This document shows positions 1 through 64,000 of a stretch of 64,000 nt of DNA, in pieces. The translations under genes and the position numbers were made by a program. The notes beneath the pieces are model-generated. The model did not search any database. It was not told the DNA's origin and saw only the letters and a program-made list of their open reading frames with translations. The DNA comes from Nocardioides sp. Soil797 (lineage in GTDB: Bacteria; Actinomycetota; Actinomycetes; Propionibacteriales; Nocardioidaceae). The DNA lies in NCBI GenBank assembly GCA_001429555.1, contig LMSR01000014.1, positions 304,766-368,765 on the forward strand, read 5' to 3'. Each line of letters opens with the position of its first letter. Position 1 is the first letter of the stretch.

Positions 1-291
1 GCCGAAGGGGCCGGGCCCGCCCTGTTCCTCGGCGCGCGGGGACGGAGGATCGACCAACGGGCGGTGCGCACCCTGGTTCACAAGCGCATCCGCGACGTGC
101 CCGGGGCCCCTGACATCGGCCCGCACGGGCTCCGGCACACCGCTGCCACTCACCTTCTCGAGGGCGGGGCCGACCTTCGCACGGTGCAGGAACTACTCGG
201 CCATTCGTCGATGGCCACCACCCAGATCTACACCCACGTCAGCAGCGAACGACTGCGCGCCGCCTACCAGCAGGCGCACCCACGCGCCTGA
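1..291 (+). CDS. Tyrosine recombinase (XerC/XerD type), C-terminal part
   Basis: The reading frame is open from the first base, so the gene begins left of the window. The visible 96 residues are the end of the catalytic domain of a tyrosine site-specific recombinase. They contain the HGLRH box (His and second catalytic Arg), the LGHSS box (His) and the nucleophile Tyr in TQIYTHV. Members located just before rpsB in Actinobacteria are usually XerC, which resolves chromosome dimers at dif. The match to a chromosomal Xer protein is strong, but an integrase of another kind cannot be excluded from the C-terminus alone. Confidence 0.85.
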
Positions 292-303
292 ACGCCCAAG
301 GGC

Positions 304-618
304 TTGCCCCAGCGCGACCCAGGGTTGGGAGTTGCTGCCGGACGTCACGTCGGCAAGGGCGCCAGGATCCGCGGCGACGACCTCAACCCCAAGTGCAAGG
401 ACCTGGAGCAGCGCAACACGAAGATCTTCTTCATCGGCGACCAGGCGAATCGGGAGTTCCTCCGGTCGATCATCGATGAGATCGGGCCGGACGACGTGCT
501 GATCGAGGACCGCGGCCACCGCGCCCCGCAGCAGATCGCCACCTTCGAGGAGTTTCGCCCGACGATCAGTGGGGACGGCCCGCTGGCCCGCGCGAAGGGG
601 CTGCTCAACCGCGGTTGA
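304..618 (+). pseudogene. Remnant of a class I SAM-dependent methyltransferase (TylF/CmcI-like)
   Basis: This 104-codon frame has no good start or ribosome site. Its middle part (about residues 16-85) reads like the central segment of macrocin O-methyltransferase/cephalosporin hydroxylase-like proteins: GDDLNPKCKDLE (end of strand 2), then IFFIGDQANREFLRSI, then DVLIEDRGHRAPQQIATFEE. In intact members the last block is usually a DDGGH-type motif followed by QQ.TFE. The SAM-binding N-terminus and the whole C-terminus are missing, and the two glycines of DDGGH are not intact. I infer a decayed fragment; a short expressed peptide is possible but unlikely. Confidence 0.55.
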
Positions 619-650
619 CTCAGCCGCGGTTGACTCAACCGCGGCTCACC
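606..650. repeat. Three tandem 15-bp palindromic units
   Basis: Three imperfect copies (606-620, 621-635, 636-650) of a unit built on the palindrome CAACCGCGGTTG followed by ACT. The first copy is a perfect 12-bp palindrome; the next two carry one and two changes. The array spans the stop codon of the leftward M23 peptidase (635-637) and the end of the methyltransferase remnant, so it lies at the meeting point of convergent reading frames. It may act as a weak bidirectional terminator, but no T-tract is present. Confidence 0.6.
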
Positions 651-1246
651 GTTCCTCGGATCGCCGAGCGCCAGGCACTGGGGGCAGGCAGGGCGTGCTC
701 GGTGTGCGCGCCCTGTGCCACGGCCAGTCCCTCGAAGGGCAGGAGACGCACGCGCTGCGCACCCACGAGGGAGAGCGGATCGAGATAGACGTCGTCGACG
801 TTGCGGATCAGTCCCCAGTGGAGGCAGGCAGTGGGAAGGCAGTGGGACTGGCGCAGCTCGAGGCGGCCGATCGGCTGCCCCGCATCGACCATTTCTCCCA
901 CCGCGACCGAGGCGACCACAGGTTCGTACGTCGTACGCGTGGCGCCGTGGTCGACCACCACGACGGAGCGGCCGGCCAGCACCGAAGCGAAGGTCACGGT
1001 GCCCGGGAGTGCGGAGCGCACCACCTGCCCGGGGGAGCCCGCCAGGTCGACGCCACGGTGCCCGGCACCCCACCGTGTGTCCGGAGGGTCGAATCCGGCC
1101 ACGACGGTGGGGTTGGGAACGAGTGGCCAGACACCGTCGGGGGCGGGCCGGTCACTCGCGACAGCGGCACCGGCACAGCTCCCGCTGACCAGGAGCCACA
1201 GGCCCAGGACCAGCAGGATCGAGAGGGAGTTGCGTCGGTTCCGCAT
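635..1246 (-). CDS. Secreted M23 family metallopeptidase
   Basis: The start chosen is ATG 1246, because it begins directly with a signal peptide (MRNRRNSLSILLVLGLWLL...). The upstream frame has no homology. The 203-residue product has a LytM/M23 domain with the HRGVD motif (zinc His and Asp) and a CLHWGL motif in place of the common HxH box; the second His, the metal ligand, is kept. Such proteins usually cut peptide crosslinks of peptidoglycan or regulate amidases outside the membrane. No clear Shine-Dalgarno sequence precedes the ATG. The gene is divergent from rpsB and its stop lies inside the palindromic repeat array. Confidence 0.8.
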   Translation of the reverse strand: MRNRRNSLSILLVLGLWLLVSGSCAGAAVASDRPAPDGVWPLVPNPTVVAGFDPPDTRWGAGHRGVDLAGSPGQVVRSALPGTVTFASVLAGRSVVVVDHGATRTTYEPVVASVAVGEMVDAGQPIGRLELRQSHCLPTACLHWGLIRNVDDVYLDPLSLVGAQRVRLLPFEGLAVAQGAHTEHALPAPSAWRSAIRGTVSRG

Positions 1247-1354
1247 GAGGGGAGGATGTCGCGGAAGCAGGCCGTCGGAAGAGGGGCAATTGGCAGGCTG
1301 TGGACAAAGGGTCCCGTGGCTGCCGCTGTGCGCGGAAAACGGCTCCCGTGCCGA

Positions 1355-1384
1355 TTGGTCGCGGGCGCCCAGATCAACTAGTCT
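1355..1384 (+). promoter_or_regulatory. Predicted rpsB promoter
   Basis: TTGGTC (1355-1360) and TAGTCT (1379-1384) are separated by 18 bp, a good fit to an actinobacterial housekeeping promoter. It would give rpsB a leader of about 270 nt. The gap 1247-1662 otherwise holds only this leader and the divergent upstream region of the M23 gene; I see no ORF with family features there. A second TTGACT (1408-1413) has no convincing -10 partner. Confidence 0.5.
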
Positions 1385-1662
1385 GGTCACCGCAATCCGT
1401 CCGCGGATTGACTTCGCACGCTCGCAGACCACGACGTACTCCACACGGAGCGCGATCGCCCGTGGGTGGCACTCCTCAGTTCCGGCGTCTCAACACAAGT
1501 CGGATCGGATGGCCACGCGGCGTCAGGGCGACCGACACCCGTCGGGAGCAACGAACTGAAAACAATGCTGGTCGACCAACCGGCTTGCCTCTCCGATGCG
1601 GATCGGAGTCGAAGGCGAGCACGCAAGCGGTGGCGCGACCACACCAACAGGAAAGAAGAATC

Positions 1663-2811
1663 ATGGCAGTCGTGACCATGCGCCAGCTCCTCGAGAGCGG
1701 CGTCCACTTCGGACACCAGACCCGTCGCTGGAACCCGAAGATGAAGCGCTTCATCATGACCGAGCGCAACGGCATCTACATCATCGACCTGCAGCAGTCG
1801 CTGGCCTACATCGACCGCAGCTACGCCTTCATCAAGGAGACCGTGGCCAAGGGCGGCGTCATCATGTTCGTCGGCACCAAGAAGCAGGCCCAGGAAGCCA
1901 TCGCCGAGCAGGCCACGCGCGTCGGCATGCCCTATGTCAACCAGCGTTGGCTCGGCGGCATGCTCACCAACTTCCAGACGGTGCACCAGCGGATCAACCG
2001 CCTCAAGGAGCTCGACGAGATCGACTTCGATGACGTCGCGGGTTCCAACCGCACCAAGAAGGAACTGCTTCACATGAAGCGCGAGCGCACCAAGCTCGAC
2101 AAGACCCTGGGCGGCATTCGCGAGATGACTCGTACGCCGTCCGCCGTGTGGATCGTCGACACCAACAAGGAGCACCTCGCCGTCGAAGAGGCGCGCAAGC
2201 TCCGGATCCCGATCATCGGCATCCTCGACTCCAACTGCGACCCCGACCTCGTCGACTTCCCGATCCCGGGCAACGACGACGCCATCCGCGCCGTCGGCCT
2301 GCTGACCCGCGTGGTCGCCGACGCCGTCGCCGAGGGCCTCATCGCCCGCTCCGGCGCGAAGGGTGACGGCGGCACCTCCGGTGGTACGGCGGAGCCACTG
2401 GCCGAGTGGGAGCGCGAGCTCCTGGCCGGTGACGCCGACAAGGCTGCCGTCGAGGCCACTGGTGGCGACGCCGCCACGACCGAGACCCCCGCCGCTGAGG
2501 GCACCGGTGCCGCTGTCGAGGCTCCCGAGGCCGCTGCTGCCGCTGAGGCCGCCACCGAGGCACCCGCCGAGGTCAAGCCACTCGCCGACGTTCCCGCCGG
2601 CGAGTTCGGTGCCGACTCGGCCCCCGCCGCCGAAGACGGCTCGGGCCCCGAGGGCTTCGAGATCAAGGGCAACAAGGACTCGATGAAGTTCCACGCCCCG
2701 AGCAGCCCCTGGTACGGCCGCACCAAGGCCGAGGTCTGGTTCAAGACCGCCGAGGCAGCCGAGGCCGCTGGCTTCGTCAACGCCGAGGCCAAGGCCGAGG
2801 ACAAGGCCTGA
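1663..2811 (+). CDS. rpsB: 30S ribosomal protein S2 with a long C-terminal extension
   Basis: Start ATG 1663 follows GAAAGAAGAA and gives the conserved N-terminus [19 protein letters not shown]. Residues 1 to about 240 are a complete S2 (for example [11 protein letters not shown] and the [11 protein letters not shown] block). The protein is 382 residues; most S2 proteins end near 230-290. After S2 comes a Glu/Ala/Thr-rich linker (about 245-330). The last 50 residues form a compact domain ([16 protein letters not shown], then AEVWFKT, then AAGF) that resembles the small sunset-type module of some actinobacterial proteins. S2 binds the 30S subunit through S1/bS21-like partners; the tail's role is unknown. 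It is first gene of rpsB-tsf. Confidence 0.95.
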
Positions 2812-2862
2812 CGCAAGCGGCCGGGCCGCTGGACTCTGTCGATGGCCGAGGCCAAGGCCTGA
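2812..2862 (+). repeat. In-frame duplicate of the rpsB stop region
   Basis: Directly after the rpsB TGA the same frame stays open for 16 codons and ends in MAEAKA-stop, repeating the EAKA...KA-stop end of S2. The block gccgaggccaaggcctga occurs at 2845-2862 and nearly so just before the real stop. It looks like a small tandem duplication of the gene end. Confidence 0.45.
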
Positions 2863-2908
2863 CCCACGACCCGGGCCAACAGGCCTGAGCCGTAGGCAAA
2901 CGCTTCAC

Positions 2909-2941
2909 CGGCGGCCGCGCCCCAAACGGGCGCGGCCGCCG
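2909..2941 (+). terminator. Hairpin between rpsB and tsf
   Basis: A perfect 14-bp GC-only stem (2909-2922 with 2928-2941) closes a 5-nt loop CAAAC and is followed by TTCAAATTC. It sits 40 bp before the tsf start, so it is likely a partial terminator or RNA-processing hairpin that sets the S2 to EF-Ts ratio. Confidence 0.7.
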
Positions 2942-2980
2942 TTCAAATTCATCACATCTGAACTTCGAGGAAGAAGGATC

Positions 2981-3793
2981 ATGGCTAACTTCTCCGCAGC
3001 CGACGTCAAGAAGCTCCGTGAGCTCACCGCGGCCGGCATGATGGACTGCAAGAAGGCGCTCGACGAGGCCGACGGCGACTTCGACAAGGCCGTCGAGCTG
3101 CTCCGCGTCAAGGGTGCCGCCAAGGCTGCCGCCCGCGGCGCCGAGCGCGAGACCTCGGCCGGTCTGGTCGTCAACTCCGGTGGCGCCCTGGTCGAGATCA
3201 AGAGCGAGACCGACTTCGTCGCCAAGAACGACGACTTCATCGCCACCGCGCAGCGCATCGCCGAGGCTGCCGAGTCCGCCAAGGCCACCGACACCGAGAG
3301 CCTCAAGGCTGTCGAGCTCGACGGCAAGACCGTCGGCGCCGTCGTCGAGGACCTCGCCATCACCATCGGCGAGAAGATCGAGCTGGGCGAGGTCGCCTAC
3401 TTCGAGGGTCCGGTCGCGGTCTACCTGCACAAGCGTGCCGCCGACCTGCCGCCCGCCGTGGGTGTCATGGTCGAGTACGACGGTGACGAGGCCGCCGCCA
3501 AGGCCGCCGCCATGCAGGTTGCCGCGCTGAAGGCCCAGTACCTCACTCGCGACGAGGTCCCTGCGGACGTCGTCGCCGCCGAGCGTGACGTGCTCGAGAA
3601 GAAGACGCTCGAGGAAGGCAAGCCCGAGGCTGCCGTCGCCAAGATCGTCGAAGGCCGCCTCGGTGGATTCTTCAAGGAGATCGTCCTGCTCGAGCAGGAG
3701 TCGGTCACCGAGAGCAAGAAGACGGTCAAGGCCGTCCTCGACGCCTCCAACACCACCGTGAAGCGGTTCGCTCGCTTCGAGGTCGGCGCCTGA
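2981..3793 (+). CDS. tsf: Translation elongation factor Ts
   Basis: A 270-residue EF-Ts, the nucleotide exchange factor for EF-Tu. It has the N-terminal UBA-like domain (residues 1-50, with [16 protein letters not shown]) and the TDFVAKN signature at 77-83 that contacts EF-Tu. ATG 2981 follows GAGGAAGAAGG. Length and order match actinobacterial EF-Ts. It is co-transcribed with rpsB subject to the hairpin between them, and is followed by a strong terminator. Confidence 0.97.
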
Positions 3794-3925
3794 CGCACCC
3801 GGGCACGCACGCAGCGGCGTTGTCGTCGGTCGACGGGGAACCCCACCCCGCCCTCCCTCCTCCGCCTTGCCGCGCACCCACCCGTGCACGTCAGGAGACC
3901 TGACGCACCCGGGCACGGAGTTCCA

Positions 3926-3965
3926 CAAAGGGGCCGTACGACGATTGCGTCGTACGGCCCCTTTG
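3926..3965 (+). terminator. Strong terminator after tsf
   Basis: An 18-bp perfect stem (3926-3943 with 3948-3965) closes an ATTG loop; its outer ends are CAAAGG and CCTTTG. It separates rpsB-tsf from the pyrH promoter. The segment tgacgcacccgggcacg at the tsf stop (3792-3808) is repeated exactly at 3901-3917 just before this hairpin. Confidence 0.85.
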
Positions 3966-3982
3966 TCAGTTAGGGCGTCAAG

Positions 3983-4013
3983 TTCGACCGGGGGCCGAAC
4001 CCTCCAGTAGGTT
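3983..4013 (+). promoter_or_regulatory. Predicted pyrH promoter
   Basis: TTCGAC (3983-3988) and TAGGTT (4008-4013) with 19-bp spacing lie downstream of the tsf terminator. Transcription would start near 4020, giving a leader of about 30 nt that contains the GAAGGGA ribosome site. Confidence 0.45.
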
Positions 4014-4051
4014 GCATACCGACGATCGACCTCCATGAAGGGAATTGGCCC

Positions 4052-4768
4052 GTGCCTTACAAGCGTGTCCTACTCAAGCTCTCAGGGGAGGTCTTCGGTG
4101 GAGGTCAGGTCGGGCTCGACCTCGACGTGATCGGTGGGATCGCCAAGGAGATTGCCGACGTGGCCCGCGAAGGCACCCAGGTCGCGATCGTGGTCGGCGG
4201 TGGAAACTTCTTCCGCGGCGCCGAGTTGCAACAGCGCGGCATGGAGCGTGCCCGCGCGGACTACATGGGCATGCTCGGCACCGTGATGAACTGCCTCGCG
4301 TTGCAGGACATGATCGAGCAGGCCGGGGTCGAGACCCGGGTCCAGACCGCGATCACGATGGGCCAGGTCGCCGAGCCCTACATCCCGCGCAAGGCGATCC
4401 GCCACATGGAGAAGGGCCGCGTCGTGATCTTCGGCGCCGGCGCGGGCATGCCGTTCTTCTCCACCGACACCGTCGCCGCGCAGCGAGCGCTAGAGGTGCG
4501 CTGCGAGATGATCCTGATGGGCAAGCAGGGGGTCGACGGCGTCTACGACTCAGACCCGAAGACCAACCCCGACGCTGTCCAGTTCCGCACCTTGACCTAC
4601 GACGAGTACCTCTCGCGCGACCTGAAGGTTGCCGACGCGACGGCGATCAGCCTCGCTCGTGACAACAACATGGGCATGGTCTTCTTCAACCTCTCCACCC
4701 CGGGCAACATCGCCCGCGCGGTGCAGGGTGAGAAGATTGGCACGCTCGTGAGTGCGACGAGCGCCTGA
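4052..4768 (+). CDS. pyrH: UMP kinase
   Basis: A 238-residue bacterial UMP kinase (amino-acid kinase fold) that makes UDP from UMP and ATP. Visible motifs are KLSGE near the N-terminus (phosphate binding), GGGNFFRG (49-56) and [11 protein letters not shown] (nucleotide loop). GTG 4052 lies after GAAGGGA. The pyrH-frr-cdsA order is conserved. Members of the family are hexamers regulated by GTP and UTP; that is family knowledge. Confidence 0.97.
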
Positions 4769-4827
4769 ACTTCCGGCCAAGCCGTACGCCGACCAGCAGC
4801 GACACCCGTAGCCACCAAGGAGAAACC

Positions 4828-5385
4828 GTGATCAACCAGGTCCTGTCAGACGCCGACCAGAAGATGGCGAAGTCGGTGGAGGCGACGCGCGAAGAGCTCG
4901 CGGCGATCCGTGCGGGGCGAGCAAACCCCAGCATGTTCAGCAAGCTCACCGCGGAGTACTACGGCACTCCCACCCCCTTGCAGCAACTGGCGTCCTTCAC
5001 CTCCCAGGACGCGCGCACGATCCTGATCGCGCCCTTCGACATGAGCGTCATCGGCGCGATCGAGCGAGCCATCCGTGACTCCGACCTCGGGGTCAACCCG
5101 GCCAACGACGGCAAGGTCCTGCGCTGCGTCTTCCCCGAGCTGACCGAGGAACGTCGCAAGGAGTACATCAAGATCGCCAAGGGCAAGGGCGAGGACGGTC
5201 GGGTCTCGGTCCGCAACGTGCGGCGTACGGCCAAGCAGTCCCTCGAGAAGCTCGAGAAGGACGGAGAGGTCGGCAAGGACGACGTCACCGGAGCCGAGAA
5301 GAAGCTCGACGCCACCACCAAGAAGCACACCGACGCGATCGACGAGATGCTGAAGAACAAGGAAGCCGAGCTGCTCGAGGTCTGA
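4828..5385 (+). CDS. frr: Ribosome recycling factor
   Basis: A 185-residue RRF that, with EF-G, splits post-termination ribosomes. The typical start INQVLSDADQKMAKSVE, the RAGRANPSMF segment and the long helical C-terminus are all present. GTG 4828 is preceded by AAGGAGA (4817-4823). It lies 59 bp after pyrH and 11 bp before cdsA, consistent with one operon. Confidence 0.97.
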   Translation: MINQVLSDADQKMAKSVEATREELAAIRAGRANPSMFSKLTAEYYGTPTPLQQLASFTSQDARTILIAPFDMSVIGAIERAIRDSDLGVNPANDGKVLRCVFPELTEERRKEYIKIAKGKGEDGRVSVRNVRRTAKQSLEKLEKDGEVGKDDVTGAEKKLDATTKKHTDAIDEMLKNKEAELLEV

Positions 5386-5396
5386 GCAACCCCACC

Positions 5397-6269
5397 ATGA
5401 CTCCTGCCCCCACTGCCGACGCGCCCAAGAAGGACTACGGTCGCGCCGGACGAAATCTCCCTGCCTCCATCGCCTCCGCGGTCGTGCTCCTGGGCGCCGT
5501 CGCGCTCTCGTTGGCGTTCTGGAAGCCGGCGTTCATGGTGATCGTGGCGATCGCAGTGGTCGTTGCCATCTGGGAGCTGCGCCAAGGCCTGCTCGCCCGC
5601 GACATCGACCTGCCGGAGCAGCCGCTGATGGTCGGGGGCGTGGTCATGGTGGTCGTGGCCTACCTGTGGGGAGCGCCAGCCCTGGTCACCGCCACTGCGG
5701 TGTCGGCGCTGATCACCATGTTGTGGCTGCTGCGCCGCGGTGTCGAGGGCTACGTCAAGAACGCCACCGCATCGGTGTTCACCCTGATCTACCTGCCGTT
5801 CCTGGTCTCCTTCGTGGGACTGATGCTCGCCGAGGGCGGGGCGACCGAGTTCGATCGCTGGGACGAGGGCGTCAAGGGGGTGATCGCCTTCATCGGCGTC
5901 ACCATCGCCTCAGACATCGGCGGGTACGTCGCCGGCGTGCTGTTCGGCAAGCACCCGATGGCGCCGGTCATCTCCCCGAAGAAGTCGTGGGAGGGCTTCG
6001 CCGGCTCTCTCGTCGCCTGCGTCGCCGCCGGAGTCGCACTCGTGGTCCACCTTCTCGAGGGCGACTGGTGGGTGGGTGTCATCCTCGGCGTGATCGCCGT
6101 GGTGATGGCGACCCTGGGTGACCTCTGCGAGTCCGTGATGAAGCGCGACCTCGGCATCAAGGACATGAGCCAGATCATTCCCGGCCACGGTGGCCTGATG
6201 GACCGACTCGACTCGCTGCTCGCCACCATCGCGCCGATCTGGCTGCTGCTGCACTACCTCGTCTTCTGA
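5397..6269 (+). CDS. cdsA: Phosphatidate cytidylyltransferase (CDP-diglyceride synthase)
   Basis: A 290-residue multi-spanning membrane enzyme that makes CDP-diacylglycerol from phosphatidate and CTP, the branch point of phospholipid synthesis. The family signature is complete near the C-terminus (about 246-273): SVMKRDLGIKD, then PGHGGLMDRLDS. The N-terminal 25 residues are polar, then about seven hydrophobic segments follow. ATG 5397 starts 11 bp after frr. Confidence 0.95.
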   Translation: MTPAPTADAPKKDYGRAGRNLPASIASAVVLLGAVALSLAFWKPAFMVIVAIAVVVAIWELRQGLLARDIDLPEQPLMVGGVVMVVVAYLWGAPALVTATAVSALITMLWLLRRGVEGYVKNATASVFTLIYLPFLVSFVGLMLAEGGATEFDRWDEGVKGVIAFIGVTIASDIGGYVAGVLFGKHPMAPVISPKKSWEGFAGSLVACVAAGVALVVHLLEGDWWVGVILGVIAVVMATLGDLCESVMKRDLGIKDMSQIIPGHGGLMDRLDSLLATIAPIWLLLHYLVF

Positions 6270-6310
6270 CAGTCCACGAGCCGTCGCGCGCCATCACCCC
6301 GTACTGACGA

Positions 6311-7006
6311 TCACCCCGTGAGGGTGACCATCAGACCAGTGGTGGTCAGCTCCTGCCACTCCGCCTCGCTCCACTCGTCGACCGGGGCGGCGTACTGCAC
6401 CGCCATCATGTTCGGGCCGAGCGAGCGGGCGAGGAACCGTGACTGGTAGGTGACTCCGGCCTCGGTCTCGTAGGTCACGTCCTGGACGATGAACTCGATC
6501 GTCCCTCGGTCCGAGTCGAGCTCAGCGGTGCTGTATGCCGGGGACCCGACGTCGACCACCTGCGGGTTCCGCGACATCTCTTCGACGTACTTCTCCAACC
6601 AGGCTTTCGAGTCGGTCTCGTCGTCGTTGCCGTCGGTGTCACCCTCTCGCAGTTGGTAGGAGGTGAACAGGACGTCGCCGTTCTTGCGCTGCAACTGGTT
6701 CAAGCCGTTCTTGTCCCGGGTGGCCCACTCCCAGCCGTCGACGAAGGCAGGAAAGGCCCACAGCGGGCGAGTCGTCCCCGGGGGTGCATTCTCGCTCAAC
6801 GGCAGGGACGCCTCACCGGTGTCAGGGGACGTGCCGTCCGTGGGAGCACCCGTGTCATCGGGCGGGACGGGCGACTGCGAAGCCGGCGTCGCGGGCTCCT
6901 TGCTCGACTTGCCCTCGTCGGACTCGTCGTCGTTGCAGGCGGCGACGGGCATCAGCAGGACCAAGGCGCCGACGGCGAGCAGTCGTCGTACGGTGAAGTG
7001 CGGCAA
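6311..7006 (-). CDS. Putative lipoprotein of unknown function
   Basis: TTG 7006 is preferred because a perfect AGGAGG lies 5 nt upstream (reverse complement of 7012-7017) and the product then begins with a signal peptide ending in the lipobox VAAC. The 231-residue product has a Ser/Pro/Asp/Thr-rich linker after the lipidated Cys and a C-terminal domain of about 150 residues with no motif I recognise. It would be anchored outside the membrane. It converges on cdsA and diverges from the META-domain lipoprotein. Confidence 0.65.
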   Translation of the reverse strand: MPHFTVRRLLAVGALVLLMPVAACNDDESDEGKSSKEPATPASQSPVPPDDTGAPTDGTSPDTGEASLPLSENAPPGTTRPLWAFPAFVDGWEWATRDKNGLNQLQRKNGDVLFTSYQLREGDTDGNDDETDSKAWLEKYVEEMSRNPQVVDVGSPAYSTAELDSDRGTIEFIVQDVTYETEAGVTYQSRFLARSLGPNMMAVQYAAPVDEWSEAEWQELTTTGLMVTLTG

Positions 7007-7109
7007 GGCGACCTCCTGGGTCGGGACGGAACCGGCAGCGTCGCCGAGACGTCTCATCCTTGCCCAGAACCGACATGGCGGAAACTGTCACGAAGGATGG
7101 TGCTCGAGG

Positions 7110-7583
7110 ATGCGCAGGATCACGGTGCTGCTGATCGCTCTCATGCTGGCCGCGGCCGGCTGCAGCACGGAGAGCCAGGACGAGCCGTCGGGCGAGGACG
7201 CAGCGGGCGCGCCCACGTCTCCGGCTCCGGACGCCCGCCGGACCCTCGACCTCACCGGCAACACGTGGCGGCTGGAACGGATCGTGGACGGCGACGACGC
7301 CACCCAGCTTCCGGGCCGTGCCTCGGCAACCCTGGTCTTCAACAAGAAGCGGGTGCAGACCCACTCGGGGTGCAACAGCGGTGGGGGATCGGTCAAGGTC
7401 TCCGACGAGACCTTGACCTTCGGGCCGTTGATGAGCACCCTGATGGGCTGCCCCGAGAAGTGGAAGCAACAGGTCGAGGCGGCGTACGGCGACGTGCTGC
7501 GCGGCGCGGCCGACTACGTCATCGACGGTGACCGCCTGACCATCAGCAAGGCTGACTCCAGTCTGGAATTCGTGGCTCGTTGA
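7110..7583 (+). CDS. META (HslJ-like) domain lipoprotein
   Basis: A 157-residue secreted lipoprotein with signal peptide MRRITVLLIALMLAAAGC (lipobox AAAGC). After a linker, residues about 48-155 form a META/HslJ-type domain: LTGNTWRLERI, the SGCNSGGGSV block and FGPLMSTLMGC. The family is linked to heat-shock or novobiocin resistance in HslJ, but the molecular role is not known. ATG 7110 is the only in-frame start directly ahead of the signal peptide. Confidence 0.75.
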   Translation: MRRITVLLIALMLAAAGCSTESQDEPSGEDAAGAPTSPAPDARRTLDLTGNTWRLERIVDGDDATQLPGRASATLVFNKKRVQTHSGCNSGGGSVKVSDETLTFGPLMSTLMGCPEKWKQQVEAAYGDVLRGAADYVIDGDRLTISKADSSLEFVAR

Positions 7584-7608
7584 CCGGGGATGGGACACTT
7601 GACCGGTC

Positions 7609-8733
7609 ATGACTGAACCGATCAAGACCCTTCCCCTCGTCTTCGACGAGCCGCGCGGGCGCAAGAAGCCGCCGCCACACCTCGCCGACTACGACGAGGC
7701 CGGTCGCAAGAAGCTGCTCACCGACGCCGGCCTGCCCGGCTTCCGCGCCAAGCAGCTCTCCACGCACTACTTCGCGCGACTGGTCGACGACCCGGCGGAG
7801 ATGACCGACCTGCCCGCCGCCCAACGCGACGAGCTGGTCTCCACGCTGTTGCCGAGCCTGATGACGCCCCTGCGCAAGATGGAGGCCGACAAGGGCACCA
7901 CCGTAAAGACGCTGTGGAAGCTCTTCGACGGCGCACTCGTCGAGTCCGTCCTGATGCGCTACCCGGGCCGCTCCACCGTCTGCGTCTCCTCCCAGGCCGG
8001 CTGCGGCATGGCCTGCCCGTTCTGTGCCACTGGCGCGGGCGGCCTCCAGCGCAACATGTCGACGGCGGAGATTGTCGAGCAGGTCGTCGCCGCGTCGCGT
8101 TCCCTGGCCCGCGGCGAGGTCGCCGGTGGCGAAGGCCGCGTCAACAACGTGGTCTTCATGGGCATGGGCGAGCCGATGGCCAACTACAAGGCGATGATCG
8201 GCGCCGTACGCCGTCTCACCGACCCTGCGCCTGCGGGTCTGGGGATGAGTGCGCGAGGCGTCACCGTCTCCACGGTCGGACTGGTACCGCGCATGCTGCA
8301 GCTGGCCGACGAGGGCATTCCAGTCACCCTGGCCCTGTCGCTGCACGCGCCCGACGATGAGCTGCGCAACGAGCTGGTCCCGATCAACACTCGCTTCTCG
8401 GTTGCCGAGACCGTCGATGCCGCCTGGAACTATGCGCGTACGACGAAGCGCCGGGTCTCCATCGAGTACGCCATGATGCGCGACATCAACGACCAGGCCT
8501 GGCGCGCCGACCTGCTCGGCGACGTGCTCAACTCGTACGGCGACTGGGCCTGGGTGCACGTCAACCTCATCCCGCTGAACGAAATCCCCGGCTCGCAGTT
8601 CACCCGGTCACGCGACGAGGACATGGACGAGTTCGTCCGTCGCCTCGAGGCGAAGGGCATCCCGACCACGGTGCGCGACACGCGCGGCAACGAGATCGAC
8701 GCCGCCTGCGGGCAGCTCGCTGCCACCGAATAG
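7609..8733 (+). CDS. rlmN: Dual-specificity rRNA/tRNA adenine C2 methyltransferase RlmN
   Basis: A 374-residue radical SAM enzyme that methylates C2 of A2503 in 23S rRNA and A37 of some tRNAs. The 4Fe-4S cysteines are C132, C136 and C139 (CGMACPFC). The second methyl-carrying Cys is in DAACGQLA near the C-terminus. GEPMANY and the SLHAPDD motif are also present. No strong ribosome site precedes ATG 7609. Cys residues distinguish RlmN from Cfr only by subtle features, but chromosomal position fits RlmN. Confidence 0.93.
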
Positions 8734-8763
8734 TCCCCGCCGGGCCCACTGGGCCGGATCCGT

Positions 8764-8852
8764 GGTCCGGTCGACATCCAGTTGTCGCTTCATGGCGCTG
8801 GGCTGAGCGTGAAGTGAGCGTTCGGGCGGTGCAACTGCATGTCGAGCGGACC
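8764..8852. repeat. 89-bp inverted-repeat element, copy 1
   Basis: The two 21-bp ends (8764-8784 and 8832-8852) are inverted copies matching at 19 of 21 positions, with cores TCGACATCCAGTTG and CAACTGCATGTCGA. An inner shorter pair (CGCTTCA with TGAAGTG) extends the fold. A second element with the same ends and exactly the same length lies at 57536-57624. It occupies the gap between rlmN and the glycosyltransferase gene. Confidence 0.7.
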
Positions 8853-9015
8853 GGTGTGTGGTCGGGCGGGCTCGTTCCACGCCCTGGTCGAGCACCGGAA
8901 TGTGCGGGCCCCGACGTTGGCGAGGGGTTCACGTGTCGTCCACCCGGAAATCCGGGTCTGTTGCGTCCCGGTCCCTACCTTCCGAATCAGAAGCACCCGA
9001 TTCGAAGGGGACACG

Positions 9016-10248
9016 ATGCGTACTCGCCGAAGTTCCAGGGACAACCTGGCCGCCCTGACCCGCGTTGAGCACCACGCAGCCACCGCCACGACCGGACACC
9101 TTCGTGTTCTCGTCGTGGCGGAGTCGTTCCTGCCACAGGTCAACGGTGTCACCAACTCCGTTCGCCGCGTCCTCGAGCACCTGGCGAGGCAGGGACACGA
9201 CGCCCGACTGATCGCGCCGACCGGGCCGGAGTCGTACGCGGGGTTCCCGGTGATCACCGTCCGAGGGGCCCGACTCCCGTTCTACAAGGAGTTCCGGATC
9301 GGCCTGGAGTCGCGGCGCCGCCTGCGTCTGGAGATGGAGAGGTTTCGCCCCGATGTCGTGCACATCGCCTCGCCCGCGACCCTGGGACACCAGGCCGCCA
9401 AGGCCGCGAAGGAGCTCGGCATCCCGACCGTGGCGATCTATCAGACCGACCTGGTCGGCTTCGCCGCGCAGTACGACGTGCCGGGTGGGGCGCGGGCGAT
9501 GGCGACGCTGACCCGCAGGATCCACCTGGGCGTGGACCGCACGCTGGCGCCTTCGAGTGCCAGCCTGCACCAGCTCGAGGAGCTGCGAGTGCCCGACCTG
9601 GCACTGTGGCCACGCGGGGTCGACCTCGACCAGTTCCATCCCCGGCACCGCTCGCCGGCACTGCGTCAGGAGCTGGCACCCGACGGCGAGCTGCTGGTCG
9701 GCTACGTCGGCCGTCTCGCAGCCGAGAAGGAGCTCAACCTGCTCACCCACCTCGACCACATCGACGGCATCCGCGTGGTGCTCGTCGGTGGGGGACCGGA
9801 GGAGCAGGAGCTGCGCAGACTGCTGCCCGACGCGGCGTTCCTCGGGGTGCTCCACGGCGAGGACCTGGGGGCGGCGTACGCCTCACTCGACGTCTTCGTG
9901 CACACGGGTCGTCACGAGACCTACTGCCAGTCCGCGCAGGAGGCACTGGCCTCCGGCGTACCCGTCGTCGCGCCCCGCTCGGGCGGCCCGGTCGACGTGG
10001 TCGCCGAGGGTGCCGGTTTCCTCTACGAACCGGGCAACGGGCTGGACCTGCGCGCCGACGTCGCCCGCCTCGTGGGTGATCCGATCCTGCGCCAACGGAT
10101 GCACCTCGCGGCCCGGCGCAGCGTCGAGACGCGATCGTGGGAGGCGGTCAACGACCTGCTCGTCGAGCACTACCGAGACGTCATCGAGACCCGCAGTGGC
10201 GATCGAAGCAGCACCTGGGGCGTACGCCGACTCGGCGTCGCCAGCTGA
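9016..10248 (+). CDS. GT4 family glycosyltransferase, probable GDP-mannose-dependent alpha-mannosyltransferase
   Basis: A 410-residue GT-B enzyme. The N-terminal acceptor half starts VLVVAESFLPQVNGVTNSV (GVTNSV is typical of MgtA/PimB-like enzymes). The C-terminal nucleotide-sugar half has YVGRLAAEKEL, HTGRHETYCQSAQEALASG (E-x7-E region) and PVVAPRSGG. ATG 9016 after GAAGGGGA is chosen over upstream codons that lie in repeat sequence. In Actinobacteria such enzymes add mannose to glycolipids or lipomannan-type molecules at the inner face of the membrane. The next gene makes UDP-glucuronate, a possible acceptor headgroup source. Confidence 0.8.
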   Translation: MRTRRSSRDNLAALTRVEHHAATATTGHLRVLVVAESFLPQVNGVTNSVRRVLEHLARQGHDARLIAPTGPESYAGFPVITVRGARLPFYKEFRIGLESRRRLRLEMERFRPDVVHIASPATLGHQAAKAAKELGIPTVAIYQTDLVGFAAQYDVPGGARAMATLTRRIHLGVDRTLAPSSASLHQLEELRVPDLALWPRGVDLDQFHPRHRSPALRQELAPDGELLVGYVGRLAAEKELNLLTHLDHIDGIRVVLVGGGPEEQELRRLLPDAAFLGVLHGEDLGAAYASLDVFVHTGRHETYCQSAQEALASGVPVVAPRSGGPVDVVAEGAGFLYEPGNGLDLRADVARLVGDPILRQRMHLAARRSVETRSWEAVNDLLVEHYRDVIETRSGDRSSTWGVRRLGVAS

Positions 10249-10269
10249 CCAGCAGTCGAGGAGGACACC

Positions 10270-11637
10270 GTGAACACACGCATCTCCGTCATCGGCACCG
10301 GCTACCTCGGTGCCACGCACGCCGCCGGCATGGCCGAGCTCGGCCACGACGTGATCGGCGTCGACACCGACGAGGCCAAGATCCGGGCACTGGCCGCCGG
10401 GCAGCTGCCCTTCTTCGAGCCCGGCCTGGCCGAGCTGATCGCCAAGCACGTGGGCTCGGGCAAGCTCCGGTTCACCACCTCGTTGGCCGAGGCCGCCGAC
10501 TTCGCCGACGTGCACTTCGTCTGCGTCGGCACGCCCCAGGGTGAGAGCGGTGCCGCGGACCTGAGCCACCTCCACGCCGTGATCGACGGGTTGGTCCCAG
10601 CGCTGGGACGCAACACACTGGTCGTCGGCAAGTCGACAGTGCCGGTGGGAACAGCGCAGTCGCTGTTGCCACGCATCTCGGCACTGGCCCCCAGTGGGGT
10701 GGACGTGGAGCTGGCCTGGAACCCTGAGTTCCTGCGGGAGGGGCACGCCGTGCAGGACACGCTGCACCCCAACCGGCTGGTCCTCGGCATCAACTCGCCC
10801 GGCGCCGAGTGGGCCCTGCGCCACGTCTATGCGACCCCGATCAACGAGGGGGCGCCGGTGGTGGTGAGCAACCTGCCGACGGCCGAGCTGGTCAAGGTCT
10901 CGGCGAATGCGTTCCTCGCCACCAAGATCTCCTTCATCAATGCGATGGCGGAGCTGTGTGAGCTGACCGGTGCGGACGTCGCGTCACTGGCCGATGCGCT
11001 CGGCCACGACGACCGCATCGGTCGCAAGTTCCTCGGAGCCGGGCTCGGGTACGGCGGCGGGTGCCTGCCCAAGGACGTGCGCGCGTTGATCGCCCGTGCC
11101 GAGGAGTTGGGGTCCGGCAGGTCCGTCGAGTTCCTCCACGGGGTCGACGCGATCAACGGGCGTCGTCGCGACCGGGTGGTCGATGAGACGTTGTCCGTGC
11201 TGCGCAACGTGAACGGGCGCGCCTTCGGACGGGTCGCCGTCCTCGGGGCGTCCTTCAAGCCCCTGTCGGACGACGTACGCGACTCGCCTGCGCTGGACGT
11301 GGCACGGCGCCTCAACCGGGCCGGTGCCTGGGTGACGGTCTACGACCCGCAGGCATCGGTCCCGGCGCGTTCCGTCGCACCTGAGCTGCGCTACGCCGCG
11401 AACGCGGTCGCCGCCTGCCGCAAGGCGGATGTCGTGCTGCACCTGACCGACTGGGCGGAGTTCCGGGAGTTGGACCCGCGTCGGCTGTGCAGCGCGGCTC
11501 GAGGCCGCGTGCTCATCGACGGCCGCAACTCCTTGGACCCCGTGCCCTGGATCGCTGCTGGCTGGGACGTCCGCACCCTGGGCACGTTGGTGCCCCGAGT
11601 GGCGAAAGTTGGGACGAGTGCCTCTTTGGTGGGGTGA
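10270..11637 (+). CDS. UDP-glucose 6-dehydrogenase
   Basis: A 455-residue NAD-dependent dehydrogenase with the N-terminal Rossmann motif GTGYLGATHA (residues 9-18). The catalytic Cys is C265 in GYGGGCLPKD, followed by the third domain (SFKPLSDDVRDSPALD). It would oxidise UDP-glucose to UDP-glucuronate in the cytosol. GTG 10270 follows GAGGAGG. It starts 21 bp after the glycosyltransferase gene, so the two are probably co-transcribed, which suggests a glucuronate- and mannose-containing surface glycolipid or polysaccharide. GDP-mannose dehydrogenase is less likely but not excluded. Confidence 0.85.
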   Translation: MNTRISVIGTGYLGATHAAGMAELGHDVIGVDTDEAKIRALAAGQLPFFEPGLAELIAKHVGSGKLRFTTSLAEAADFADVHFVCVGTPQGESGAADLSHLHAVIDGLVPALGRNTLVVGKSTVPVGTAQSLLPRISALAPSGVDVELAWNPEFLREGHAVQDTLHPNRLVLGINSPGAEWALRHVYATPINEGAPVVVSNLPTAELVKVSANAFLATKISFINAMAELCELTGADVASLADALGHDDRIGRKFLGAGLGYGGGCLPKDVRALIARAEELGSGRSVEFLHGVDAINGRRRDRVVDETLSVLRNVNGRAFGRVAVLGASFKPLSDDVRDSPALDVARRLNRAGAWVTVYDPQASVPARSVAPELRYAANAVAACRKADVVLHLTDWAEFRELDPRRLCSAARGRVLIDGRNSLDPVPWIAAGWDVRTLGTLVPRVAKVGTSASLVG

Positions 11638-11724
11638 ATGCGTTTGATCCCCCGCCGGCAGTGGCATGCTGCTCGCGGCGACCGATGAGTTGCCGGCCAA
11701 GCCACCGCACGAAGAGGACTGCGC

Positions 11725-12726
11725 ATGTCTGTCACGCCCCGCACCATCGAGCCTGTCGAGCTGACCAAGGCCAAGGGCATTCTCGACGAGATCTCCAATG
11801 CCTTCTCCAAGAAGATCGTCGGTCAGGAGCAGCTGCGCACCTCGTTGCTGGTGGCGATGATGTCGGAGGGCCACATCCTCCTCGAGAGCGTGCCGGGCCT
11901 GGCCAAGACCCTGGCCGCCTCGACGCTCGCGAAGGCCGTGCGTGCCGACTTCGCCCGCATCCAGTGCACCCCGGACCTGCTGCCCAGCGACATCATCGGC
12001 ACCCAGGTCTACGACCCGCGCAACCACGTGTTCGAGACCCAGCTGGGTCCGGTGCACGCCAACTTCGTGCTCCTCGACGAGATCAACCGAGCCAGCGCCA
12101 AGACACAGTCGGCGATGCTCGAGGCGATGCAGGAACGGCAGACGTCGATCGCCGGTGAAATCCACCCGCTGCCCACTCCGTTCATGGTGCTGGCCACCCA
12201 GAACCCGATCGAGGAGGAGGGCACCTACGTCCTCCCGCAGGCACAGATGGACCGCTTCCTGCTCAAGGAGATCGTCGACTACCCGACAGACCAGGAAGAG
12301 ATGGAGGTGCTCGACCGCTATGACAGTGGCGCGCTGGGCACCGGCAGCACGGTGGCCTCGGTGGTCACCCCCGAGCAGGTGGGCTACCTGCAGCGGCTCA
12401 CCGAGCGGGTGTACGTCGACCCGGTGATCAAGCGCTACATCGTCGCGCTGGTGCAGGCGACCCGTGAGACCGAGAAGGTCCTCGGCCCCGAGAACGGTCG
12501 TTACGTCGAGATCGGGGCCAGCCCGCGAGGCACGATCGCGTTCTACCAGGTCTCCCGGGCACTGGCCCTGCTCGCCGGTCGCAACCACGTCATCCCCGAA
12601 GACGTACGTCACCTGCGCCACGCGATCCTGCGCCACCGGATCCACCTGAACTTCGAGGCGCTCGCCGAGCGGGTCAGGCCGGAGATGGTCGTCGACGCCG
12701 TCTTCGCCGCGGTCCCGTCACCCTGA
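11725..12726 (+). CDS. MoxR family AAA+ ATPase
   Basis: A 333-residue MoxR-type chaperone ATPase. Walker A is ESVPGLAKT (54-62), Walker B LLDEINRA, and the sensor segment LATQNPIEEEGTYVLPQAQMDRF is intact. ATG 11725 follows GAAGAGGA. MoxR proteins act with VWA-domain partners to insert cofactors or remodel complexes. This is the first gene of a tight six-gene operon ending at 16751. Confidence 0.92.
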   Translation: MSVTPRTIEPVELTKAKGILDEISNAFSKKIVGQEQLRTSLLVAMMSEGHILLESVPGLAKTLAASTLAKAVRADFARIQCTPDLLPSDIIGTQVYDPRNHVFETQLGPVHANFVLLDEINRASAKTQSAMLEAMQERQTSIAGEIHPLPTPFMVLATQNPIEEEGTYVLPQAQMDRFLLKEIVDYPTDQEEMEVLDRYDSGALGTGSTVASVVTPEQVGYLQRLTERVYVDPVIKRYIVALVQATRETEKVLGPENGRYVEIGASPRGTIAFYQVSRALALLAGRNHVIPEDVRHLRHAILRHRIHLNFEALAERVRPEMVVDAVFAAVPSP

Positions 12727-12736
12727 TCGGGCACCG

Positions 12737-13624
12737 ATGACTGCCCACCTGACGCGGGTCAAGGCCCGCATGTCGATCCACGCGCACCGGAAGGTGCGTG
12801 GCCTGCTCGAGGGCGAGTACGCCTCGATGCACACGGGCCGCAGCATGGACTTCAACGACCTGCGTGAATACGTGCGTGGCGACGACGTGAAGGACATCGA
12901 CTGGAAGGCCTCGGCGCGCAGCCGTGCGCTCCTGGTCAAGCGGTACGCCGCGGCACGCAAGCACACCATCCTGCTGGTCGCCTCGACCGGACGCAGCATG
13001 GCTGCGATGAACGACCTCGACGTCCCCAAGCGTGACCTGTCTGTGATGGTCGCCGGCGTGGTGGGCTATCTCGCCGTACGACATGGTGACCGCGTCGCGT
13101 TGGCGTACGGCGACGCCGCAGCGCAGCACCAGATGCCGGCCGCCAGTGGCGAGCTGAACCTGGAGAACCGCCTGGCCGCGATCCACGACAACACGCTGCC
13201 CACGTCGGCTCCCTCCGACCTGAAGACGGTTCTGGACTACGTGGCGCGCACGGTGCGACGTCGCACCATCCTGATGGTGGTCTCCGACGAGTACGCCATC
13301 GACCAGGAGCTCTCGACCCTCCTGCGTCGCCTCACCGTGCAGCACGAGGTGCTCTTCGTCTCGATCGGCGACCTGGACCCGACCTCCATGGACGTCGACC
13401 AGCGACTGGTCGACATCGACTCCGGGCAGGTGATCCCCGAGTGGGCCCGCCATGACAAGAGGCTGCGCCAGGAGTATGCATCCCTGCTGACCGGACAGGC
13501 CGACGGCATGAAGCGTGAGCTCGACGGCCTTGGCATCATCCACCAGACCGTGCACGACGATGCCAGCGCGATTCGCGCCGTGCTCCGACTCCTCGAAAGG
13601 CACCGTCATGCCGGGCGCCGATGA
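12737..13624 (+). CDS. DUF58 domain protein (MoxR operon)
   Basis: A 295-residue protein with the DUF58 signature GRSMDFNDLREYVRGDDVKDIDWKASAR split over residues about 35-60. A degenerate VWA-like fold follows. Such proteins are regular partners of MoxR ATPases; the biochemical role is not established. It starts 10 bp after moxR and its end overlaps the next gene by 17 bp. Confidence 0.88.
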   Translation: MTAHLTRVKARMSIHAHRKVRGLLEGEYASMHTGRSMDFNDLREYVRGDDVKDIDWKASARSRALLVKRYAAARKHTILLVASTGRSMAAMNDLDVPKRDLSVMVAGVVGYLAVRHGDRVALAYGDAAAQHQMPAASGELNLENRLAAIHDNTLPTSAPSDLKTVLDYVARTVRRRTILMVVSDEYAIDQELSTLLRRLTVQHEVLFVSIGDLDPTSMDVDQRLVDIDSGQVIPEWARHDKRLRQEYASLLTGQADGMKRELDGLGIIHQTVHDDASAIRAVLRLLERHRHAGRR

Positions 13625-14069
13625 GTTCACCGGGCCGGTCGACTACGCCTCGCACTGGTTGTGGTGGGCTCTGGCGGCCTTCGCCGTGGTGGCGCTGTTC
13701 TACGTCGCGGTCTTCGTGTGGTCGCTTCTCGGCGGCCCGAAGGCCGACCGCCCGGTCGACGTGCCGACGGCACGCACTCGGGCGTTGGGCGAGCTCGACC
13801 GGATCGGCCACCAGGTGCACGCCGGACAGCTGAGCGAGCGCCTCGGCTATCAGCAGATGAGTGTCGTGGTCCGTGACTTCGTCTCCGACGCGAGCGGCCT
13901 GCCTGCCAGGACGATGGCGCTGGCCGACCTTCGGGTCGCCGGAGTGCCGAACCTGGCCGAGACCATCGCGTTGATGTATCCGCCCGCGTTCTCGCCGTCC
14001 GCCGAGTCCGGTGAGTCCTTGCAGGCGACCCTGAACCGGGCCCGTGGGCTGGTGACGTCATGGAGCTGA
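13608..14069 (+). CDS. Small membrane protein of the MoxR operon (DUF4381-like)
   Basis: A 153-residue protein with one membrane helix (about 20-42, LWWALAAFAVVALFYVAVFVW) and a cytosolic helical domain. ATG 13608 lies inside the end of the DUF58 gene and is preceded by GAAAGG, indicating translational coupling. The next start (14060) overlaps its stop by 10 bp. Position and layout match the DUF4381-type member of MoxR/VWA operons; the assignment is by context more than motif. Confidence 0.7.
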   Translation: MPGADEFTGPVDYASHWLWWALAAFAVVALFYVAVFVWSLLGGPKADRPVDVPTARTRALGELDRIGHQVHAGQLSERLGYQQMSVVVRDFVSDASGLPARTMALADLRVAGVPNLAETIALMYPPAFSPSAESGESLQATLNRARGLVTSWS

Positions 14070-15037
14070 AGTGGTCCTGGTTGCCGCTCGTCCTGGGCGC
14101 GATAGTCCTTGTGTGGTTGGTGATCTGGTTCTTCCCGAGCCTGTTGCGGGGGAAGCCGCACAACGCCGTCCTGGTGGCCCACGCCCAGCGGCTGCGACGC
14201 ATCCCGCGCTTCCGGACACTGGCCCGTCGCCGCGAGATCGAGATGTTGCTGCGCGTGGTCGCCGTGCTGTTCCTGATCGGCGGCAGCATCTTCCTCAGCT
14301 CCCGGCTGACGTCGACGAAGACCCATCAGCCCGAGGTCAGCAACCGCGACATCATGCTCTGCCTCGACGTTTCCGGCTCGATGACCTCCTACGACGAACA
14401 GCTGGCTCGCGAGTTCCGCAAGATCGCCGAGGGGCTCGACGGTGAACGGATCGGCCTGACCATCTGGAGTGGCGTCGCAGTGACGGTGTTCCCACTGACC
14501 GACGACTACGACTTCGTGATCGAGCAGCTCGACGATGCCGCCGAGAAGCTTGCGTCCTACGACTACAACTTCACCTCCGGTACCTTCCTCGGCGACGACC
14601 GGGGCTCGCTGATCAGCGACGGGCTCGTGTCATGCGTCGACCGCTTCGACCGACCCGACGAGGAACGCGGCCGGGCAGTCGTCCTCGCCTCTGACAACGA
14701 CCCGCAGGGAAAGCCGATCTTCAAGCTGCCCGAGGCCGCTGAGTACGCCGCCTCGAAGGACGTGGTCGTCTACGGGCTCGGAACTCCCGGAATGAGCTAC
14801 GACCCCGGTGCGACCGCTGGCTTCCAGGACGTGGTCGACAAGACCGGAGGAAGCCTGAAGATCATGGGCGAGGACGGATCCACGGCTGAGATCGCCCAGG
14901 GCATCAACGACCTCGAGGCGGCCCGCAGCAAGGAGCCCGCCCGGGTGAGCGTGCTCGACGAGCCCGGCATCGGAGCCACCCTCGTCACGATCGGCGTCGT
15001 GCTCGTGGTGCTGGTCGGGATCAGGAGGCGCGCATGA
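14060..15037 (+). CDS. VWA domain membrane protein 1 (BatA-like)
   Basis: A 325-residue protein with membrane helices near 8-28, 68-86 and 303-322. A von Willebrand A domain lies between them and carries a canonical MIDAS motif, DVSGSMTS (DxSxS). The domain faces the outside if the helices are read as a BatA protein. It overlaps the genes on both sides by 4-10 bp. Known BatA proteins are linked to stress tolerance or cell-envelope function; substrate unknown. Confidence 0.88.
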   Translation: MELKWSWLPLVLGAIVLVWLVIWFFPSLLRGKPHNAVLVAHAQRLRRIPRFRTLARRREIEMLLRVVAVLFLIGGSIFLSSRLTSTKTHQPEVSNRDIMLCLDVSGSMTSYDEQLAREFRKIAEGLDGERIGLTIWSGVAVTVFPLTDDYDFVIEQLDDAAEKLASYDYNFTSGTFLGDDRGSLISDGLVSCVDRFDRPDEERGRAVVLASDNDPQGKPIFKLPEAAEYAASKDVVVYGLGTPGMSYDPGATAGFQDVVDKTGGSLKIMGEDGSTAEIAQGINDLEAARSKEPARVSVLDEPGIGATLVTIGVVLVVLVGIRRRA

Positions 15038-16050
15038 ACGGCCTGCATCTGTCGGCCCTCGAGCTCACCTTCCGGCCGATGGTGCCGGGTTGGTTGATCG
15101 GCGTCGGAGCCGGCGTACTCATGCTGGTGGTGCTGTTCTTCCTCTTCAGGCGTCCGGGGGAGCGCCTGGGCTGGGTCGTGCGCGGCCTGATGCTGGTGGC
15201 CCTGGTCGGCATCCTGGTCCGTCCCGGGTACGGCGAGGTGGCGTCGTCCGCGAAGACCGCCGACCTGGAGATCCTGGTCGTGGTGGACAAGACGACCAGC
15301 ATGTCGGCCCTGGACTGGGACGGTGACCAGCGTCGCCTCGACGGGGTCAAGGCCGACATGAAGGAGCTGACCGGTGAGTTCCCGGGAGCCCGGTTCTCCC
15401 TGATGACCTTCGGACGCTTCGTGCGCACCGAACTGCCGTTCTCCAGCGACTCTGGAGCCTTCCTGGCTGCGGTCGACACCATCCAGCGTGAGGACATCTA
15501 CGACGGGACCGGCTCCGTGATCGACGCCCCACTCGAAGACATGCAGGAAGTCCTGAAGAAGGCTGCCGAGCGCAACCCCGATCGCAAGCGGCTGGTGGTC
15601 TTCGTCAGTGACGGTGAGAACACCGCCGAGGGGGAGACCCAGGACTCCTTCGAGCCGCTCGACGATCTCGTCGACGCCGGCATCGTGCTCGGCTACGGCA
15701 CCGAAGCGGGCGGCAAGATGCTTCGCTACGAGGACGAGGACGCGCCCACCGACTCCTACGTCACCGACGACAACTATGACGACGCCCTCTCCAAGATCGA
15801 CGAGGAGAACCTCGAGACGGTCGCCTCGGAGATGGGCGTGGACTACCAGCACCGTGAGGCGCCCGGTGGGCTCGACAAGTGGGCCGGCGACGTCGACCAC
15901 GACTTCACGCCCGATGACGACGACGTGGTCGCCAAGCACGAGGTCTACTGGATGTTTGCGCTGGGTCTCTTCGCCCTGGCCCTGGTCGAGCTGGCCATCG
16001 GATGGCGAGGCTTCAACCAGGCCCGCCGCGAGCTGAAGGGACTGCGATGA
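15034..16050 (+). CDS. VWA domain membrane protein 2 (BatB-like)
   Basis: A 338-residue paralogue-like partner with two N-terminal helices, a VWA domain and a C-terminal helix (MFALGLFALALVELAIGW). Its MIDAS reads DKTTSMS, so the first Ser is replaced by Thr, which can still bind metal. It overlaps the previous gene as ATGA with AGGAGG ahead of the start, and the next gene by ATGA. Confidence 0.87.
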   Translation: MNGLHLSALELTFRPMVPGWLIGVGAGVLMLVVLFFLFRRPGERLGWVVRGLMLVALVGILVRPGYGEVASSAKTADLEILVVVDKTTSMSALDWDGDQRRLDGVKADMKELTGEFPGARFSLMTFGRFVRTELPFSSDSGAFLAAVDTIQREDIYDGTGSVIDAPLEDMQEVLKKAAERNPDRKRLVVFVSDGENTAEGETQDSFEPLDDLVDAGIVLGYGTEAGGKMLRYEDEDAPTDSYVTDDNYDDALSKIDEENLETVASEMGVDYQHREAPGGLDKWAGDVDHDFTPDDDDVVAKHEVYWMFALGLFALALVELAIGWRGFNQARRELKGLR

Positions 16051-16751
16051 CCACGAACCCCGCCCGGCGGCGCTGGCGCAACCGACTCTTCCTGGTCGGC
16101 CTGCTGCCGTTGGTGCTCTCGTTGCTCTTCTTCGGCAAGGTGGCATTGATGCTCAACGCCCAGGCCGCGGGGGACGACGCCTTCGGTTCCGACAACTTCT
16201 CCGAGGCCGCGGGCAAGTTCGCCAAGAACCAGAAGCTCAACGTCATGGAGACGTGGATCGCTTCGTTCAACGAGGGCGCTGCCGAGCAGCAGGACGAGAA
16301 GTACGACGACGCGCTCGACAAGTACGACGACGCGCTCAAGGACGTGCCCGACGACCAGGAGTGCGTCGTACGCACCAACATGGCGCTCGCCCACGAGGCG
16401 ATCGGCGACCTGGCGCTGGAAGGCGAGAAGAAGGACGATGCGATCGCCGCCTGGCAGGAAGGTCTTGCGGTGATGGCCGAGGCGGACTGCCCGACGGACG
16501 CCGCCGGTGGCGACGAGCAGACCAAGAAGGCGGCGGTGGTGGACTCCCGGCTGCGACAGAAGCTCGAGGAGCAGGACGCTCCCGAGAAGAAGAAGCAGAA
16601 GGAGAAGAAGGACAAGAAGCAGAAGGAAGAGATCGAGAAGAAGAAGCAGAAGATCGAGGAGCGCAACCAGCAGGGTCGTGAGAAGCGTGCCGAGGCCAAG
16701 GAGTACGAGGACTATCCCTACTCCGGCTCCGACAACGGCCCCCAGTGGTGA
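16047..16751 (+). CDS. TPR-like membrane protein of the MoxR operon (BatC-like)
   Basis: A 234-residue protein. ATG 16047 overlaps the stop of the VWA gene. One N-terminal helix (RLFLVGLLPLVLSLLFFG) is followed by a helical region with repeated KYDDALDKYDDALKD, typical of TPR units, and then a highly charged Lys/Glu coiled coil (about 180-220). It corresponds to the TPR member of aerotolerance-type operons and is the last gene. It converges on the LOG-family gene. Confidence 0.8.
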   Translation: MTTNPARRRWRNRLFLVGLLPLVLSLLFFGKVALMLNAQAAGDDAFGSDNFSEAAGKFAKNQKLNVMETWIASFNEGAAEQQDEKYDDALDKYDDALKDVPDDQECVVRTNMALAHEAIGDLALEGEKKDDAIAAWQEGLAVMAEADCPTDAAGGDEQTKKAAVVDSRLRQKLEEQDAPEKKKQKEKKDKKQKEEIEKKKQKIEERNQQGREKRAEAKEYEDYPYSGSDNGPQW

Positions 16752-16761
16752 CCCACCAGGA

Positions 16762-16796
16762 CGGTGGTTGAGGAGCGAGCGCCCACGTCAACCGAT
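16762..16796. repeat. Palindromic-repeat fragment (GGTGGTTGAGGAGCGAGCG type)
   Basis: The run GGTGGTTGAGGAGCGAGCG at about 16763-16781 is followed by gcccacgtcaacc. It lies between the convergent MoxR-operon end and the LOG gene, reaching past the LOG stop (16788-16790). A related copy sits inside truB (39944-39983). From memory this resembles a dispersed palindromic repeat of Nocardioides-like genomes; here only one arm is clear. Confidence 0.5.
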
Positions 16797-17873
16797 GAGT
16801 CCTGCTGCCTCTTCCACGGTGTCGACCAGGTGCACGGACGACTCCATCGCCCGACCGGCTGCCAGTGAGGTGAGCAACGGCCAGGCCGGCACCGTCCGCG
16901 TCCAGTGCTCGACGCCGACGAGCACCATCGGCGCGACCGAGGACTCGTCGGCGTAGTAGTTCTCGCAGGCGTCCTGGAAGATCTCCTGCACCGTGCCGCC
17001 AGCACCGGGCAGGAACACGATTCCCGCATCACAGACCTCGAGCAGGATCGCCTCGCGGGTGGCGTTGCGGAAGTATTTCGCGATGCTGCTGGCGAAGGCG
17101 TTCGGTGGCTCGTGGCCGTAGTGCCAGGTCGGAATGCCGAGCGATTCACCACCGTCGGGAAAAGCGGCCAACACCTCGAAGGCCACCTTGGCCCAGGCGC
17201 CGATGTCTGGCCTGAAGCTGGGCGTCTCGGCCAGTCTCGCCAATGCTGACTGGAGGTCCTCCTGTCCTCTTGGAGCCAGCCAGGCCCCCAGGTTGGCGGC
17301 CTCCATGGCTCCCGGGCCTCCGCCGGTCGCCACGGTCAGCTCGCCCCCGCGCGCGAGCAGCTGCCCGAGACGCGCCGCTTCGGCGTACGCCGACTCTCCA
17401 CGCTGCAGGGCATGGCCACCCATCACGCCGACGAAGCGCCGCCCCTTGCGGAAGGTGGCGAGTGCCTCGTCGACGGCGTGGTCGTGCAGGGAGCGCACCA
17501 GCGCGGAGTCGGAGTCGGGCGGCAGCTTCGACCACGCGTAGACCCGCGCGTCCAGGCAGGATTCGTAGGGTGTGGTGTCGAAGAGCTCCGTGGGCGAATA
17601 GAGCCCGGAGCGATAGCTGTCGACCGGCACGTCCGGCACCGTGGGGAAGACGATCGCGCCCCGGGTCCGTACGTCGTCAGCCGTGGCCGCGGTCAACTCG
17701 CAGCCCAGGAACAGCGCCCCGGCAACGCGCACACCACCCAGTTCTTCGATGCGCCCGGTCAGGTCGAGCGAGTGCAGGTGCCAGCCGGTCAACGACGTGA
17801 CACCACGCGCGATGCGCCTGTCGAACTCCTCGAGGGTGTCGACCTCGATGACCCGGCCCCGTCGCTTCTGCAT
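16788..17873 (-). CDS. LOG family protein (Rossmann fold nucleotide-binding)
   Basis: A 361-residue protein. The second half is a LOG/lysine-decarboxylase-like Rossmann domain: GGHALQRG, ATGGGPGAMEA and the signature PGAGGTVQE (family consensus PGGxGTxxE, here with Ala at the second Gly). LOG enzymes release the base from cytokinin nucleotides, but many bacterial members have unknown substrates. The first 130 residues are an extra domain common to longer actinobacterial members. It starts 10 bp after bluB, so both share a transcript. Confidence 0.75.
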   Translation of the reverse strand: MQKRRGRVIEVDTLEEFDRRIARGVTSLTGWHLHSLDLTGRIEELGGVRVAGALFLGCELTAATADDVRTRGAIVFPTVPDVPVDSYRSGLYSPTELFDTTPYESCLDARVYAWSKLPPDSDSALVRSLHDHAVDEALATFRKGRRFVGVMGGHALQRGESAYAEAARLGQLLARGGELTVATGGGPGAMEAANLGAWLAPRGQEDLQSALARLAETPSFRPDIGAWAKVAFEVLAAFPDGGESLGIPTWHYGHEPPNAFASSIAKYFRNATREAILLEVCDAGIVFLPGAGGTVQEIFQDACENYYADESSVAPMVLVGVEHWTRTVPAWPLLTSLAAGRAMESSVHLVDTVEEAAGLIG

Positions 17874-17882
17874 GACAGGAGG

Positions 17883-18503
17883 CTACGGCGTCCAGTTCTC
17901 CTCGTGCAGGACCGACGCGAGCGGGGAACGGTGGCGCCAGCCGAACCGTTCCAGATCGGGTACGTCAGGTAGACCGGCCACGTGGCCGACGCACAGCCAG
18001 GCGATGGGGCGGATCTGCTCCGGGAAGCCGACCAGGTCGGAGAGGAACTCCTCGCGGTAGAAGCTCACCCATCCGACGCCCAGTCCCTCGGCCGTCGCAG
18101 CGAGCCAGAGGTTCTGGATGGCCAGGCACACCGAGTAGAGCCCGGCGTCCGCGATCGCATGCCGACCGAGGACGTGCTGCCCGCCGCGGGTTGGGTCGTA
18201 ACCGACGACGATTCCCAGCCCTGACTCGCGAATCCCCTCGATCTTGATCCGCGAGAACGTCTCGGCCCGCTCTCCCTCGAGGCGGTCCGCGAAGACTTCG
18301 CGCTCGCCGGCGACGTGGTCGTGGAAGGCCTCAAGCTTGGCCGGGTCCCGCAGCAGCACGAAGTCCCACGGCTGGCTCATGCCGACACTCGGTGCCGTGT
18401 GCGCCGCGCTGAGGACGCGGGTGAGCACGTCCTCAGTGACTGGTTCCCCCGTGAATTCGGCCCGGGTGTCCCGGCGGCGGTTGATCGCGTCGTAGAGGTC
18501 CAC
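17883..18503 (-). CDS. bluB: 5,6-dimethylbenzimidazole synthase
   Basis: A 206-residue nitroreductase-fold enzyme that breaks down reduced FMN with oxygen to make the lower ligand of vitamin B12. The start (YDAINRRRDTRAEF), SVGMSQPWDF (FMN contact) and AIQNLWLAATAEGLGVGWVSFY near 140-160 are typical of BluB rather than of other nitroreductases. No other cobalamin gene is nearby. Confidence 0.88.
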   Translation of the reverse strand: MDLYDAINRRRDTRAEFTGEPVTEDVLTRVLSAAHTAPSVGMSQPWDFVLLRDPAKLEAFHDHVAGEREVFADRLEGERAETFSRIKIEGIRESGLGIVVGYDPTRGGQHVLGRHAIADAGLYSVCLAIQNLWLAATAEGLGVGWVSFYREEFLSDLVGFPEQIRPIAWLCVGHVAGLPDVPDLERFGWRHRSPLASVLHEENWTP

Positions 18504-18589
18504 GGCGCGAACGGTAGCGAATGGGTTGCGGAGTGGTCCCGACTGTCCGGGCCCGCTGGCGCTCGCCCTGCTCGCCCACCGGCAGACCT

Positions 18590-18644
18590 GAGAGCAACGT
18601 TCTGGTTGATTCCCGAGGGAGAAGTCAACCAGAACGTTGCTCTC
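18590..18644. repeat. Intergenic hairpin with perfect 20-bp arms
   Basis: The arms 18590-18609 and 18625-18644 are perfect inverted copies (outer GAGAGCAACG, inner CTGGTTGA). The 15-nt loop itself contains TCCCGAGGGA. It lies 52 bp after the end of the leftward RIO kinase gene and 87 bp before bluB. It may terminate the kinase transcript, though there is no T-run. Confidence 0.75.
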
Positions 18645-18695
18645 ACGGCCCGCGGCAGGCCCGGTGGCTGGTTGGTGGCCGGTTGGTGGTCGAGC

Positions 18696-19550
18696 TCAGA
18701 AGGCCTGCGCCAGCAACTCGCTGAACAGCTCGTGCTCGTCGACCTCGAGTCCACGCCGGCGGAACCACGAGCACACGTTCGTGCAGTCCCTGAGCAGGAA
18801 GTCCATGCCCTGCACGTTGCCGGCCAGGTCGACCGCCTGGGGCAGGTCGATGATCACCAGGCGCTCACCCGCGGCGAGGATGTTGTACGGCGAGAGGTCA
18901 CCGTGGGCGATTCCGCCCCGCGCCAGCGCGGCCATCGCATCCCGCAACTGCGTGAAGTAGTGCTCGAGCAGGTCGGCATCGGGCCGGGTCTGGGCGAGTC
19001 TCGGCGCCGGTTCTCCGTCGACGGAGATGAACTCCATCAGGATCTCGGTGCCGTCGATCTGCACCGGGTAGGGGACCGGCACCCCGGCCTGCCAGAACCG
19101 GTTCAACGCCGTCCACTCGGCATTCGCCCACTGGCCGGCCGCCACCTCGCGACCGAACGTGGACTTCGCCTTCACCGCGCGGGCGTCTCGCGATCGCTTG
19201 GTCGACCACCCCTCGGTGTAGGCGCCGCTGCGGTGGAAGGCGGTGTGCTCGCGCGACTTGTAGCGTTTGGCGGCCATCACCACGGACTCGCCGGTCAGGG
19301 TCGAGCCGGGCACGGCCCGTTCGAGCAGGAAGACCTCGGCCTCCTTGCCGGTCTTCAGGATGCCCAGCTCGGTGTCGAGAGCGGCCTGGGACGTCACCAC
19401 CCAGTCGGGGCGGGGCTCGGGCCCACGGCTCAGCGGCTCGACGGAGAGCCAGGTGGTCCAGCGTTGGTTGTCGTCGTCGGGCTCGTCAAGAGCCTCGAAG
19501 TCGAAGACGAAGTTCGGATCAATGTCCTCGAAGGGACGGTCGTGCATCAT
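18696..19550 (-). CDS. RIO-family serine/threonine kinase
   Basis: A 284-residue RIO1-type atypical kinase. Residues about 60-100 hold the glycine-poor ATP loop (LKTGKEAEVFLLE). AAKRYKS carries the ATP-binding Lys. The catalytic loop is HGDLSPYNIL and the metal loop is IIDLPQAVD. ATG 19550 (or the adjacent ATG 19547) follows CTGGAG. Archaeal and eukaryotic RIO kinases act in ribosome maturation; the target of bacterial ones is unknown. Divergent from the truncated synthetase gene. Confidence 0.85.
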   Translation of the reverse strand: MMHDRPFEDIDPNFVFDFEALDEPDDDNQRWTTWLSVEPLSRGPEPRPDWVVTSQAALDTELGILKTGKEAEVFLLERAVPGSTLTGESVVMAAKRYKSREHTAFHRSGAYTEGWSTKRSRDARAVKAKSTFGREVAAGQWANAEWTALNRFWQAGVPVPYPVQIDGTEILMEFISVDGEPAPRLAQTRPDADLLEHYFTQLRDAMAALARGGIAHGDLSPYNILAAGERLVIIDLPQAVDLAGNVQGMDFLLRDCTNVCSWFRRRGLEVDEHELFSELLAQAF

Positions 19551-19720
19551 CAGTCGTGCTCCAGGTGTGAGGGGATCGGTCTGAGGACAGACCAATGACA
19601 GTGATCGACATGTCACGACTCCTCTCACAGCGGGCACGGCCGGACGCCGTACGCTTCCGGGGACAACGTTCCCGCACGGCACGGGCCGCGCGCAACCGGT
19701 TTATCCGCAAGGAGTACGAC

Positions 19721-20404
19721 GTGGAGTTGGCGTGGTTCCGCAAGCCCAACGGCGATGACGACGGCACCCTGAATCTCACCTACAACATCCTCGACCTCCC
19801 GGTGATCCGTGGGCGCGCCGGTGACACGGCCGTCACCGGGACGACAGAGCTCGACTTCGCACGACTCCTGGAGCAGGTGGGTGCGCTCGCCGGAGCCTTC
19901 CGTGGTCTCGGTGTCACGCCCGGTCAGCAGGTCGCCGTGCGTCTGGGTGATCCGCTTCGTGAGCTGATCGCCTTGTTGGCGACGCTGCGGATCGGTGCCA
20001 CCTTCGTTGTGATCGAGAGCGACAGTGACCTCGGGGGAGACCTCCTCGGCAACGCCTCCCGATCCGCTCCGGCGCTGCTGGTCACCGACTCGCTGACCGG
20101 GTTCGGCGACATGTTGCCTGAGGCGGTGATCGTCTCCGGCATCGAGCCGCAGGACCCAACGAGAGACGTGGCTTGGGAGGTGGTTCTCAAGGCCGGCCGG
20201 ACCGACCCGGCCGGGTGCGAGCCGGTTACGCCGGGCGCCACGGCGTACGTCGCCGAGACGCCGGTCCGCACGATTGACGCCCCCACCGACCCGAGCAGGA
20301 TCGGCGCCATACTTGCCACACTGCTGGCCGGCGACGCGGTCCACCTCGATGCTCCCCGGGCCGACGACCGCGCCCAATTCGACAACGACGGAGATGCCCG
20401 ATGA
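19721..20404 (+). CDS. Freestanding N-terminal part of an AMP-forming acyl-CoA synthetase
   Basis: GTG 19721 is chosen because AAGGAG lies 6 nt upstream. Residues 5-40 (WFRKPNGDDDGTLNLTYNILD) resemble the N-terminal cap of acetyl/propionyl-CoA synthetases (W[FY]..G.LN.ayNclD), followed by the first half of the large domain (LLEQVGALAGAFRGLGVTPG, ALLATLRIGATFVVI). The 227-residue product ends before the phosphate-binding loop and all later catalytic motifs (A3-A10), so it cannot make an acyl-adenylate alone. Its stop overlaps the start of the M1 peptidase as ATGA. Confidence 0.65.
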   Translation: MELAWFRKPNGDDDGTLNLTYNILDLPVIRGRAGDTAVTGTTELDFARLLEQVGALAGAFRGLGVTPGQQVAVRLGDPLRELIALLATLRIGATFVVIESDSDLGGDLLGNASRSAPALLVTDSLTGFGDMLPEAVIVSGIEPQDPTRDVAWEVVLKAGRTDPAGCEPVTPGATAYVAETPVRTIDAPTDPSRIGAILATLLAGDAVHLDAPRADDRAQFDNDGDAR

Positions 20405-21810
20405 ATCGCTCGCGCCGGATCCTCGCCTCACTGGTGGCAACCACCTGCCTGGTTGCGGGCGTGGGCAGTGCAGCGGCCGAGGTGGATCCGTCTCCTGGTT
20501 CGCCCGGTGCCGGCGACCGCTACTTCCCCGACTACGGCAACGGTGGCTACGACGTCATCCACTACGACGTGCACGACCGGGTCGGTTTCAATCGGGGACG
20601 GCTCAGCGGGCGCACCGAGCTGCGCGCCACGGCCACCCAGTCGTTGAGTCGCTTCAACCTCGACATGATGCTCAAGGTCACCGCCGTGAAGGTGAACGGA
20701 CAGGTCGCGGAGTTCCGCAAGACCAACCGTCACGAGCTTCAGGTCACCCCCGCCAGCCCGATCGCTGAGGGCACCGACTTCCGGGTCCAGGTGAAGTACG
20801 CCGGCGTTCCCAAGCGCCTGCGCTGGAACGGTGAGCGCCCCTGGCTGGGGAACCGGCGCGAGATTGTGGCAATGGGGGAGCCGCAGATGGCCGCGTGGTG
20901 GTTCGCCGCCAACGACCACCCGAGCGACAAGGCCACCTTCGACATCTCCATCAAGGTGCCCAAGCACAAGAAGGTCGTCGCCAACGGCGAGCTCGAGAAG
21001 ATCACGAAGGGCAAGTCCCGCAACACGTGGCACTGGCGTGCCGCCGAACCGATGGCGGCGTACCTGGCCTTCTTCGGAGCCGGAAACTTCGCCCTCGAGC
21101 GCGGTCGCACACCGTCGGGTCTGCCCTACGTGTACGCCGTGTCGCGGCAGCTGAACCAGCGGCAGCGCGAGCAGTCCTTCAACCTGCTGCGCACCACCCC
21201 GAAGGTGCTCACCTTCCTGGAGAAGTGGCTCGGCGACTATCCCTTCTCGAGCACCGGTGGGCTGGTCACCGGCCTCGAGGTCAACTTCGCGCTGGAGAAC
21301 CAGACCCGCCCGACCTATCCCTATTCCGGGGGCAAGCAGTCCAGCTGGCTGGTTGCCCACGAGCTGACCCACCAGTGGTTCGGCGACAAGGTGGCGGTAC
21401 GGAACTGGCGTGACATCTGGCTCAACGAGGGCTTCGCGACCTTCTTCGAGATGTTGTGGGCCGACAACTACGGGTCTGCGACGCCGCAGAAGTGGCTGCT
21501 CCGTGAGTGGGGGTACTACCCCCAAAGCTTCTGGCAGCTGAAGATCGGCGAACCCGGCGCCGCCCGGCTCTTCGACTACCCGGTCTATCAGCGCGGAGGC
21601 ATGGCCGTGCAGGCACTGCGGCACCGCATCGGTGATGCCGACTTCAAGGCACTGCTGCGCGCTTGGCTCGCCGATCGCGAGAACGGCTCGATCGAGGACT
21701 TCATCGCACTCGCGGAAGAGACCAGTGGCGAGGAGCTCGACGGGTTCTTCCGGGCCTGGTTGTTCTCCTCCAAGCGGCCGGCCAGGACCGTCGCGAACGG
21801 CCTGGCCTGA
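20401..21810 (+). CDS. Secreted M1 family aminopeptidase
   Basis: A 469-residue zinc peptidase with a signal peptide ([22 protein letters not shown]). The active site is complete: HELTHQW followed 18 residues later by the Glu of NEGFA. The exopeptidase GAMEN box appears as FALEN, so the N-terminus-binding Glu is kept. The protein is shorter than classic M1 enzymes (about 850) and lacks the helical C-terminal domain, as in a known short extracellular group. It is translationally coupled to the truncated synthetase. Confidence 0.87.
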
Positions 21811-21816
21811 GAGACT
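21811..21816 (+). promoter_or_regulatory. Possible -10 box of dxr
   Basis: GAGACT lies 7 nt before GTG 21824, the same spacing as the TAnnnT boxes of other apparent leaderless genes in this window. The first base differs from TAnnnT, so confidence is low. Confidence 0.3.
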
Positions 21817-21823
21817 GCGCCCC

Positions 21824-22918
21824 GTGACCTCTCCCCGCGACATCGTCGTCCTCGGCTCCACCGGCTCGATCGGCACCCAGGCGCTCGACCTGGTCCGCGC
21901 CAACCCTGATCGTTTCCGGGTGGTCGGGCTGACCGCCGGCGGATCCAACCAGGAGCTCTTCGACACGCAGGTGCGCGAGTTCGCCCCGGCGTACTCCGGA
22001 CTGGGCGAGGACGCCTCGACGGAGGCCGCCGGTCTCGACTGCGACGTGGTGCTCAACGGCATCACCGGTGCCGTGGGCCTGCGGCCCACGCTGGCCGCTC
22101 TCGATGCCGGCAACACGCTGGCGCTGGCCAACAAGGAGTCGCTGATCATCGGGGGTCCGCTGGTCACCTCGCGGGCGCGCCCGGGCCAGATCGTGCCCGT
22201 CGACAGCGAGCACGCGGCCGTGGCCCAGTGCCTGCGCGGTGGAGCTCCCGAGGAAGTACGCCGACTCGTGCTCACCGCGAGTGGAGGCCCGTTCCGCGGA
22301 CGCACCCGCGCTGAGCTGGCCGACGTACGCCCCGAAGACGCGTTGAACCATCCGACCTGGTCGATGGGGCCGGTGATCACGGTGAACTCCGCGACCCTGG
22401 TCAACAAGGGCCTCGAGGTGATCGAGGCACATCTGCTCTTCGGCATCGACTTCGACCACATCGAGGTCGTCGTGCACCCCACGTCGGTGGTGCACTCGAT
22501 GGTCGAGTTCCACGACGGGTCGACACTCGTGCAGGCCAGCCCACCGACGATGATGATCCCGATCGCGCTCGGCCTGAGCTGGCCCGACCGGGTGCCCGAC
22601 GCGGCGCCGCCGGTGGACTGGACGAAGGCCGACACATGGGAGTTCTTCCCGCTCGACGACGAGGCGTTCCCGGCGGTCGGCCTGGCCCGCGACGCAGGGC
22701 GTCGTGGGGGCACCGCGCCGGCGGTCTACAACGCCGCGAACGAGGTCTGTGTCGATGCCTTCCTCGCCGGTGACATCGCCTTCACCGCCATCGTGGACAC
22801 CGTCGCGGCGGTGCTCGGTTCCTACGAGCAGCCGGCCGACGAGGCCGACCTGGGTGTCAACGACGTGCTGGCCGCTGACCGGTGGGCTCGGGAGCGGGCC
22901 CGGGCAACACTGGACTGA
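21824..22918 (+). CDS. dxr: 1-deoxy-D-xylulose 5-phosphate reductoisomerase
   Basis: A 364-residue DXR, the committed step of the MEP isoprenoid pathway (DXP to MEP with NADPH). Motifs: [11 protein letters not shown] (NADPH), [15 protein letters not shown] (metal ligands Asp and Glu) and [12 protein letters not shown] 21824 gives the standard N-terminus [11 protein letters not shown]. It is followed by rseP and ispG, the usual actinobacterial cluster. Its last 62 bp overlap the end of the convergent deacetylase gene. Confidence 0.96.
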
Positions 22919-24320
22919 GCCCCTCGGTCGGAGGACTGACCGGTGGGGGCGTGATCGTCACGGTCGCCGTGCCCCTTGTCGCGCGAGCATTGCGGGCCGC
23001 GATGATCTCGACGGAGAACGTCTCGGCAGGTTCGTCGAGGTCATCGGAGAGGATCGGCACCCTGAGCGAGGTCGTCGTCCGGCCGGCAGGGATCACCAAG
23101 GTGGTCCGAACGGCGGTGAAGTCCGCCGCGCCTGCGGTGCCCTGCCTGGTGCGCAGGACCAGGCGAACCGTTCTGCCGCTGGTCTGATTCAGGGTGACCC
23201 GTAGGGCAGCCGTGGTGGACCCGGTCACCGGCTCGCCGACCGCCAGATCGGCGATGCGAACGCCGGGCGGACGGTCGTCGTCCCGGATGCGCACGTTGCG
23301 CGGGAGCTTGCGCGCCGTCATCCGCCGCGGCGACCTCAGGTGGACCCGGAAGGACTCGTCGGGCTCGTCCAGTCGATCCTGACGCGTGGGGATCCGCACC
23401 GTACGTCGAGTGGTCCCGACCGGGAAGCGGACCCGGACCCGGCGGCTGCGGAAGTCCGCCGACGTGGCGCTCTTCCCGCTCGTTGCCAGAAGCACACTGC
23501 TCTGACGGGTCGTGGGCTGGTCGAGGCGGACCCGGATGACCGCGTCCCTTCCCTCGCGTGGCTTCGTCACCGTCATCGTGGCGTGCGGGACCGGTGGCTC
23601 GGGCCGTCCGTCAGCGCCCAGCGCCCCGAAGCAGTAACCCTTCGCCCGAGCCCTGCGGATGATCCCGGGAACCGCCGCCACCGAGTTGGCGGAGTTTCCG
23701 ACGCCGTCGTGCTGCAGGACGACGTTGCTGCGGTGCGGTCGCAGGCCGGCGATCACCGAGTCCTCGATGGCCTGCGTGGAGCGTGGCATCCAGTCCTCCG
23801 GGTCGATGTCCCACAGGACAGGGACGAGACCGGTGCGCGCGATCGCGGCACGCACCCGCGCGTCGATCCCGCCGTACGGCGGCCGCATCAGCTTGCTGGG
23901 CACCACCCCGGCGCGACGCAGCACCCGGTCGGTCGAGAGCAGGGCGTCGCGGATCTCCTCGTCGGTCTGGGTGGTCATCAGGGTGTGGTGCCACGTGTGG
24001 TTTGCCACCACGTGGCCCGCCCTGGCCACGGCCCGGGCGGTCGCCGACGCTCCGGACACCCGCTCGCCGACCATGAAGAACGTGGCGCTCACGTCGTTCC
24101 TGCGCAGGATCGCCAGCAGGCGCGGGGTCACCGCCGAGGACGGACCGTCGTCGAAGGTCAGCGCCACGAGGCCGCTCGAGCACGGCGTCACCCGCGCGGC
24201 CGCGACGGCCTGAGCGGCGTACGACGCTGTCGGCGTGACGGCGAGAGCGCCGGAGACCAGCACGAGCCCTCCGACGCTGTGTCTCCACAGGCTGCGCCCC
24301 CACATGCTGTGTCCCCACAT
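22857..24320 (-). CDS. Secreted polysaccharide deacetylase with C-terminal Calx-beta-like repeats
   Basis: ATG 24320 (or 24305) begins a signal peptide ([21 protein letters not shown]). Residues about 50-235 are a NodB-type deacetylase: LTFDDGPSS (catalytic Asp and metal Asp), NHTWHH (metal His pair) and RPPYGG. The last 240 residues hold two Calx-beta-like domains, each ending with a run such as RLDEPDESF or [11 protein letters not shown], likely for calcium or surface binding. The predicted role is removal of N-acetyl groups from cell-wall or extracellular glycans. The final codons overlap dxr by 62 bp. Confidence 0.82.
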
Positions 24321-24443
24321 GCTCCCGAGGATGCGCCGTCCGGTGCCCGCCGCGCAGCAGAACGTGGGAAGTGGTACCCGGCTGGGCCGAGGACGTACCG
24401 TTGAGGCGTTGACCCGGGTGACGTCGAAGGGACCCTTGACCAC

Positions 24444-25787
24444 ATGACCGTGCTCTACTACACGCTCGGCGTGGTGATCTTCGTGGTCGCCATCCTGGTC
24501 TCCATCGCGCTCCACGAGCTCGGCCACATGGTCTGGGCGAAGAAGTTCGGCGGCAAGGTCACCCAGTACTTCGTCGGTTTCGGCAACACCGTGTGGTCGA
24601 AGAAGATCGGTGAGACCGAGTACGGCTTCAAGTCGATCCCGCTCGGTGGGTTCGTGAAGATCGTCGGCATGCTGCCGCCCGAGAAGGACTCCCACGAGAC
24701 CTACCTCGACGAGGACGGCAACGAGGTCGAGCGCCTGCGACAATCCAACACCGGCATGTTCACCCAGCTGATCTCAGACGCCCGTGCCGCGGAGTGGGAG
24801 ACGGTCAAGGCGGAGGACTCCGACCGGCTCTTCTACAAGATGCCCTGGTGGAAGAAGGTCATCGTGATGGGCGCCGGCCCTGCGGTGAACATCGCCATCG
24901 CCTTCGTGATCTTCGGCGCCCTGTTCGCGACGTACGGCAACATCGGCGACCTCCGCACCACCCCGGAGGTCTCCGGGGTCCAGCCCTGCGTCGTGAAGTA
25001 CGAGGACGCTGGCCGCGAGTGCACTGCTGCCGATCCGGAGAGCCCGGCCCAGGCGGCCGGTCTCGAGAAGGGCGACCGGATCGTCTCCTTCAACGGCACC
25101 CGGATCGGTGACGACTGGGAGAAGCTCTCCGACCTGATCCGCGACAACGGAGAGAACAAGGCGGTCATCGTCGTCGATCGCGACGGTGCCGAGAAGACGC
25201 TGACCACTCACACCGTGGTCAGTGACCGCCCGACTTCGACCACCGACGAGACCTTGGAGGCCGTGGGCTTCCTCGGCTTCGTGCCCACCGCAGAGCCGAC
25301 CACCGGCGGATTGGTCTACACCGTCGACACGATGGGCACGATGACCGTGCAGACCGTCGAGGCGCTCGTGCACCTGCCGAGCAAGGTGTGGGGCGTCGGC
25401 AAGGCCATCGTGGGCGTGGAGAAACGTGACCCCGAGGGGCCGATGAGTCTGGTCGGTGGTGGCCGCATCGCCGGTGAGACCGCGGCGCACGACGCGTTCC
25501 CGGTCAAGGAGAAGATGGTGATGCTGCTGATGCTCATCGCCGGCTTCAACTTCTTCATCGGCATGTTCAACTTCGTGCCCCTTCTGCCGCTCGACGGCGG
25601 TCACATCGCAGGCGCGCTCTACGAGGGCCTGCGCCGCGGCTGGGCGAAGCTCCGGCGCCGCCCCGATCCCGGGTACGTCGACGTGGCCAAGCTGCTGCCC
25701 ATCGCCTATGTGGTGGCCAGTGCCTTCCTGGTGATGAGCCTGGTGCTGATCATCGGTGACTTCGTGGTTCCCATCCACCTCACCTGA
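24444..25787 (+). CDS. Site-2 intramembrane metalloprotease (RseP/Rip1-like)
   Basis: A 447-residue membrane protease. HELGH (24-28) in the first helix gives the zinc ligands, and NFVPLLPLDGGH near residue 375 gives the third ligand Asp. One PDZ domain lies between (about 175-270, PAQAAGLEKGDRIVSFNG). Such enzymes cut anti-sigma factors and other membrane proteins after a first outside cut. The extended loop between the first helices is typical of Actinobacteria. It lies between dxr and ispG. Confidence 0.93.
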   Translation: MTVLYYTLGVVIFVVAILVSIALHELGHMVWAKKFGGKVTQYFVGFGNTVWSKKIGETEYGFKSIPLGGFVKIVGMLPPEKDSHETYLDEDGNEVERLRQSNTGMFTQLISDARAAEWETVKAEDSDRLFYKMPWWKKVIVMGAGPAVNIAIAFVIFGALFATYGNIGDLRTTPEVSGVQPCVVKYEDAGRECTAADPESPAQAAGLEKGDRIVSFNGTRIGDDWEKLSDLIRDNGENKAVIVVDRDGAEKTLTTHTVVSDRPTSTTDETLEAVGFLGFVPTAEPTTGGLVYTVDTMGTMTVQTVEALVHLPSKVWGVGKAIVGVEKRDPEGPMSLVGGGRIAGETAAHDAFPVKEKMVMLLMLIAGFNFFIGMFNFVPLLPLDGGHIAGALYEGLRRGWAKLRRRPDPGYVDVAKLLPIAYVVASAFLVMSLVLIIGDFVVPIHLT

Positions 25788-25816
25788 CCTCGAGCACCCG
25801 CCACCACCGAGCCCTG

Positions 25817-25888
25817 CCAGCAACCCCTGCCCTTCCAGCACCCCGTGCCCTGCCAGCAACCCCTGCCCTGCCAGCAACCCGTGCCGTT
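25817..25888. repeat. Four tandem copies of an 18-bp unit
   Basis: Four consecutive units of consensus CCAGCAACCCCTGCCCTG (25817-25834, 25835-25852, 25853-25870, 25871-25888) lie just after rseP and run into the next hairpin. Length is a multiple of three, and the array would read as a six-residue repeat, but no start or ribosome site supports translation. Confidence 0.75.
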
Positions 25889-25943
25889 ACCGAAGCGTAT
25901 GCAGGTTTTTGGCGCCAGAAAGCTGCATACGCTTCGGTAACGG
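25884..25943. repeat. Intergenic hairpin with perfect 21-bp arms
   Basis: Arms 25884-25904 and 25923-25943 are perfect inverted copies (inner CGTATGCAG with CTGCATACG). The 18-nt loop TTTTTGGCGCCAGAAA is itself nearly palindromic, so the whole can fold as one long stem. It lies 42 bp before the ispG -10 box and could insulate ispG from rseP transcription. Confidence 0.75.
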
Positions 25944-25984
25944 GAGTTGGGGGCCGTCGTGATCGCGTCTTGCCGCCGGGTACG

Positions 25985-25990
25985 TAGACT
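25985..25990 (+). promoter_or_regulatory. -10 box of ispG, apparent leaderless start
   Basis: TAGACT ends 6 nt before ATG 25997, with no ribosome site in between, the arrangement of leaderless actinobacterial genes. It shows ispG has its own promoter despite lying behind rseP. Confidence 0.55.
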
Positions 25991-25996
25991 GGCGCC

Positions 25997-27148
25997 ATGA
26001 CGTCGATCAGTTTGGGCATGCCCGAGGCACCGCCGCCGGTGCTCAGTCCTCGCCGCAAGACCCGCAAGATCAAGGTCGGCAAGGTCGAGGTCGGGGGAGA
26101 CTCCCCGATCTCGGTGCAGTCGATGACCACGACGCTGACTTCTGACGTCAACAGCACGCTCCAGCAGATCGCCGAGCTGACGGCGGCCGGCTGCGACATC
26201 GTCCGCATCGCCTGCCCCAGCCAGGACGACGCCGACGCCCTCCCCGCGATCGCCCAGCACTCGCAGATCCCGGTCATCGCAGACATCCACTTCCAGCCGA
26301 AGTACGTCTACGCGGCGATCGAGGCCGGCTGTGCCGCCGTGCGCGTCAACCCCGGCAACATCCGCCAGTTCGACGACCAGGTGAAGGAGATCGCGGCCGC
26401 CGCAAAGGACCACGGCACCTCGATCCGCATCGGCGTCAACGCCGGGTCGCTCGACAAGCGCCTGCTCGAGAAGTATGGCAAGGCAACCCCCGAGGCACTC
26501 GTCGAGAGCGCGGTCTGGGAGGCCAGCCTCTTCGAGGAGCACGACTTCCACGACTTCAAGATCTCGGTGAAGCACAACGACCCCGTCGTGATGGTGCGCG
26601 CCTACGAGCTGCTCGCCGAGAAGGGCGACTGGCCGCTGCACCTCGGCGTCACCGAGGCCGGTCCCGCCTTCCAGGGCACGATCAAGTCGGCCACCGCCTT
26701 CGGTGCCCTGCTCAGCCGGGGCATCGGTGACACCATCCGTGTGTCGCTGAGTGCGCCCCCGGTCGAGGAGGTCAAGGTCGGCATCCAGATCCTCCAGTCG
26801 CTCAACCTGCGGCCCCGCAAGCTCGAGATCGTCTCCTGCCCGAGCTGTGGCCGGGCCCAGGTCGACGTCTACAAGCTGGCCGAGGAGGTCACCGCCGGTC
26901 TCGAGGGCATGGAGGTGCCGCTGCGGGTGGCCGTCATGGGCTGCGTCGTCAACGGGCCGGGAGAGGCCCGCGAGGCCGACCTCGGCGTCGCCTCCGGCAA
27001 CGGCAAGGGCCAGATCTTCGTCAAGGGTGAGGTCATCAAGACCGTCCCCGAGTCGCAGATCGTGGAGACCCTCATCGAGGAAGCGATGCGCATCGCCGAG
27101 GACATGGAACCCGTCGAGGGCTCCGCGGCCGCGGTCACTGTCAGCTGA
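25997..27148 (+). CDS. ispG: 4-hydroxy-3-methylbut-2-en-1-yl diphosphate synthase
   Basis: A 383-residue GcpE/IspG enzyme of the MEP pathway that turns MEcPP into HMBPP using a 4Fe-4S cluster. Motifs: [12 protein letters not shown] near the start, IADIHFQ, the barrel segment VRVNPGNI, and the cluster cysteines in SCPSCGR and [10 protein letters not shown]. With dxr it provides two steps of isoprenoid precursor synthesis in this cluster. Confidence 0.97.
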
Positions 27149-27162
27149 CCCGACCCTTTCAG

Positions 27163-27168
27163 TAGGCT
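27163..27168 (+). promoter_or_regulatory. -10 box, apparent leaderless start of GNAT gene
   Basis: TAGGCT ends 7 nt before GTG 27176 and no ribosome site lies between. Confidence 0.45.
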
Positions 27169-27175
27169 CCGGCAC

Positions 27176-28021
27176 GTGCCTCCTGCCAACCCCTACGTCC
27201 GCGCACTGGGGCCGGATGACGTTCCGGAGTTCCTCAGGCTGGTCGCCCGGGATCCGGTGGTGAACGTCTTCGCCGACTACCGAGCGCGTACGACGAAGCT
27301 CGACCGCCGTTGGCTCGGTGGGGAAGTGGTCGGCCGGTTCGTCGACAACACGCTGGTCGCGGCGGTCCACATCGGCGCGAACCTGGTGCCCATCCAGGTG
27401 GGTCCCGAGGACATCGAGGACCTCGCCGACGCTGCCCTCAGCGGGCGGCGGACCGTCTCGACGATCGTCGGGCCCGAGCAGTCGGTCGATGCCTTGTGGG
27501 CTGTCATCGGACCCAGATGGGGGAGGGTGCGAGAGCACCGCCCACGTCAACCCCACATGGAGTTCGGCGGCACACCACTGGTCGAGCCGGATCCCCTGGT
27601 CCGCCGTACGGAACCCGGGGAGATCGACCTCGTCTACCCGGCATGCGTGGCGATGTACACCGAGGAGGTCGGGCTGTCCCCGGAGTGGGGCGGCGGGGGC
27701 GACCTCTACAAGACCAGGGTCCGGCAACTGATCGCGAAGGGCTGGCAGTTCTCCCGGGTCGAGGACGGCCGGGTGGTCTTCAAGGCCGAGGTCGCGTGTG
27801 CGTCGCCGTACGCCGCTCAGGTGCAGGGCGTCTACGTCGTCCCCGACCGGCGAGGTGAGGGACTGGCCACCCGGGGGATGGCAGCCGTTGCCGAGCTGGT
27901 GCGTGCCGAGATCGCGCCAGCGGTCTCCCTCTATGTCAACGAGCACAACACCGGAGCCCGGATCGCCTACGAGCGCACCGGATTCGTGGAGACCGCTCGG
28001 TTCACCACGATCATGTTCTGA
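27176..28021 (+). CDS. GNAT N-acetyltransferase with DUF4081 N-terminal domain
   Basis: A 281-residue protein. The first 130 residues match the DUF4081 type (RPRQPHMEF region). The C-terminal half is a GNAT fold: KAEVACASPYAAQVQGVYVVPDRRGEGLATRGMAA carries the acetyl-CoA loop (RRGEGLA). YVNEHNTGARIAYERTGF is the last GNAT motif. The substrate is not known. In Actinobacteria this gene commonly follows ispG. Confidence 0.82.
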   Translation: MPPANPYVRALGPDDVPEFLRLVARDPVVNVFADYRARTTKLDRRWLGGEVVGRFVDNTLVAAVHIGANLVPIQVGPEDIEDLADAALSGRRTVSTIVGPEQSVDALWAVIGPRWGRVREHRPRQPHMEFGGTPLVEPDPLVRRTEPGEIDLVYPACVAMYTEEVGLSPEWGGGGDLYKTRVRQLIAKGWQFSRVEDGRVVFKAEVACASPYAAQVQGVYVVPDRRGEGLATRGMAAVAELVRAEIAPAVSLYVNEHNTGARIAYERTGFVETARFTTIMF

Positions 28022-28033
28022 CCGGGGTGCCTC

Positions 28034-28039
28034 TACGCT
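28034..28039 (+). promoter_or_regulatory. -10 box, apparent leaderless start of DoxX-like gene
   Basis: TACGCT ends 7 nt before GTG 28047. Confidence 0.4.
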
Positions 28040-28046
28040 TGCCAGC

Positions 28047-28409
28047 GTGAACCTTCCCAAGGACGTCCTCGGCCTGGCCGCCATCTTCGCCGTCTCCGGT
28101 GCCATCCACCTCGTCAAGCCCGAGGTCTATGAGCCGATCGTGCCGAAGATCGTCCCGGCCCGCCGCGAGGTGGTGCTCGGATCGGGTGTCGCGGAGCTGG
28201 CCTGCGCTGCCGGCCTGCTGCATCCGAGGACCCGTGGCCTCGCCGGCTGGGCCAGCGCCGGGCTGCTGCTGGCCGTCTATCCGGCCAACGTCAAGATGGC
28301 CGCCGACGCCCAGAAGCGGAAGAGCACCGGCCTGAAGGTCGGCACGCTCGCGCGGCTGCCCCTGCAGATCCCGATGATCCGCACCGCACTGAAGGCCGCT
28401 CGCGGCTGA
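28047..28409 (+). CDS. DoxX-like small membrane protein
   Basis: A 120-residue four-helix membrane protein (helices about 6-22, 42-58, 66-84 and 98-112) with GAIHLVKPEVYEPIVPK and VLGSGVAELACAAGLL, as in DoxX/MauE-like proteins. The start is GTG 28047, directly behind a -10 box. Function is unknown; relatives act in redox or thiol chemistry at the membrane. Confidence 0.7.
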   Translation: MNLPKDVLGLAAIFAVSGAIHLVKPEVYEPIVPKIVPARREVVLGSGVAELACAAGLLHPRTRGLAGWASAGLLLAVYPANVKMAADAQKRKSTGLKVGTLARLPLQIPMIRTALKAARG

Positions 28410-28421
28410 AGAGTGTGAAGC

Positions 28422-28904
28422 TCAGGGCTTCCAGAGGACCTTGAACCGCTCCATCACGATCTCCGTGTCGTCGGTGACCTCGCCGCCGGTCTCGGTGAAG
28501 AACTCGTGGTGCACGTCGCGCCAGTGCTCGAGCGACAGGTCGCCCTCGCCCTCGAGCCGGGCGTGCTCGGCGTCGACGTCGCCGAACGGCACGATGCGCA
28601 CGTCGGTGGTGGTGATCAGGGCCCTCGGCATGCCCGCCCCGTCGGTGATGATCGACAAGGTGCCGACCGTCGGGACCGGCTCCTCGCCGGAGTCGTAGTC
28701 GCGCAGGGCACTCGAGGTGGCCGTCTTGGTGCCGTCCAGCACCAACGCGAGCAGACGGTCTGCCTGGTCGGCGGTGGCACCGAAGGACCATGCCGGAGGA
28801 CGCAGCGACTCCTGCGCGTTGGAGCCGGTGTAGGCACGCAACCGGTTGAGGTTGGCGCGCACCTTGGCGTCGGCCCAGAAGCTCTCGATCGCTTGCTCAC
28901 TCAT
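28422..28904 (-). CDS. ASCH domain protein
   Basis: A 160-residue protein. The ASCH fold is shown by [15 protein letters not shown] (substrate-groove segment), [34 protein letters not shown] in pieces, and [15 protein letters not shown] domains resemble PUA and are thought to bind RNA; some are amidohydrolases on N4-acetylcytidine. ATG 28904 is supported by the -10 box at 28912-28917. Divergent from proS. Confidence 0.8.
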
Positions 28905-28911
28905 GGTGCGA

Positions 28912-28917
28912 AGCGTA
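28912..28917 (-). promoter_or_regulatory. -10 box of ASCH gene
   Basis: On the minus strand TACGCT ends 7 nt before ATG 28904, another leaderless arrangement. It faces the proS promoter 63 bp away. Confidence 0.4.
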
Positions 28918-28979
28918 CGGGGGCAGAGGTTGGTGGGCCGCGGCGGGAAACCGATGTGCGGTGGCGCGACGGGCGCGGA

Positions 28980-28985
28980 TAGCCT
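28980..28985 (+). promoter_or_regulatory. -10 box of proS, apparent leaderless start
   Basis: TAGCCT ends 7 nt before ATG 28993, with no ribosome site. This decides the start over the later in-frame ATG 29005. Confidence 0.5.
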
Positions 28986-28992
28986 TGCCCGC

Positions 28993-30765
28993 ATGATCCT
29001 TCGGATGTCCAAGCTCTTCGTCCGCACGCTACGAGACGACCCCGCCGACGCAGAGGTGCCCAGCCACCGGCTGCTCGTGCGGGCCGGCTACGTCCGTCGT
29101 GCTGCCCCGGGCATCTACACCTGGTTGCCGCTGGGCCTGCGGGTGCTGCGCAACGTCGAGGCAATCGTGCGCGAGGAGATGGATGCGATCGGTGCCCAGG
29201 AGCTCAAGTTCCCCGCACTGCTGCCCCGTGAGCCCTACGAGAAGAGCAACCGCTGGTCCGACTACGGCGACAACATCTTCCGGCTCAAGGACCGCAAGGA
29301 CGCCGACTACCTGCTCGGGCCCACCCACGAGGAGATGTTCACCCTCGCGGTCAAGGACATGTACTCGTCGTACAAGGACCTGCCCGTCTGGCTCTACCAG
29401 ATCCAGACGAAGTACCGTGACGAAGCGCGCCCCCGCGCCGGGATCCTGCGCGGACGCGAGTTCGTGATGAAGGACTCCTACTCCTTCGACACCAGCGACG
29501 AGGGCCTCGACGCGTCGTACGCCGCCCACCGCGCGGCCTACATCAGGACCTTCGACCGTCTCGGCTTCGACTACGCCATCGTCAAGGCCACCTCAGGTGC
29601 CATGGGAGGTTCGAAGTCCGAGGAGTTCCTGGCCAAGGCCGACGTTGGCGAGGACACCTACGTGCGCTGCACCAGCTGTGACTACGCGGCCAACGTCGAG
29701 GCGGTCGCCGTACGCCCGCCCGATGCCCAGTCGTACGACGAGGCTCCCGCGGCGCACGCCGAGAAGACTCCCGACACCCCGACCATCCAGACCCTGGTCG
29801 ACCACCTCAACGAGACCTTCCCGCGCGAGGACCGCCCCTGGGAAGCAGGCGACACCCTCAAGAACGTGATGGTGATGCTCAAGCACCCCGACGGCACCCG
29901 TGAGCCCCTGGCCATCGGGCTGCCCGGTGACCGTGAGGTCGACCAGAAGCGTCTTGAGGGTCAGCTCGAGCCGATCGAGGTCGAGCCCATGGACGAGAAG
30001 GAGCTGGCCCAGCACAGCGCCCTCGTCAAGGGTTACATCGGCCCCGAGGTCCTGGGCGAGGAGTCGAAGTCAGGCATCCGCTACCTCGTCGACCCCCGGG
30101 TGGTCGAAGGCACCCGTTGGGTGACAGGTGCCAACGTCGCCGGCAGCCACGTGCTCGATCTGGTCGCGGGGCGTGACTTCACCGCCGACGGCACCGTCGA
30201 GGCGGCGGAGGTCCGTGACGGCGACCCCTGCCCCAACTGTGAGGGCGGCACGCTCGAGACGGCGCGCGGCATCGAGATGGGGCACATCTTCCAGCTGGGT
30301 CGGCTCTACGCTGAGGCGCTCGATCTCAAGGTGCTCGACGAGAACGGCAAGCTGGTCACGGTGACCATGGGCTCCTACGGCATCGGGGTCTCCCGTGCCG
30401 TCGGCGCCATTGCCGAGGGCAACAACGACGAGCTCGGCCTGGTCTGGCCCCGCGAGATCGCGCCCGCCGACGTCCACCTCGTCGCCACCGGCAAGGACCC
30501 CGACATCTACGCCGCCGCCGAGCGCATCGCGGCCGACCTGTCCAAGGCCGGCCTCGACGTCATCTTCGACGATCGTCCGACCAAGGTCAGCCCCGGCGTG
30601 AAGTTCAAGGACGCCGAGCTGATCGGTGTCCCCACCATTGCGGTGGTGGGCCGTGGCCTCGCCGACGACGGCACCATCGAGGTCAAGGACCGGCGCAGCG
30701 GCGAGCGTGAGAACGTCGCGCTCGGCGACGTGGTGCGCCACCTGACCAACCTCACCAAGGGCTGA
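28993..30765 (+). CDS. proS: Prolyl-tRNA synthetase (bacterial type)
   Basis: A 590-residue class II synthetase that charges tRNA-Pro. Motif 1 region ([24 protein letters not shown]), motif 2 ([25 protein letters not shown] in pieces) and motif 3 (GSYGIGVSR) are present. An editing (INS) domain lies between motifs 2 and 3 (about 225-405), as in bacterial ProRS. The anticodon-binding domain closes the protein. Confidence 0.97.
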
Positions 30766-30774
30766 GTCCGCGAA

Positions 30775-31359
30775 GTGGGACCGCTGGATAGGGCGGTCGC
30801 GCGACGGGATCGGGCCCGGCAGGACAGTGCCGTCGACGTCGCCCGCACCAAGGGATGGCGGGTCGAGAGCGGGGAGCTTCTCGTCGGCCGGGTCTTCGAC
30901 CAACGCTTTGCGGCAGAGCGGGCGACGCCGGTGGCGTGCGACCTGGTCATCGACGGTGGCCCGGAAGGGTTCGTCGCCGAGTCCTGGCGTGTCGATGCCC
31001 GCAACCTGGGCTCACCGATCCGGTTGGCCGGGCGTCAACACCTCCTTCGGGTGCCCTGTCCGGGCACGCCTCGGTTCCTGGTCAAGGGTGTGCCCCGACG
31101 CAGCGAGCTGCGGCTCTTCCCGCGAGCGTTCAAGGACCAGACAGGCTTCTTCAAGGCACCCATGATGATGGTGGTCGCGGGGGAGTTCGCCGAGGTTCAC
31201 GGACGGATCGCACCCTTGCTCGAGGCGATCAGCACCAGCCGAGGATGGGTGATCGGCCTGGACGACGAGTTGGTCCTGATGTCGTCGAGCGAGCCTGACG
31301 GTGCCCTGCTGGAGCTGCGTCTCGGCCTGGCACGGGCCGTCGTGACCGCCCTGGGCTGA
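30775..31359 (+). CDS. Hypothetical protein
   Basis: A 194-residue protein of unknown family, starting at GTG 30775, 9 nt after proS. It has no signal peptide or membrane helix. The centre has FLVKGVPRRSELRLFPRAFKDQTGFF and the end is a smooth alpha/beta-like stretch (GWVIGLDDELVLMSSS). Codon use is normal for the window, which supports a real gene. I cannot assign a function. Confidence 0.65.
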   Translation: MGPLDRAVARRDRARQDSAVDVARTKGWRVESGELLVGRVFDQRFAAERATPVACDLVIDGGPEGFVAESWRVDARNLGSPIRLAGRQHLLRVPCPGTPRFLVKGVPRRSELRLFPRAFKDQTGFFKAPMMMVVAGEFAEVHGRIAPLLEAISTSRGWVIGLDDELVLMSSSEPDGALLELRLGLARAVVTALG

Positions 31360-31379
31360 GTGTTCGCTGCTCCGCTCGG

Positions 31380-31385
31380 TAGCCT
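31380..31385 (+). promoter_or_regulatory. -10 box of HAD gene, apparent leaderless start
   Basis: TAGCCT ends 6 nt before ATG 31392. Confidence 0.45.
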
Positions 31386-31391
31386 CCGTCC

Positions 31392-32120
31392 ATGCAGACC
31401 GGACACCTGGACGCTGTCATCTTCGACTGGGGCGGGACCCTCACCCAGTGGCACGACATCGACTTCCACGCCGAGTCTCTGGCCCTGGCTCAAGCCGTGA
31501 TCTCCACGCCGAGCCGGGGCGACGACCATCATGCGTACGCCGCCCGCCTGCACGCCGCGGGGGACGCGGTCTGGGGACGCTCCCGCGACCACCAGCAGAG
31601 CTCGACCGTGGCCGACCTGTTCACCGAGGCCGGGCTCGAGCACGACCCCGACCTGCTCGCTGCCTATCGCGAGTTCTGGGAGCCCCACACCGGTACCGAC
31701 CCGCAGGTGGCGCCGTTGTTCGAGGCGCTGCGCAGTCTCGGACTCAAGGTGGGCGTGCTCTCCAACACGATCTGGCCCCGGGCCTGGCACGAGGAGTTCT
31801 TCCGGCGCGACGGGGTCGCCAACCTGATCGACGGCGACGTCTACACCAGCGAGATCCCGTGGACGAAGCCGTCACCGGACGCGTTCGGTGCGGCCATGGC
31901 CGCGGTCGGAGTCGACGAGCCGGCCCGCTGCGTCTATGTCGGCGACCGGCTCTTCGACGACATCTGGGGAGCTCGCAACGCCGGCATGCGCGCCATCCAC
32001 GTTCCACACAGTGCCATTCCGCGCAACCAGGTCGGGCACACGGAGGGCGAGCCGGATGCGGTGGTCCAGGAGCTGTCCGAGGTCGTGGACGTCGTGCGCG
32101 GCTGGCACCACCCGGCGTGA
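31392..32120 (+). CDS. HAD family hydrolase
   Basis: A 242-residue HAD hydrolase. Motif I is FDWGGTLT: the nucleophile Asp is present but the second Asp of DxD is Gly, which is seen in a known subgroup and may change the chemistry. Motif II is VLSNT, motif III the Lys in PWTKPSPDAF, and motif IV GDRLFDDIWGA. The substrate is probably a small phosphorylated metabolite; which one is unknown. Confidence 0.83.
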   Translation: MQTGHLDAVIFDWGGTLTQWHDIDFHAESLALAQAVISTPSRGDDHHAYAARLHAAGDAVWGRSRDHQQSSTVADLFTEAGLEHDPDLLAAYREFWEPHTGTDPQVAPLFEALRSLGLKVGVLSNTIWPRAWHEEFFRRDGVANLIDGDVYTSEIPWTKPSPDAFGAAMAAVGVDEPARCVYVGDRLFDDIWGARNAGMRAIHVPHSAIPRNQVGHTEGEPDAVVQELSEVVDVVRGWHHPA

Positions 32121-32126
32121 TCTCAA

Positions 32127-32180
32127 CTGCAGAACTTGGCGATCAACTATTGCAAGTTTCTGCAGTGCAAGAACCTGCAG
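32127..32180. repeat. Three TGCAAG...CTGCAG-type motifs
   Basis: CTGCAGAACTTG (32127-32138, inverted), TTGCAAGTTTCTGCAG (32150-32165) and GTGCAAGAACCTGCAG (32165-32180) form an imperfect inverted and direct repeat set just after the HAD gene. A close match, TTGCAAGAAATTGCAG, lies upstream of the M4 protease (57725-57740). They resemble operators of LacI/MalR-type regulators, but here they sit between convergent genes. Confidence 0.45.
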
Positions 32181-32253
32181 GCGCTGGGTGCTGGGCACAG
32201 CAGGAGAACTGAGGAAGTATTCCTGTCAGCGGAGTTCACCACCCAGTGAACAA

Positions 32254-32294
32254 CCCGGTGTCGGGGAAGATCTCGGGGCCTCCCCGACACCGGG
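32254..32294. terminator. Bidirectional terminator hairpin
   Basis: A perfect 14-bp stem (32254-32267 with 32281-32294, CCCGGTGTCGGGGA) has a 13-nt loop. It lies between the convergent HAD and ferritin-like genes. Confidence 0.75.
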
Positions 32295-32318
32295 CCCGCC
32301 CTCCGAGTCGCAGCCGAC

Positions 32319-32741
32319 TCAGGTGTCGATGCCCGGCAGGTCCTGCGGGGTTCCACCGAACTCGAGCTCCCGAAGGCCGGTGTCGATGAGGGCGTTGATC
32401 GCCCAGGTGCGCTCGTCGTCGACGGTGCGCGCGACCAGGTCGGAGTAGGTCGCGGCGCAGCGCTGCTCGATCTGCAGGCCCGCGGCCTTCACCTCGCCCG
32501 GGGTGCGCAATCGGTTGGGCAGCTCATAGCCGACCTCGGAGGGCACGGGGGACTCCCCGGCGTCGCGGATCCATCGGACCAGCTGGTCGCGTCGCCCGCG
32601 GTGGGCGGTGTAGCCACTGCTGACGACCTCGAAGAGCTTCGCCTGCGACGACTGCGACGTCTGACCACCCAAGGTGGCATAGAGCCACACCGCGGCGTGC
32701 TCGGCGGCCAGAGCGGTCTGCAGCGCGGACGTGTCGCTCAT
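32319..32741 (-). CDS. Ferritin-like protein (DUF4439)
   Basis: A 140-residue four-helix protein. It starts with TALAAEHAAVWLYATLGGQT and continues with helices carrying HRGRRDQL and YSDLVARTVDDERTWAINALID. The EH pair and later Glu residues are typical of the DUF4439 ferritin-like family in Actinobacteria. Metal binding is likely but not shown. ATG 32741 overlaps the stop of the upstream lipoprotein gene by 4 bp. Confidence 0.8.
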   Translation of the reverse strand: MSDTSALQTALAAEHAAVWLYATLGGQTSQSSQAKLFEVVSSGYTAHRGRRDQLVRWIRDAGESPVPSEVGYELPNRLRTPGEVKAAGLQIEQRCAATYSDLVARTVDDERTWAINALIDTGLRELEFGGTPQDLPGIDT

Positions 32742-33238
32742 GGCGCACTCACCTTCACCGTGGGCAGGAGTTGTCGGTGCTGGGCGACGCCGGCGGCCAC
32801 CGCGGCCAGGGTGCGGGCGAGCGGTCCGCTCGAGACATCCGCGGCGAGCCCGGACAGGGTGCTCTGCAGCGTGGCCTCGCGACGGCGTACGGCGGCCAGG
32901 GCGGCCCCGCTCGTTCCGGGCACGGCCACGTCGGTGGTGCCGGCGGCACGATCTGGGTCCAGCAGGGCCAGGTGCGCGGTGTGCAGCGAGGTCAGCTCGG
33001 CCAGGGGTTCGGAGAGCCCGATGTGCTTGGCGGACGCAGCCTCGACGAAGTCCTGGACCTCGGCGATCGCGGCGACCGCGGCCTCGACCTGCTCGGAGTC
33101 GGGGATGGCCTTCGGGGCGTCCGGCTCCGGTGTCGTGGAGGATTCGTCGGCCGGTCCCCACCGGCAGCCGGCGGCCAGCAGCAGCGGTACGGCGGCCAAC
33201 GTCGTACGTCGCGAAACGAGGCGTGAGGAGATCGGCAC
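32738..33238 (-). CDS. Putative lipoprotein, ferritin-like partner
   Basis: A 166-residue lipoprotein with signal peptide VSRRTTLAAVPLLLAAGC (lipobox LAAGC, also an RR pair near the start). The mature part is Ala-rich and helical, with EQVEAAVAAIAEVQDFVEAAS and HTAHLALLDPD, consistent with a diverged four-helix ferritin-like bundle. It is coupled to the DUF4439 gene, and the pair commonly precedes rimP in Actinobacteria. Confidence 0.72.
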   Translation of the reverse strand: MPISSRLVSRRTTLAAVPLLLAAGCRWGPADESSTTPEPDAPKAIPDSEQVEAAVAAIAEVQDFVEAASAKHIGLSEPLAELTSLHTAHLALLDPDRAAGTTDVAVPGTSGAALAAVRRREATLQSTLSGLAADVSSGPLARTLAAVAAGVAQHRQLLPTVKVSAP

Positions 33239-33317
33239 CCGCAGACTCTAACGCCCGGTCTTGATCCCTGGAGATTGCCGCTATGGTTGGGCCGACAACA
33301 GCACAAGGAGGTCGCCC

Positions 33318-33800
33318 ATGAGCAGCGCCAAGTCTGACGCAACCAGGGATCGCATCGAAGCGGAACTCATTGACCCCCTGTCGGCCTTCGGGCTCGACGT
33401 CGAAGCAGTGGAGATCACTCCTGCCGGAAAACGCCGCGTGCTGCGCGTCGCCGTCGACAAGGACGGCGGAGTCACCCTCGACGACGTCGCCGAGGCAACC
33501 CGTGAGATCGAGCGAGTGCTCGACGGCTCCGACGTGATGGGGGAGCACCCCTACACGCTCGAGGTCACCTCGCGTGGTGTCGACCGGCCGTTGACCCTGC
33601 CTCGCCACTGGCGGCGCAACGAAGACCGGTTGGTGAAGGTGTCGCTGGTCGAGGAGGGTGAGCTCGAGGGTCGCATCAGCTCTTCGACAGACACCTCAGT
33701 CGCCCTTGACGTCGACGGTTCCATCCAAGAAATTGCCTACGCCGACATCTCGAAGGCCAAGGTCCAGATCGAGTTCAACCGAAAGAGCAGGGACGTCTGA
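33318..33800 (+). CDS. rimP: Ribosome maturation factor RimP
   Basis: A 160-residue 30S assembly factor. N-terminal domain ([23 protein letters not shown]), the [17 protein letters not shown] signature and a C-terminal SH3-like domain are visible. ATG 33318 follows AAGGAGGT. A possible promoter is TTGATC (33261-33266) with TATGGT (33282-33287), though the 15-bp spacing is short. First gene of rimP-nusA. Confidence 0.95.
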
Positions 33801-34789
33801 TGGACATCGACCTGAGCATCCTCCGCATGCTCGAGCAGGAGAAGGAGATCAAGTTCTCCGTCCTGGTGGAGGCGATCGAGCAAGCCCTGCTCACTGCCTA
33901 CCAGAAGACCGCGGGCGCCCAGTCGCGAGCGCGTGTGGTCCTGGACCAGAAGACCGGCCATGTGTCGGTGCTGGCAGCCGAGCTCGATGACGAGGGCAAC
34001 GTCATCGGCGAGTACGAGGACACCCCCGACGGCTTCGGCCGGATCGCCGCCACGACCGCGAAGCAGATCATGCTGCAGCGGTTGCGCGACGCCGAGGACG
34101 AGATCAAGTTCGGTGAGTTCTCCGGCAAGGAGGGCGACATCATCTCCGGCATCATCCAGCAGGGTCGCAACCCCGACGACGTCATGGTCGACCTCGGCAA
34201 GCTCGAGGCACTGTTGCCCCTGGGGGAGCGGGTGCCGGGCGAGAAGTACGAGCACGGCGAGCGGATCAAGTGCATGGTCGTCTCCGTGCGCAAGGGAATG
34301 CGCGGCCCGCAGATCACCTTGTCGCGCACCCATCCCAACCTGGTCCGCAAGCTCTTCGCACTCGAGGTCCCCGAGATCGCGGACGGCACCGTCGAGATCG
34401 CGGCGATCGCCCGCGAGGCCGGTCACCGCACCAAGATCGCGGTGCATTCCAGGGTGCAGGGCGTGAACGCCAAGGGTGCCTGCATCGGCCCGATGGGCCA
34501 GCGAGTGCGCAACATCATGTCCGAACTGCACGGCGAGAAGATCGACATCGTCGACTGGTCGGAGGACCCCGCCGAGTTGGTGGCCCACGCCCTGTCGCCG
34601 GCCCGGGTCCGCTCGGTCGAGATCATCTCGCTGGAGGAGCGCTCCGCACGCGTCATCGTGCCCGACTTCCAGCTCTCGTTGGCGATCGGCAAGGAGGGGC
34701 AGAACGCCCGCCTGGCCGCTCGTCTCACGGGTTGGCGCATCGACATCCGCTCCGACGACGAAGCAGGTGCGCAGGCCACTCGAGGCTGA
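33800..34789 (+). CDS. nusA: Transcription termination/antitermination factor NusA
   Basis: A 329-residue NusA with the N-terminal RNA-polymerase-binding domain, the S1 domain (about 135-200), and two KH domains (first [19 protein letters not shown], second [22 protein letters not shown]). It lacks the C-terminal acidic repeats of E. coli, as usual in Actinobacteria. Its ATG overlaps the last base of the rimP stop (TGATG). Confidence 0.96.
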
Positions 34790-34801
34790 GCCGCGTCCAG
34801 C

Positions 34802-35386
34802 TCACCAGGATCGGCAGACCCAGTCGTCGCCGTCGATGTCGATCTCGATGGCGTCACAGTTGGCCAGCTGGGTCGGCTCGACGCCCGACATCCGCGCCAG
34901 GGCAGGCACCCCCAGGCGCATCAGGCCACCGTGGCTGATCACCAGCACGGCCTCGCCACGGTGCTGGTCGGCAATGTCGGACAAGCCTGAGCGGAGCCGG
35001 TCGATGCCCTCACTTCCGGTCTCGGCGCCGGGAGTGCGGGCGTCGAGTTCTCCGTCGAGCCAGCGCAGGTAGACCTCGGCGAACGGGTCGTCGGCGCGGG
35101 GGAGCCCGGCGTACTCCCCGCAGGAGAACTCGGCGAGCGCGGAGTGGGTGCTCACCGCCACGCCGAGGCGTGCGGCGGCGATCTCCCCGGTCTGCACGGC
35201 GCGGGCAAGGGTGCTGGTGTGCACGTGGGCGATCTTGCGCTCGCGCAACTTCTCGGCGAGCTCACTGGCCTGTTTGCGTCCCAACCCGGTCAGCGAGCCA
35301 CCCTCGTCGGCGAGCAGGTCGGACTCGTACTCCGTCTCGCCGTGCCGGGCCAGGATGATCCGACTGGCACACTGCAGATCACTCAT
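34802..35386 (-). CDS. Histidine phosphatase (phosphoglycerate mutase-like)
   Basis: A 194-residue protein with the RHGET motif (nucleophile His), Glu in ALAEFSCGEY and the second His in VISHGGLMRL. It is of the small acid phosphatase type rather than glycolytic mutase. The substrate is unknown. It is inserted on the opposite strand between nusA and ylxR, which in many Actinobacteria are adjacent. Confidence 0.85.
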   Translation of the reverse strand: MSDLQCASRIILARHGETEYESDLLADEGGSLTGLGRKQASELAEKLRERKIAHVHTSTLARAVQTGEIAAARLGVAVSTHSALAEFSCGEYAGLPRADDPFAEVYLRWLDGELDARTPGAETGSEGIDRLRSGLSDIADQHRGEAVLVISHGGLMRLGVPALARMSGVEPTQLANCDAIEIDIDGDDWVCRSW

Positions 35387-35422
35387 GGCGACAGGCTACT
35401 TCGCGTGGGTGAGGGATACCGG

Positions 35423-35452
35423 TTCGATGTTGGGGCCGGCAACGGCTAGACT
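35423..35452 (+). promoter_or_regulatory. Promoter of ylxR-infB
   Basis: TTCGAT (35423-35428) and TAGACT (35447-35452) have 18-bp spacing. The -10 box ends 8 nt before GTG 35461, so ylxR is probably leaderless. The inserted phosphatase gene explains why ylxR needs its own promoter. Confidence 0.55.
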
Positions 35453-35460
35453 CTTCGCTG

Positions 35461-35766
35461 GTGGTTACGACTGGCAACACTCCCGCGCGCCCACGCCCTG
35501 TGCGTATGTGTGTGGGGTGTCGCGATCGGGCCACCACGTTTGAGTTGATCCGGGTTGTCGCCGGGTCGGATGACCACGGCCCCGCCGTGGTGCCCGATCC
35601 CGACGGCACGGCTCCTGGGCGGGGTGCACACCTGCATCCCACACCTGCGTGCCTCGACCTGGCAGTGCGCAGACGGGCATTCCCGCGGGCCTTGCGGCAC
35701 GAGGGTGGCCTGGATGTCACCGCCCTGCGCGAACTGATCAACGCCAACACTGACAGCACACCGTGA
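35461..35766 (+). CDS. YlxR family RNA-binding protein
   Basis: A 101-residue DUF448/YlxR protein, identified by PVRMCVGCRDR near residue 15 and the C-terminal RRRAFPRALRH. YlxR proteins lie between nusA and infB in most bacteria. They bind RNA, and in one well-studied case RNase P. The region 35767-35901 after it has no gene; it carries only the infB ribosome site. Confidence 0.9.
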   Translation: MVTTGNTPARPRPVRMCVGCRDRATTFELIRVVAGSDDHGPAVVPDPDGTAPGRGAHLHPTPACLDLAVRRRAFPRALRHEGGLDVTALRELINANTDSTP

Positions 35767-35901
35767 TTGACCTACAGGAACTGGAGCAGCAGCTCATGAG
35801 CACTCGATGAGTACTTCCCGATGAGTTTGCACAACCACTAACGGTCCGAATCACCTCCTCCTGCAATCGGCAGCGTCGGGGCTCGGGCCAGAAGGAGAAG
35901 C

Positions 35902-38814
35902 GTGGCCAAGCCCCGAGTACACGAACTCGCCAAGGAATTCGGCGTCGAGAGCAAGGTTGTTCTCGAAAAGCTGAAGGAGATGGGGGAGTTCGTCAAGTCT
36001 GCGTCCTCGACCGTGGAACCCCCGGTCGCGAACCGATTCAAGAAGCAGTACGGCGAGCAGCTGAAGGCTGCTGCCGCAACGTCCGCCCCTGAGGCCTCCG
36101 ACGCCGCCGCGGCCAAGTCAGAGGCCCCCGCGGCCGAGGCCGCCAAGGGCACCCCGGCCAAGAAGGCCGCCGCCAAGCCCGGCCCCAAGCCGCCGGCCAA
36201 GAAGGCCGCCGCCGAGCCGACCCCTGCCGCAGAGACCCCTGTCGAAGAGGTCCCCGCAGCCGAGGGCCAGCCCACGCAGGAGCCCTCCACCCCGGAGGCT
36301 CCGGCTGCCGCGGCGACCAGGCCCGGCCCCAAGCCCGGTCCGAAGCCGGCCGCCAAGCCGGCTGCCGCCGAGGCCCCCGAGGCCCCCGAGGCACCGGCCG
36401 CCAATGCTCCGGCACCCAAGGCGCCCGCGCCGAAGGCCCCGCCGCCGCGTCCGGTGGGCAAGCCCAGCGGAACCCCACGTCCGGGAAACAACCCGTTCTC
36501 CTCCAGCCAGGGCATGGGTCGACGTCCGGCCCCGGCCGACCGTGGCCCCGCTCCCGCCGGCGGTGCCGGTGGCAGCGACCAGCAGCGTCCGCCGCGTCCC
36601 CCGGCGTCGCGTGACGGTGGCGCTGGTGCAGGTCGCTCCAGCGGCATGCCGCGCCCCAACCCGGCGATGATGCCGAAGTCCCCGGCCGCGTTCGGTGGAG
36701 GCCCCGGTGGCCGTGGACCCGGTGGTCCCGCCGGCCGTGGTGGCCCCGGCGGCAACCGTGGCAGTGCACCGGGCCGTGGTGGCCCAGGTGGAGCTCCAGG
36801 CCAGCGTCCCGGTGGGTTCGGCCCGTCCGGTGGCGGTCGTCCCGGTGGCGGTCGTCCCGGCGGAAACCGTCCCGGACAGCGTGGTCAGACCCAGGGTGCC
36901 TTCGGTCGCCCGGGTGGACCGTCGCGTCGTGGTCGCAAGTCGAAGCGGGCACGTCGTCAAGAGTTCGAGGCCATGCAGGCCCCGACGATCGGTGGCATCC
37001 GCGTCCGCAAGGGCGACGGCGAGACCGTGCGTCTGGCCCGTGGTGCGTCGCTGACCGACTTCGCCGAGAAGATCAACGTCGACGCAGCCTCGCTGGTGCA
37101 GATGCTCTTCTCGCTCGGCGAGATGGTCACCGCCACGGAGTCGGTCGACGAGGCGACGTTCGAGCTGCTCGGTGAGGAGCTCAACTACGTCGTGCAGATC
37201 GTCTCGCCCGAGGACGAGGACCGTGAGCTCCTCGAGGGCTTCGACCTCGAGTTCGGTGCCGACGAGGGCGACGAGGACGACCTGTCCTTCCGCCCGCCGG
37301 TGGTCACCGTCATGGGTCACGTCGACCACGGAAAGACCAAGCTCCTCGACGCCCTTCGCAACGCGAACGTGGTGGACAAGGAGGCCGGTGGCATCACCCA
37401 GCACATCGGTGCCTACCAGGTGTCGACGGCTGTTGATGGTGAGGACCGTCGCATCACCTTCATCGACACCCCGGGTCACGAGGCGTTCACCGCCATGCGT
37501 GCCCGTGGTGCCCAGGCCACCGACATCGCGATCCTCGTGGTCGCCGCCGACGACGGCGTCATGCCCCAGACGGTCGAGGCGTTGAACCACGCCAAGGCCG
37601 CGGGTGTGCCGATCGTGGTCGCGGTCAACAAGATCGACAAGCCGGAGGCTGACGCGACCAAGGTCCGTGGCCAGCTCACCGAGTACGGCCTGGTGCCCGA
37701 GGAGTACGGCGGCGACGTCATGTTCGTCGACGTCTCGGCAAAGTCCGAGCTCAACCTCGACAAGTTGCTCGAGGCCGTCGTCCTCACCGCCGACGCCTCG
37801 CTCGACCTGCGGGCCAACCCCGATCAGGACGCACAGGGTCTGGTCATCGAGGCGCACCTCGACCGCGGTCGTGGCCCCGTCGCCACGATCCTGGTCCAGC
37901 GCGGAACGCTCCGCGTGGGTGACTCGATCGTCGCCGGTGCCGGCCACGGCCGGGTCCGGGCGATGCTCGACGAGCACGGCAACAACATCGAGGAGGCCGA
38001 CCCGGCCCGTCCCGCGATGGTGCTCGGCCTCAACGCCGCTCCCGGCGCCGGCCAGACCTTCATCGTCGTCGACGACGACCGGATGGCCCGTCAGATCGCT
38101 GAGAAGCGTGAGGCCCGCGAGCGTGCGGCCATGCAGGCCAAGCGTCGCGTGCGTCGTACCCTCGAGGACTTCATGGCCTCCATGGAGAAGGGCGAGAGCC
38201 AGGAGCTCAACCTCATCCTCAAGGGCGACGTGTCCGGTTCAGTCGAGGCCCTCGAGGACTCGCTGGCCCAGATCGACGTCGGCGACGAGGTCTCCCTGCG
38301 CGTCATCGACCGCGGTGTCGGTGCGATCACCGAGACCAACGTCGACCTGGCGGCCGCCTCCGACGCCATCATCATCGGCTTCAACGTCCGGCCCCAGGGC
38401 AAGGCGGGCCAGATGGCCGACAAGGAAGGTGTCGAGATTCGCTACTACTCGGTCATCTACCAGGCGATCGAGGAGATCGAGGCAGCGCTCAAGGGCCTGC
38501 TCAAGCCGGAATACGAGGAAGCCTCCCTGGGCAAGGCGGAGATCCGCGAGATCTTCCGCTCGTCCAAGGCCGGCAACATCGCAGGCTGCATGGTCATCGA
38601 CGGCACGGTCCGCCGCAACGCGAAGGCGCGCGTCCTGCGCGACGGAGCGGTCATCGCGGACAACCTCGACCTTGCCTCGCTCAAGCGGGAGAAGGACGAC
38701 GCATCCGAGGTCCGCGAGGGCTTCGAGTGTGGTCTGGTGCTCAAGAACTTCCAGGACATCAAGATCGGCGATGTCGTGGAGTCGTTCGAGATGCGCGAGA
38801 TCCCGCGCAGCTGA
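35902..38814 (+). CDS. infB: Translation initiation factor IF-2
   Basis: A 970-residue IF-2, at the long end for the family. Order: IF2_N (1-50, [13 protein letters not shown]), an Ala/Pro/Lys-rich linker (60-200), a Gly/Arg/Pro-rich linker (210-350, many GGRGPGG units), a second IF2_N-like domain (about 370-430), the G domain from about 470 ([27 protein letters not shown]), then domains II-IV. It places initiator tRNA on the 30S subunit. GTG 35902 follows GAAGGAG. Confidence 0.97.
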
Positions 38815-38820
38815 TCCGCC

Positions 38821-38930
38821 CGAGTCGGCGCGAATTGACCGCAATGGTCGTCGAGCCGGCACGAATCAACACCTGTTGTCGCCGAGTCGGCACGGGTTGA
38901 CGCTCCGAGTGTCAACACGTGCCGACTCGG
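38821..38930. repeat. Four copies of a 19-20 bp motif between infB and rbfA
   Basis: CGAGTCGGCRCGRRTTGAC occurs at 38821-38839, 38852-38870 (two changes) and 38882-38901, and inverted at 38911-38930. The last two form a hairpin with 20-bp arms, one mismatch and a 9-nt loop. The array fills nearly the whole gap inside this operon, so it will be transcribed and could slow, cut or terminate the message. Confidence 0.75.
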
Positions 38931-38952
38931 CGCAGTTTGAGAGAGTAGAGAC

Positions 38953-39429
38953 ATGGCCAGCCCCCGCGTCCGCAAGATTGCCGACCGCATCAAGATCATC
39001 GTCGCCGAGATGTTGGAGCGGCGCGTCAAGGACCCACGCCTCGGTTTCGTGACCGTCACCGACGTACGCGTCTCCGGCGACAGCCAGCACGCGACCGTCT
39101 TCTACACGGTGCTCGGCGAGGAGGACTCCCTGGCCGGCACCGCGGCCGCCCTCGAGTCGGCGAAGGGCCTGATCCGCTCCGAGGTCGGCAAGCAGCTGGG
39201 CATCCGCCACGTGCCGACGCTGGAGTTCATCCACGACGCACTCCCCGAGACCGCCCGTCAGCTCGACGACGTCCTTGCCCGGGCCCGGCAGCAGGACGAA
39301 CAGGTCGCCGCAACCCGCCTGGGCGCGACGTACGCCGGTGGCGAGGATGCCTACAAGAAGCCGCACGACGACTCCGCCGCGGAGTCCACGGGAGACTCCG
39401 CCGGAGACCCCGACGCGGACGACGAGTGA
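38953..39429 (+). CDS. rbfA: Ribosome-binding factor A
   Basis: A 158-residue 30S maturation factor with the KH-like fold: [33 protein letters not shown] in pieces and [14 protein letters not shown]. The last 40 residues are an acidic tail (about 120-158, [15 protein letters not shown]). ATG 38953 follows GAGAG. Its stop overlaps the truB start. Confidence 0.95.
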
Positions 39430-40379
39430 CCCGAGCAGCTCCACCCGCCGGCCTGGTCGTCGTCGACAAGGCCGGTGGGATGACCTCGCACGACGTGGTC
39501 TCCCGGGTACGTCGTCTGGCCGGCACCCGCAAGGTCGGCCACGCCGGCACACTCGACCCGATGGCGACCGGGGTGCTGGTGCTCGGCATCAACCGAGCCA
39601 CTCGGTTGCTCGGTCACCTGATGTTGACCGAGAAGGGCTACGACGCCACGATCCGCCTCGGTCGCACCACCACCACCGACGACGCCGAGGGCGAGACCAC
39701 CTCGACCACGCCCGCCGGCCAGGTCACCGAGTCGGAGATTCGCTCCGCCCTCGAGCAGTTCGTCGGGGACATCGAGCAGGTGCCGACCGCCGTCTCCGCG
39801 ATCAAGGTCGACGGCAAGCGCGCCTATCAGCGAGTGCGTGACGGGGAGACCGTCGCACTCGAGGCCAGGCCGGTGACGGTGCACGAGATCGTGGTGCACG
39901 GCACCACGGTGGTCGAGGAGGACCCCGAGCACCCTGTGACGACGGTGGTTGAGGAGGTCGCGCAGCGAGCATCACGGAACCACTCCTTCGTCGACGTCCG
40001 GGTCTCCGTGCGTTGCTCGAGCGGCACCTACATCCGCGCCATTGCCCGCGACCTCGGTGCCGCACTCGGAGTCGGTGGCCACCTGACCGCGCTGCGGCGC
40101 ACCGCAGTCGGTGGGTTCGACCTGTCCACGGCCAGGACGCTCGACCAGCTGGGCGACGAGTTCACGGTGGTCCCGATCGCCGACGCGGCACGGGCGACCT
40201 TCCCGGCGTACGAGCTGAGCGACGAGCAGGCCGGTGACGTCCGTGTCGGCCGCAAGCTGCGCATCGGGCTGACCGCGATCACCGCGGTCTTCGCGCCGGA
40301 CGGCGAGTTCCTCGCGCTCTACGAGCCGGTCGTCGAGAACCCCGAGCTGGCCCGCGCCCTCGCCGTCTTCACCGGCTGA
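39426..40379 (+). CDS. truB: tRNA pseudouridine-55 synthase TruB with an in-frame insertion
   Basis: A 317-residue enzyme that makes pseudouridine 55 in tRNA. The catalytic Asp is in [26 protein letters not shown] and [14 protein letters not shown] are also conserved. Between the [10 protein letters not shown] strand and the [10 protein letters not shown] strand there are about 25 extra residues (roughly 159-188, including [15 protein letters not shown]). This part is encoded by a palindromic repeat. The enzyme core is otherwise intact, so it is probably active. GTG 39426 overlaps the rbfA stop. Confidence 0.94.
39944..39983. repeat. Palindromic repeat inserted in truB
   Basis: A 40-bp stretch bounded by GGTGGTT (39944-39950) and AACCAC (39978-39983) reads GGTGGTTGAGGAG, then GCGCAGCGAGC. 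It shares GGTGGTTGAGGAG and GCGAGC with the intergenic copy at 16762. A partial similar stretch (ggtggtcgaggagg) lies just upstream at 39908-39921. Confidence 0.6.
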
Positions 40380-40484
40380 CCTCGCGCACCTCCGACTCCC
40401 CGACAGTCCCTACGGCAACGCAGGTCGTCGGGTCCAGAGGGTGCAAGTCGTTGGGGGCTGTCGGGATATGGGAGAGTTCTGCCC

Positions 40485-41423
40485 GTGCAGATCTGGCGTT
40501 CCCTGACCGAGGTCCCCGACGGAATCGGGCGCACCGTGGTGACGATCGGCAACTTCGACGGCTGTCATCTCGGCCACCAGCACGTCGTACGACGAGCCTG
40601 CGAGGTCGGCGCCGAACGCGGCGGACTGGCGGTCGTGGCGGTCACCTTCGACCCGCACCCGATGGCGGTGCTGCGTCCCGAGCATGCGCCGACCAGCCTC
40701 ACCTCCATCGAGGAACGCGCCGAGCTGCTGCACGCCGCCGGTGCCGATGGAGTCCTGGTCATCCCCTTCGACCGCGACATCGCGGCCTGGAGCCCCGAGG
40801 AGTTCATCGACCGGATCGTGGTCGACACCTTGCACGCGTCGGCCGTCGTCGTGGGCGCCAACTTCCGCTTCGGGAACCGGGCATCGGGTGACGTGGCCAC
40901 CCTCCGGGACGCGGGGGGGTCCCGCGACTTCACCGCCGAGGGCATCGAGCTCGACGGCGGACCGCAGGTCTGGTCCTCGACGTACGTGCGCACCTGCCTG
41001 GCCGCCGGCGACGTCACCGGGGCGGCGCAGGCGCTGGGACGCGCGTTCACCGTGCGCGGCGTGGTGGTCCAGGGTGACCAGCGCGGTCGCGAGCTCGGGT
41101 TCCCGACCGCAAACGTGCCCACCAGCGACGACTTCGCAGCGCCGGCCGACGGCGTGTACGCCGGGTGGTTGCGCTGCATGGACACCGACGAGAAGTTTCC
41201 CGCGGCGATCAGCGTCGGCACCAACCCCACCTTCGACGGGGTGCGTGAACGTCGGGTCGAGTCCTACGTGCTCGATCGCTCCGACCTCGAGCTCTACGGT
41301 GTCGAGGTCGAGGTGGCCTTCGTCGAACGGATTCGCGGCATGGTGAAGTTCGAGGGCATCGAGAAGCTGGTCGAGACGATGAACGGCGACGTCGTCCGCA
41401 CCCGCGAGATCCTCGGGATCTGA
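40485..41423 (+). CDS. ribF: Bifunctional riboflavin kinase/FAD synthetase
   Basis: A 312-residue protein. The N-terminal adenylyltransferase domain (about 15-170) has GNFDGCHLGHQ (the HxGH-type box) and the STYVRTCLAAGDV motif. The C-terminal riboflavin kinase domain has GRELGFPTANV (the metal-binding PTAN) and TNPTFDG. It makes FMN and FAD. GTG 40485 has no strong ribosome site. The 105-bp gap before it contains a pair CCCGACAG/CTGTCGGG of unclear use. Confidence 0.95.
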   Translation: MQIWRSLTEVPDGIGRTVVTIGNFDGCHLGHQHVVRRACEVGAERGGLAVVAVTFDPHPMAVLRPEHAPTSLTSIEERAELLHAAGADGVLVIPFDRDIAAWSPEEFIDRIVVDTLHASAVVVGANFRFGNRASGDVATLRDAGGSRDFTAEGIELDGGPQVWSSTYVRTCLAAGDVTGAAQALGRAFTVRGVVVQGDQRGRELGFPTANVPTSDDFAAPADGVYAGWLRCMDTDEKFPAAISVGTNPTFDGVRERRVESYVLDRSDLELYGVEVEVAFVERIRGMVKFEGIEKLVETMNGDVVRTREILGI

Positions 41424-41425
41424 CG

Positions 41426-42403
41426 GTGGTCGACGGGCGGGCCGCCGACGTCCGGGCGGCCGAGGACTGGTTCGTCGCCAATGGGTTGCCCTACTTCGTC
41501 GACCACATCCGCGATGCCGTCGCCAAGCGGCTGCGGCCGGCCCGGCTGCTCGCCGTACTGCTCGTGGGAATCGTGCTGGCGACACCGATCGGGATCGGTG
41601 TCGGGCTGTGGGCCGACCATTGGTCCTACGGCCTCTCGAGCGCCCTGACCGCCGTGGCAGTGGTCTTCGGCCTCTATGCGCTGCTCGCGCTGCGAGCCTG
41701 GTTGTGGATCCGCTGGGCCGCCGGCCAGACACTGGGTTCGTTGAGCCTGATGGTGCCGCTGGTGACCAGGGCACTGCCATTGCTGCTGTTGTTCATCACG
41801 TTCCTCTTCATCAATGCCGAGGTCTGGCAGGTCGGCGCCACCCTGGACGGGGGAATCATGTGGGCAGCGGTGATGCTGTTCGCGGCCTTCGCCGTCGGCT
41901 TCCTGTTGTCCCGGCTGCCGGAGGAGCTCGATGCCTTCGACCGCGACCTCGGTGTCGACGGACTGGCCGGAGCGTGCCGAGGCACCCCGCTCGAGGAGGA
42001 GGCCGCACTGCTGCGCGAGACGCACTCCGCGTTGCCGGTGGCCGCGGAGGTGACGGGCCTGCAGAAGGCCAACCTCGTGCTGGTCCTGCTGGTCGCCCAG
42101 ATCGTGCAGGTGCTGCTGCTCTCGCTGTCGGTCTTCGCCTTCTTCATCCTCTTCGGCCTGGTGGCGATGGACGACTCCGTCATCGAGATCTGGGTCGGCC
42201 ACCCACCGGAGACGTTCATCGGCCCGATCAGTCGCGAGCTGGTGCAGGTCTCGGTGTTCCTGGCCGCATTCAGTGGGCTCTACTTCGCGGTCTACGCGGT
42301 CACCGACGAGCTCTACCGCAAGCAGTTCTTCACCACGATCACCCGCGAGCTCGAGCGCGCGGTCAGCGCCCGTGTCGTCTATCGCTCGATGCGCCAGCGC
42401 TGA
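41426..42403 (+). CDS. Integral membrane protein of unknown function
   Basis: A 325-residue protein starting 2 nt after ribF. About six hydrophobic helices are visible (roughly 42-62, 74-92, 112-132, 141-160, 212-238, 275-298). A soluble loop near 165-205 contains LPEELDAFDRDLGVDG. I do not recognise a family. Tight spacing suggests co-expression with ribF. The 194 bp after it (42404-42597) hold no gene or clear hairpin. Confidence 0.7.
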   Translation: MVDGRAADVRAAEDWFVANGLPYFVDHIRDAVAKRLRPARLLAVLLVGIVLATPIGIGVGLWADHWSYGLSSALTAVAVVFGLYALLALRAWLWIRWAAGQTLGSLSLMVPLVTRALPLLLLFITFLFINAEVWQVGATLDGGIMWAAVMLFAAFAVGFLLSRLPEELDAFDRDLGVDGLAGACRGTPLEEEAALLRETHSALPVAAEVTGLQKANLVLVLLVAQIVQVLLLSLSVFAFFILFGLVAMDDSVIEIWVGHPPETFIGPISRELVQVSVFLAAFSGLYFAVYAVTDELYRKQFFTTITRELERAVSARVVYRSMRQR

Positions 42404-42597
42404 CTCGTGCCGGCCGGGCTGTGTGAGCGGTCGTTGCTCGCCTTGCTCGCCCGTCGTTCGGTCTGAGCCATGTGGCGTTCGTGGCGGAAGGAAGTTCACG
42501 CCTCCTCGCCTGATGTTGAGCGTGGCGGAGACGCTCGTCGTCCGAACGTCCTTGCGCTGCGAACATTCGACGTCGTACGGCTGAACCTGGCGGCAGG

Positions 42598-43236
42598 TCA
42601 GACCCGCAGCCAGGCCAGCACGGCACGCACCCGGCGGTTGTCGTCCTCGGCGACCGGCAGGTCGAGCTTGGCGAAGATGCTGTTGGTGTGCTTGGCCACT
42701 GCCTTCTCGGTGACGAAGAGGGCGCTGGCGATGGCCTGGTTCGACCGGCCCTCGGCGATCAATGCCATCACCTCCTGCTCGCGTGCGGTGAGCCGGTCCA
42801 CCGGCTCCTCGCGGCGGGCCATGATGGTGGAGATGACCTCCGGGTCGATGACGGTGCCGCCGGCGACCACGCGGCGTACGCCGTCGACGAACTCACCCAC
42901 GTTGGCCACCCGGTCCTTGAGCAGGTAGCCGATCGCCCCCTGGCCGCTGGCCAACAGCTCGCGGGCATAGAGCTGCTCGACGTACTGCGAGAGCACCAGC
43001 ACCGGGAACCCCGGCTTCTCCGCACGGATCGCCACCGCAGCCTTGAGGCCTTCGTCGGTGAAGGTCGGCGGCATGCGTACGTCGAGCACGGCACCGTCGG
43101 ACTCGTGCTCCCGGAGGGCGACAGTGAGCGACTCCGCATTGTCGACCGCGGCGACGACGGTGCAGTCGTTGGCCTCGAGGAGCCGGATCAGGCCGTCCCG
43201 GAGGAGGGCGTTGTCTTCGGCGACGACAAGGCGCAC
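42598..43236 (-). CDS. NarL/LuxR-type response regulator
   Basis: A 212-residue regulator. Receiver domain (1-120) with acidic pair ED near residue 8, phosphorylation Asp in VLDVRMPP and Lys in LLKDR. The LuxR helix-turn-helix follows (LTAREQEVMALIAEGRSNQAIASALFVTEKAVAKHTNSIF). GTG 43236 lies inside the kinase gene; the 49-bp overlap implies coupled translation. Confidence 0.92.
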   Translation of the reverse strand: MRLVVAEDNALLRDGLIRLLEANDCTVVAAVDNAESLTVALREHESDGAVLDVRMPPTFTDEGLKAAVAIRAEKPGFPVLVLSQYVEQLYARELLASGQGAIGYLLKDRVANVGEFVDGVRRVVAGGTVIDPEVISTIMARREEPVDRLTAREQEVMALIAEGRSNQAIASALFVTEKAVAKHTNSIFAKLDLPVAEDDNRRVRAVLAWLRV

Positions 43237-44336
43237 GGAACCTCCAGAGTGATCAGCGTCGGACCGTCGGTCGGACTCGACACTCTCATCGTGCCGTCAA
43301 ATGCCGCCAGACGCCGCATGACGCCCCGCATGCCGGTGCCCCGATCCGGATCGGCACCTCCACGGCCGTCGTCGCCGACGACGGCCGTGAGGACGCCGTG
43401 CGCCCAGGAGAGCCGCACCCATCCGTTCTCGGCGCCTGAGTGCTTGCCGAGGTTGGCCAGGCACTCCGCGATGGCGAAGTAGGCCGCGGACTCCACCGGT
43501 GGCGGCGGTCGGCCGGCCAGCCCGTCGTCGACCGTGACCGGGACTGCCATGTCGAGAGCCAGGGCCTGCACCGCCCCGGACAGGCCGCGGTCGGCCAGGA
43601 CCGGCGGGTGGATGCCGCGCACCACGGAGCGCAGGTCCCCCAGGGCCGCACCCGTGGTGTCGCGTGCCTCAGCGACCATCTTGCGGGCCGCGTCGGGGTC
43701 GCGCTCGAAGAGGTCGTCGGCCAGGCCCAGTGTCATGCTCAGCGCGACCAACCTGGCCTGGGCGCCGTCGTGCAGGTCGCGTTCGATGCGACGCAGCTCG
43801 GCTGCGGAGTGGTCGACGCTCATCGCCCGCGACACGGTCAGGTCCGACACCCGTTGCTCGAGCTCCTCGGTGTGGCCCGGGCTGAGGAAGATCCGGTCGA
43901 CCGTTGCCCGCGCGCGCATGATGTGCGGAGCGCCGAACCACCAGAAGGCTCCGGTCACCACTGCCAGCAGCAGCAGGACGGTCAGCAGCGACAGCACGAA
44001 CCCGATGGGTACGACGACCAGGGCCCAGGCGATCTCACGCCAGGTCATCGGGTCACGCGCCCACGTCCGGAGGCGCCCGAGGACCGACATCCCCTGTGTG
44101 GGGAGATGACCCGACGGCAGGTCGTGTCCGAGCGTCTGCGCGGCGAGCAACCGGTGCCGGTCAGCCAGCCAGCGCAGGGCGGGCAGGCTGCCCAGCAGGA
44201 TCGGGATGCCGACGGTGACCAGGGTGAGCGTTCCGCCGACGACGACGAGGATCAGCGAGACGAGGACGAGGGGGAACATCAGCAACTGGAGCGCCGCGAA
44301 TCCGGTGAGGCGCAACGGCCCTGCTTGCTGGTTCAT
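43188..44336 (-). CDS. Membrane sensor histidine kinase (HisKA_3 type)
   Basis: A 382-residue kinase partner of the LuxR-type regulator. It has about four helices in the first 150 residues (LLMFPLVLVSLILVVVGG, and a pair near 105-145). The phospho-acceptor His is in RRIERDLHDGAQARL. The ATPase domain has ECLANLGKHSGA and GDDGRGGADPDRGTGMRG. No large extracellular domain is seen, so it may sense the membrane itself. It is divergent from two MMPL genes. Confidence 0.9.
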   Translation of the reverse strand: MNQQAGPLRLTGFAALQLLMFPLVLVSLILVVVGGTLTLVTVGIPILLGSLPALRWLADRHRLLAAQTLGHDLPSGHLPTQGMSVLGRLRTWARDPMTWREIAWALVVVPIGFVLSLLTVLLLLAVVTGAFWWFGAPHIMRARATVDRIFLSPGHTEELEQRVSDLTVSRAMSVDHSAAELRRIERDLHDGAQARLVALSMTLGLADDLFERDPDAARKMVAEARDTTGAALGDLRSVVRGIHPPVLADRGLSGAVQALALDMAVPVTVDDGLAGRPPPPVESAAYFAIAECLANLGKHSGAENGWVRLSWAHGVLTAVVGDDGRGGADPDRGTGMRGVMRRLAAFDGTMRVSSPTDGPTLITLEVPCALSSPKTTPSSGTA

Positions 44337-44364
44337 GGCTCCATCCTCGCCGATGAGTGCCTTC

Positions 44365-44378
44365 GGGACAGTAGTCCC
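44365..44378. promoter_or_regulatory. GGGAC-N4-GTCCC palindrome in the kinase/MMPL divergent region
   Basis: This perfect 5+5 palindrome lies 29 bp before the kinase start, within the 139-bp divergent gap. NarL-type regulators often bind short inverted repeats like this. A second pair, TGACGAG/CTCGTCA (44438-44444 and 44459-44465), lies just before the MMPL start. Assignment as operator is inference. Confidence 0.35.
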
Positions 44379-44475
44379 AGGTCCACCTCAGGGGTGGCAC
44401 CAGACCACCTGACCACGCGCCCGGGCGACGACAGGCTTGACGAGTCACTCTCCCCACTCTCGTCAGGAGCCTGTC

Positions 44476-46638
44476 ATGACCGTGCACAACCCCCTCGCTG
44501 GCGCGGCTCGGCGCGCCGCTCGATGGAGCGCCACCCACCCGTGGCGAGCGATCGGCGCCTGGGTCGCCTTCGTCGCGTTCGCCATCGGACTGGCCATCGC
44601 CGTGCCGACCGTCGAGGCAAACGGGTCCGACTACTGGGAGCACGAGTCGGGTGATGCCTCCGCGATGATCCACGAGGCTGGCCTGGACGATCCGGACAGT
44701 GAGATCGTGCTGATCACCGGCGACGACATGTCGCAGGCACCTGCCGTCGCGGCGGAGGTCGCCCAAGGCATGGAGGACCTCCAGGCAGTCACCGGTGTCT
44801 CGGAGCCGATGTGGAGCGACGATCGCTCCGCGATGCTTCTCAGCATCCAGCTGGCCCGCGACCAGGAAGACGTCGAGCCGCTCCAGGAGGTCACCGAGCG
44901 GGTGGCCGCCGACCACCCAGGCCTGAGCGTGGAGCAGGCCGGTGACCAGAGCCTGGACGATGCGATCGACGTGCGTGTGGGTGAGGACCTCAGCTCGGCG
45001 GAGGCGACCAGTGTCCCGGTCACCCTGATCCTGATGCTGATCGCCTTCGGTGCCCTGATCGCCGCCGGCATCCCCGTGCTCCTGGCCGTCGGAAGCGTCG
45101 TCGCCACCATTGGCATCAGCGCGCCGCTGTCCCACCTGGTGCACGCCGAGACCACGGTGATCAGCATGATCGTGCTGATCGGGATGGCCGTCGGCGTCGA
45201 CTATTCGTTGTTCTACCTCAAGCGTGAACGCGAGGAACGGGCCCGCGGCCGCAGCACGCTCGACGCGGTCGAGATCGCGGCCGAGACCTCGGGCCACTCG
45301 ATCATCGTCTCCGGGTTCGCCGTGATCGCCTCGATGACCGGTCTCTTCGTCGCCGGCGGAGCCACCCAGAACTCCTTGGCCGTCTGCTCGATCCTGGTCG
45401 TCGCGATCGCCGTCCTCGGCTCGCTGACCGTCCTGCCTGCGATCCTGGTCAAGCTCGGTCGTTGGGTCGACCGCCCCCGGGTCCCTGGCCTGTGGCGGCT
45501 GAACAACCGCATCGGGAAGGGTGCCATCAGCAGGCGCATCCTGGCTCCCGTCGTACGACGTCCCGTGGCGGCCCTGCTCGTGTCCGGACTGGTCGTGGGC
45601 GCGCTGGCCCTGCCGGCGCTCGGGATGAAGCTTCACTCCGACAGCCTGGAGACGCTGCCGTCGTCGATCGACGAGGTGCAGACCCTGCAGACGGTGTCGA
45701 AGGAGTTCCCCGGAGAAGGACCGGTGGCACAGGTCGTCGTCGAGGGTGACCCCGACCAGATCCGTACCGGTCTCGAGGAGCTGCGCGACGACGCGTTGGC
45801 CCAGGACAACTTCGCCCGCGTCGGTGGACGGGACATCAAGGTCTCCGACGACGGCCGCACAGCCGTGCTCAGCCTCGGCATTCCCTTCGAGGAGACCTCG
45901 GACAAGGTCGATCGTGCCGTCGAGGAGCTGCGTGACGACCTGGTCCCGGCACACCTGGACGCTGCCGGTGTGGACCACGCGGTCGGCGGTGACGCGGCTC
46001 GAGCCCTCGACTCGGCCACCCACATGGACCAGCGCCTTCCGATCGTGGTCGGCTTCATCCTGGCGCTGACGATGGTGATGATGGGCTTTGCGTTCCGCAG
46101 CGGCCCGATCGCCCTGATCTCCGCAGCCCTGAACCTGGTCTCCGTGTGTGTGGCCTTCGGGTTGATGACCCTGGTCTTCCAGCACGGCTGGGGCCACGGG
46201 TTCCTCGACTTCACCACACCCGGCTTCCTGATCGACTGGGTTCCCCTGTTCGTGATCGTGGTGCTCATCGGGCTGTCGCTGGACTACCACGTCTTCGTGC
46301 TCAGCCGGGTCCGCGAATACGTCCGGGCCGGCGTCCCCACCCGCATCGCCGTCCAGAAGGGCATCGGCGACACCGCGGGCGTGGTCACCAGTGCGGCCGC
46401 GGTGATGGTCTCGGTGTTCGCGATCTTCGCGACCCTGAGCATGATGGAGATGAAGATGATGGGCGTCGGCCTGTCCGCCGCGATCCTTGTCGATGCCACG
46501 GTCATCCGGTTGGTCATGTTGCCCGCGATCCTCGTGCTGCTCGGCGAGCGCGCCTGGTGGCCGCGTCGTCCCGTGGCACCCGCCGGTGAATTCGTGCGCG
46601 AGGACGAGTCCAACCTTGCGTACGCCGACCGCGAGTGA
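44476..46638 (+). CDS. MMPL family membrane transporter 1
   Basis: A 720-residue RND-superfamily protein with two repeats of one outer domain plus a helix bundle. First half: helix 1 (AIGAWVAFVAFAIGLAIAV), outer domain, then helices with GMAVGVDYSLFYLKREREE. Second half: outer domain about 385-520, then IGLSLDYHVFVLSRVREY. The GVDYS and SLDYH segments are the proton-relay Asp-Tyr motifs. ATG 44476 follows CAGGAG. Family members export lipids or drugs; the substrate is unknown. Confidence 0.88.
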   Translation: MTVHNPLAGAARRAARWSATHPWRAIGAWVAFVAFAIGLAIAVPTVEANGSDYWEHESGDASAMIHEAGLDDPDSEIVLITGDDMSQAPAVAAEVAQGMEDLQAVTGVSEPMWSDDRSAMLLSIQLARDQEDVEPLQEVTERVAADHPGLSVEQAGDQSLDDAIDVRVGEDLSSAEATSVPVTLILMLIAFGALIAAGIPVLLAVGSVVATIGISAPLSHLVHAETTVISMIVLIGMAVGVDYSLFYLKREREERARGRSTLDAVEIAAETSGHSIIVSGFAVIASMTGLFVAGGATQNSLAVCSILVVAIAVLGSLTVLPAILVKLGRWVDRPRVPGLWRLNNRIGKGAISRRILAPVVRRPVAALLVSGLVVGALALPALGMKLHSDSLETLPSSIDEVQTLQTVSKEFPGEGPVAQVVVEGDPDQIRTGLEELRDDALAQDNFARVGGRDIKVSDDGRTAVLSLGIPFEETSDKVDRAVEELRDDLVPAHLDAAGVDHAVGGDAARALDSATHMDQRLPIVVGFILALTMVMMGFAFRSGPIALISAALNLVSVCVAFGLMTLVFQHGWGHGFLDFTTPGFLIDWVPLFVIVVLIGLSLDYHVFVLSRVREYVRAGVPTRIAVQKGIGDTAGVVTSAAAVMVSVFAIFATLSMMEMKMMGVGLSAAILVDATVIRLVMLPAILVLLGERAWWPRRPVAPAGEFVREDESNLAYADRE

Positions 46639-46717
46639 GGTCTGCGCACGACCCCCGGGGGAACACCCGGGGGAAAAATCTGATGCGCGATCGGAGAAAC
46701 CGGAGAAGGGTGGAGGC

Positions 46718-48874
46718 ATGCACCGTCAGATAGCCGGCAAGCTCACCGGCCCCGTGACCAAGTGGCTCGTTGTCTTCGTGTGGCTCGGCCTGGCCGTGGT
46801 GGCCTCCGGCTTCGCCCAGAAGCTCACCGATGTCCAGAACAATGAGGCGGCCTCATGGTTGCCCGGCGACGCCGAGTCGACACAGGCCCTGGACAAGCTC
46901 GCCAAGTTCCAGGACCCCGACGAGATCCCGACCACGGTGGTCTACCAGCGTGACGGTGGGCTGACCCCTGCCGATCACGAGGCGATCTCTGCGCAGGCCG
47001 AGGAGATCGGTCGGCTCGACGGAGTGAAGGGGAAGGTCGCCGACCCCTTCACGACACCGACCGGGGTGTCGAAGGACGGTGAGGTGGCGCAGACGCTGGT
47101 CACCTTCAACTTCGGCAAGGACGGCTGGAACGAGATGCCCGGCGTGGTCGACAAGATCCGCGACATCGCACCGGAGGGCGACGGTCTCCAGGTCCACGTC
47201 GCCGGCGGCGGTGGACAGGCTGCCGATGCCGCTGAGTCCTTCGAAGGGCTCGACTCGACGCTGCTGTTCTCGGCCGCCGGGGTGGTCATCATCATCCTGC
47301 TGCTGACCTATCGCAGCCCGGTGCTCTGGTTGTTGCCGGTGATCTCGGCCGGGGTGGCGCTCTTCGTGGCGCAGGCGGTGATCTACTTCGCCGCCGAATA
47401 CGGAGACGTCACCGTCAACGGGCAGAGCCAAGGAATCCTGACGGTGCTCGTCTTCGGTGCCGGCACCGACTATGCGCTACTGCTCGTGGCGCGATATCGA
47501 GAAGAGCTCCGTCGTCACGAGGACAAGCACGAGGCGATGGCCTTCGCCCTGCACCGGGCCGCGCCGGCGATCGTGGCCAGTGCTGCCACCGTCATCCTGG
47601 GCATGCTGTGCCTGCTGTTCGCCGACATGAACTCGACCGCCGGCCTGGGGCCGGTGGCCGCGATCGGCATCGGCGTCGGCCTGCTGGTGATGATCACCCT
47701 TCTGCCGGCGCTGTTGGTGGTGACCGGACGCTGGATCTTCTGGCCCCGTCGACCGAGCTTCGACACGAGCGAGCCGACCGCGACCGGATTCTGGGCACGG
47801 CTCGGCCGGCGCATCGCGGTCTCGCCCCGCAAGGTCTGGATCGGCACCTCGGTGGTGCTCGCGATCGCCTGTCTCGGACTCTTCAAGCTGGATGCGAACG
47901 GCCTCACCAACGAGGAGCAGTACACCAAGGAGTTCGACTCGATCATCGGACAACAGGTGCTCAACGAGCACGACATGGCCGACACGTCCTCCCCGCTGAT
48001 GGTTGCCACCAACACGGGGCAGGCCAAGCAGGTGGCCGACGCCCTGGGTGAGGTGGACGGGCTCGGGCCGACCTTCACCTCACCCGACAGCGGGGGTACG
48101 ACGTTGGTCAGCGCGCCGCTGTTGACCGACGCGACGTCCCCGGACTCGTTCGTGACGGTCGAGAAGGCACGAGACGCGGTCGGGGGCATCGACGAGGCCG
48201 ACGCGCTGGTCGGTGGCAGCAGCGCGATCCTGCTCGACATGGACCACGCCAACAACCACGACAACATGCTGATCATCCCGCTGGTCCTGCTCGTGGTGAT
48301 GATCATCCTGATGGTCCTGCTGCGAGCGGTGCTCGCGCCGTTGCTGTTGATGCTGACGGTGGTGCTGTCCTTCGGGGCCGCACTGGGCCTGAGCTCGCTG
48401 CTGTTCCACTACGTCTTCGGGTTCGCCGGTGCTGATGCCTCGCTCCCGTTGTTCGTCTTCGTGTTCCTGGTCGCGCTCGGCATCGACTACAACATCTTCC
48501 TGATGACCCGGGTGCGGGAGGAGACCGCGACGCTCGGCACCCGACGCGGAGCGTTGGTGGCACTGTCGGCGACCGGCGGTGTGATCACCTCCGCCGGGCT
48601 GGTCCTGGCCGCGACGTTCCTCGTGATGAGCACGATGCCACTGGTGATGTTCGTCGAGATCGGGGTCGCAGTGGCCCTGGGCGTCATGCTCGACACACTG
48701 GTGGTGCGCTCGGTGCTGGTGACGGCGCTCAACCTCGACCTGGGCTCGAAGATCTGGTGGCCGAGCAGCCTCGATCGCGGCTCCGCGGACCGGGAGGAGA
48801 GCCCGGCAGCCGGTGCCGAGGTTTCCCGGGGGCCGGGCGAGGACCCGGACCCCGACCTGGCCGCCGTCCGCTGA
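46718..48874 (+). CDS. MMPL family membrane transporter 2
   Basis: A 718-residue MMPL protein with the same layout. Proton-relay segments are FGAGTDYALLLVARYREEL in the first half and LGIDYNIFLMTRVREE in the second. An acidic, Pro-rich cytosolic tail closes it. ATG 46718 follows GGTGGAGG. It lies 79 bp after the first MMPL gene; the gap holds a CCCCGGG...CCCGGGG pair (near 46652-46674) followed by GAAAAATC. The two copies are only distantly alike, so this is an old pairing rather than a recent duplication. Confidence 0.88.
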   Translation: MHRQIAGKLTGPVTKWLVVFVWLGLAVVASGFAQKLTDVQNNEAASWLPGDAESTQALDKLAKFQDPDEIPTTVVYQRDGGLTPADHEAISAQAEEIGRLDGVKGKVADPFTTPTGVSKDGEVAQTLVTFNFGKDGWNEMPGVVDKIRDIAPEGDGLQVHVAGGGGQAADAAESFEGLDSTLLFSAAGVVIIILLLTYRSPVLWLLPVISAGVALFVAQAVIYFAAEYGDVTVNGQSQGILTVLVFGAGTDYALLLVARYREELRRHEDKHEAMAFALHRAAPAIVASAATVILGMLCLLFADMNSTAGLGPVAAIGIGVGLLVMITLLPALLVVTGRWIFWPRRPSFDTSEPTATGFWARLGRRIAVSPRKVWIGTSVVLAIACLGLFKLDANGLTNEEQYTKEFDSIIGQQVLNEHDMADTSSPLMVATNTGQAKQVADALGEVDGLGPTFTSPDSGGTTLVSAPLLTDATSPDSFVTVEKARDAVGGIDEADALVGGSSAILLDMDHANNHDNMLIIPLVLLVVMIILMVLLRAVLAPLLLMLTVVLSFGAALGLSSLLFHYVFGFAGADASLPLFVFVFLVALGIDYNIFLMTRVREETATLGTRRGALVALSATGGVITSAGLVLAATFLVMSTMPLVMFVEIGVAVALGVMLDTLVVRSVLVTALNLDLGSKIWWPSSLDRGSADREESPAAGAEVSRGPGEDPDPDLAAVR

Positions 48875-48981
48875 CCCGACGCTGACCGGGAGGGGTGCGC
48901 CCGTGCCCCTCCCGGCTCGCACCCACGCGCCGGCTCGAGCGCTCACGCACCGAACGCCTGATCAGTGGCAGGGTGTGTCCC

Positions 48982-49746
48982 ATGAAGAATCCAGCAGAAC
49001 TGCCTGCACCCAGTCTTGGGCGAGGACTCGTCCCGGCCCTGGTCACCACGGTGCTCAATGTCCTGGCCGTCATCGGCGGCACCGTGTTCGCCGAGGTGAG
49101 CCTGAAGGAAGGGTTCCGTGGCGACTACAACTCCCCGTGGAACCTGCTGTTCGTCGAGGGCATGCACCCCTTCGGCTACTCCGGCCTGATCCTCGACGAG
49201 GAGAGGGCCTTCGCCCTCACCTACAGCAACTCCCTGGGCTACTTCGTGCTCGGCCTGGTGGTGATGGCCGTGGTCGTCTTCCTGGTCAGCCTGCTGGTGC
49301 TGGGCTCCCTCGTGCCGGGTCGCTCGGTGTTGGCGACCTGGGTCGGTGCCTGGTTCGCGATCATCTTGGGGTCGGCCCTCGGCGCACTTGCCGTCGACGT
49401 CGCCCGGGTGCTCGCCGACGACGCACCGAGGTCGGGCTACGGCCTGTGGGTGGGCGCTCGGCAGTTCTTCGCCGAAGGCGCCTACTGGGGCCTGGTGTTC
49501 GGCTGGCTGATCGGTGCCGTGGTGGCGATCTTCTGGGTGGCACGGGGGAGTGGTCGGGCCAAGGCGACCCCGGCGGTCAACCCCGCCGGTCCGTACGCCG
49601 CGCCCGGTCAGGCTTCGTACGCCGAGGGCCAGGCGCCGTACGGGTCCGGCCAGCCCGAGCAGGCGCCGTACCGGCCCGACCAGCTCGGCTCGTCGGGTGC
49701 GGAGGGACCGACGTCCGGTCCGGGAAGCGGTCCGGACGCGCGCTGA
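48982..49746 (+). CDS. Four-helix membrane protein A of unknown family
   Basis: A 254-residue protein with helices near 18-38, 88-112, 116-138 and 172-195. It shares the order GGT(V/L)F.E, PW.L.F...(M/L)HPFG..GLI and GSL.PGRS with the next gene, so they are paralogues. The last 60 residues are a Pro/Gly/Tyr/Gln-rich tail (for example PYAAPGQASYAEGQAPYGSG), missing in its paralogue. No family recognised. Confidence 0.7.
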   Translation: MKNPAELPAPSLGRGLVPALVTTVLNVLAVIGGTVFAEVSLKEGFRGDYNSPWNLLFVEGMHPFGYSGLILDEERAFALTYSNSLGYFVLGLVVMAVVVFLVSLLVLGSLVPGRSVLATWVGAWFAIILGSALGALAVDVARVLADDAPRSGYGLWVGARQFFAEGAYWGLVFGWLIGAVVAIFWVARGSGRAKATPAVNPAGPYAAPGQASYAEGQAPYGSGQPEQAPYRPDQLGSSGAEGPTSGPGSGPDAR

Positions 49747-49853
49747 CCCAGCCCGGGGGACGGGAGGTTTGCCCACATTCCCTCGGGGCAGGTTGCTCGT
49801 GACCGTCGCCAGACGCCACGAGATGCCGGCAGCACCGGCTGGAGGAGATGACC

Positions 49854-50483
49854 ATGTCGACAACGACCGAGATGCAGGTCCGAGGCCGGAGTCACGCGTT
49901 CGTTCCGGCCAGCCTGGCCGCAGGCGCCGGTCTGTTGCTCCTCGTGGGCGGCACGCTCTTCTCCGAGTTCATGTTCGAGCACCACGACCTGGCACAGAAG
50001 AGTGATCCCTGGAGCCTGTTCTTCATGCAGGCGCTGCACCCCTTCGGGCTGACCGGCCTGATCAGCGACTCCCCGGACCACCAGATCGGCGCCTTCGCCA
50101 GTGACTCACCGTGGCTGGTTCTGTTGGGCCTGGTCGTGGCCCTGGTCGGCATCTTCCTGGTGACCCTGCTTGCGTTGGGCTCGCTCGCCCCTGGTCGCTC
50201 GACGGTCGCCGTGTGGGTGAGCAGCTGGTTCGCAACGATCATCGGAGGCGGCCTCGGTGGCCTCGTGGTCGGCGTGGCCAAGGCGTTGGGCTCCACCTCG
50301 GACAATGGCGAGACGTACCACTATCCCGAGGCCGTGGTGATCCGGGTCTGGATGTTCAACGGCGTCGCCTGGGGCTTCACGTTCGGAGCGTTCATCGGGC
50401 TGCTCGCGCTGCTCGTCTGGGTGGTGCAGCGACCGAGTGTCGGCCCGGTTCCGGGCGATTCGTCGTACCCGCCCTCACGCTGA
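49854..50483 (+). CDS. Four-helix membrane protein B, paralogue of A
   Basis: A 209-residue protein. ATG 49854 is preferred to ATG 49848 because GGAGGAG ends 7 nt before it. Same layout as protein A: TLFSEFMFEH, DPWSLFFMQALHPFGLTGLI, LGSLAPGRSTVAVWVSSWFATIIGGGLGG in pieces. Both keep the extracytoplasmic PW...HPFG segment, the likely functional core. Function unknown. Confidence 0.7.
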   Translation: MSTTTEMQVRGRSHAFVPASLAAGAGLLLLVGGTLFSEFMFEHHDLAQKSDPWSLFFMQALHPFGLTGLISDSPDHQIGAFASDSPWLVLLGLVVALVGIFLVTLLALGSLAPGRSTVAVWVSSWFATIIGGGLGGLVVGVAKALGSTSDNGETYHYPEAVVIRVWMFNGVAWGFTFGAFIGLLALLVWVVQRPSVGPVPGDSSYPPSR

Positions 50484-50613
50484 TAATCTTGTCCGGTTGC
50501 CCGGAGTGGGCAGCAACTGCCGTCATGTCGGCCGCGGAACCAGAGTGCCCGGGTGAACAGGCCCCGGCGCGCCGCGCAACGAAGAGCCCCCACGGGCCGG
50601 AAGGAGTCCTCGT

Positions 50614-50889
50614 ATGTCAATTGGTACCGACGCGGAGACCAAGAAGAAGATCGTCGCCGAGTACGGCAAGTCCGAGGGTGACACCGGCTCGCCCGAGGTT
50701 CAGATCGCGCTGCTCAGCCACCGCATCTCGCACCTCACCGAGCACCTCAAGGAGCACAAGCACGACCACCACAGCCGTCGTGGTCTGCTCCTCCTGGTCG
50801 GCCAGCGCCGCCGTCTGCTGAACTACCTGCAGAAGGCTGAGATCGAGCGCTACCGCTCGATCGTCGAGCGCCTCGGCCTCCGCCGCTGA
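50614..50889 (+). CDS. rpsO: 30S ribosomal protein S15
   Basis: A 91-residue S15 (usual 89). [37 protein letters not shown] and the C-terminal [13 protein letters not shown] are typical. It binds 16S rRNA helices 20-22. ATG 50614 follows AAGGAG. TAATCT at 50484-50489 may be its -10 box. Confidence 0.97.
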
Positions 50890-50892
50890 TGC

Positions 50893-50928
50893 CAACGAGC
50901 GGTCACCCACACGGGTGGCCGCTCGTTG
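50893..50928 (+). terminator. Hairpin after rpsO
   Basis: A 16-bp stem (CAACGAGCGG...CCGCTCGTTG, one T-G wobble) with a 4-nt ACAC loop starts 4 bp after the S15 stop. It is a partial terminator or processing site between rpsO and pnp. Confidence 0.7.
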
Positions 50929-51207
50929 CCGCATTTGCCGCCCTTGACCATTAGGGTCATGCTGGGCACCATCACAACTGAATACGTTGAAACACATCAC
51001 CAGGAGCGACCCGCACCACGTCCGGCCCGGTCCTCGGTAGTGGCCTTCAGAATCTGCACACGGCAGATCTGCGGGCCTCGATCGAAGACCGGCCCCGTCT
51101 CACACGAGACAGGCGGGAAGCACTTCGATGCCCCGCCCACGCGTGAGTCATGGCTCAGCAGAGGCGGACGCGCGGAACGCTCCGCGAACAGAAAAGGGAT
51201 TGAACCC
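50929..51207 (+). other. Leader region of pnp
   Basis: This 279-bp gap has no gene with family features, although the pnp reading frame stays open through it. It contains GTCTCACACGAGAC, a small perfect 5-bp hairpin (about 51098-51111), and several GC-rich partial stems. Long structured leaders of pnp are often cut by RNase III in autoregulation; that is an inference here. Confidence 0.4.
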
Positions 51208-53472
<2,265 letters not shown>

Positions 53473-53474
53473 GT

Positions 53475-54881
53475 GTGACCACGAGCAACAACCGGGCGGC
53501 CGGCCAGCAGACTTCTGCTGGCCGGTCGTCCGTTCCCCAGAAGATCGGCTCCACGCGCACGCTGTTGACCGTCAAGGACGACGACGGCCAGGTGGTCTCG
53601 CGAGTCCGACGTACGATCCTGCCCGGCGGCCTCCGTGTCGTGACCGAGCAGATGGCCGGCGTCCGCTCCGCGTGCATCGGCGTGTGGGTCGGGGTCGGCT
53701 CGCGCGACGAGACGCCCACCCTGCACGGCGCCTCACACTTCCTCGAGCACCTGCTCTTCAAGGGCACCCGTGAGCGTTCGGCGATGGACATCTCCGTCGC
53801 GCTCGATGCCGTGGGTGGTGAGTTCAACGCCTTCACCGCCAAGGAGTACACCTGCTTCCACGCGCGGGTTCTCGACCACGACCTGCCCCTGGCCGTGGAC
53901 GTGATCGGCGACATGATCACCAGCTCGCTGATCAGCGCCGCCGATGTTGAGGCCGAGCGTGACGTGATCCTCGACGAGATCGCGATGCATGACGACGATC
54001 CCGACGACGTGGTGCACAACCTGTTCGCTGCCCAGGCGTACGGCGACACCCCGCTCGGGCGTCCGATCGCCGGCACCGATGCGTCCATCGCCGCACTGAC
54101 CCGCACCCAGATCAGCCGGTTCTACAAACACCACTACCGGGCCTCGAACATGGTGGTCGCGGTTGCCGGCAACGTCGACCACGCATCCGTCGTCCGCGAC
54201 GTCCGCACTGCTTTCGACCGCTTTGGTTTCCTCGCCGGTGACGAGCGACCGCGCAGTCCCCGGGTCAGTGCGAAGGCCCGCAAGCTCAAGCCCGGCACGA
54301 TCCGGACCCACCGGGCCATCGAGCAGGTCAACCTGGTGCTCGGGGTCAACGGTGTGACCCGCAGCGATGAGCGGCGCTTCGCCCTAGGCGTCCTCAACAC
54401 GGCACTGGGTGGCGGCACGTCGTCGCGCCTGTTCCAGGAGGTCCGGGAGAACCACGGGCTGGCCTACTCCGTCTACTCCTTCGCCGGCCACCACGCCGAC
54501 GCCGGCATGGTCGGTGTCTCGGTGGGATGCCTGCCCGACAAGCTCGACCAGGTGCTCGAGGTGGTCCGCGACGAGGTGCGCAAGGTGGCCGAGGACGGGA
54601 TCACCCAGGAGGAACTCGACCGGGGCAAGGGCCAGCTGCGGGGTGGGCTGGTGCTCGGGCTCGAGGACTCCGGGTCACGGATGTCACGCATCGGCAAGGC
54701 CGAGCTGGTCCACGACGAGCTGCTCAGCATCGACGAGGTGCTGGCCCGCATCGATGCGGTGACCCTTGACGACGTACGCCGTCTGGCAGCGGAGCTGTTC
54801 GCCCAGCCCGAGGTGCTGGCGATCGTCGGCCCTGAGCCACCTGCGACCCCGGGCGCTGACGCCTCGGCCACCAATCCCTGA
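53475..54881 (+). CDS. M16 family zinc peptidase
   Basis: A 468-residue pitrilysin-type peptidase. The inverted zinc motif is HFLEH (HxxEH) near residue 88, with the third ligand Glu about 75 residues on (ERDVILDEIAMHDD). The second half has RLFQEVRENHGLAYSVYSF, the usual RY-like region. It starts 2 bp after pnp and is very likely co-transcribed, as in most Actinobacteria. Confidence 0.93.
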   Translation: MTTSNNRAAGQQTSAGRSSVPQKIGSTRTLLTVKDDDGQVVSRVRRTILPGGLRVVTEQMAGVRSACIGVWVGVGSRDETPTLHGASHFLEHLLFKGTRERSAMDISVALDAVGGEFNAFTAKEYTCFHARVLDHDLPLAVDVIGDMITSSLISAADVEAERDVILDEIAMHDDDPDDVVHNLFAAQAYGDTPLGRPIAGTDASIAALTRTQISRFYKHHYRASNMVVAVAGNVDHASVVRDVRTAFDRFGFLAGDERPRSPRVSAKARKLKPGTIRTHRAIEQVNLVLGVNGVTRSDERRFALGVLNTALGGGTSSRLFQEVRENHGLAYSVYSFAGHHADAGMVGVSVGCLPDKLDQVLEVVRDEVRKVAEDGITQEELDRGKGQLRGGLVLGLEDSGSRMSRIGKAELVHDELLSIDEVLARIDAVTLDDVRRLAAELFAQPEVLAIVGPEPPATPGADASATNP

Positions 54882-54921
54882 CGCTTCGTGCATCAAGGCC
54901 TGACCTCTCGTGGGCCTGGGG

Positions 54922-55455
54922 TCAGCGCATCAGATGGGCCACGCCGGCACAGGTGATCGCCCACAGCACGCTGGAGAAGGTGCCGATGATGAAGCGCTCG
55001 GCGGCGCCGGGGGTCTCGGTGCGCAGCTCGGGGTAGCGGCCGAGCCCCTTCAGGGCCAACACGATCGCGATGCCCTCGGGCCAGCCGGCGGCGATCGTGA
55101 CGAACACGGCAGCGCGCTCGAGGCCGCCGATCCAGGCACCGCCGCGGAGCACCTCACCGGCGCTGCGCAGGGACCCGTCGGCGCTCGAGCGAGCCCCGTC
55201 GATCAGGGCGAAGACGCTGGAGGTGAGGACGCCGCCCCCGGCCACGGCGACGACGCCGGCCAGGGTGATGCCGGCGATCAGGGGTGCGTCGGGGGAGAGC
55301 ACGGTCTCGTCGCGGGCGGCCAGCACGACCGCGGTGGTGGCCATTCCGACGATGAGCCCGGCGGTGACCAGGTGGATGCCGGGAGCGCGCAGGCGCCACC
55401 CCGGCACGGCGATGACGAGGGTGGCGACGAGCACGACCAGGACGACCGTGCCCAT
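54922..55455 (-). CDS. Membrane partner of the SatD-like protein
   Basis: A 177-residue membrane protein with about four or five helices. The segment GGAWIGGLERAAVFVTIAAGWPEGIAIVLALKGLGRYPEL (in pieces) and then AERFIIGTFSSVLWA resembles the C-terminal part of DUF3307 proteins, which are regular neighbours of satD. Its ATG directly follows the satD stop (TGAATG). Function unknown. Confidence 0.65.
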   Translation of the reverse strand: MGTVVLVVLVATLVIAVPGWRLRAPGIHLVTAGLIVGMATTAVVLAARDETVLSPDAPLIAGITLAGVVAVAGGGVLTSSVFALIDGARSSADGSLRSAGEVLRGGAWIGGLERAAVFVTIAAGWPEGIAIVLALKGLGRYPELRTETPGAAERFIIGTFSSVLWAITCAGVAHLMR

Positions 55456-56046
55456 TCAGCCCTCCTTCATCTCGTGCAACATCTGCTCCACCAGTTCCTT
55501 GGCCCGCTGCCCCTCAGTGAGGTTGGCGGCCCGTGCCCGCTGGGTCACGGCTGACTGGCTGATGCCGAGCCGCTGGCCCACAGCCTGGTGGTTGAGCCCT
55601 TCGGCGAGCCGGTCGGCCACCTCCCAACCGCCGTCAGTGCGGCGGGCCAGCAGGGTGGCCCACAGCCAGAGCACGGTCTCCAGTTGCCGGGCACGGTAGT
55701 CGTCGGCACCGACGACGCAGATCCGCCCGGGGGAGCTCTTCGCCCGGGTGACCGCGCTGCGCGCGTGGAGGTACGCCGGCCCACGCCCGGCGCGCGCGTT
55801 CTCGGGCAGCGGCAACTCGATCTCGCCGATGCCGAGGCCGATGTTCCACTGCTCGCTGCGCAGCAGGCGTTCGATCACTGTGGCCACCGCCCCGGGGTCG
55901 CCGTACACCGCCTGGATCTCGTCGCCGGCGGTGCGTTCAAAGGGCAGCGCCGCCCCCTCGGCGTACGCCGTGGTCGCCTCGGGGACGAGGTCCGCCGTGG
56001 TGCGACTGGAGCGTTGGTCGACGGTGAGGACGTAGTAGAGGTGCAT
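55456..56046 (-). CDS. SatD-like helix-turn-helix protein
   Basis: A 196-residue protein. The first 150 residues (DQRSSRTTADLVP, PFERTAGDEIQAVYGDP, NIGLGIGEIELPL) match the SatD family, whose N-terminal part looks like a nucleotide-cyclase-type fold. The C-terminus has a helix-turn-helix, LNHQAVGQRLGISQSAVTQRARAAN. A perfect AGGAGG precedes ATG 56046. The palindrome just upstream suggests it regulates itself. Confidence 0.75.
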   Translation of the reverse strand: MHLYYVLTVDQRSSRTTADLVPEATTAYAEGAALPFERTAGDEIQAVYGDPGAVATVIERLLRSEQWNIGLGIGEIELPLPENARAGRGPAYLHARSAVTRAKSSPGRICVVGADDYRARQLETVLWLWATLLARRTDGGWEVADRLAEGLNHQAVGQRLGISQSAVTQRARAANLTEGQRAKELVEQMLHEMKEG

Positions 56047-56087
56047 CTGAGCCTCCTGAAGGGTGGCGCCTTCTCGGAGGATAGTTC

Positions 56088-56127
56088 AGGTTATTTCCTT
56101 ATGCAAGCAGATATAAGGAAATAACCT
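56088..56127. promoter_or_regulatory. AT-rich palindromic operator in front of satD
   Basis: Perfect 15-bp arms AGGTTATTTCCTTAT (56088-56102) and its inverse (56113-56127) have a 10-bp centre. It lies 42 bp before the satD start and 31 bp before the end of the methyltransferase gene. The AT-rich composition stands out strongly in this GC-rich DNA. A protein-binding operator is more likely than a terminator, because it lies at the promoter side of satD. Confidence 0.6.
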
Positions 56128-56157
56128 CAAGTAGCAACAAGGGAGGAAATGTCCTGC

Positions 56158-57512
<1,355 letters not shown>

Positions 57513-57535
57513 TGTTCGTCGGACGTGCCGAAGGC

Positions 57536-57624
57536 GGTCCGTTCGACATGCAGTTGCGCAGGGTGGCGCGCGCGTCCCTGCCTGATCTGGGCGGCGGCGG
57601 CGACAACTGCATGTCGAACGGGCC
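57536..57624. repeat. 89-bp inverted-repeat element, copy 2
   Basis: Ends 57536-57556 and 57604-57624 are inverted copies matching at 20 of 21 positions (cores TTCGACATGCAGTTG and CAACTGCATGTCGAA). The length equals copy 1 at 8764 exactly, yet the 47-bp centre is different and has its own pair GCAGGG/CCCTGC. It lies 23 bp after the dapB stop. Confidence 0.7.
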
Positions 57625-57724
57625 GGTGGCAGGCGAAGTCGGGCGGGTGCGGCCGGGGCGGGGAGTGGCCGCCAGCGCGGCAGGACGGATACGGGCAAAG
57701 GTCCGAAACTGCACAATTCTCGCG

Positions 57725-57740
57725 TTGCAAGAAATTGCAG
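57725..57740. promoter_or_regulatory. Possible operator upstream of the M4 protease
   Basis: TTGCAAGAAATTGCAG lies 88 bp before the protease start. It has the same frame as motifs at 32150-32180 and resembles sites of LacI/MalR-type sugar-responsive repressors in Actinobacteria. A weaker CTGCACAATTCT precedes it (57709-57720), making an imperfect inverted pair. Confidence 0.35.
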
Positions 57741-57827
57741 TGGTCCAGACCTTTCGGGTTACCCCTGAGTAATGAAAGGGTTGGCGGCGGGGAGGGAGAC
57801 CCCGACGCAGTACGGAAGGCTCAACTC

Positions 57828-59438
57828 ATGCGTAACACCCCGGCATGGGCCGCTCTCGGTGTGGCCACTCTTGCCACCAGCCTGGCCCTGACCGCTCCCG
57901 CTGGAGCCCAGACGGCGCAGACCGCGCAGACCGCTCAGCACAAGTCCGACGACGCCGTGACGACATTGCAGTCGCACCCGAAGGCGGCTCGCGCCAGCGA
58001 CGGTCAGGCGTTCAAGGTCGGCCAGACCATCGTCGATGCCGACGGCACGCGTCACGTGCGCATGCAGCGCACCTACCACGGCCTCGAGGTCGTGGGTGGC
58101 GACCTGGTGGTCCACCAGGACGCCGCCGGAGACCTGGAGGGCGTCAGCCAGACGCTCGCGAAAGCGCTGTCGGTCAACACCACGGCGACCGTCGGGAAGG
58201 CGCTCGCCAAGACTCGGGCGCTCGGTTCCAAGGTGGCCCAGTCTATCACCAAGCTCGACGTCAAGGGCGCTCCTGCGCTGGTCGTCGACGCCACCATCGC
58301 CTCCCCGCGCCTGGCCTGGCGCGTGATGAGCTCGGGCCACCAGGCCGACGGCACGCCGAGCCGCCTCGCGACGTACGTCGACGCCACGACCGGCAAGGTG
58401 ATCCGCAGCGAGCAGCAGATCATCAACGTCGACGGACAGGGGCAGACGCTCTACAGCGGCACGGCCACCATCCCGGTGACCAAGTCGGGTTCGACCTACA
58501 CGCTCACCGACCCGGTGCACGGCAACGGCGTGACCACCGACATGGGCAACAAGACCGACTCCATCCTCTGCACCCTGCTCGGTCTCGGTTGCACCAACGG
58601 CACCAAGATCACCAGCACCGACAACGTGTTCGGCAACGGCTCGAACAGTGATCGTCAGACTGCCGCCGCCGACGCGGTCTACGGTGCCGCCGAGACCTGG
58701 GACTACTTCAAGAACGTCCACGGTCGCAACGGCATCTTCGGTGACGGTTCGGGTGCCCCGAGCCGGGTCCACTACGGCAACGACTACGTCAACGCCTTCT
58801 GGGACGGCGAGAAGATGACGTACGGCGACGGCGACGGCAGCGAGTTCGGCCCGCTGGTCTCCCTCGACGTCTCCGGCCACGAGATGTCGCACGGTGTCAC
58901 CGAGCACACCGCCGGGCTGACCTACTCCGGCGAGTCGGGCGGGCTCAACGAGGCCACCTCCGACATCTTCGGCACGATGGTGGAGTTCTACGCCGCCAAC
59001 TCCAACGACCCGGGCGACTACTACATCGGCGAGGAGTTCGACCTCAAGAACCACGCCGGCTTCCGCCGCATGGACGACCCGGCGAAGGACGGGGCCTCGC
59101 AGAGCTGCTGGAGCACGGACACCAAGAACGTCGACGTGCACTACTCCTCGGGAGTGGGCAACCACTTCTTCTACCTCCTCGCCGAGGGGTCGGGCGCCAA
59201 GACGATCGGCGGAAAGGCGCACAACTCGCCGACCTGCAACGGCTCCACGATCACCGGTGTCGGCCGCGACGCCGCCGCCAAGATCTGGTTCCGCGCGCTC
59301 GACGTGTACATGACGTCGAGCACCAACTACGCCCAGGCCCGCACCGCCACGCTCAACGCGGCCAAGGATCTCTACGGCCAGGGCAGCGCGCAGTACAACA
59401 CCGTGGCTGCGGCGTGGAGCGCCGTCTCGGTCAACTGA
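57828..59438 (+). CDS. Secreted M4 (thermolysin-like) metalloprotease
   Basis: A 536-residue preproprotein. The signal peptide (ALGVATLATSLALTAPAGA) is followed by a short AQTAQTAQTAQ repeat. An FTP/PepSY propeptide occupies about 45-220, then the M4 catalytic domain. Zinc ligands: H351 and H355 in GHEMSHGVTEH and E375 in LNEATSD. The second catalytic His lies in the DVHYSSGVGNHFFY block. ATG 57828 follows GGAAGG. It would be exported and self-activated to digest protein outside the cell. Confidence 0.94.
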   Translation: MRNTPAWAALGVATLATSLALTAPAGAQTAQTAQTAQHKSDDAVTTLQSHPKAARASDGQAFKVGQTIVDADGTRHVRMQRTYHGLEVVGGDLVVHQDAAGDLEGVSQTLAKALSVNTTATVGKALAKTRALGSKVAQSITKLDVKGAPALVVDATIASPRLAWRVMSSGHQADGTPSRLATYVDATTGKVIRSEQQIINVDGQGQTLYSGTATIPVTKSGSTYTLTDPVHGNGVTTDMGNKTDSILCTLLGLGCTNGTKITSTDNVFGNGSNSDRQTAAADAVYGAAETWDYFKNVHGRNGIFGDGSGAPSRVHYGNDYVNAFWDGEKMTYGDGDGSEFGPLVSLDVSGHEMSHGVTEHTAGLTYSGESGGLNEATSDIFGTMVEFYAANSNDPGDYYIGEEFDLKNHAGFRRMDDPAKDGASQSCWSTDTKNVDVHYSSGVGNHFFYLLAEGSGAKTIGGKAHNSPTCNGSTITGVGRDAAAKIWFRALDVYMTSSTNYAQARTATLNAAKDLYGQGSAQYNTVAAAWSAVSVN

Positions 59439-59495
59439 TCGGTGCCTGATGCCGGGTGCCCCCGGCAGGTCGAGACCTCCTCCCGGCCGAAATGA

Positions 59496-59529
59496 GAACT
59501 TCCCGGCCGGAATTTCGGCCGGGAAGTTC
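59496..59529. terminator. Terminator hairpin after the M4 protease
   Basis: Perfect 14-bp stem (GAACTTCCCGGCCG with its inverse) and a 6-nt GAATTT loop, 58 bp after the protease stop. An extra half copy, TCCCGGCCGAAAT, lies at 59481-59493. Confidence 0.75.
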
Positions 59530-59558
59530 CCATTTCACCGGGTACCCGGTGAAATGGG
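59529..59558. terminator. 30-bp perfect palindrome
   Basis: A gapless perfect palindrome with centre CCGGGTACCCGG and arms extending through CATTTCA/TGAAATG. Lying between the convergent protease and GNAT genes right after another hairpin, it can serve as the terminator for the leftward gene or as a dyad site. Confidence 0.7.
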
Positions 59559-59591
59559 GCTGGGACAGGTGTGGCAGGTGGGACTCGTGGG

Positions 59592-60137
59592 CTACAGGGC
59601 GGTGTGGAGTCGGACCTGCTTGACCGTCACCGTGCCGTCGCCGCGCAGGTCCAGCTCGCGATGAGCACCGTCGGGCGCCCAGCCGGCCCCTTCGAGGAAT
59701 GCCCTGAGCTGGTCGGCGTCGGCGTTGACCCAGAACGTCGCCCGGTGGAACTTGTCCGCGCGCAACGTGTCGGCACAGGCCTGCAGCAGTCGCGAGCCAT
59801 GGCCCTTGCCGAGCTCGTCGGGGTCGACCGAGAACTCCACGATGTCACCGTCGGCGACCTGGTCGCCGTCCGGATCCTGGCTCGGCATGGTCGACGCGAA
59901 GCCGGTGATCCGGTTGCGCTCGAGGGCGACGAGTACCCGGTTGCGGGCGTCCTTCGGCCGGGTCATCGACTCGTGCCAGATCCGGGCGAGCTCGTCGGCG
60001 GTGAGCTCGGCCAACACCTCGGCCGGCAGCAACTCGGCGTACGACGACTGCCAGGCGCGCACCTGCACCGAGGCAATGCCCGGCGCGTCATCTGCCCAGG
60101 CGACGCGGACTGAGACATCGGCGGTGGGGGAGTTCAT
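59592..60137 (-). CDS. GNAT family N-acetyltransferase
   Basis: A 181-residue GNAT protein. Strand 4 and the acetyl-CoA loop read [23 protein letters not shown] (GKGHGSRL), and the final part [19 protein letters not shown] is the usual motif B. The N-terminal helix [16 protein letters not shown] is typical of small-molecule acetyltransferases. Substrate unknown. ATG 60137. Confidence 0.85.
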
Positions 60138-60224
60138 GACCCCATCGTTGCAGGGCGGCGCCGGAGGGGAGGGACGAGGTCACAGCCCTCGTGTTACACC
60201 AGATCGCCAGAAATGCGTGAGTTC

Positions 60225-60241
60225 GTAACATCCGCTGTTAC
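60225..60241. promoter_or_regulatory. Predicted operator of the paa operon
   Basis: GTAACA-N5-TGTTAC (60225-60230 and 60236-60241) lies 11 bp before GTG 60252. A related GTGTTACAC is at 60191-60199. Position suits repression by a TetR-type PaaR-like protein relieved by phenylacetyl-CoA; the regulator is not in the window. Confidence 0.45.
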
Positions 60242-60251
60242 CGTGGTCACT

Positions 60252-61262
60252 GTGTACGGCAACGACTTCACCACCCCCGAGCAGCAGGCGGCCCCGGATT
60301 CGGCCGCGCCGCGCCCGGCCGACGACGAGCCCGCCTCCTTCCGTGCTCTCCTCGAGGCCGACGACCGGGTCGAACCCCGCGACGAGATGCCCGAGGCGTA
60401 CCGAAAGACGTTGATCCGCCAGATCGCGCAACACGCACACTCCGAGATCATCGGCATGCAGCCCGAGGGCAACTGGATCAGCCGGGCGCCCAGCCTGCGT
60501 CGCAAGGCAATCCTGATGGCCAAGGTGCAGGACGAGGCCGGCCACGGCCTCTACCTCTACGCTGCCGCCGAGACGCTCGGCGTCGACCGGGCCGACCTGC
60601 TCGACCAGTTGCACAGCGGTCGGCAGAAGTACTCCTCGATCTTCAACTACCCCACGCTCACCTGGGCCGACGTCGGGGCGATCGGCTGGCTCGTCGACGG
60701 CGCCGCGATCGTCAACCAGGTGCCGCTGTGCCGGTGCTCCTACGGGCCCTACGCCCGGGCGATGGTGCGGGTCTGCAAGGAGGAGTCGTTCCACCAACGC
60801 CAGGGCTTCGAGATCCTGCACACGCTGTCCCACGGCAGCGACGCGCAGAAGGCGATGGCCCAGGACGCGGTCAACCGCTACTGGTGGCCGAGCCTGATGA
60901 TGTTCGGCCCTCCCGACGACGACTCGCCCAACTCCGCCCAGTCGATGGCCTGGGGCATCAAACGCTTCTCCAACGACGACCTGCGCCAGCGGTTCATAGA
61001 CATGACCGTCCCGCAGGCCGAGGCCCTCGGGCTCACCCTCCCCGACGACGCGATCGCGTGGAACGAGGAGCGCGGCCACTACGACTTCACGCCGGTCGAC
61101 TTCACCGAGCTCTTCGAGGTGATCCGCGGCAACGGCCCGTGCAACGAGCAGCGCCTCTCCCACCGGGTCCGCGCCCACGAGGAGGGCGCCTGGGTTCGCG
61201 AGGCAGCAGCGGCGTACGCCGACAAGCAGGCCGCCCGCAAGCAGACGGAGTCGGTGGCATGA
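60252..61262 (+). CDS. paaA: 1,2-phenylacetyl-CoA epoxidase, catalytic subunit PaaA
   Basis: A 336-residue di-iron monooxygenase subunit that epoxidises the ring of phenylacetyl-CoA. Metal ligands are in the ferritin-like segments [22 protein letters not shown] and [14 protein letters not shown] 60252 is preferred over ATG 60213 because the upstream ATG lies ahead of the palindromic operator and adds only 13 non-conserved residues. First gene of paaABCDE; its stop overlaps paaB (ATGA). Confidence 0.94.
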
Positions 61263-61549
61263 ACGCGAGTCCCGAGGAACCACTCTGGGAGGTCTTCGTC
61301 CGTTCTCGTCGCGGCCTGTCCCACGTGCACGTCGGGTCGCTGCACGCCGCCGACGCCGAGATGGCGTTGCGCAATGCCCGTGACCTCTACACCCGTCGAC
61401 GCGAAGGTGTGTCGATCTGGGTGGTGCCGGCGGCCGCGATCGAGGCCACCAGCCCCGACGAGAAGGACTCCTTCTTCGACCCCGCCGTCGACAAGGTCTA
61501 TCGCCACCCCACGTTCTACGACGTGCCCGAGGGGGTCGAGCACCTATGA
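61259..61549 (+). CDS. paaB: 1,2-phenylacetyl-CoA epoxidase subunit PaaB
   Basis: A 96-residue subunit that links PaaAC units in the epoxidase complex. The sequence [30 protein letters not shown] in pieces and [18 protein letters not shown] are characteristic. It overlaps paaA by 4 bp and the ATG of the first paaC repeat by 4 bp. Confidence 0.94.
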
Positions 61550-61734
61550 GCACCCCACCGAGTTCTTCGACTCCTCCGCTTCGCTCCTCCGCCGAACAAC
61601 TCGCCGGGGACCCCGCCATGAGCACCCCACCGAGTTCTTCGACTCCTCCGCTTCGCTCCTCCGCCGAACAACTCGCCGGGGACCCCGCCATGAGCACCCC
61701 ACCGAGTTCTGAACAACTCGCCGGGGACCCCGCC
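61546..61734. repeat. Tandem 72-bp repeats at the 5' end of paaC
   Basis: Copies at 61546-61617 and 61618-61689 are identical as far as I can read, and a third at 61690-61734 lacks 27 internal bp. Each starts with ATGAGCACCCC and ends GGGGACCCCGCC. The unit contains an inverted pair GAGTTCTTCG/CGAACAACTC, with one mismatch, around CTCCTCCGCTTCGCTCCTCCG. This looks like a palindromic repeat that entered the gene and was then duplicated. Confidence 0.85.
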
Positions 61735-62508
61735 ATGAGTCCGCTCGAGAACTATCTGCTGGCCCTGGCCGACGATGCGTTGATCTCCTCCCAGCGCCTC
61801 GGCTGGTGGATCAGCCGTGCGCCGCAGCTCGAGGAAGACGTGGCGATGGCCAACATCGGTCTCGACCAGCTCGGCCAGGCCCGAGCCCTGCTGACCCTGG
61901 TCGGCGAGACGACCGGGCAGAGCGAGGACGAGCTGGCCTACCTGCGCGACGAGCGGGACTTCCGCAACGTCTGCCTCGTGGAGCGGGAGCAGAGCGACTT
62001 CGCGGTGGCGATGACCCGCCTGCTGATCTTCTCCACCTGGCAGCACGAGCTCTACGGCGCCCTGACCTCCAGCAGCCACCCGACACTGGCCGCGATCGCG
62101 GCCAAGGCCGTCAAGGAGACCGCCTACCACGCCGACCACGCCGCGCACTGGGTGCTGCGACTGGGCGACGGCACCGATGAGTCCCACCGCCGGATGCAGG
62201 CGGCGCTGGAGGCGGAGTGGCCGTGGCGCGACGAGCTCTTCGACAACACGTTTCTCAATGAACCAGACCTCAACGTTGCACCACACGACGCACAACTCAT
62301 GGTCGACGGCACTGCCGTCGATCCCGCAACACTGCGAGAACCGGTCGAACGGCGACTCGGCGCCGTCCTCGACCAAGCCACGCTGGGCGTGCCCGAGCCC
62401 CGGGTCGTGTTCAGCAAGGGACGAGATGGGAGACACACCGAAGTGATGGGCTATCTGCTTTCCGAGATGCAACACCTCCACCGCTCACACCAGGGGGACA
62501 CGTGGTGA
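61546..62508 (+). CDS. paaC: 1,2-phenylacetyl-CoA epoxidase structural subunit PaaC with a repeated N-terminal leader
   Basis: The conserved PaaC begins at ATG 61735 (SPLENYLLALADDALISSQRLGWW), giving about 257 residues, the normal size. The frame however opens at ATG 61546, overlapping the paaB stop, and adds 63 residues made of two 24-residue repeats and one shortened 15-residue copy. PaaC is the ferritin-fold partner of PaaA without a working di-iron site. Any of four ATG codons (61546, 61618, 61690, 61735) could be used; no strong ribosome site precedes 61735. Confidence 0.9.
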   Translation: MSTPPSSSTPPLRSSAEQLAGDPAMSTPPSSSTPPLRSSAEQLAGDPAMSTPPSSEQLAGDPAMSPLENYLLALADDALISSQRLGWWISRAPQLEEDVAMANIGLDQLGQARALLTLVGETTGQSEDELAYLRDERDFRNVCLVEREQSDFAVAMTRLLIFSTWQHELYGALTSSSHPTLAAIAAKAVKETAYHADHAAHWVLRLGDGTDESHRRMQAALEAEWPWRDELFDNTFLNEPDLNVAPHDAQLMVDGTAVDPATLREPVERRLGAVLDQATLGVPEPRVVFSKGRDGRHTEVMGYLLSEMQHLHRSHQGDTW

Positions 62509-62987
62509 ACGCGACCCTGACCCGCTCCCGGGCCTGGAGCATCGCCGCGGCCGTTCCCGACCCCGAGCTGCCCGTCGTCACCATCGCCGACCTGGGCATC
62601 CTGCGTGACGTCACCGAGCACGACCAGGGCTCCGTGCACGTGCGGATCACGCCGACCTATTCCGGGTGTCCGGCGATGGAGACGATCCGCGAAGACATCG
62701 TCACGGCGCTCTCCGAGGCCGGGTACCGCCACGTCTGCGTCGAGTTCGTGCTCGCCCCGGCGTGGACCACCGACTGGATGAGCGACGAAGGACGCCGCAA
62801 GCTCTCGGCGTACGGCATCGCGCCGCCGGGGCCGCGCCACTCCGTGGAGCTCACCCTGTCGGTGAAGTGCCCGCAGTGCGGCAGTGCGCGCACCCGCGAG
62901 CTGAGCCGCTTCGGCTCCACGTCCTGCAAGGCGCTGTGGGTGTGCGGTGACTGTCGGGAGCCGTTCGACCACTTCAAGGCGATCTGA
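62505..62987 (+). CDS. paaD: Phenylacetyl-CoA epoxidase maturation factor PaaD
   Basis: A 160-residue DUF59/SufT-like protein needed to mature the Fe-S/di-iron enzyme. It has VPDPELPVVTIADLGILRDV and the TPTYSGCPAM motif with its conserved Cys. A C-terminal zinc-ribbon-like part has CPQCGS and CGDC. GTG 62505 overlaps the paaC stop (GTGA) and is 7 nt from GGGGG; GTG 62502 is the alternative. Confidence 0.92.
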   Translation: MNATLTRSRAWSIAAAVPDPELPVVTIADLGILRDVTEHDQGSVHVRITPTYSGCPAMETIREDIVTALSEAGYRHVCVEFVLAPAWTTDWMSDEGRRKLSAYGIAPPGPRHSVELTLSVKCPQCGSARTRELSRFGSTSCKALWVCGDCREPFDHFKAI

Positions 62988-64000
62988 ATGACGAGGCACG
63001 CCGCGTTCCACCCCCTTCGGGTCTCCACGATCGAACCGCTGACCGATGACGCGGTGGCGCTGACCTTCGAGGTGCCCGACGACCTTCGAGGGGCCTACAC
63101 CTGGCGTGCCGGGCAACACCTGACCATCAACTGCGACGACGGCGTACGCCGCAGCTATTCGATCGCCACGTCGCCGACCAGCGGCGTGATGAAGGTCGGC
63201 ATCAAGCGCATCCCGGGAGGCGCGTTCTCCGGGGCCGCGCTCGACCGGCTCCGTCCCGGTGACAGCCTCGAGGTGATGACACCGGCAGGCCGCTTCAGCC
63301 CCGTGGGCGGCGTTGGTCAGCCGCGGTCGTACGCCGCGATCGCTGCCGGGTCGGGCATCACGCCGGTGCTCTCCATCGTGACGTCACTGCTCGAGTCGGA
63401 GCCCGAGGCCGAGGTGACGCTGCTCTACGCGAACCGAAACAGCGGCTCGGTGATGTTCCTCGACGAGGTGCATGACCTCAAGGACCGGTTCCTGACCCGC
63501 TTCCGGGTCGTCCACGTCCTGTCCCGCGAGGAGCAGGAGGTCGAGATGTTCTCCGGGCGCCTCGACGTGGAGCGGATGCAGCGCATCATCGGCTCCTTCC
63601 TGCCGGTCGACTCGGTCGACGAGTGGTTCCTCTGCGGCCCGTTGGAGATGGTCACCGCGTTGCGTGACGAGCTGGTGTCGGCGGGAGCCACATCGGTCCA
63701 CACCGAGCTCTTCCACGCGGAGACCACGCCCCGGCCGCGCCCCACCGAGGACACTGTGGGCGAGGGCGAGTCGGGGGCCGCGAAGGTGACGGTGAGGCTC
63801 GACGGACGCAGTTCGACGTTCTCCCTGGCACGTGGTGGCGCTCCGGTGCTGGAGGCGGCGCTCGCCGTCCGCTCCGATGCACCGTTCGCCTGTCGCGGCG
63901 GGGTCTGCGGTACCTGCCGGGCCAAGGTCGTCTCCGGGACCGTTGAGATGGACACCAACTGGGCGCTCGAGGACGACGAGGTCGCGCGCGGCTACGTGCT
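62988..64000 (+). CDS. paaE: Phenylacetyl-CoA epoxidase reductase PaaE, cut by the window edge
   Basis: ATG 62988 directly follows the paaD stop. The visible 337 residues hold an FAD domain (RRSYSIATSP), an NAD(P) domain (AAIAAGSGITPVLSI and FLCGPLEMV) and a C-terminal plant-type ferredoxin with cysteines in FACRGGVCGTCRAKVVSG. It passes electrons from NADPH to the PaaA site. Only the last residues, with the fourth cluster Cys region complete or nearly so, lie beyond the edge. Confidence 0.94.
   Translation, partial: MTRHAAFHPLRVSTIEPLTDDAVALTFEVPDDLRGAYTWRAGQHLTINCDDGVRRSYSIATSPTSGVMKVGIKRIPGGAFSGAALDRLRPGDSLEVMTPAGRFSPVGGVGQPRSYAAIAAGSGITPVLSIVTSLLESEPEAEVTLLYANRNSGSVMFLDEVHDLKDRFLTRFRVVHVLSREEQEVEMFSGRLDVERMQRIIGSFLPVDSVDEWFLCGPLEMVTALRDELVSAGATSVHTELFHAETTPRPRPTEDTVGEGESGAAKVTVRLDGRSSTFSLARGGAPVLEAALAVRSDAPFACRGGVCGTCRAKVVSGTVEMDTNWALEDDEVARGYV

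Follow-up and report, generated by a model that had tools for sequence, protein, structure and literature searches.

In the window analysed here, a stretch of 64,000 nucleotides from Nocardioides sp. Soil797, the gene truB contains an extra segment of reading frame that matches a short palindromic repeat. Judging by inspection of the ORFs, its neighbours are presumably infB and rbfA upstream and ribF downstream. The features concerned are as follows (positions are those of the window):

39426..40379, + strand: truB, tRNA pseudouridine(55) synthase; ORF of 317 aa with a GTG start
39900..39983, + strand: extra segment of TruB, residues about 159-186, between strands 148-164 and 187-197
39942..39985, + strand: full copy of the palindromic repeat in truB, of which 39942-39983 read as 14 residues
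39906..39928, + strand: possible remnant of a first copy in truB, left arm GGTGGTCGAGGAG (suggestive only)
16761..16797, + strand: probable truncated intergenic copy of the repeat

By curated model, catalytic motif and fold the ORF at 39426-40379 is a TruB. It scores 228.6 bits against TIGR00431 (cut-off 151.45) and matches the Pfam family TruB_N, the catalytic Asp motif GTLDPMATG is invariant across 56 aligned rows, and the predicted model aligns with M. tuberculosis TruB (1sgv) at Z 30.3 over 260 residues (rmsd 2.1). The genome, which is 99.99% complete, holds one truB match, and the reading frame is intact across the insert. Compared with the sister genome G003, the flanks of the insert show 19 nonsynonymous changes over 319 sites and 45 synonymous changes over 119. 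This clear conservation, read from the sequences, suggests that the enzyme is probably in use.

An earlier note, made from the sequence alone, proposed that about 25 extra residues split two core strands of TruB. Both the alignments and the predicted strands bear this out. The alignment with 1sgv breaks at residues 153-182, where M. tuberculosis has 6 residues against 28 here, and in E. coli TruB (1k8w) 3 residues face 29 of the Nocardioides protein. Among 56 aligned TruBs the gap is longest here, at 26 residues; N. limicola follows with 18 and G003 with 14, and the remaining 53 have 0-10. No other site varies as much in length: the range is 0-26, and 0-7 at the next internal site. The Nocardioides TruB has some 22-26 extra residues without counterpart in most relatives, and the insertion edges hold when TruBs of related species are aligned. 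A loop common to all relatives, which the note had named as evidence against its reading, is not what we see, as most relatives lack the segment. AlphaFold (56 sequences) gives the protein a mean pLDDT of 88.5 with strands at 148-164 and 187-197, and pLDDT drops below 50 at residues 168-183. In this model the insert is probably a floppy tip on a beta-hairpin between the two core strands. Folded as RNA, the full copy reaches -16.5 kcal/mol (z -1.6, against mononucleotide shuffles only), and the whole 86-nt insert folds no better than shuffled sequence (z -0.1). Tandem repeats were not found in 39700-40200.

The insert is encoded by a palindromic repeat, as the note had also claimed. A search of the genome with the TruB segment itself returned 10 places besides truB, and the 13-mer GGTGGTTGAGGAG, with at most one mismatch, has 73 matches in the genome against 17 for a reversed control. 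From an alignment of 17 copies (A1), with the TruB copies left out, we built a covariance model of 44 positions (R1). The repeat consensus begins CGGTGGTT and ends AACCAC; CGTC occurs only internally. R1 yields 74 matches at E<=1 in the whole genome, at least 58 of them at E<0.01, a lower bound (150 of 5715 candidates were scored) in which the seed copies match by construction. The TruB copy at 39942-39985, absent from the model, scores 49.9 bits (E 1.1e-7 genome-wide, rank 21) and is the sole significant match in the window (E 1.7e-9). The possible remnant at 39906-39928 agrees with the left arm in 12/13 and reaches only 14.0 bits against R1 (E 0.28 in the window). For the intergenic fragment at 16762, which the note had assigned to the same type, the outcome is mixed: 16761-16783 is identical to the first 23 letters of a full copy (L150), whereas alone the fragment scores 13.2 bits (E 0.42).

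The hairpin was assessed on 13 copies of one subtype, 12 from this genome (TruB included) and one from G003. In these copies 90.7% of the cells of the proposed hairpin are paired, and double changes that preserve pairing occupy 10 cells against 3.8 in shuffles (0/500 as high; slid controls at most 3). Since neither the pairs with a double change (2 against 1.6) nor the pair types (6 against 7.1) are in excess over shuffles, the covariation comes from two positions.

Two minor observations concern similar sequences. A weak, non-significant R1 match (14.3 bits, E 0.23) lies at 25213-25246 of the window, inside ORF 24444-25787, which by inspection we take to encode an M50-type membrane protease. 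Elsewhere in the genome, at G000:C1:118670-118732 (loci L057-L059), the unit of a 25-bp tandem repeat starts with letters nearly identical to the palindrome's left arm.

TruB is not the only protein with a translated repeat. When we looked for others, as the note had advised, 16 of the 58 copies examined proved to be in frame inside genes, TruB included; another 20 have one coding flank, 10 have flanks that code in two different frames and 12 have no coding flank. Gene context was assigned from codon usage, with a score derived from 25 long ORFs in the window and requiring both flanks in the same frame and no stop, a test that misses clusters (for example the VWA and methyltransferase inserts of G003). 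At random control positions in the same loci 62% of 1160 draws pass the same test, which indicates that genes are avoided, not closed: the copies avoid genes, yet about a quarter are placed to be translated. Frame +0, with VVEE in the consensus, is used by 10/16 in-frame copies (P 0.0004 on the assumption that every open frame is chosen equally often), and 4/16 are read from the other strand, all in one frame. Among the 16 are a neighbouring pair in a single gene (L198) and a 35-nt match that is weak (L209).

NCBIfam or Pfam models supplied the names of the 15 host genes, in some cases with a score below the cut-off because the ORF runs off the locus. They encode PabB, an Lhr-type helicase, isoleucyl-tRNA synthetase (IleRS), TruB, an adenylylsulfate-kinase fusion, HrpA, CobBC, CofGH, a DnaE-type polymerase, a VWA protein, a methyltransferase, CobIJ (two copies), BenC (after the last domain), a biotin carboxylase and one protein without a family match. 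By coordinates, many inserts fall between family-model domains. We did not retain the idea that copies in genes are more diverged, the difference in median score being weak (43.1 against 49.5 bits, Mann-Whitney p 0.14); split into halves by rank, in-gene copies number 4/29 against 12/29 (Fisher p 0.04). In-gene copies also occur elsewhere, with 5/28 copies or clusters in G003 and 2/64 in-frame loci in four other genomes (G147 1/17, G058 0/18, G438 0/14, G040 1/15), counts that come from the best-scoring copies and so cannot be set beside those of this genome.

The copies at loci L179, L168, L153, L183, L197, L169 and L152 are close to the N-terminal end of an ORF; these may be part of a leader or may precede the true start. 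Another observation concerns L199 3-2666 (-), where BenC, an FCD-type domain and the beginning of BenD all lie in a single open frame of 888 aa, with the repeat just after BenC. G003 has a similar long frame of 943 aa. The frame in L199 may be a fusion, or the genes may merely share a frame.

For comparison with related species, 10 and 8 relatives were searched with the segments that surround 18 copies, and the fetched loci were aligned; the comparison of inserts with G003 leaves out RibD_C and GH25. The 15-residue insert of IleRS is absent in 7/9 relatives aligned (G003, G023, G041, G050, G097, G115 and G126). G130 has its own insert there, with four units of DPVVEEGAQ plus a 55-bit repeat copy, so that the copies at L166 1501-1546 (this genome) and L280 188-231 (G130) occupy the same site in two species; G199 carries another insert at that place. 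A clean insert in the N-terminal part of an alpha/beta hydrolase (outside the 16) and a double copy in the L181 protein are both absent in G003. HrpA is shorter in G041, G050, G097 and G199, and longer in G003, where it has a 53.6-bit copy. The VWA protein is shorter in G041, G050 and G097, as are CobIJ and CobBC in several relatives. In G003 the VWA protein holds a pair of oppositely oriented copies (62.4 and 41.1 bits), and the methyltransferase (L306 1306-1561), for which G003 is the only relative aligned, has an in-frame tandem array of repeat copies that adds 66 residues. The inserts of CobBC, APS kinase and BenC have counterparts in G003 of 55.8, 42.1 and 56.2 bits. Weaker copies are found in the DnaE-type and CofGH loops of G130 (34.3 and 30.4 bits), and PabB of G147 has an in-frame copy in the same stretch as in this genome. 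For NrdJ, CofGH and PabB the region varies in all aligned species, which alone is no proof of insertion.

At the TruB site itself, G003 is the nearest of the 215 genomes of the genus searched (520.7 bits by TruB; next 439), and the two proteins are 86% identical. The truB gene of G003 has an in-frame repeat copy of 57.7 bits against R1 after the same His codon. In the nucleotide alignment this copy faces the second TruB copy, and the first remnant occurs only in this genome. An assembly frameshift, the other objection foreseen in the note, finds no backing: the frame is intact, and the in-frame copy of G003 at the same place speaks against it. We scanned 115 TruB loci with R1 (30 + 80 + 5, some species being counted twice). 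Apart from this genome and G003, 113/115 gave no significant match: none in the other 28 of the set of 30, 0/80 in the mostly Nocardioides set (best E 0.03, upstream of the gene) and 0/5 in the further loci. N. limicola (L141) has an 18-residue loop at the same TruB site, the DNA of which is faintly like a decayed copy. We do not count this loop as the repeat: there is no significant R1 match and the folding is unremarkable (z -0.7).

The inserts shared with G003 also inform on constraint. Pooled over TruB, CobBC, APS kinase and BenC, pN/pS is 1.00, a value based on only about 44 synonymous sites, against 0.28 in flanking codons. Synonymous divergence is 0.20 in the elements against 0.41 in the flanks, which leaves room for independent insertion or constraint at the DNA level; some of these shared inserts may therefore be independent arrivals, or held by such constraint.

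The repeat is widespread within the genus. At E<=1e-3, R1 matches occur in at least 48/59 Nocardioides genomes (at most 107 candidates scored per genome). A class-wide draw, with at most 21 candidates scored per genome, gives at E<=1e-4 at least 25/296 genomes and at least 8/114 genera; 17/25 are in Nocardioidaceae. Among nine comparison relatives, five have 0 matches, G199 has 2, G050 23, G041 120 and G130 129 (at most 150 scored). Of the marks expected of a MITE, inverted arms are present, and target-site duplication is not visible in the few comparisons between this genome and G003. Y1_Tnp (PF01797), the transposase linked to REP sequences, was found in 0/59 Nocardioides genomes and in 5/14 controls, which leaves a RAYT-driven REP unsupported. 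Two further candidates were set aside. A 2.4-kb span between copies in G003, considered as an insertion sequence ended by repeat arms, has no transposase-like ORF by eye. The idea that the ten 'CRISPR' predictions without Cas in N. dokdonensis (PMC5526307) are arrays of the repeat was dropped, as R1 gives 0 matches in G097, for which 150 of 7338 candidates were scored.

Rickettsia provides the best-known in-frame palindromes, and some other bacteria have been listed as well. According to PMC2229807 and PMC3733652, the Rickettsia palindromic elements (RPE) occur both between genes and in frame inside conserved proteins, with truB among the targets in R. conorii (PMC3733652), and a guanylate kinase bearing an RPE is translated and active (PMC2229807). 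RPE differ in length (105-146 bp in PMC2229807, against about 44 bp here), in sequence and in host, which here belongs to the Actinomycetota; RPE-4 and RPE-6 end in CGTC according to PMC3733652, whereas the Nocardioides repeat does not. The repeat is thus of the RPE type in its placement, in and outside genes, and is not an RPE by sequence, length or host. With the GTAG/CGTC REP sequences, as described in PMC3733652, it shares the form of short high-copy hairpins, in dimers and groups and in some cases inside ORFs. It is not one of them, because it has neither the terminal GTAG or CGTC tag nor a Y1 transposase in the 59 genomes.

PMC3733652 also reports palindromic repeats within truB of S. 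maltophilia, E. lithoralis, S. alaskensis and R. conorii, and its list of genes interrupted by REP includes dnaE2 and genes for a tRNA synthetase and an RNA helicase. The same gene classes (truB, DnaE-type, tRNA synthetase, RNA helicase) recur in Nocardioides. The earlier note had held that a case in a tRNA-modifying enzyme would be notable; the in-frame insert is real, and these are its precedents in truB. Judging by titles in the references of PMC2229807, palindromic repeats with coding use have also been described in Wolbachia and Methanocaldococcus. Nocardioides or Actinobacteria do not occur in the main text of PMC3733652, Nocardioides is not mentioned in the available text of PMC12306157, and among the open-licence papers listed in literature searches we saw none that deals with this repeat or with translated repeats of Actinobacteria. 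As far as searched, the repeat family and the phylum are new, and the kind of phenomenon is already known.

Taking these results together, we consider it very probable that the TruB loop is a translated copy of a dispersed palindromic repeat that is selfish, tolerated in loops and drifting without constraint from the protein; translation, mobility, neutrality for TruB activity and disorder in the cell are parts of this reading that we infer. The hairpin repeat family of Nocardioidaceae, of about 44 nt, would spread by a route that seemingly needs no resident Y1 (RAYT) transposase. A copy in a gene would survive only if its length keeps the frame, the frame is free of stops and the site is a permissive loop or linker, and each surviving copy would add about 14 hydrophilic, probably disordered residues. 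In TruB the copy would sit at the tip of the beta-hairpin between two core strands. The inserted segment would then drift under little protein constraint, and could lengthen through the arrival of a second copy or through tandem amplification.

It might be argued that recruitment has taken place, and that the new loop, or else a hairpin in the truB mRNA, is of use to the cell, for instance in tuning tRNA binding or truB translation. A copy in two species with 86% identical TruB, the single frame favoured across genes (10/16) and some pairing covariation in the family would agree with this. We nevertheless regard recruitment as unlikely, given a pN/pS near 1 in the pooled inserts (for TruB alone 0.33 against 0.42 per site), the weak folding of the TruB element, the low AlphaFold confidence and the shorter TruB loop of other aligned relatives. 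Ordinary variation in loop length with a chance resemblance to the repeat has far less to commend it, and we give it almost no weight: the genome-wide E value of the TruB copy comes from a model free of TruB, and the 57.7-bit match of G003 stands in the same place, even though this loop is the most length-variable of the 56 TruBs and N. limicola has 18 residues there without a significant match. That truB is decaying, or its frame an assembly artefact, has nothing in its favour among our results and is hardly credible in view of the single match in a nearly complete genome, the retained catalytic motif, flanks under purifying selection against G003 and a sister gene that is also in frame.

The reading of the TruB loop as a translated, tolerated repeat copy can be widened, though here we are tentative and the wider claim is open to considerable doubt: translated palindromes would be a general, convergent source of new protein loops, a small set of core enzymes (TruB, DnaE-type polymerase, tRNA synthetases, RNA helicases) would be hit repeatedly by repeat families that are unrelated and belong to different phyla, even the same short stretches would be hit in different species, and a non-RAYT mobiliser of Actinobacteria would have to exist. 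Stretches that hold copies both here and in another species are the IleRS site and, less strongly, the loops of the DnaE-type polymerase and CofGH (all three in G130), together with PabB (G147); the VWA protein holds different elements here and in G003. If true, insertion hot spots would mark the most permissive loops of the proteome. Nocardioides offers many natural in-frame insertions in core enzymes, apparently of different ages, for which relatives without the inserts form matched pairs. Such pairs allow asking how far a peptide is tolerated, whether it eventually becomes useful, and what copies a hairpin repeat without RAYT.

A last observation concerns a locus of G003 (L233 1501-1860), where six repeat copies lie 63 nt apart, five of them with identical model score. 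This array is probably the product of recent tandem amplification.
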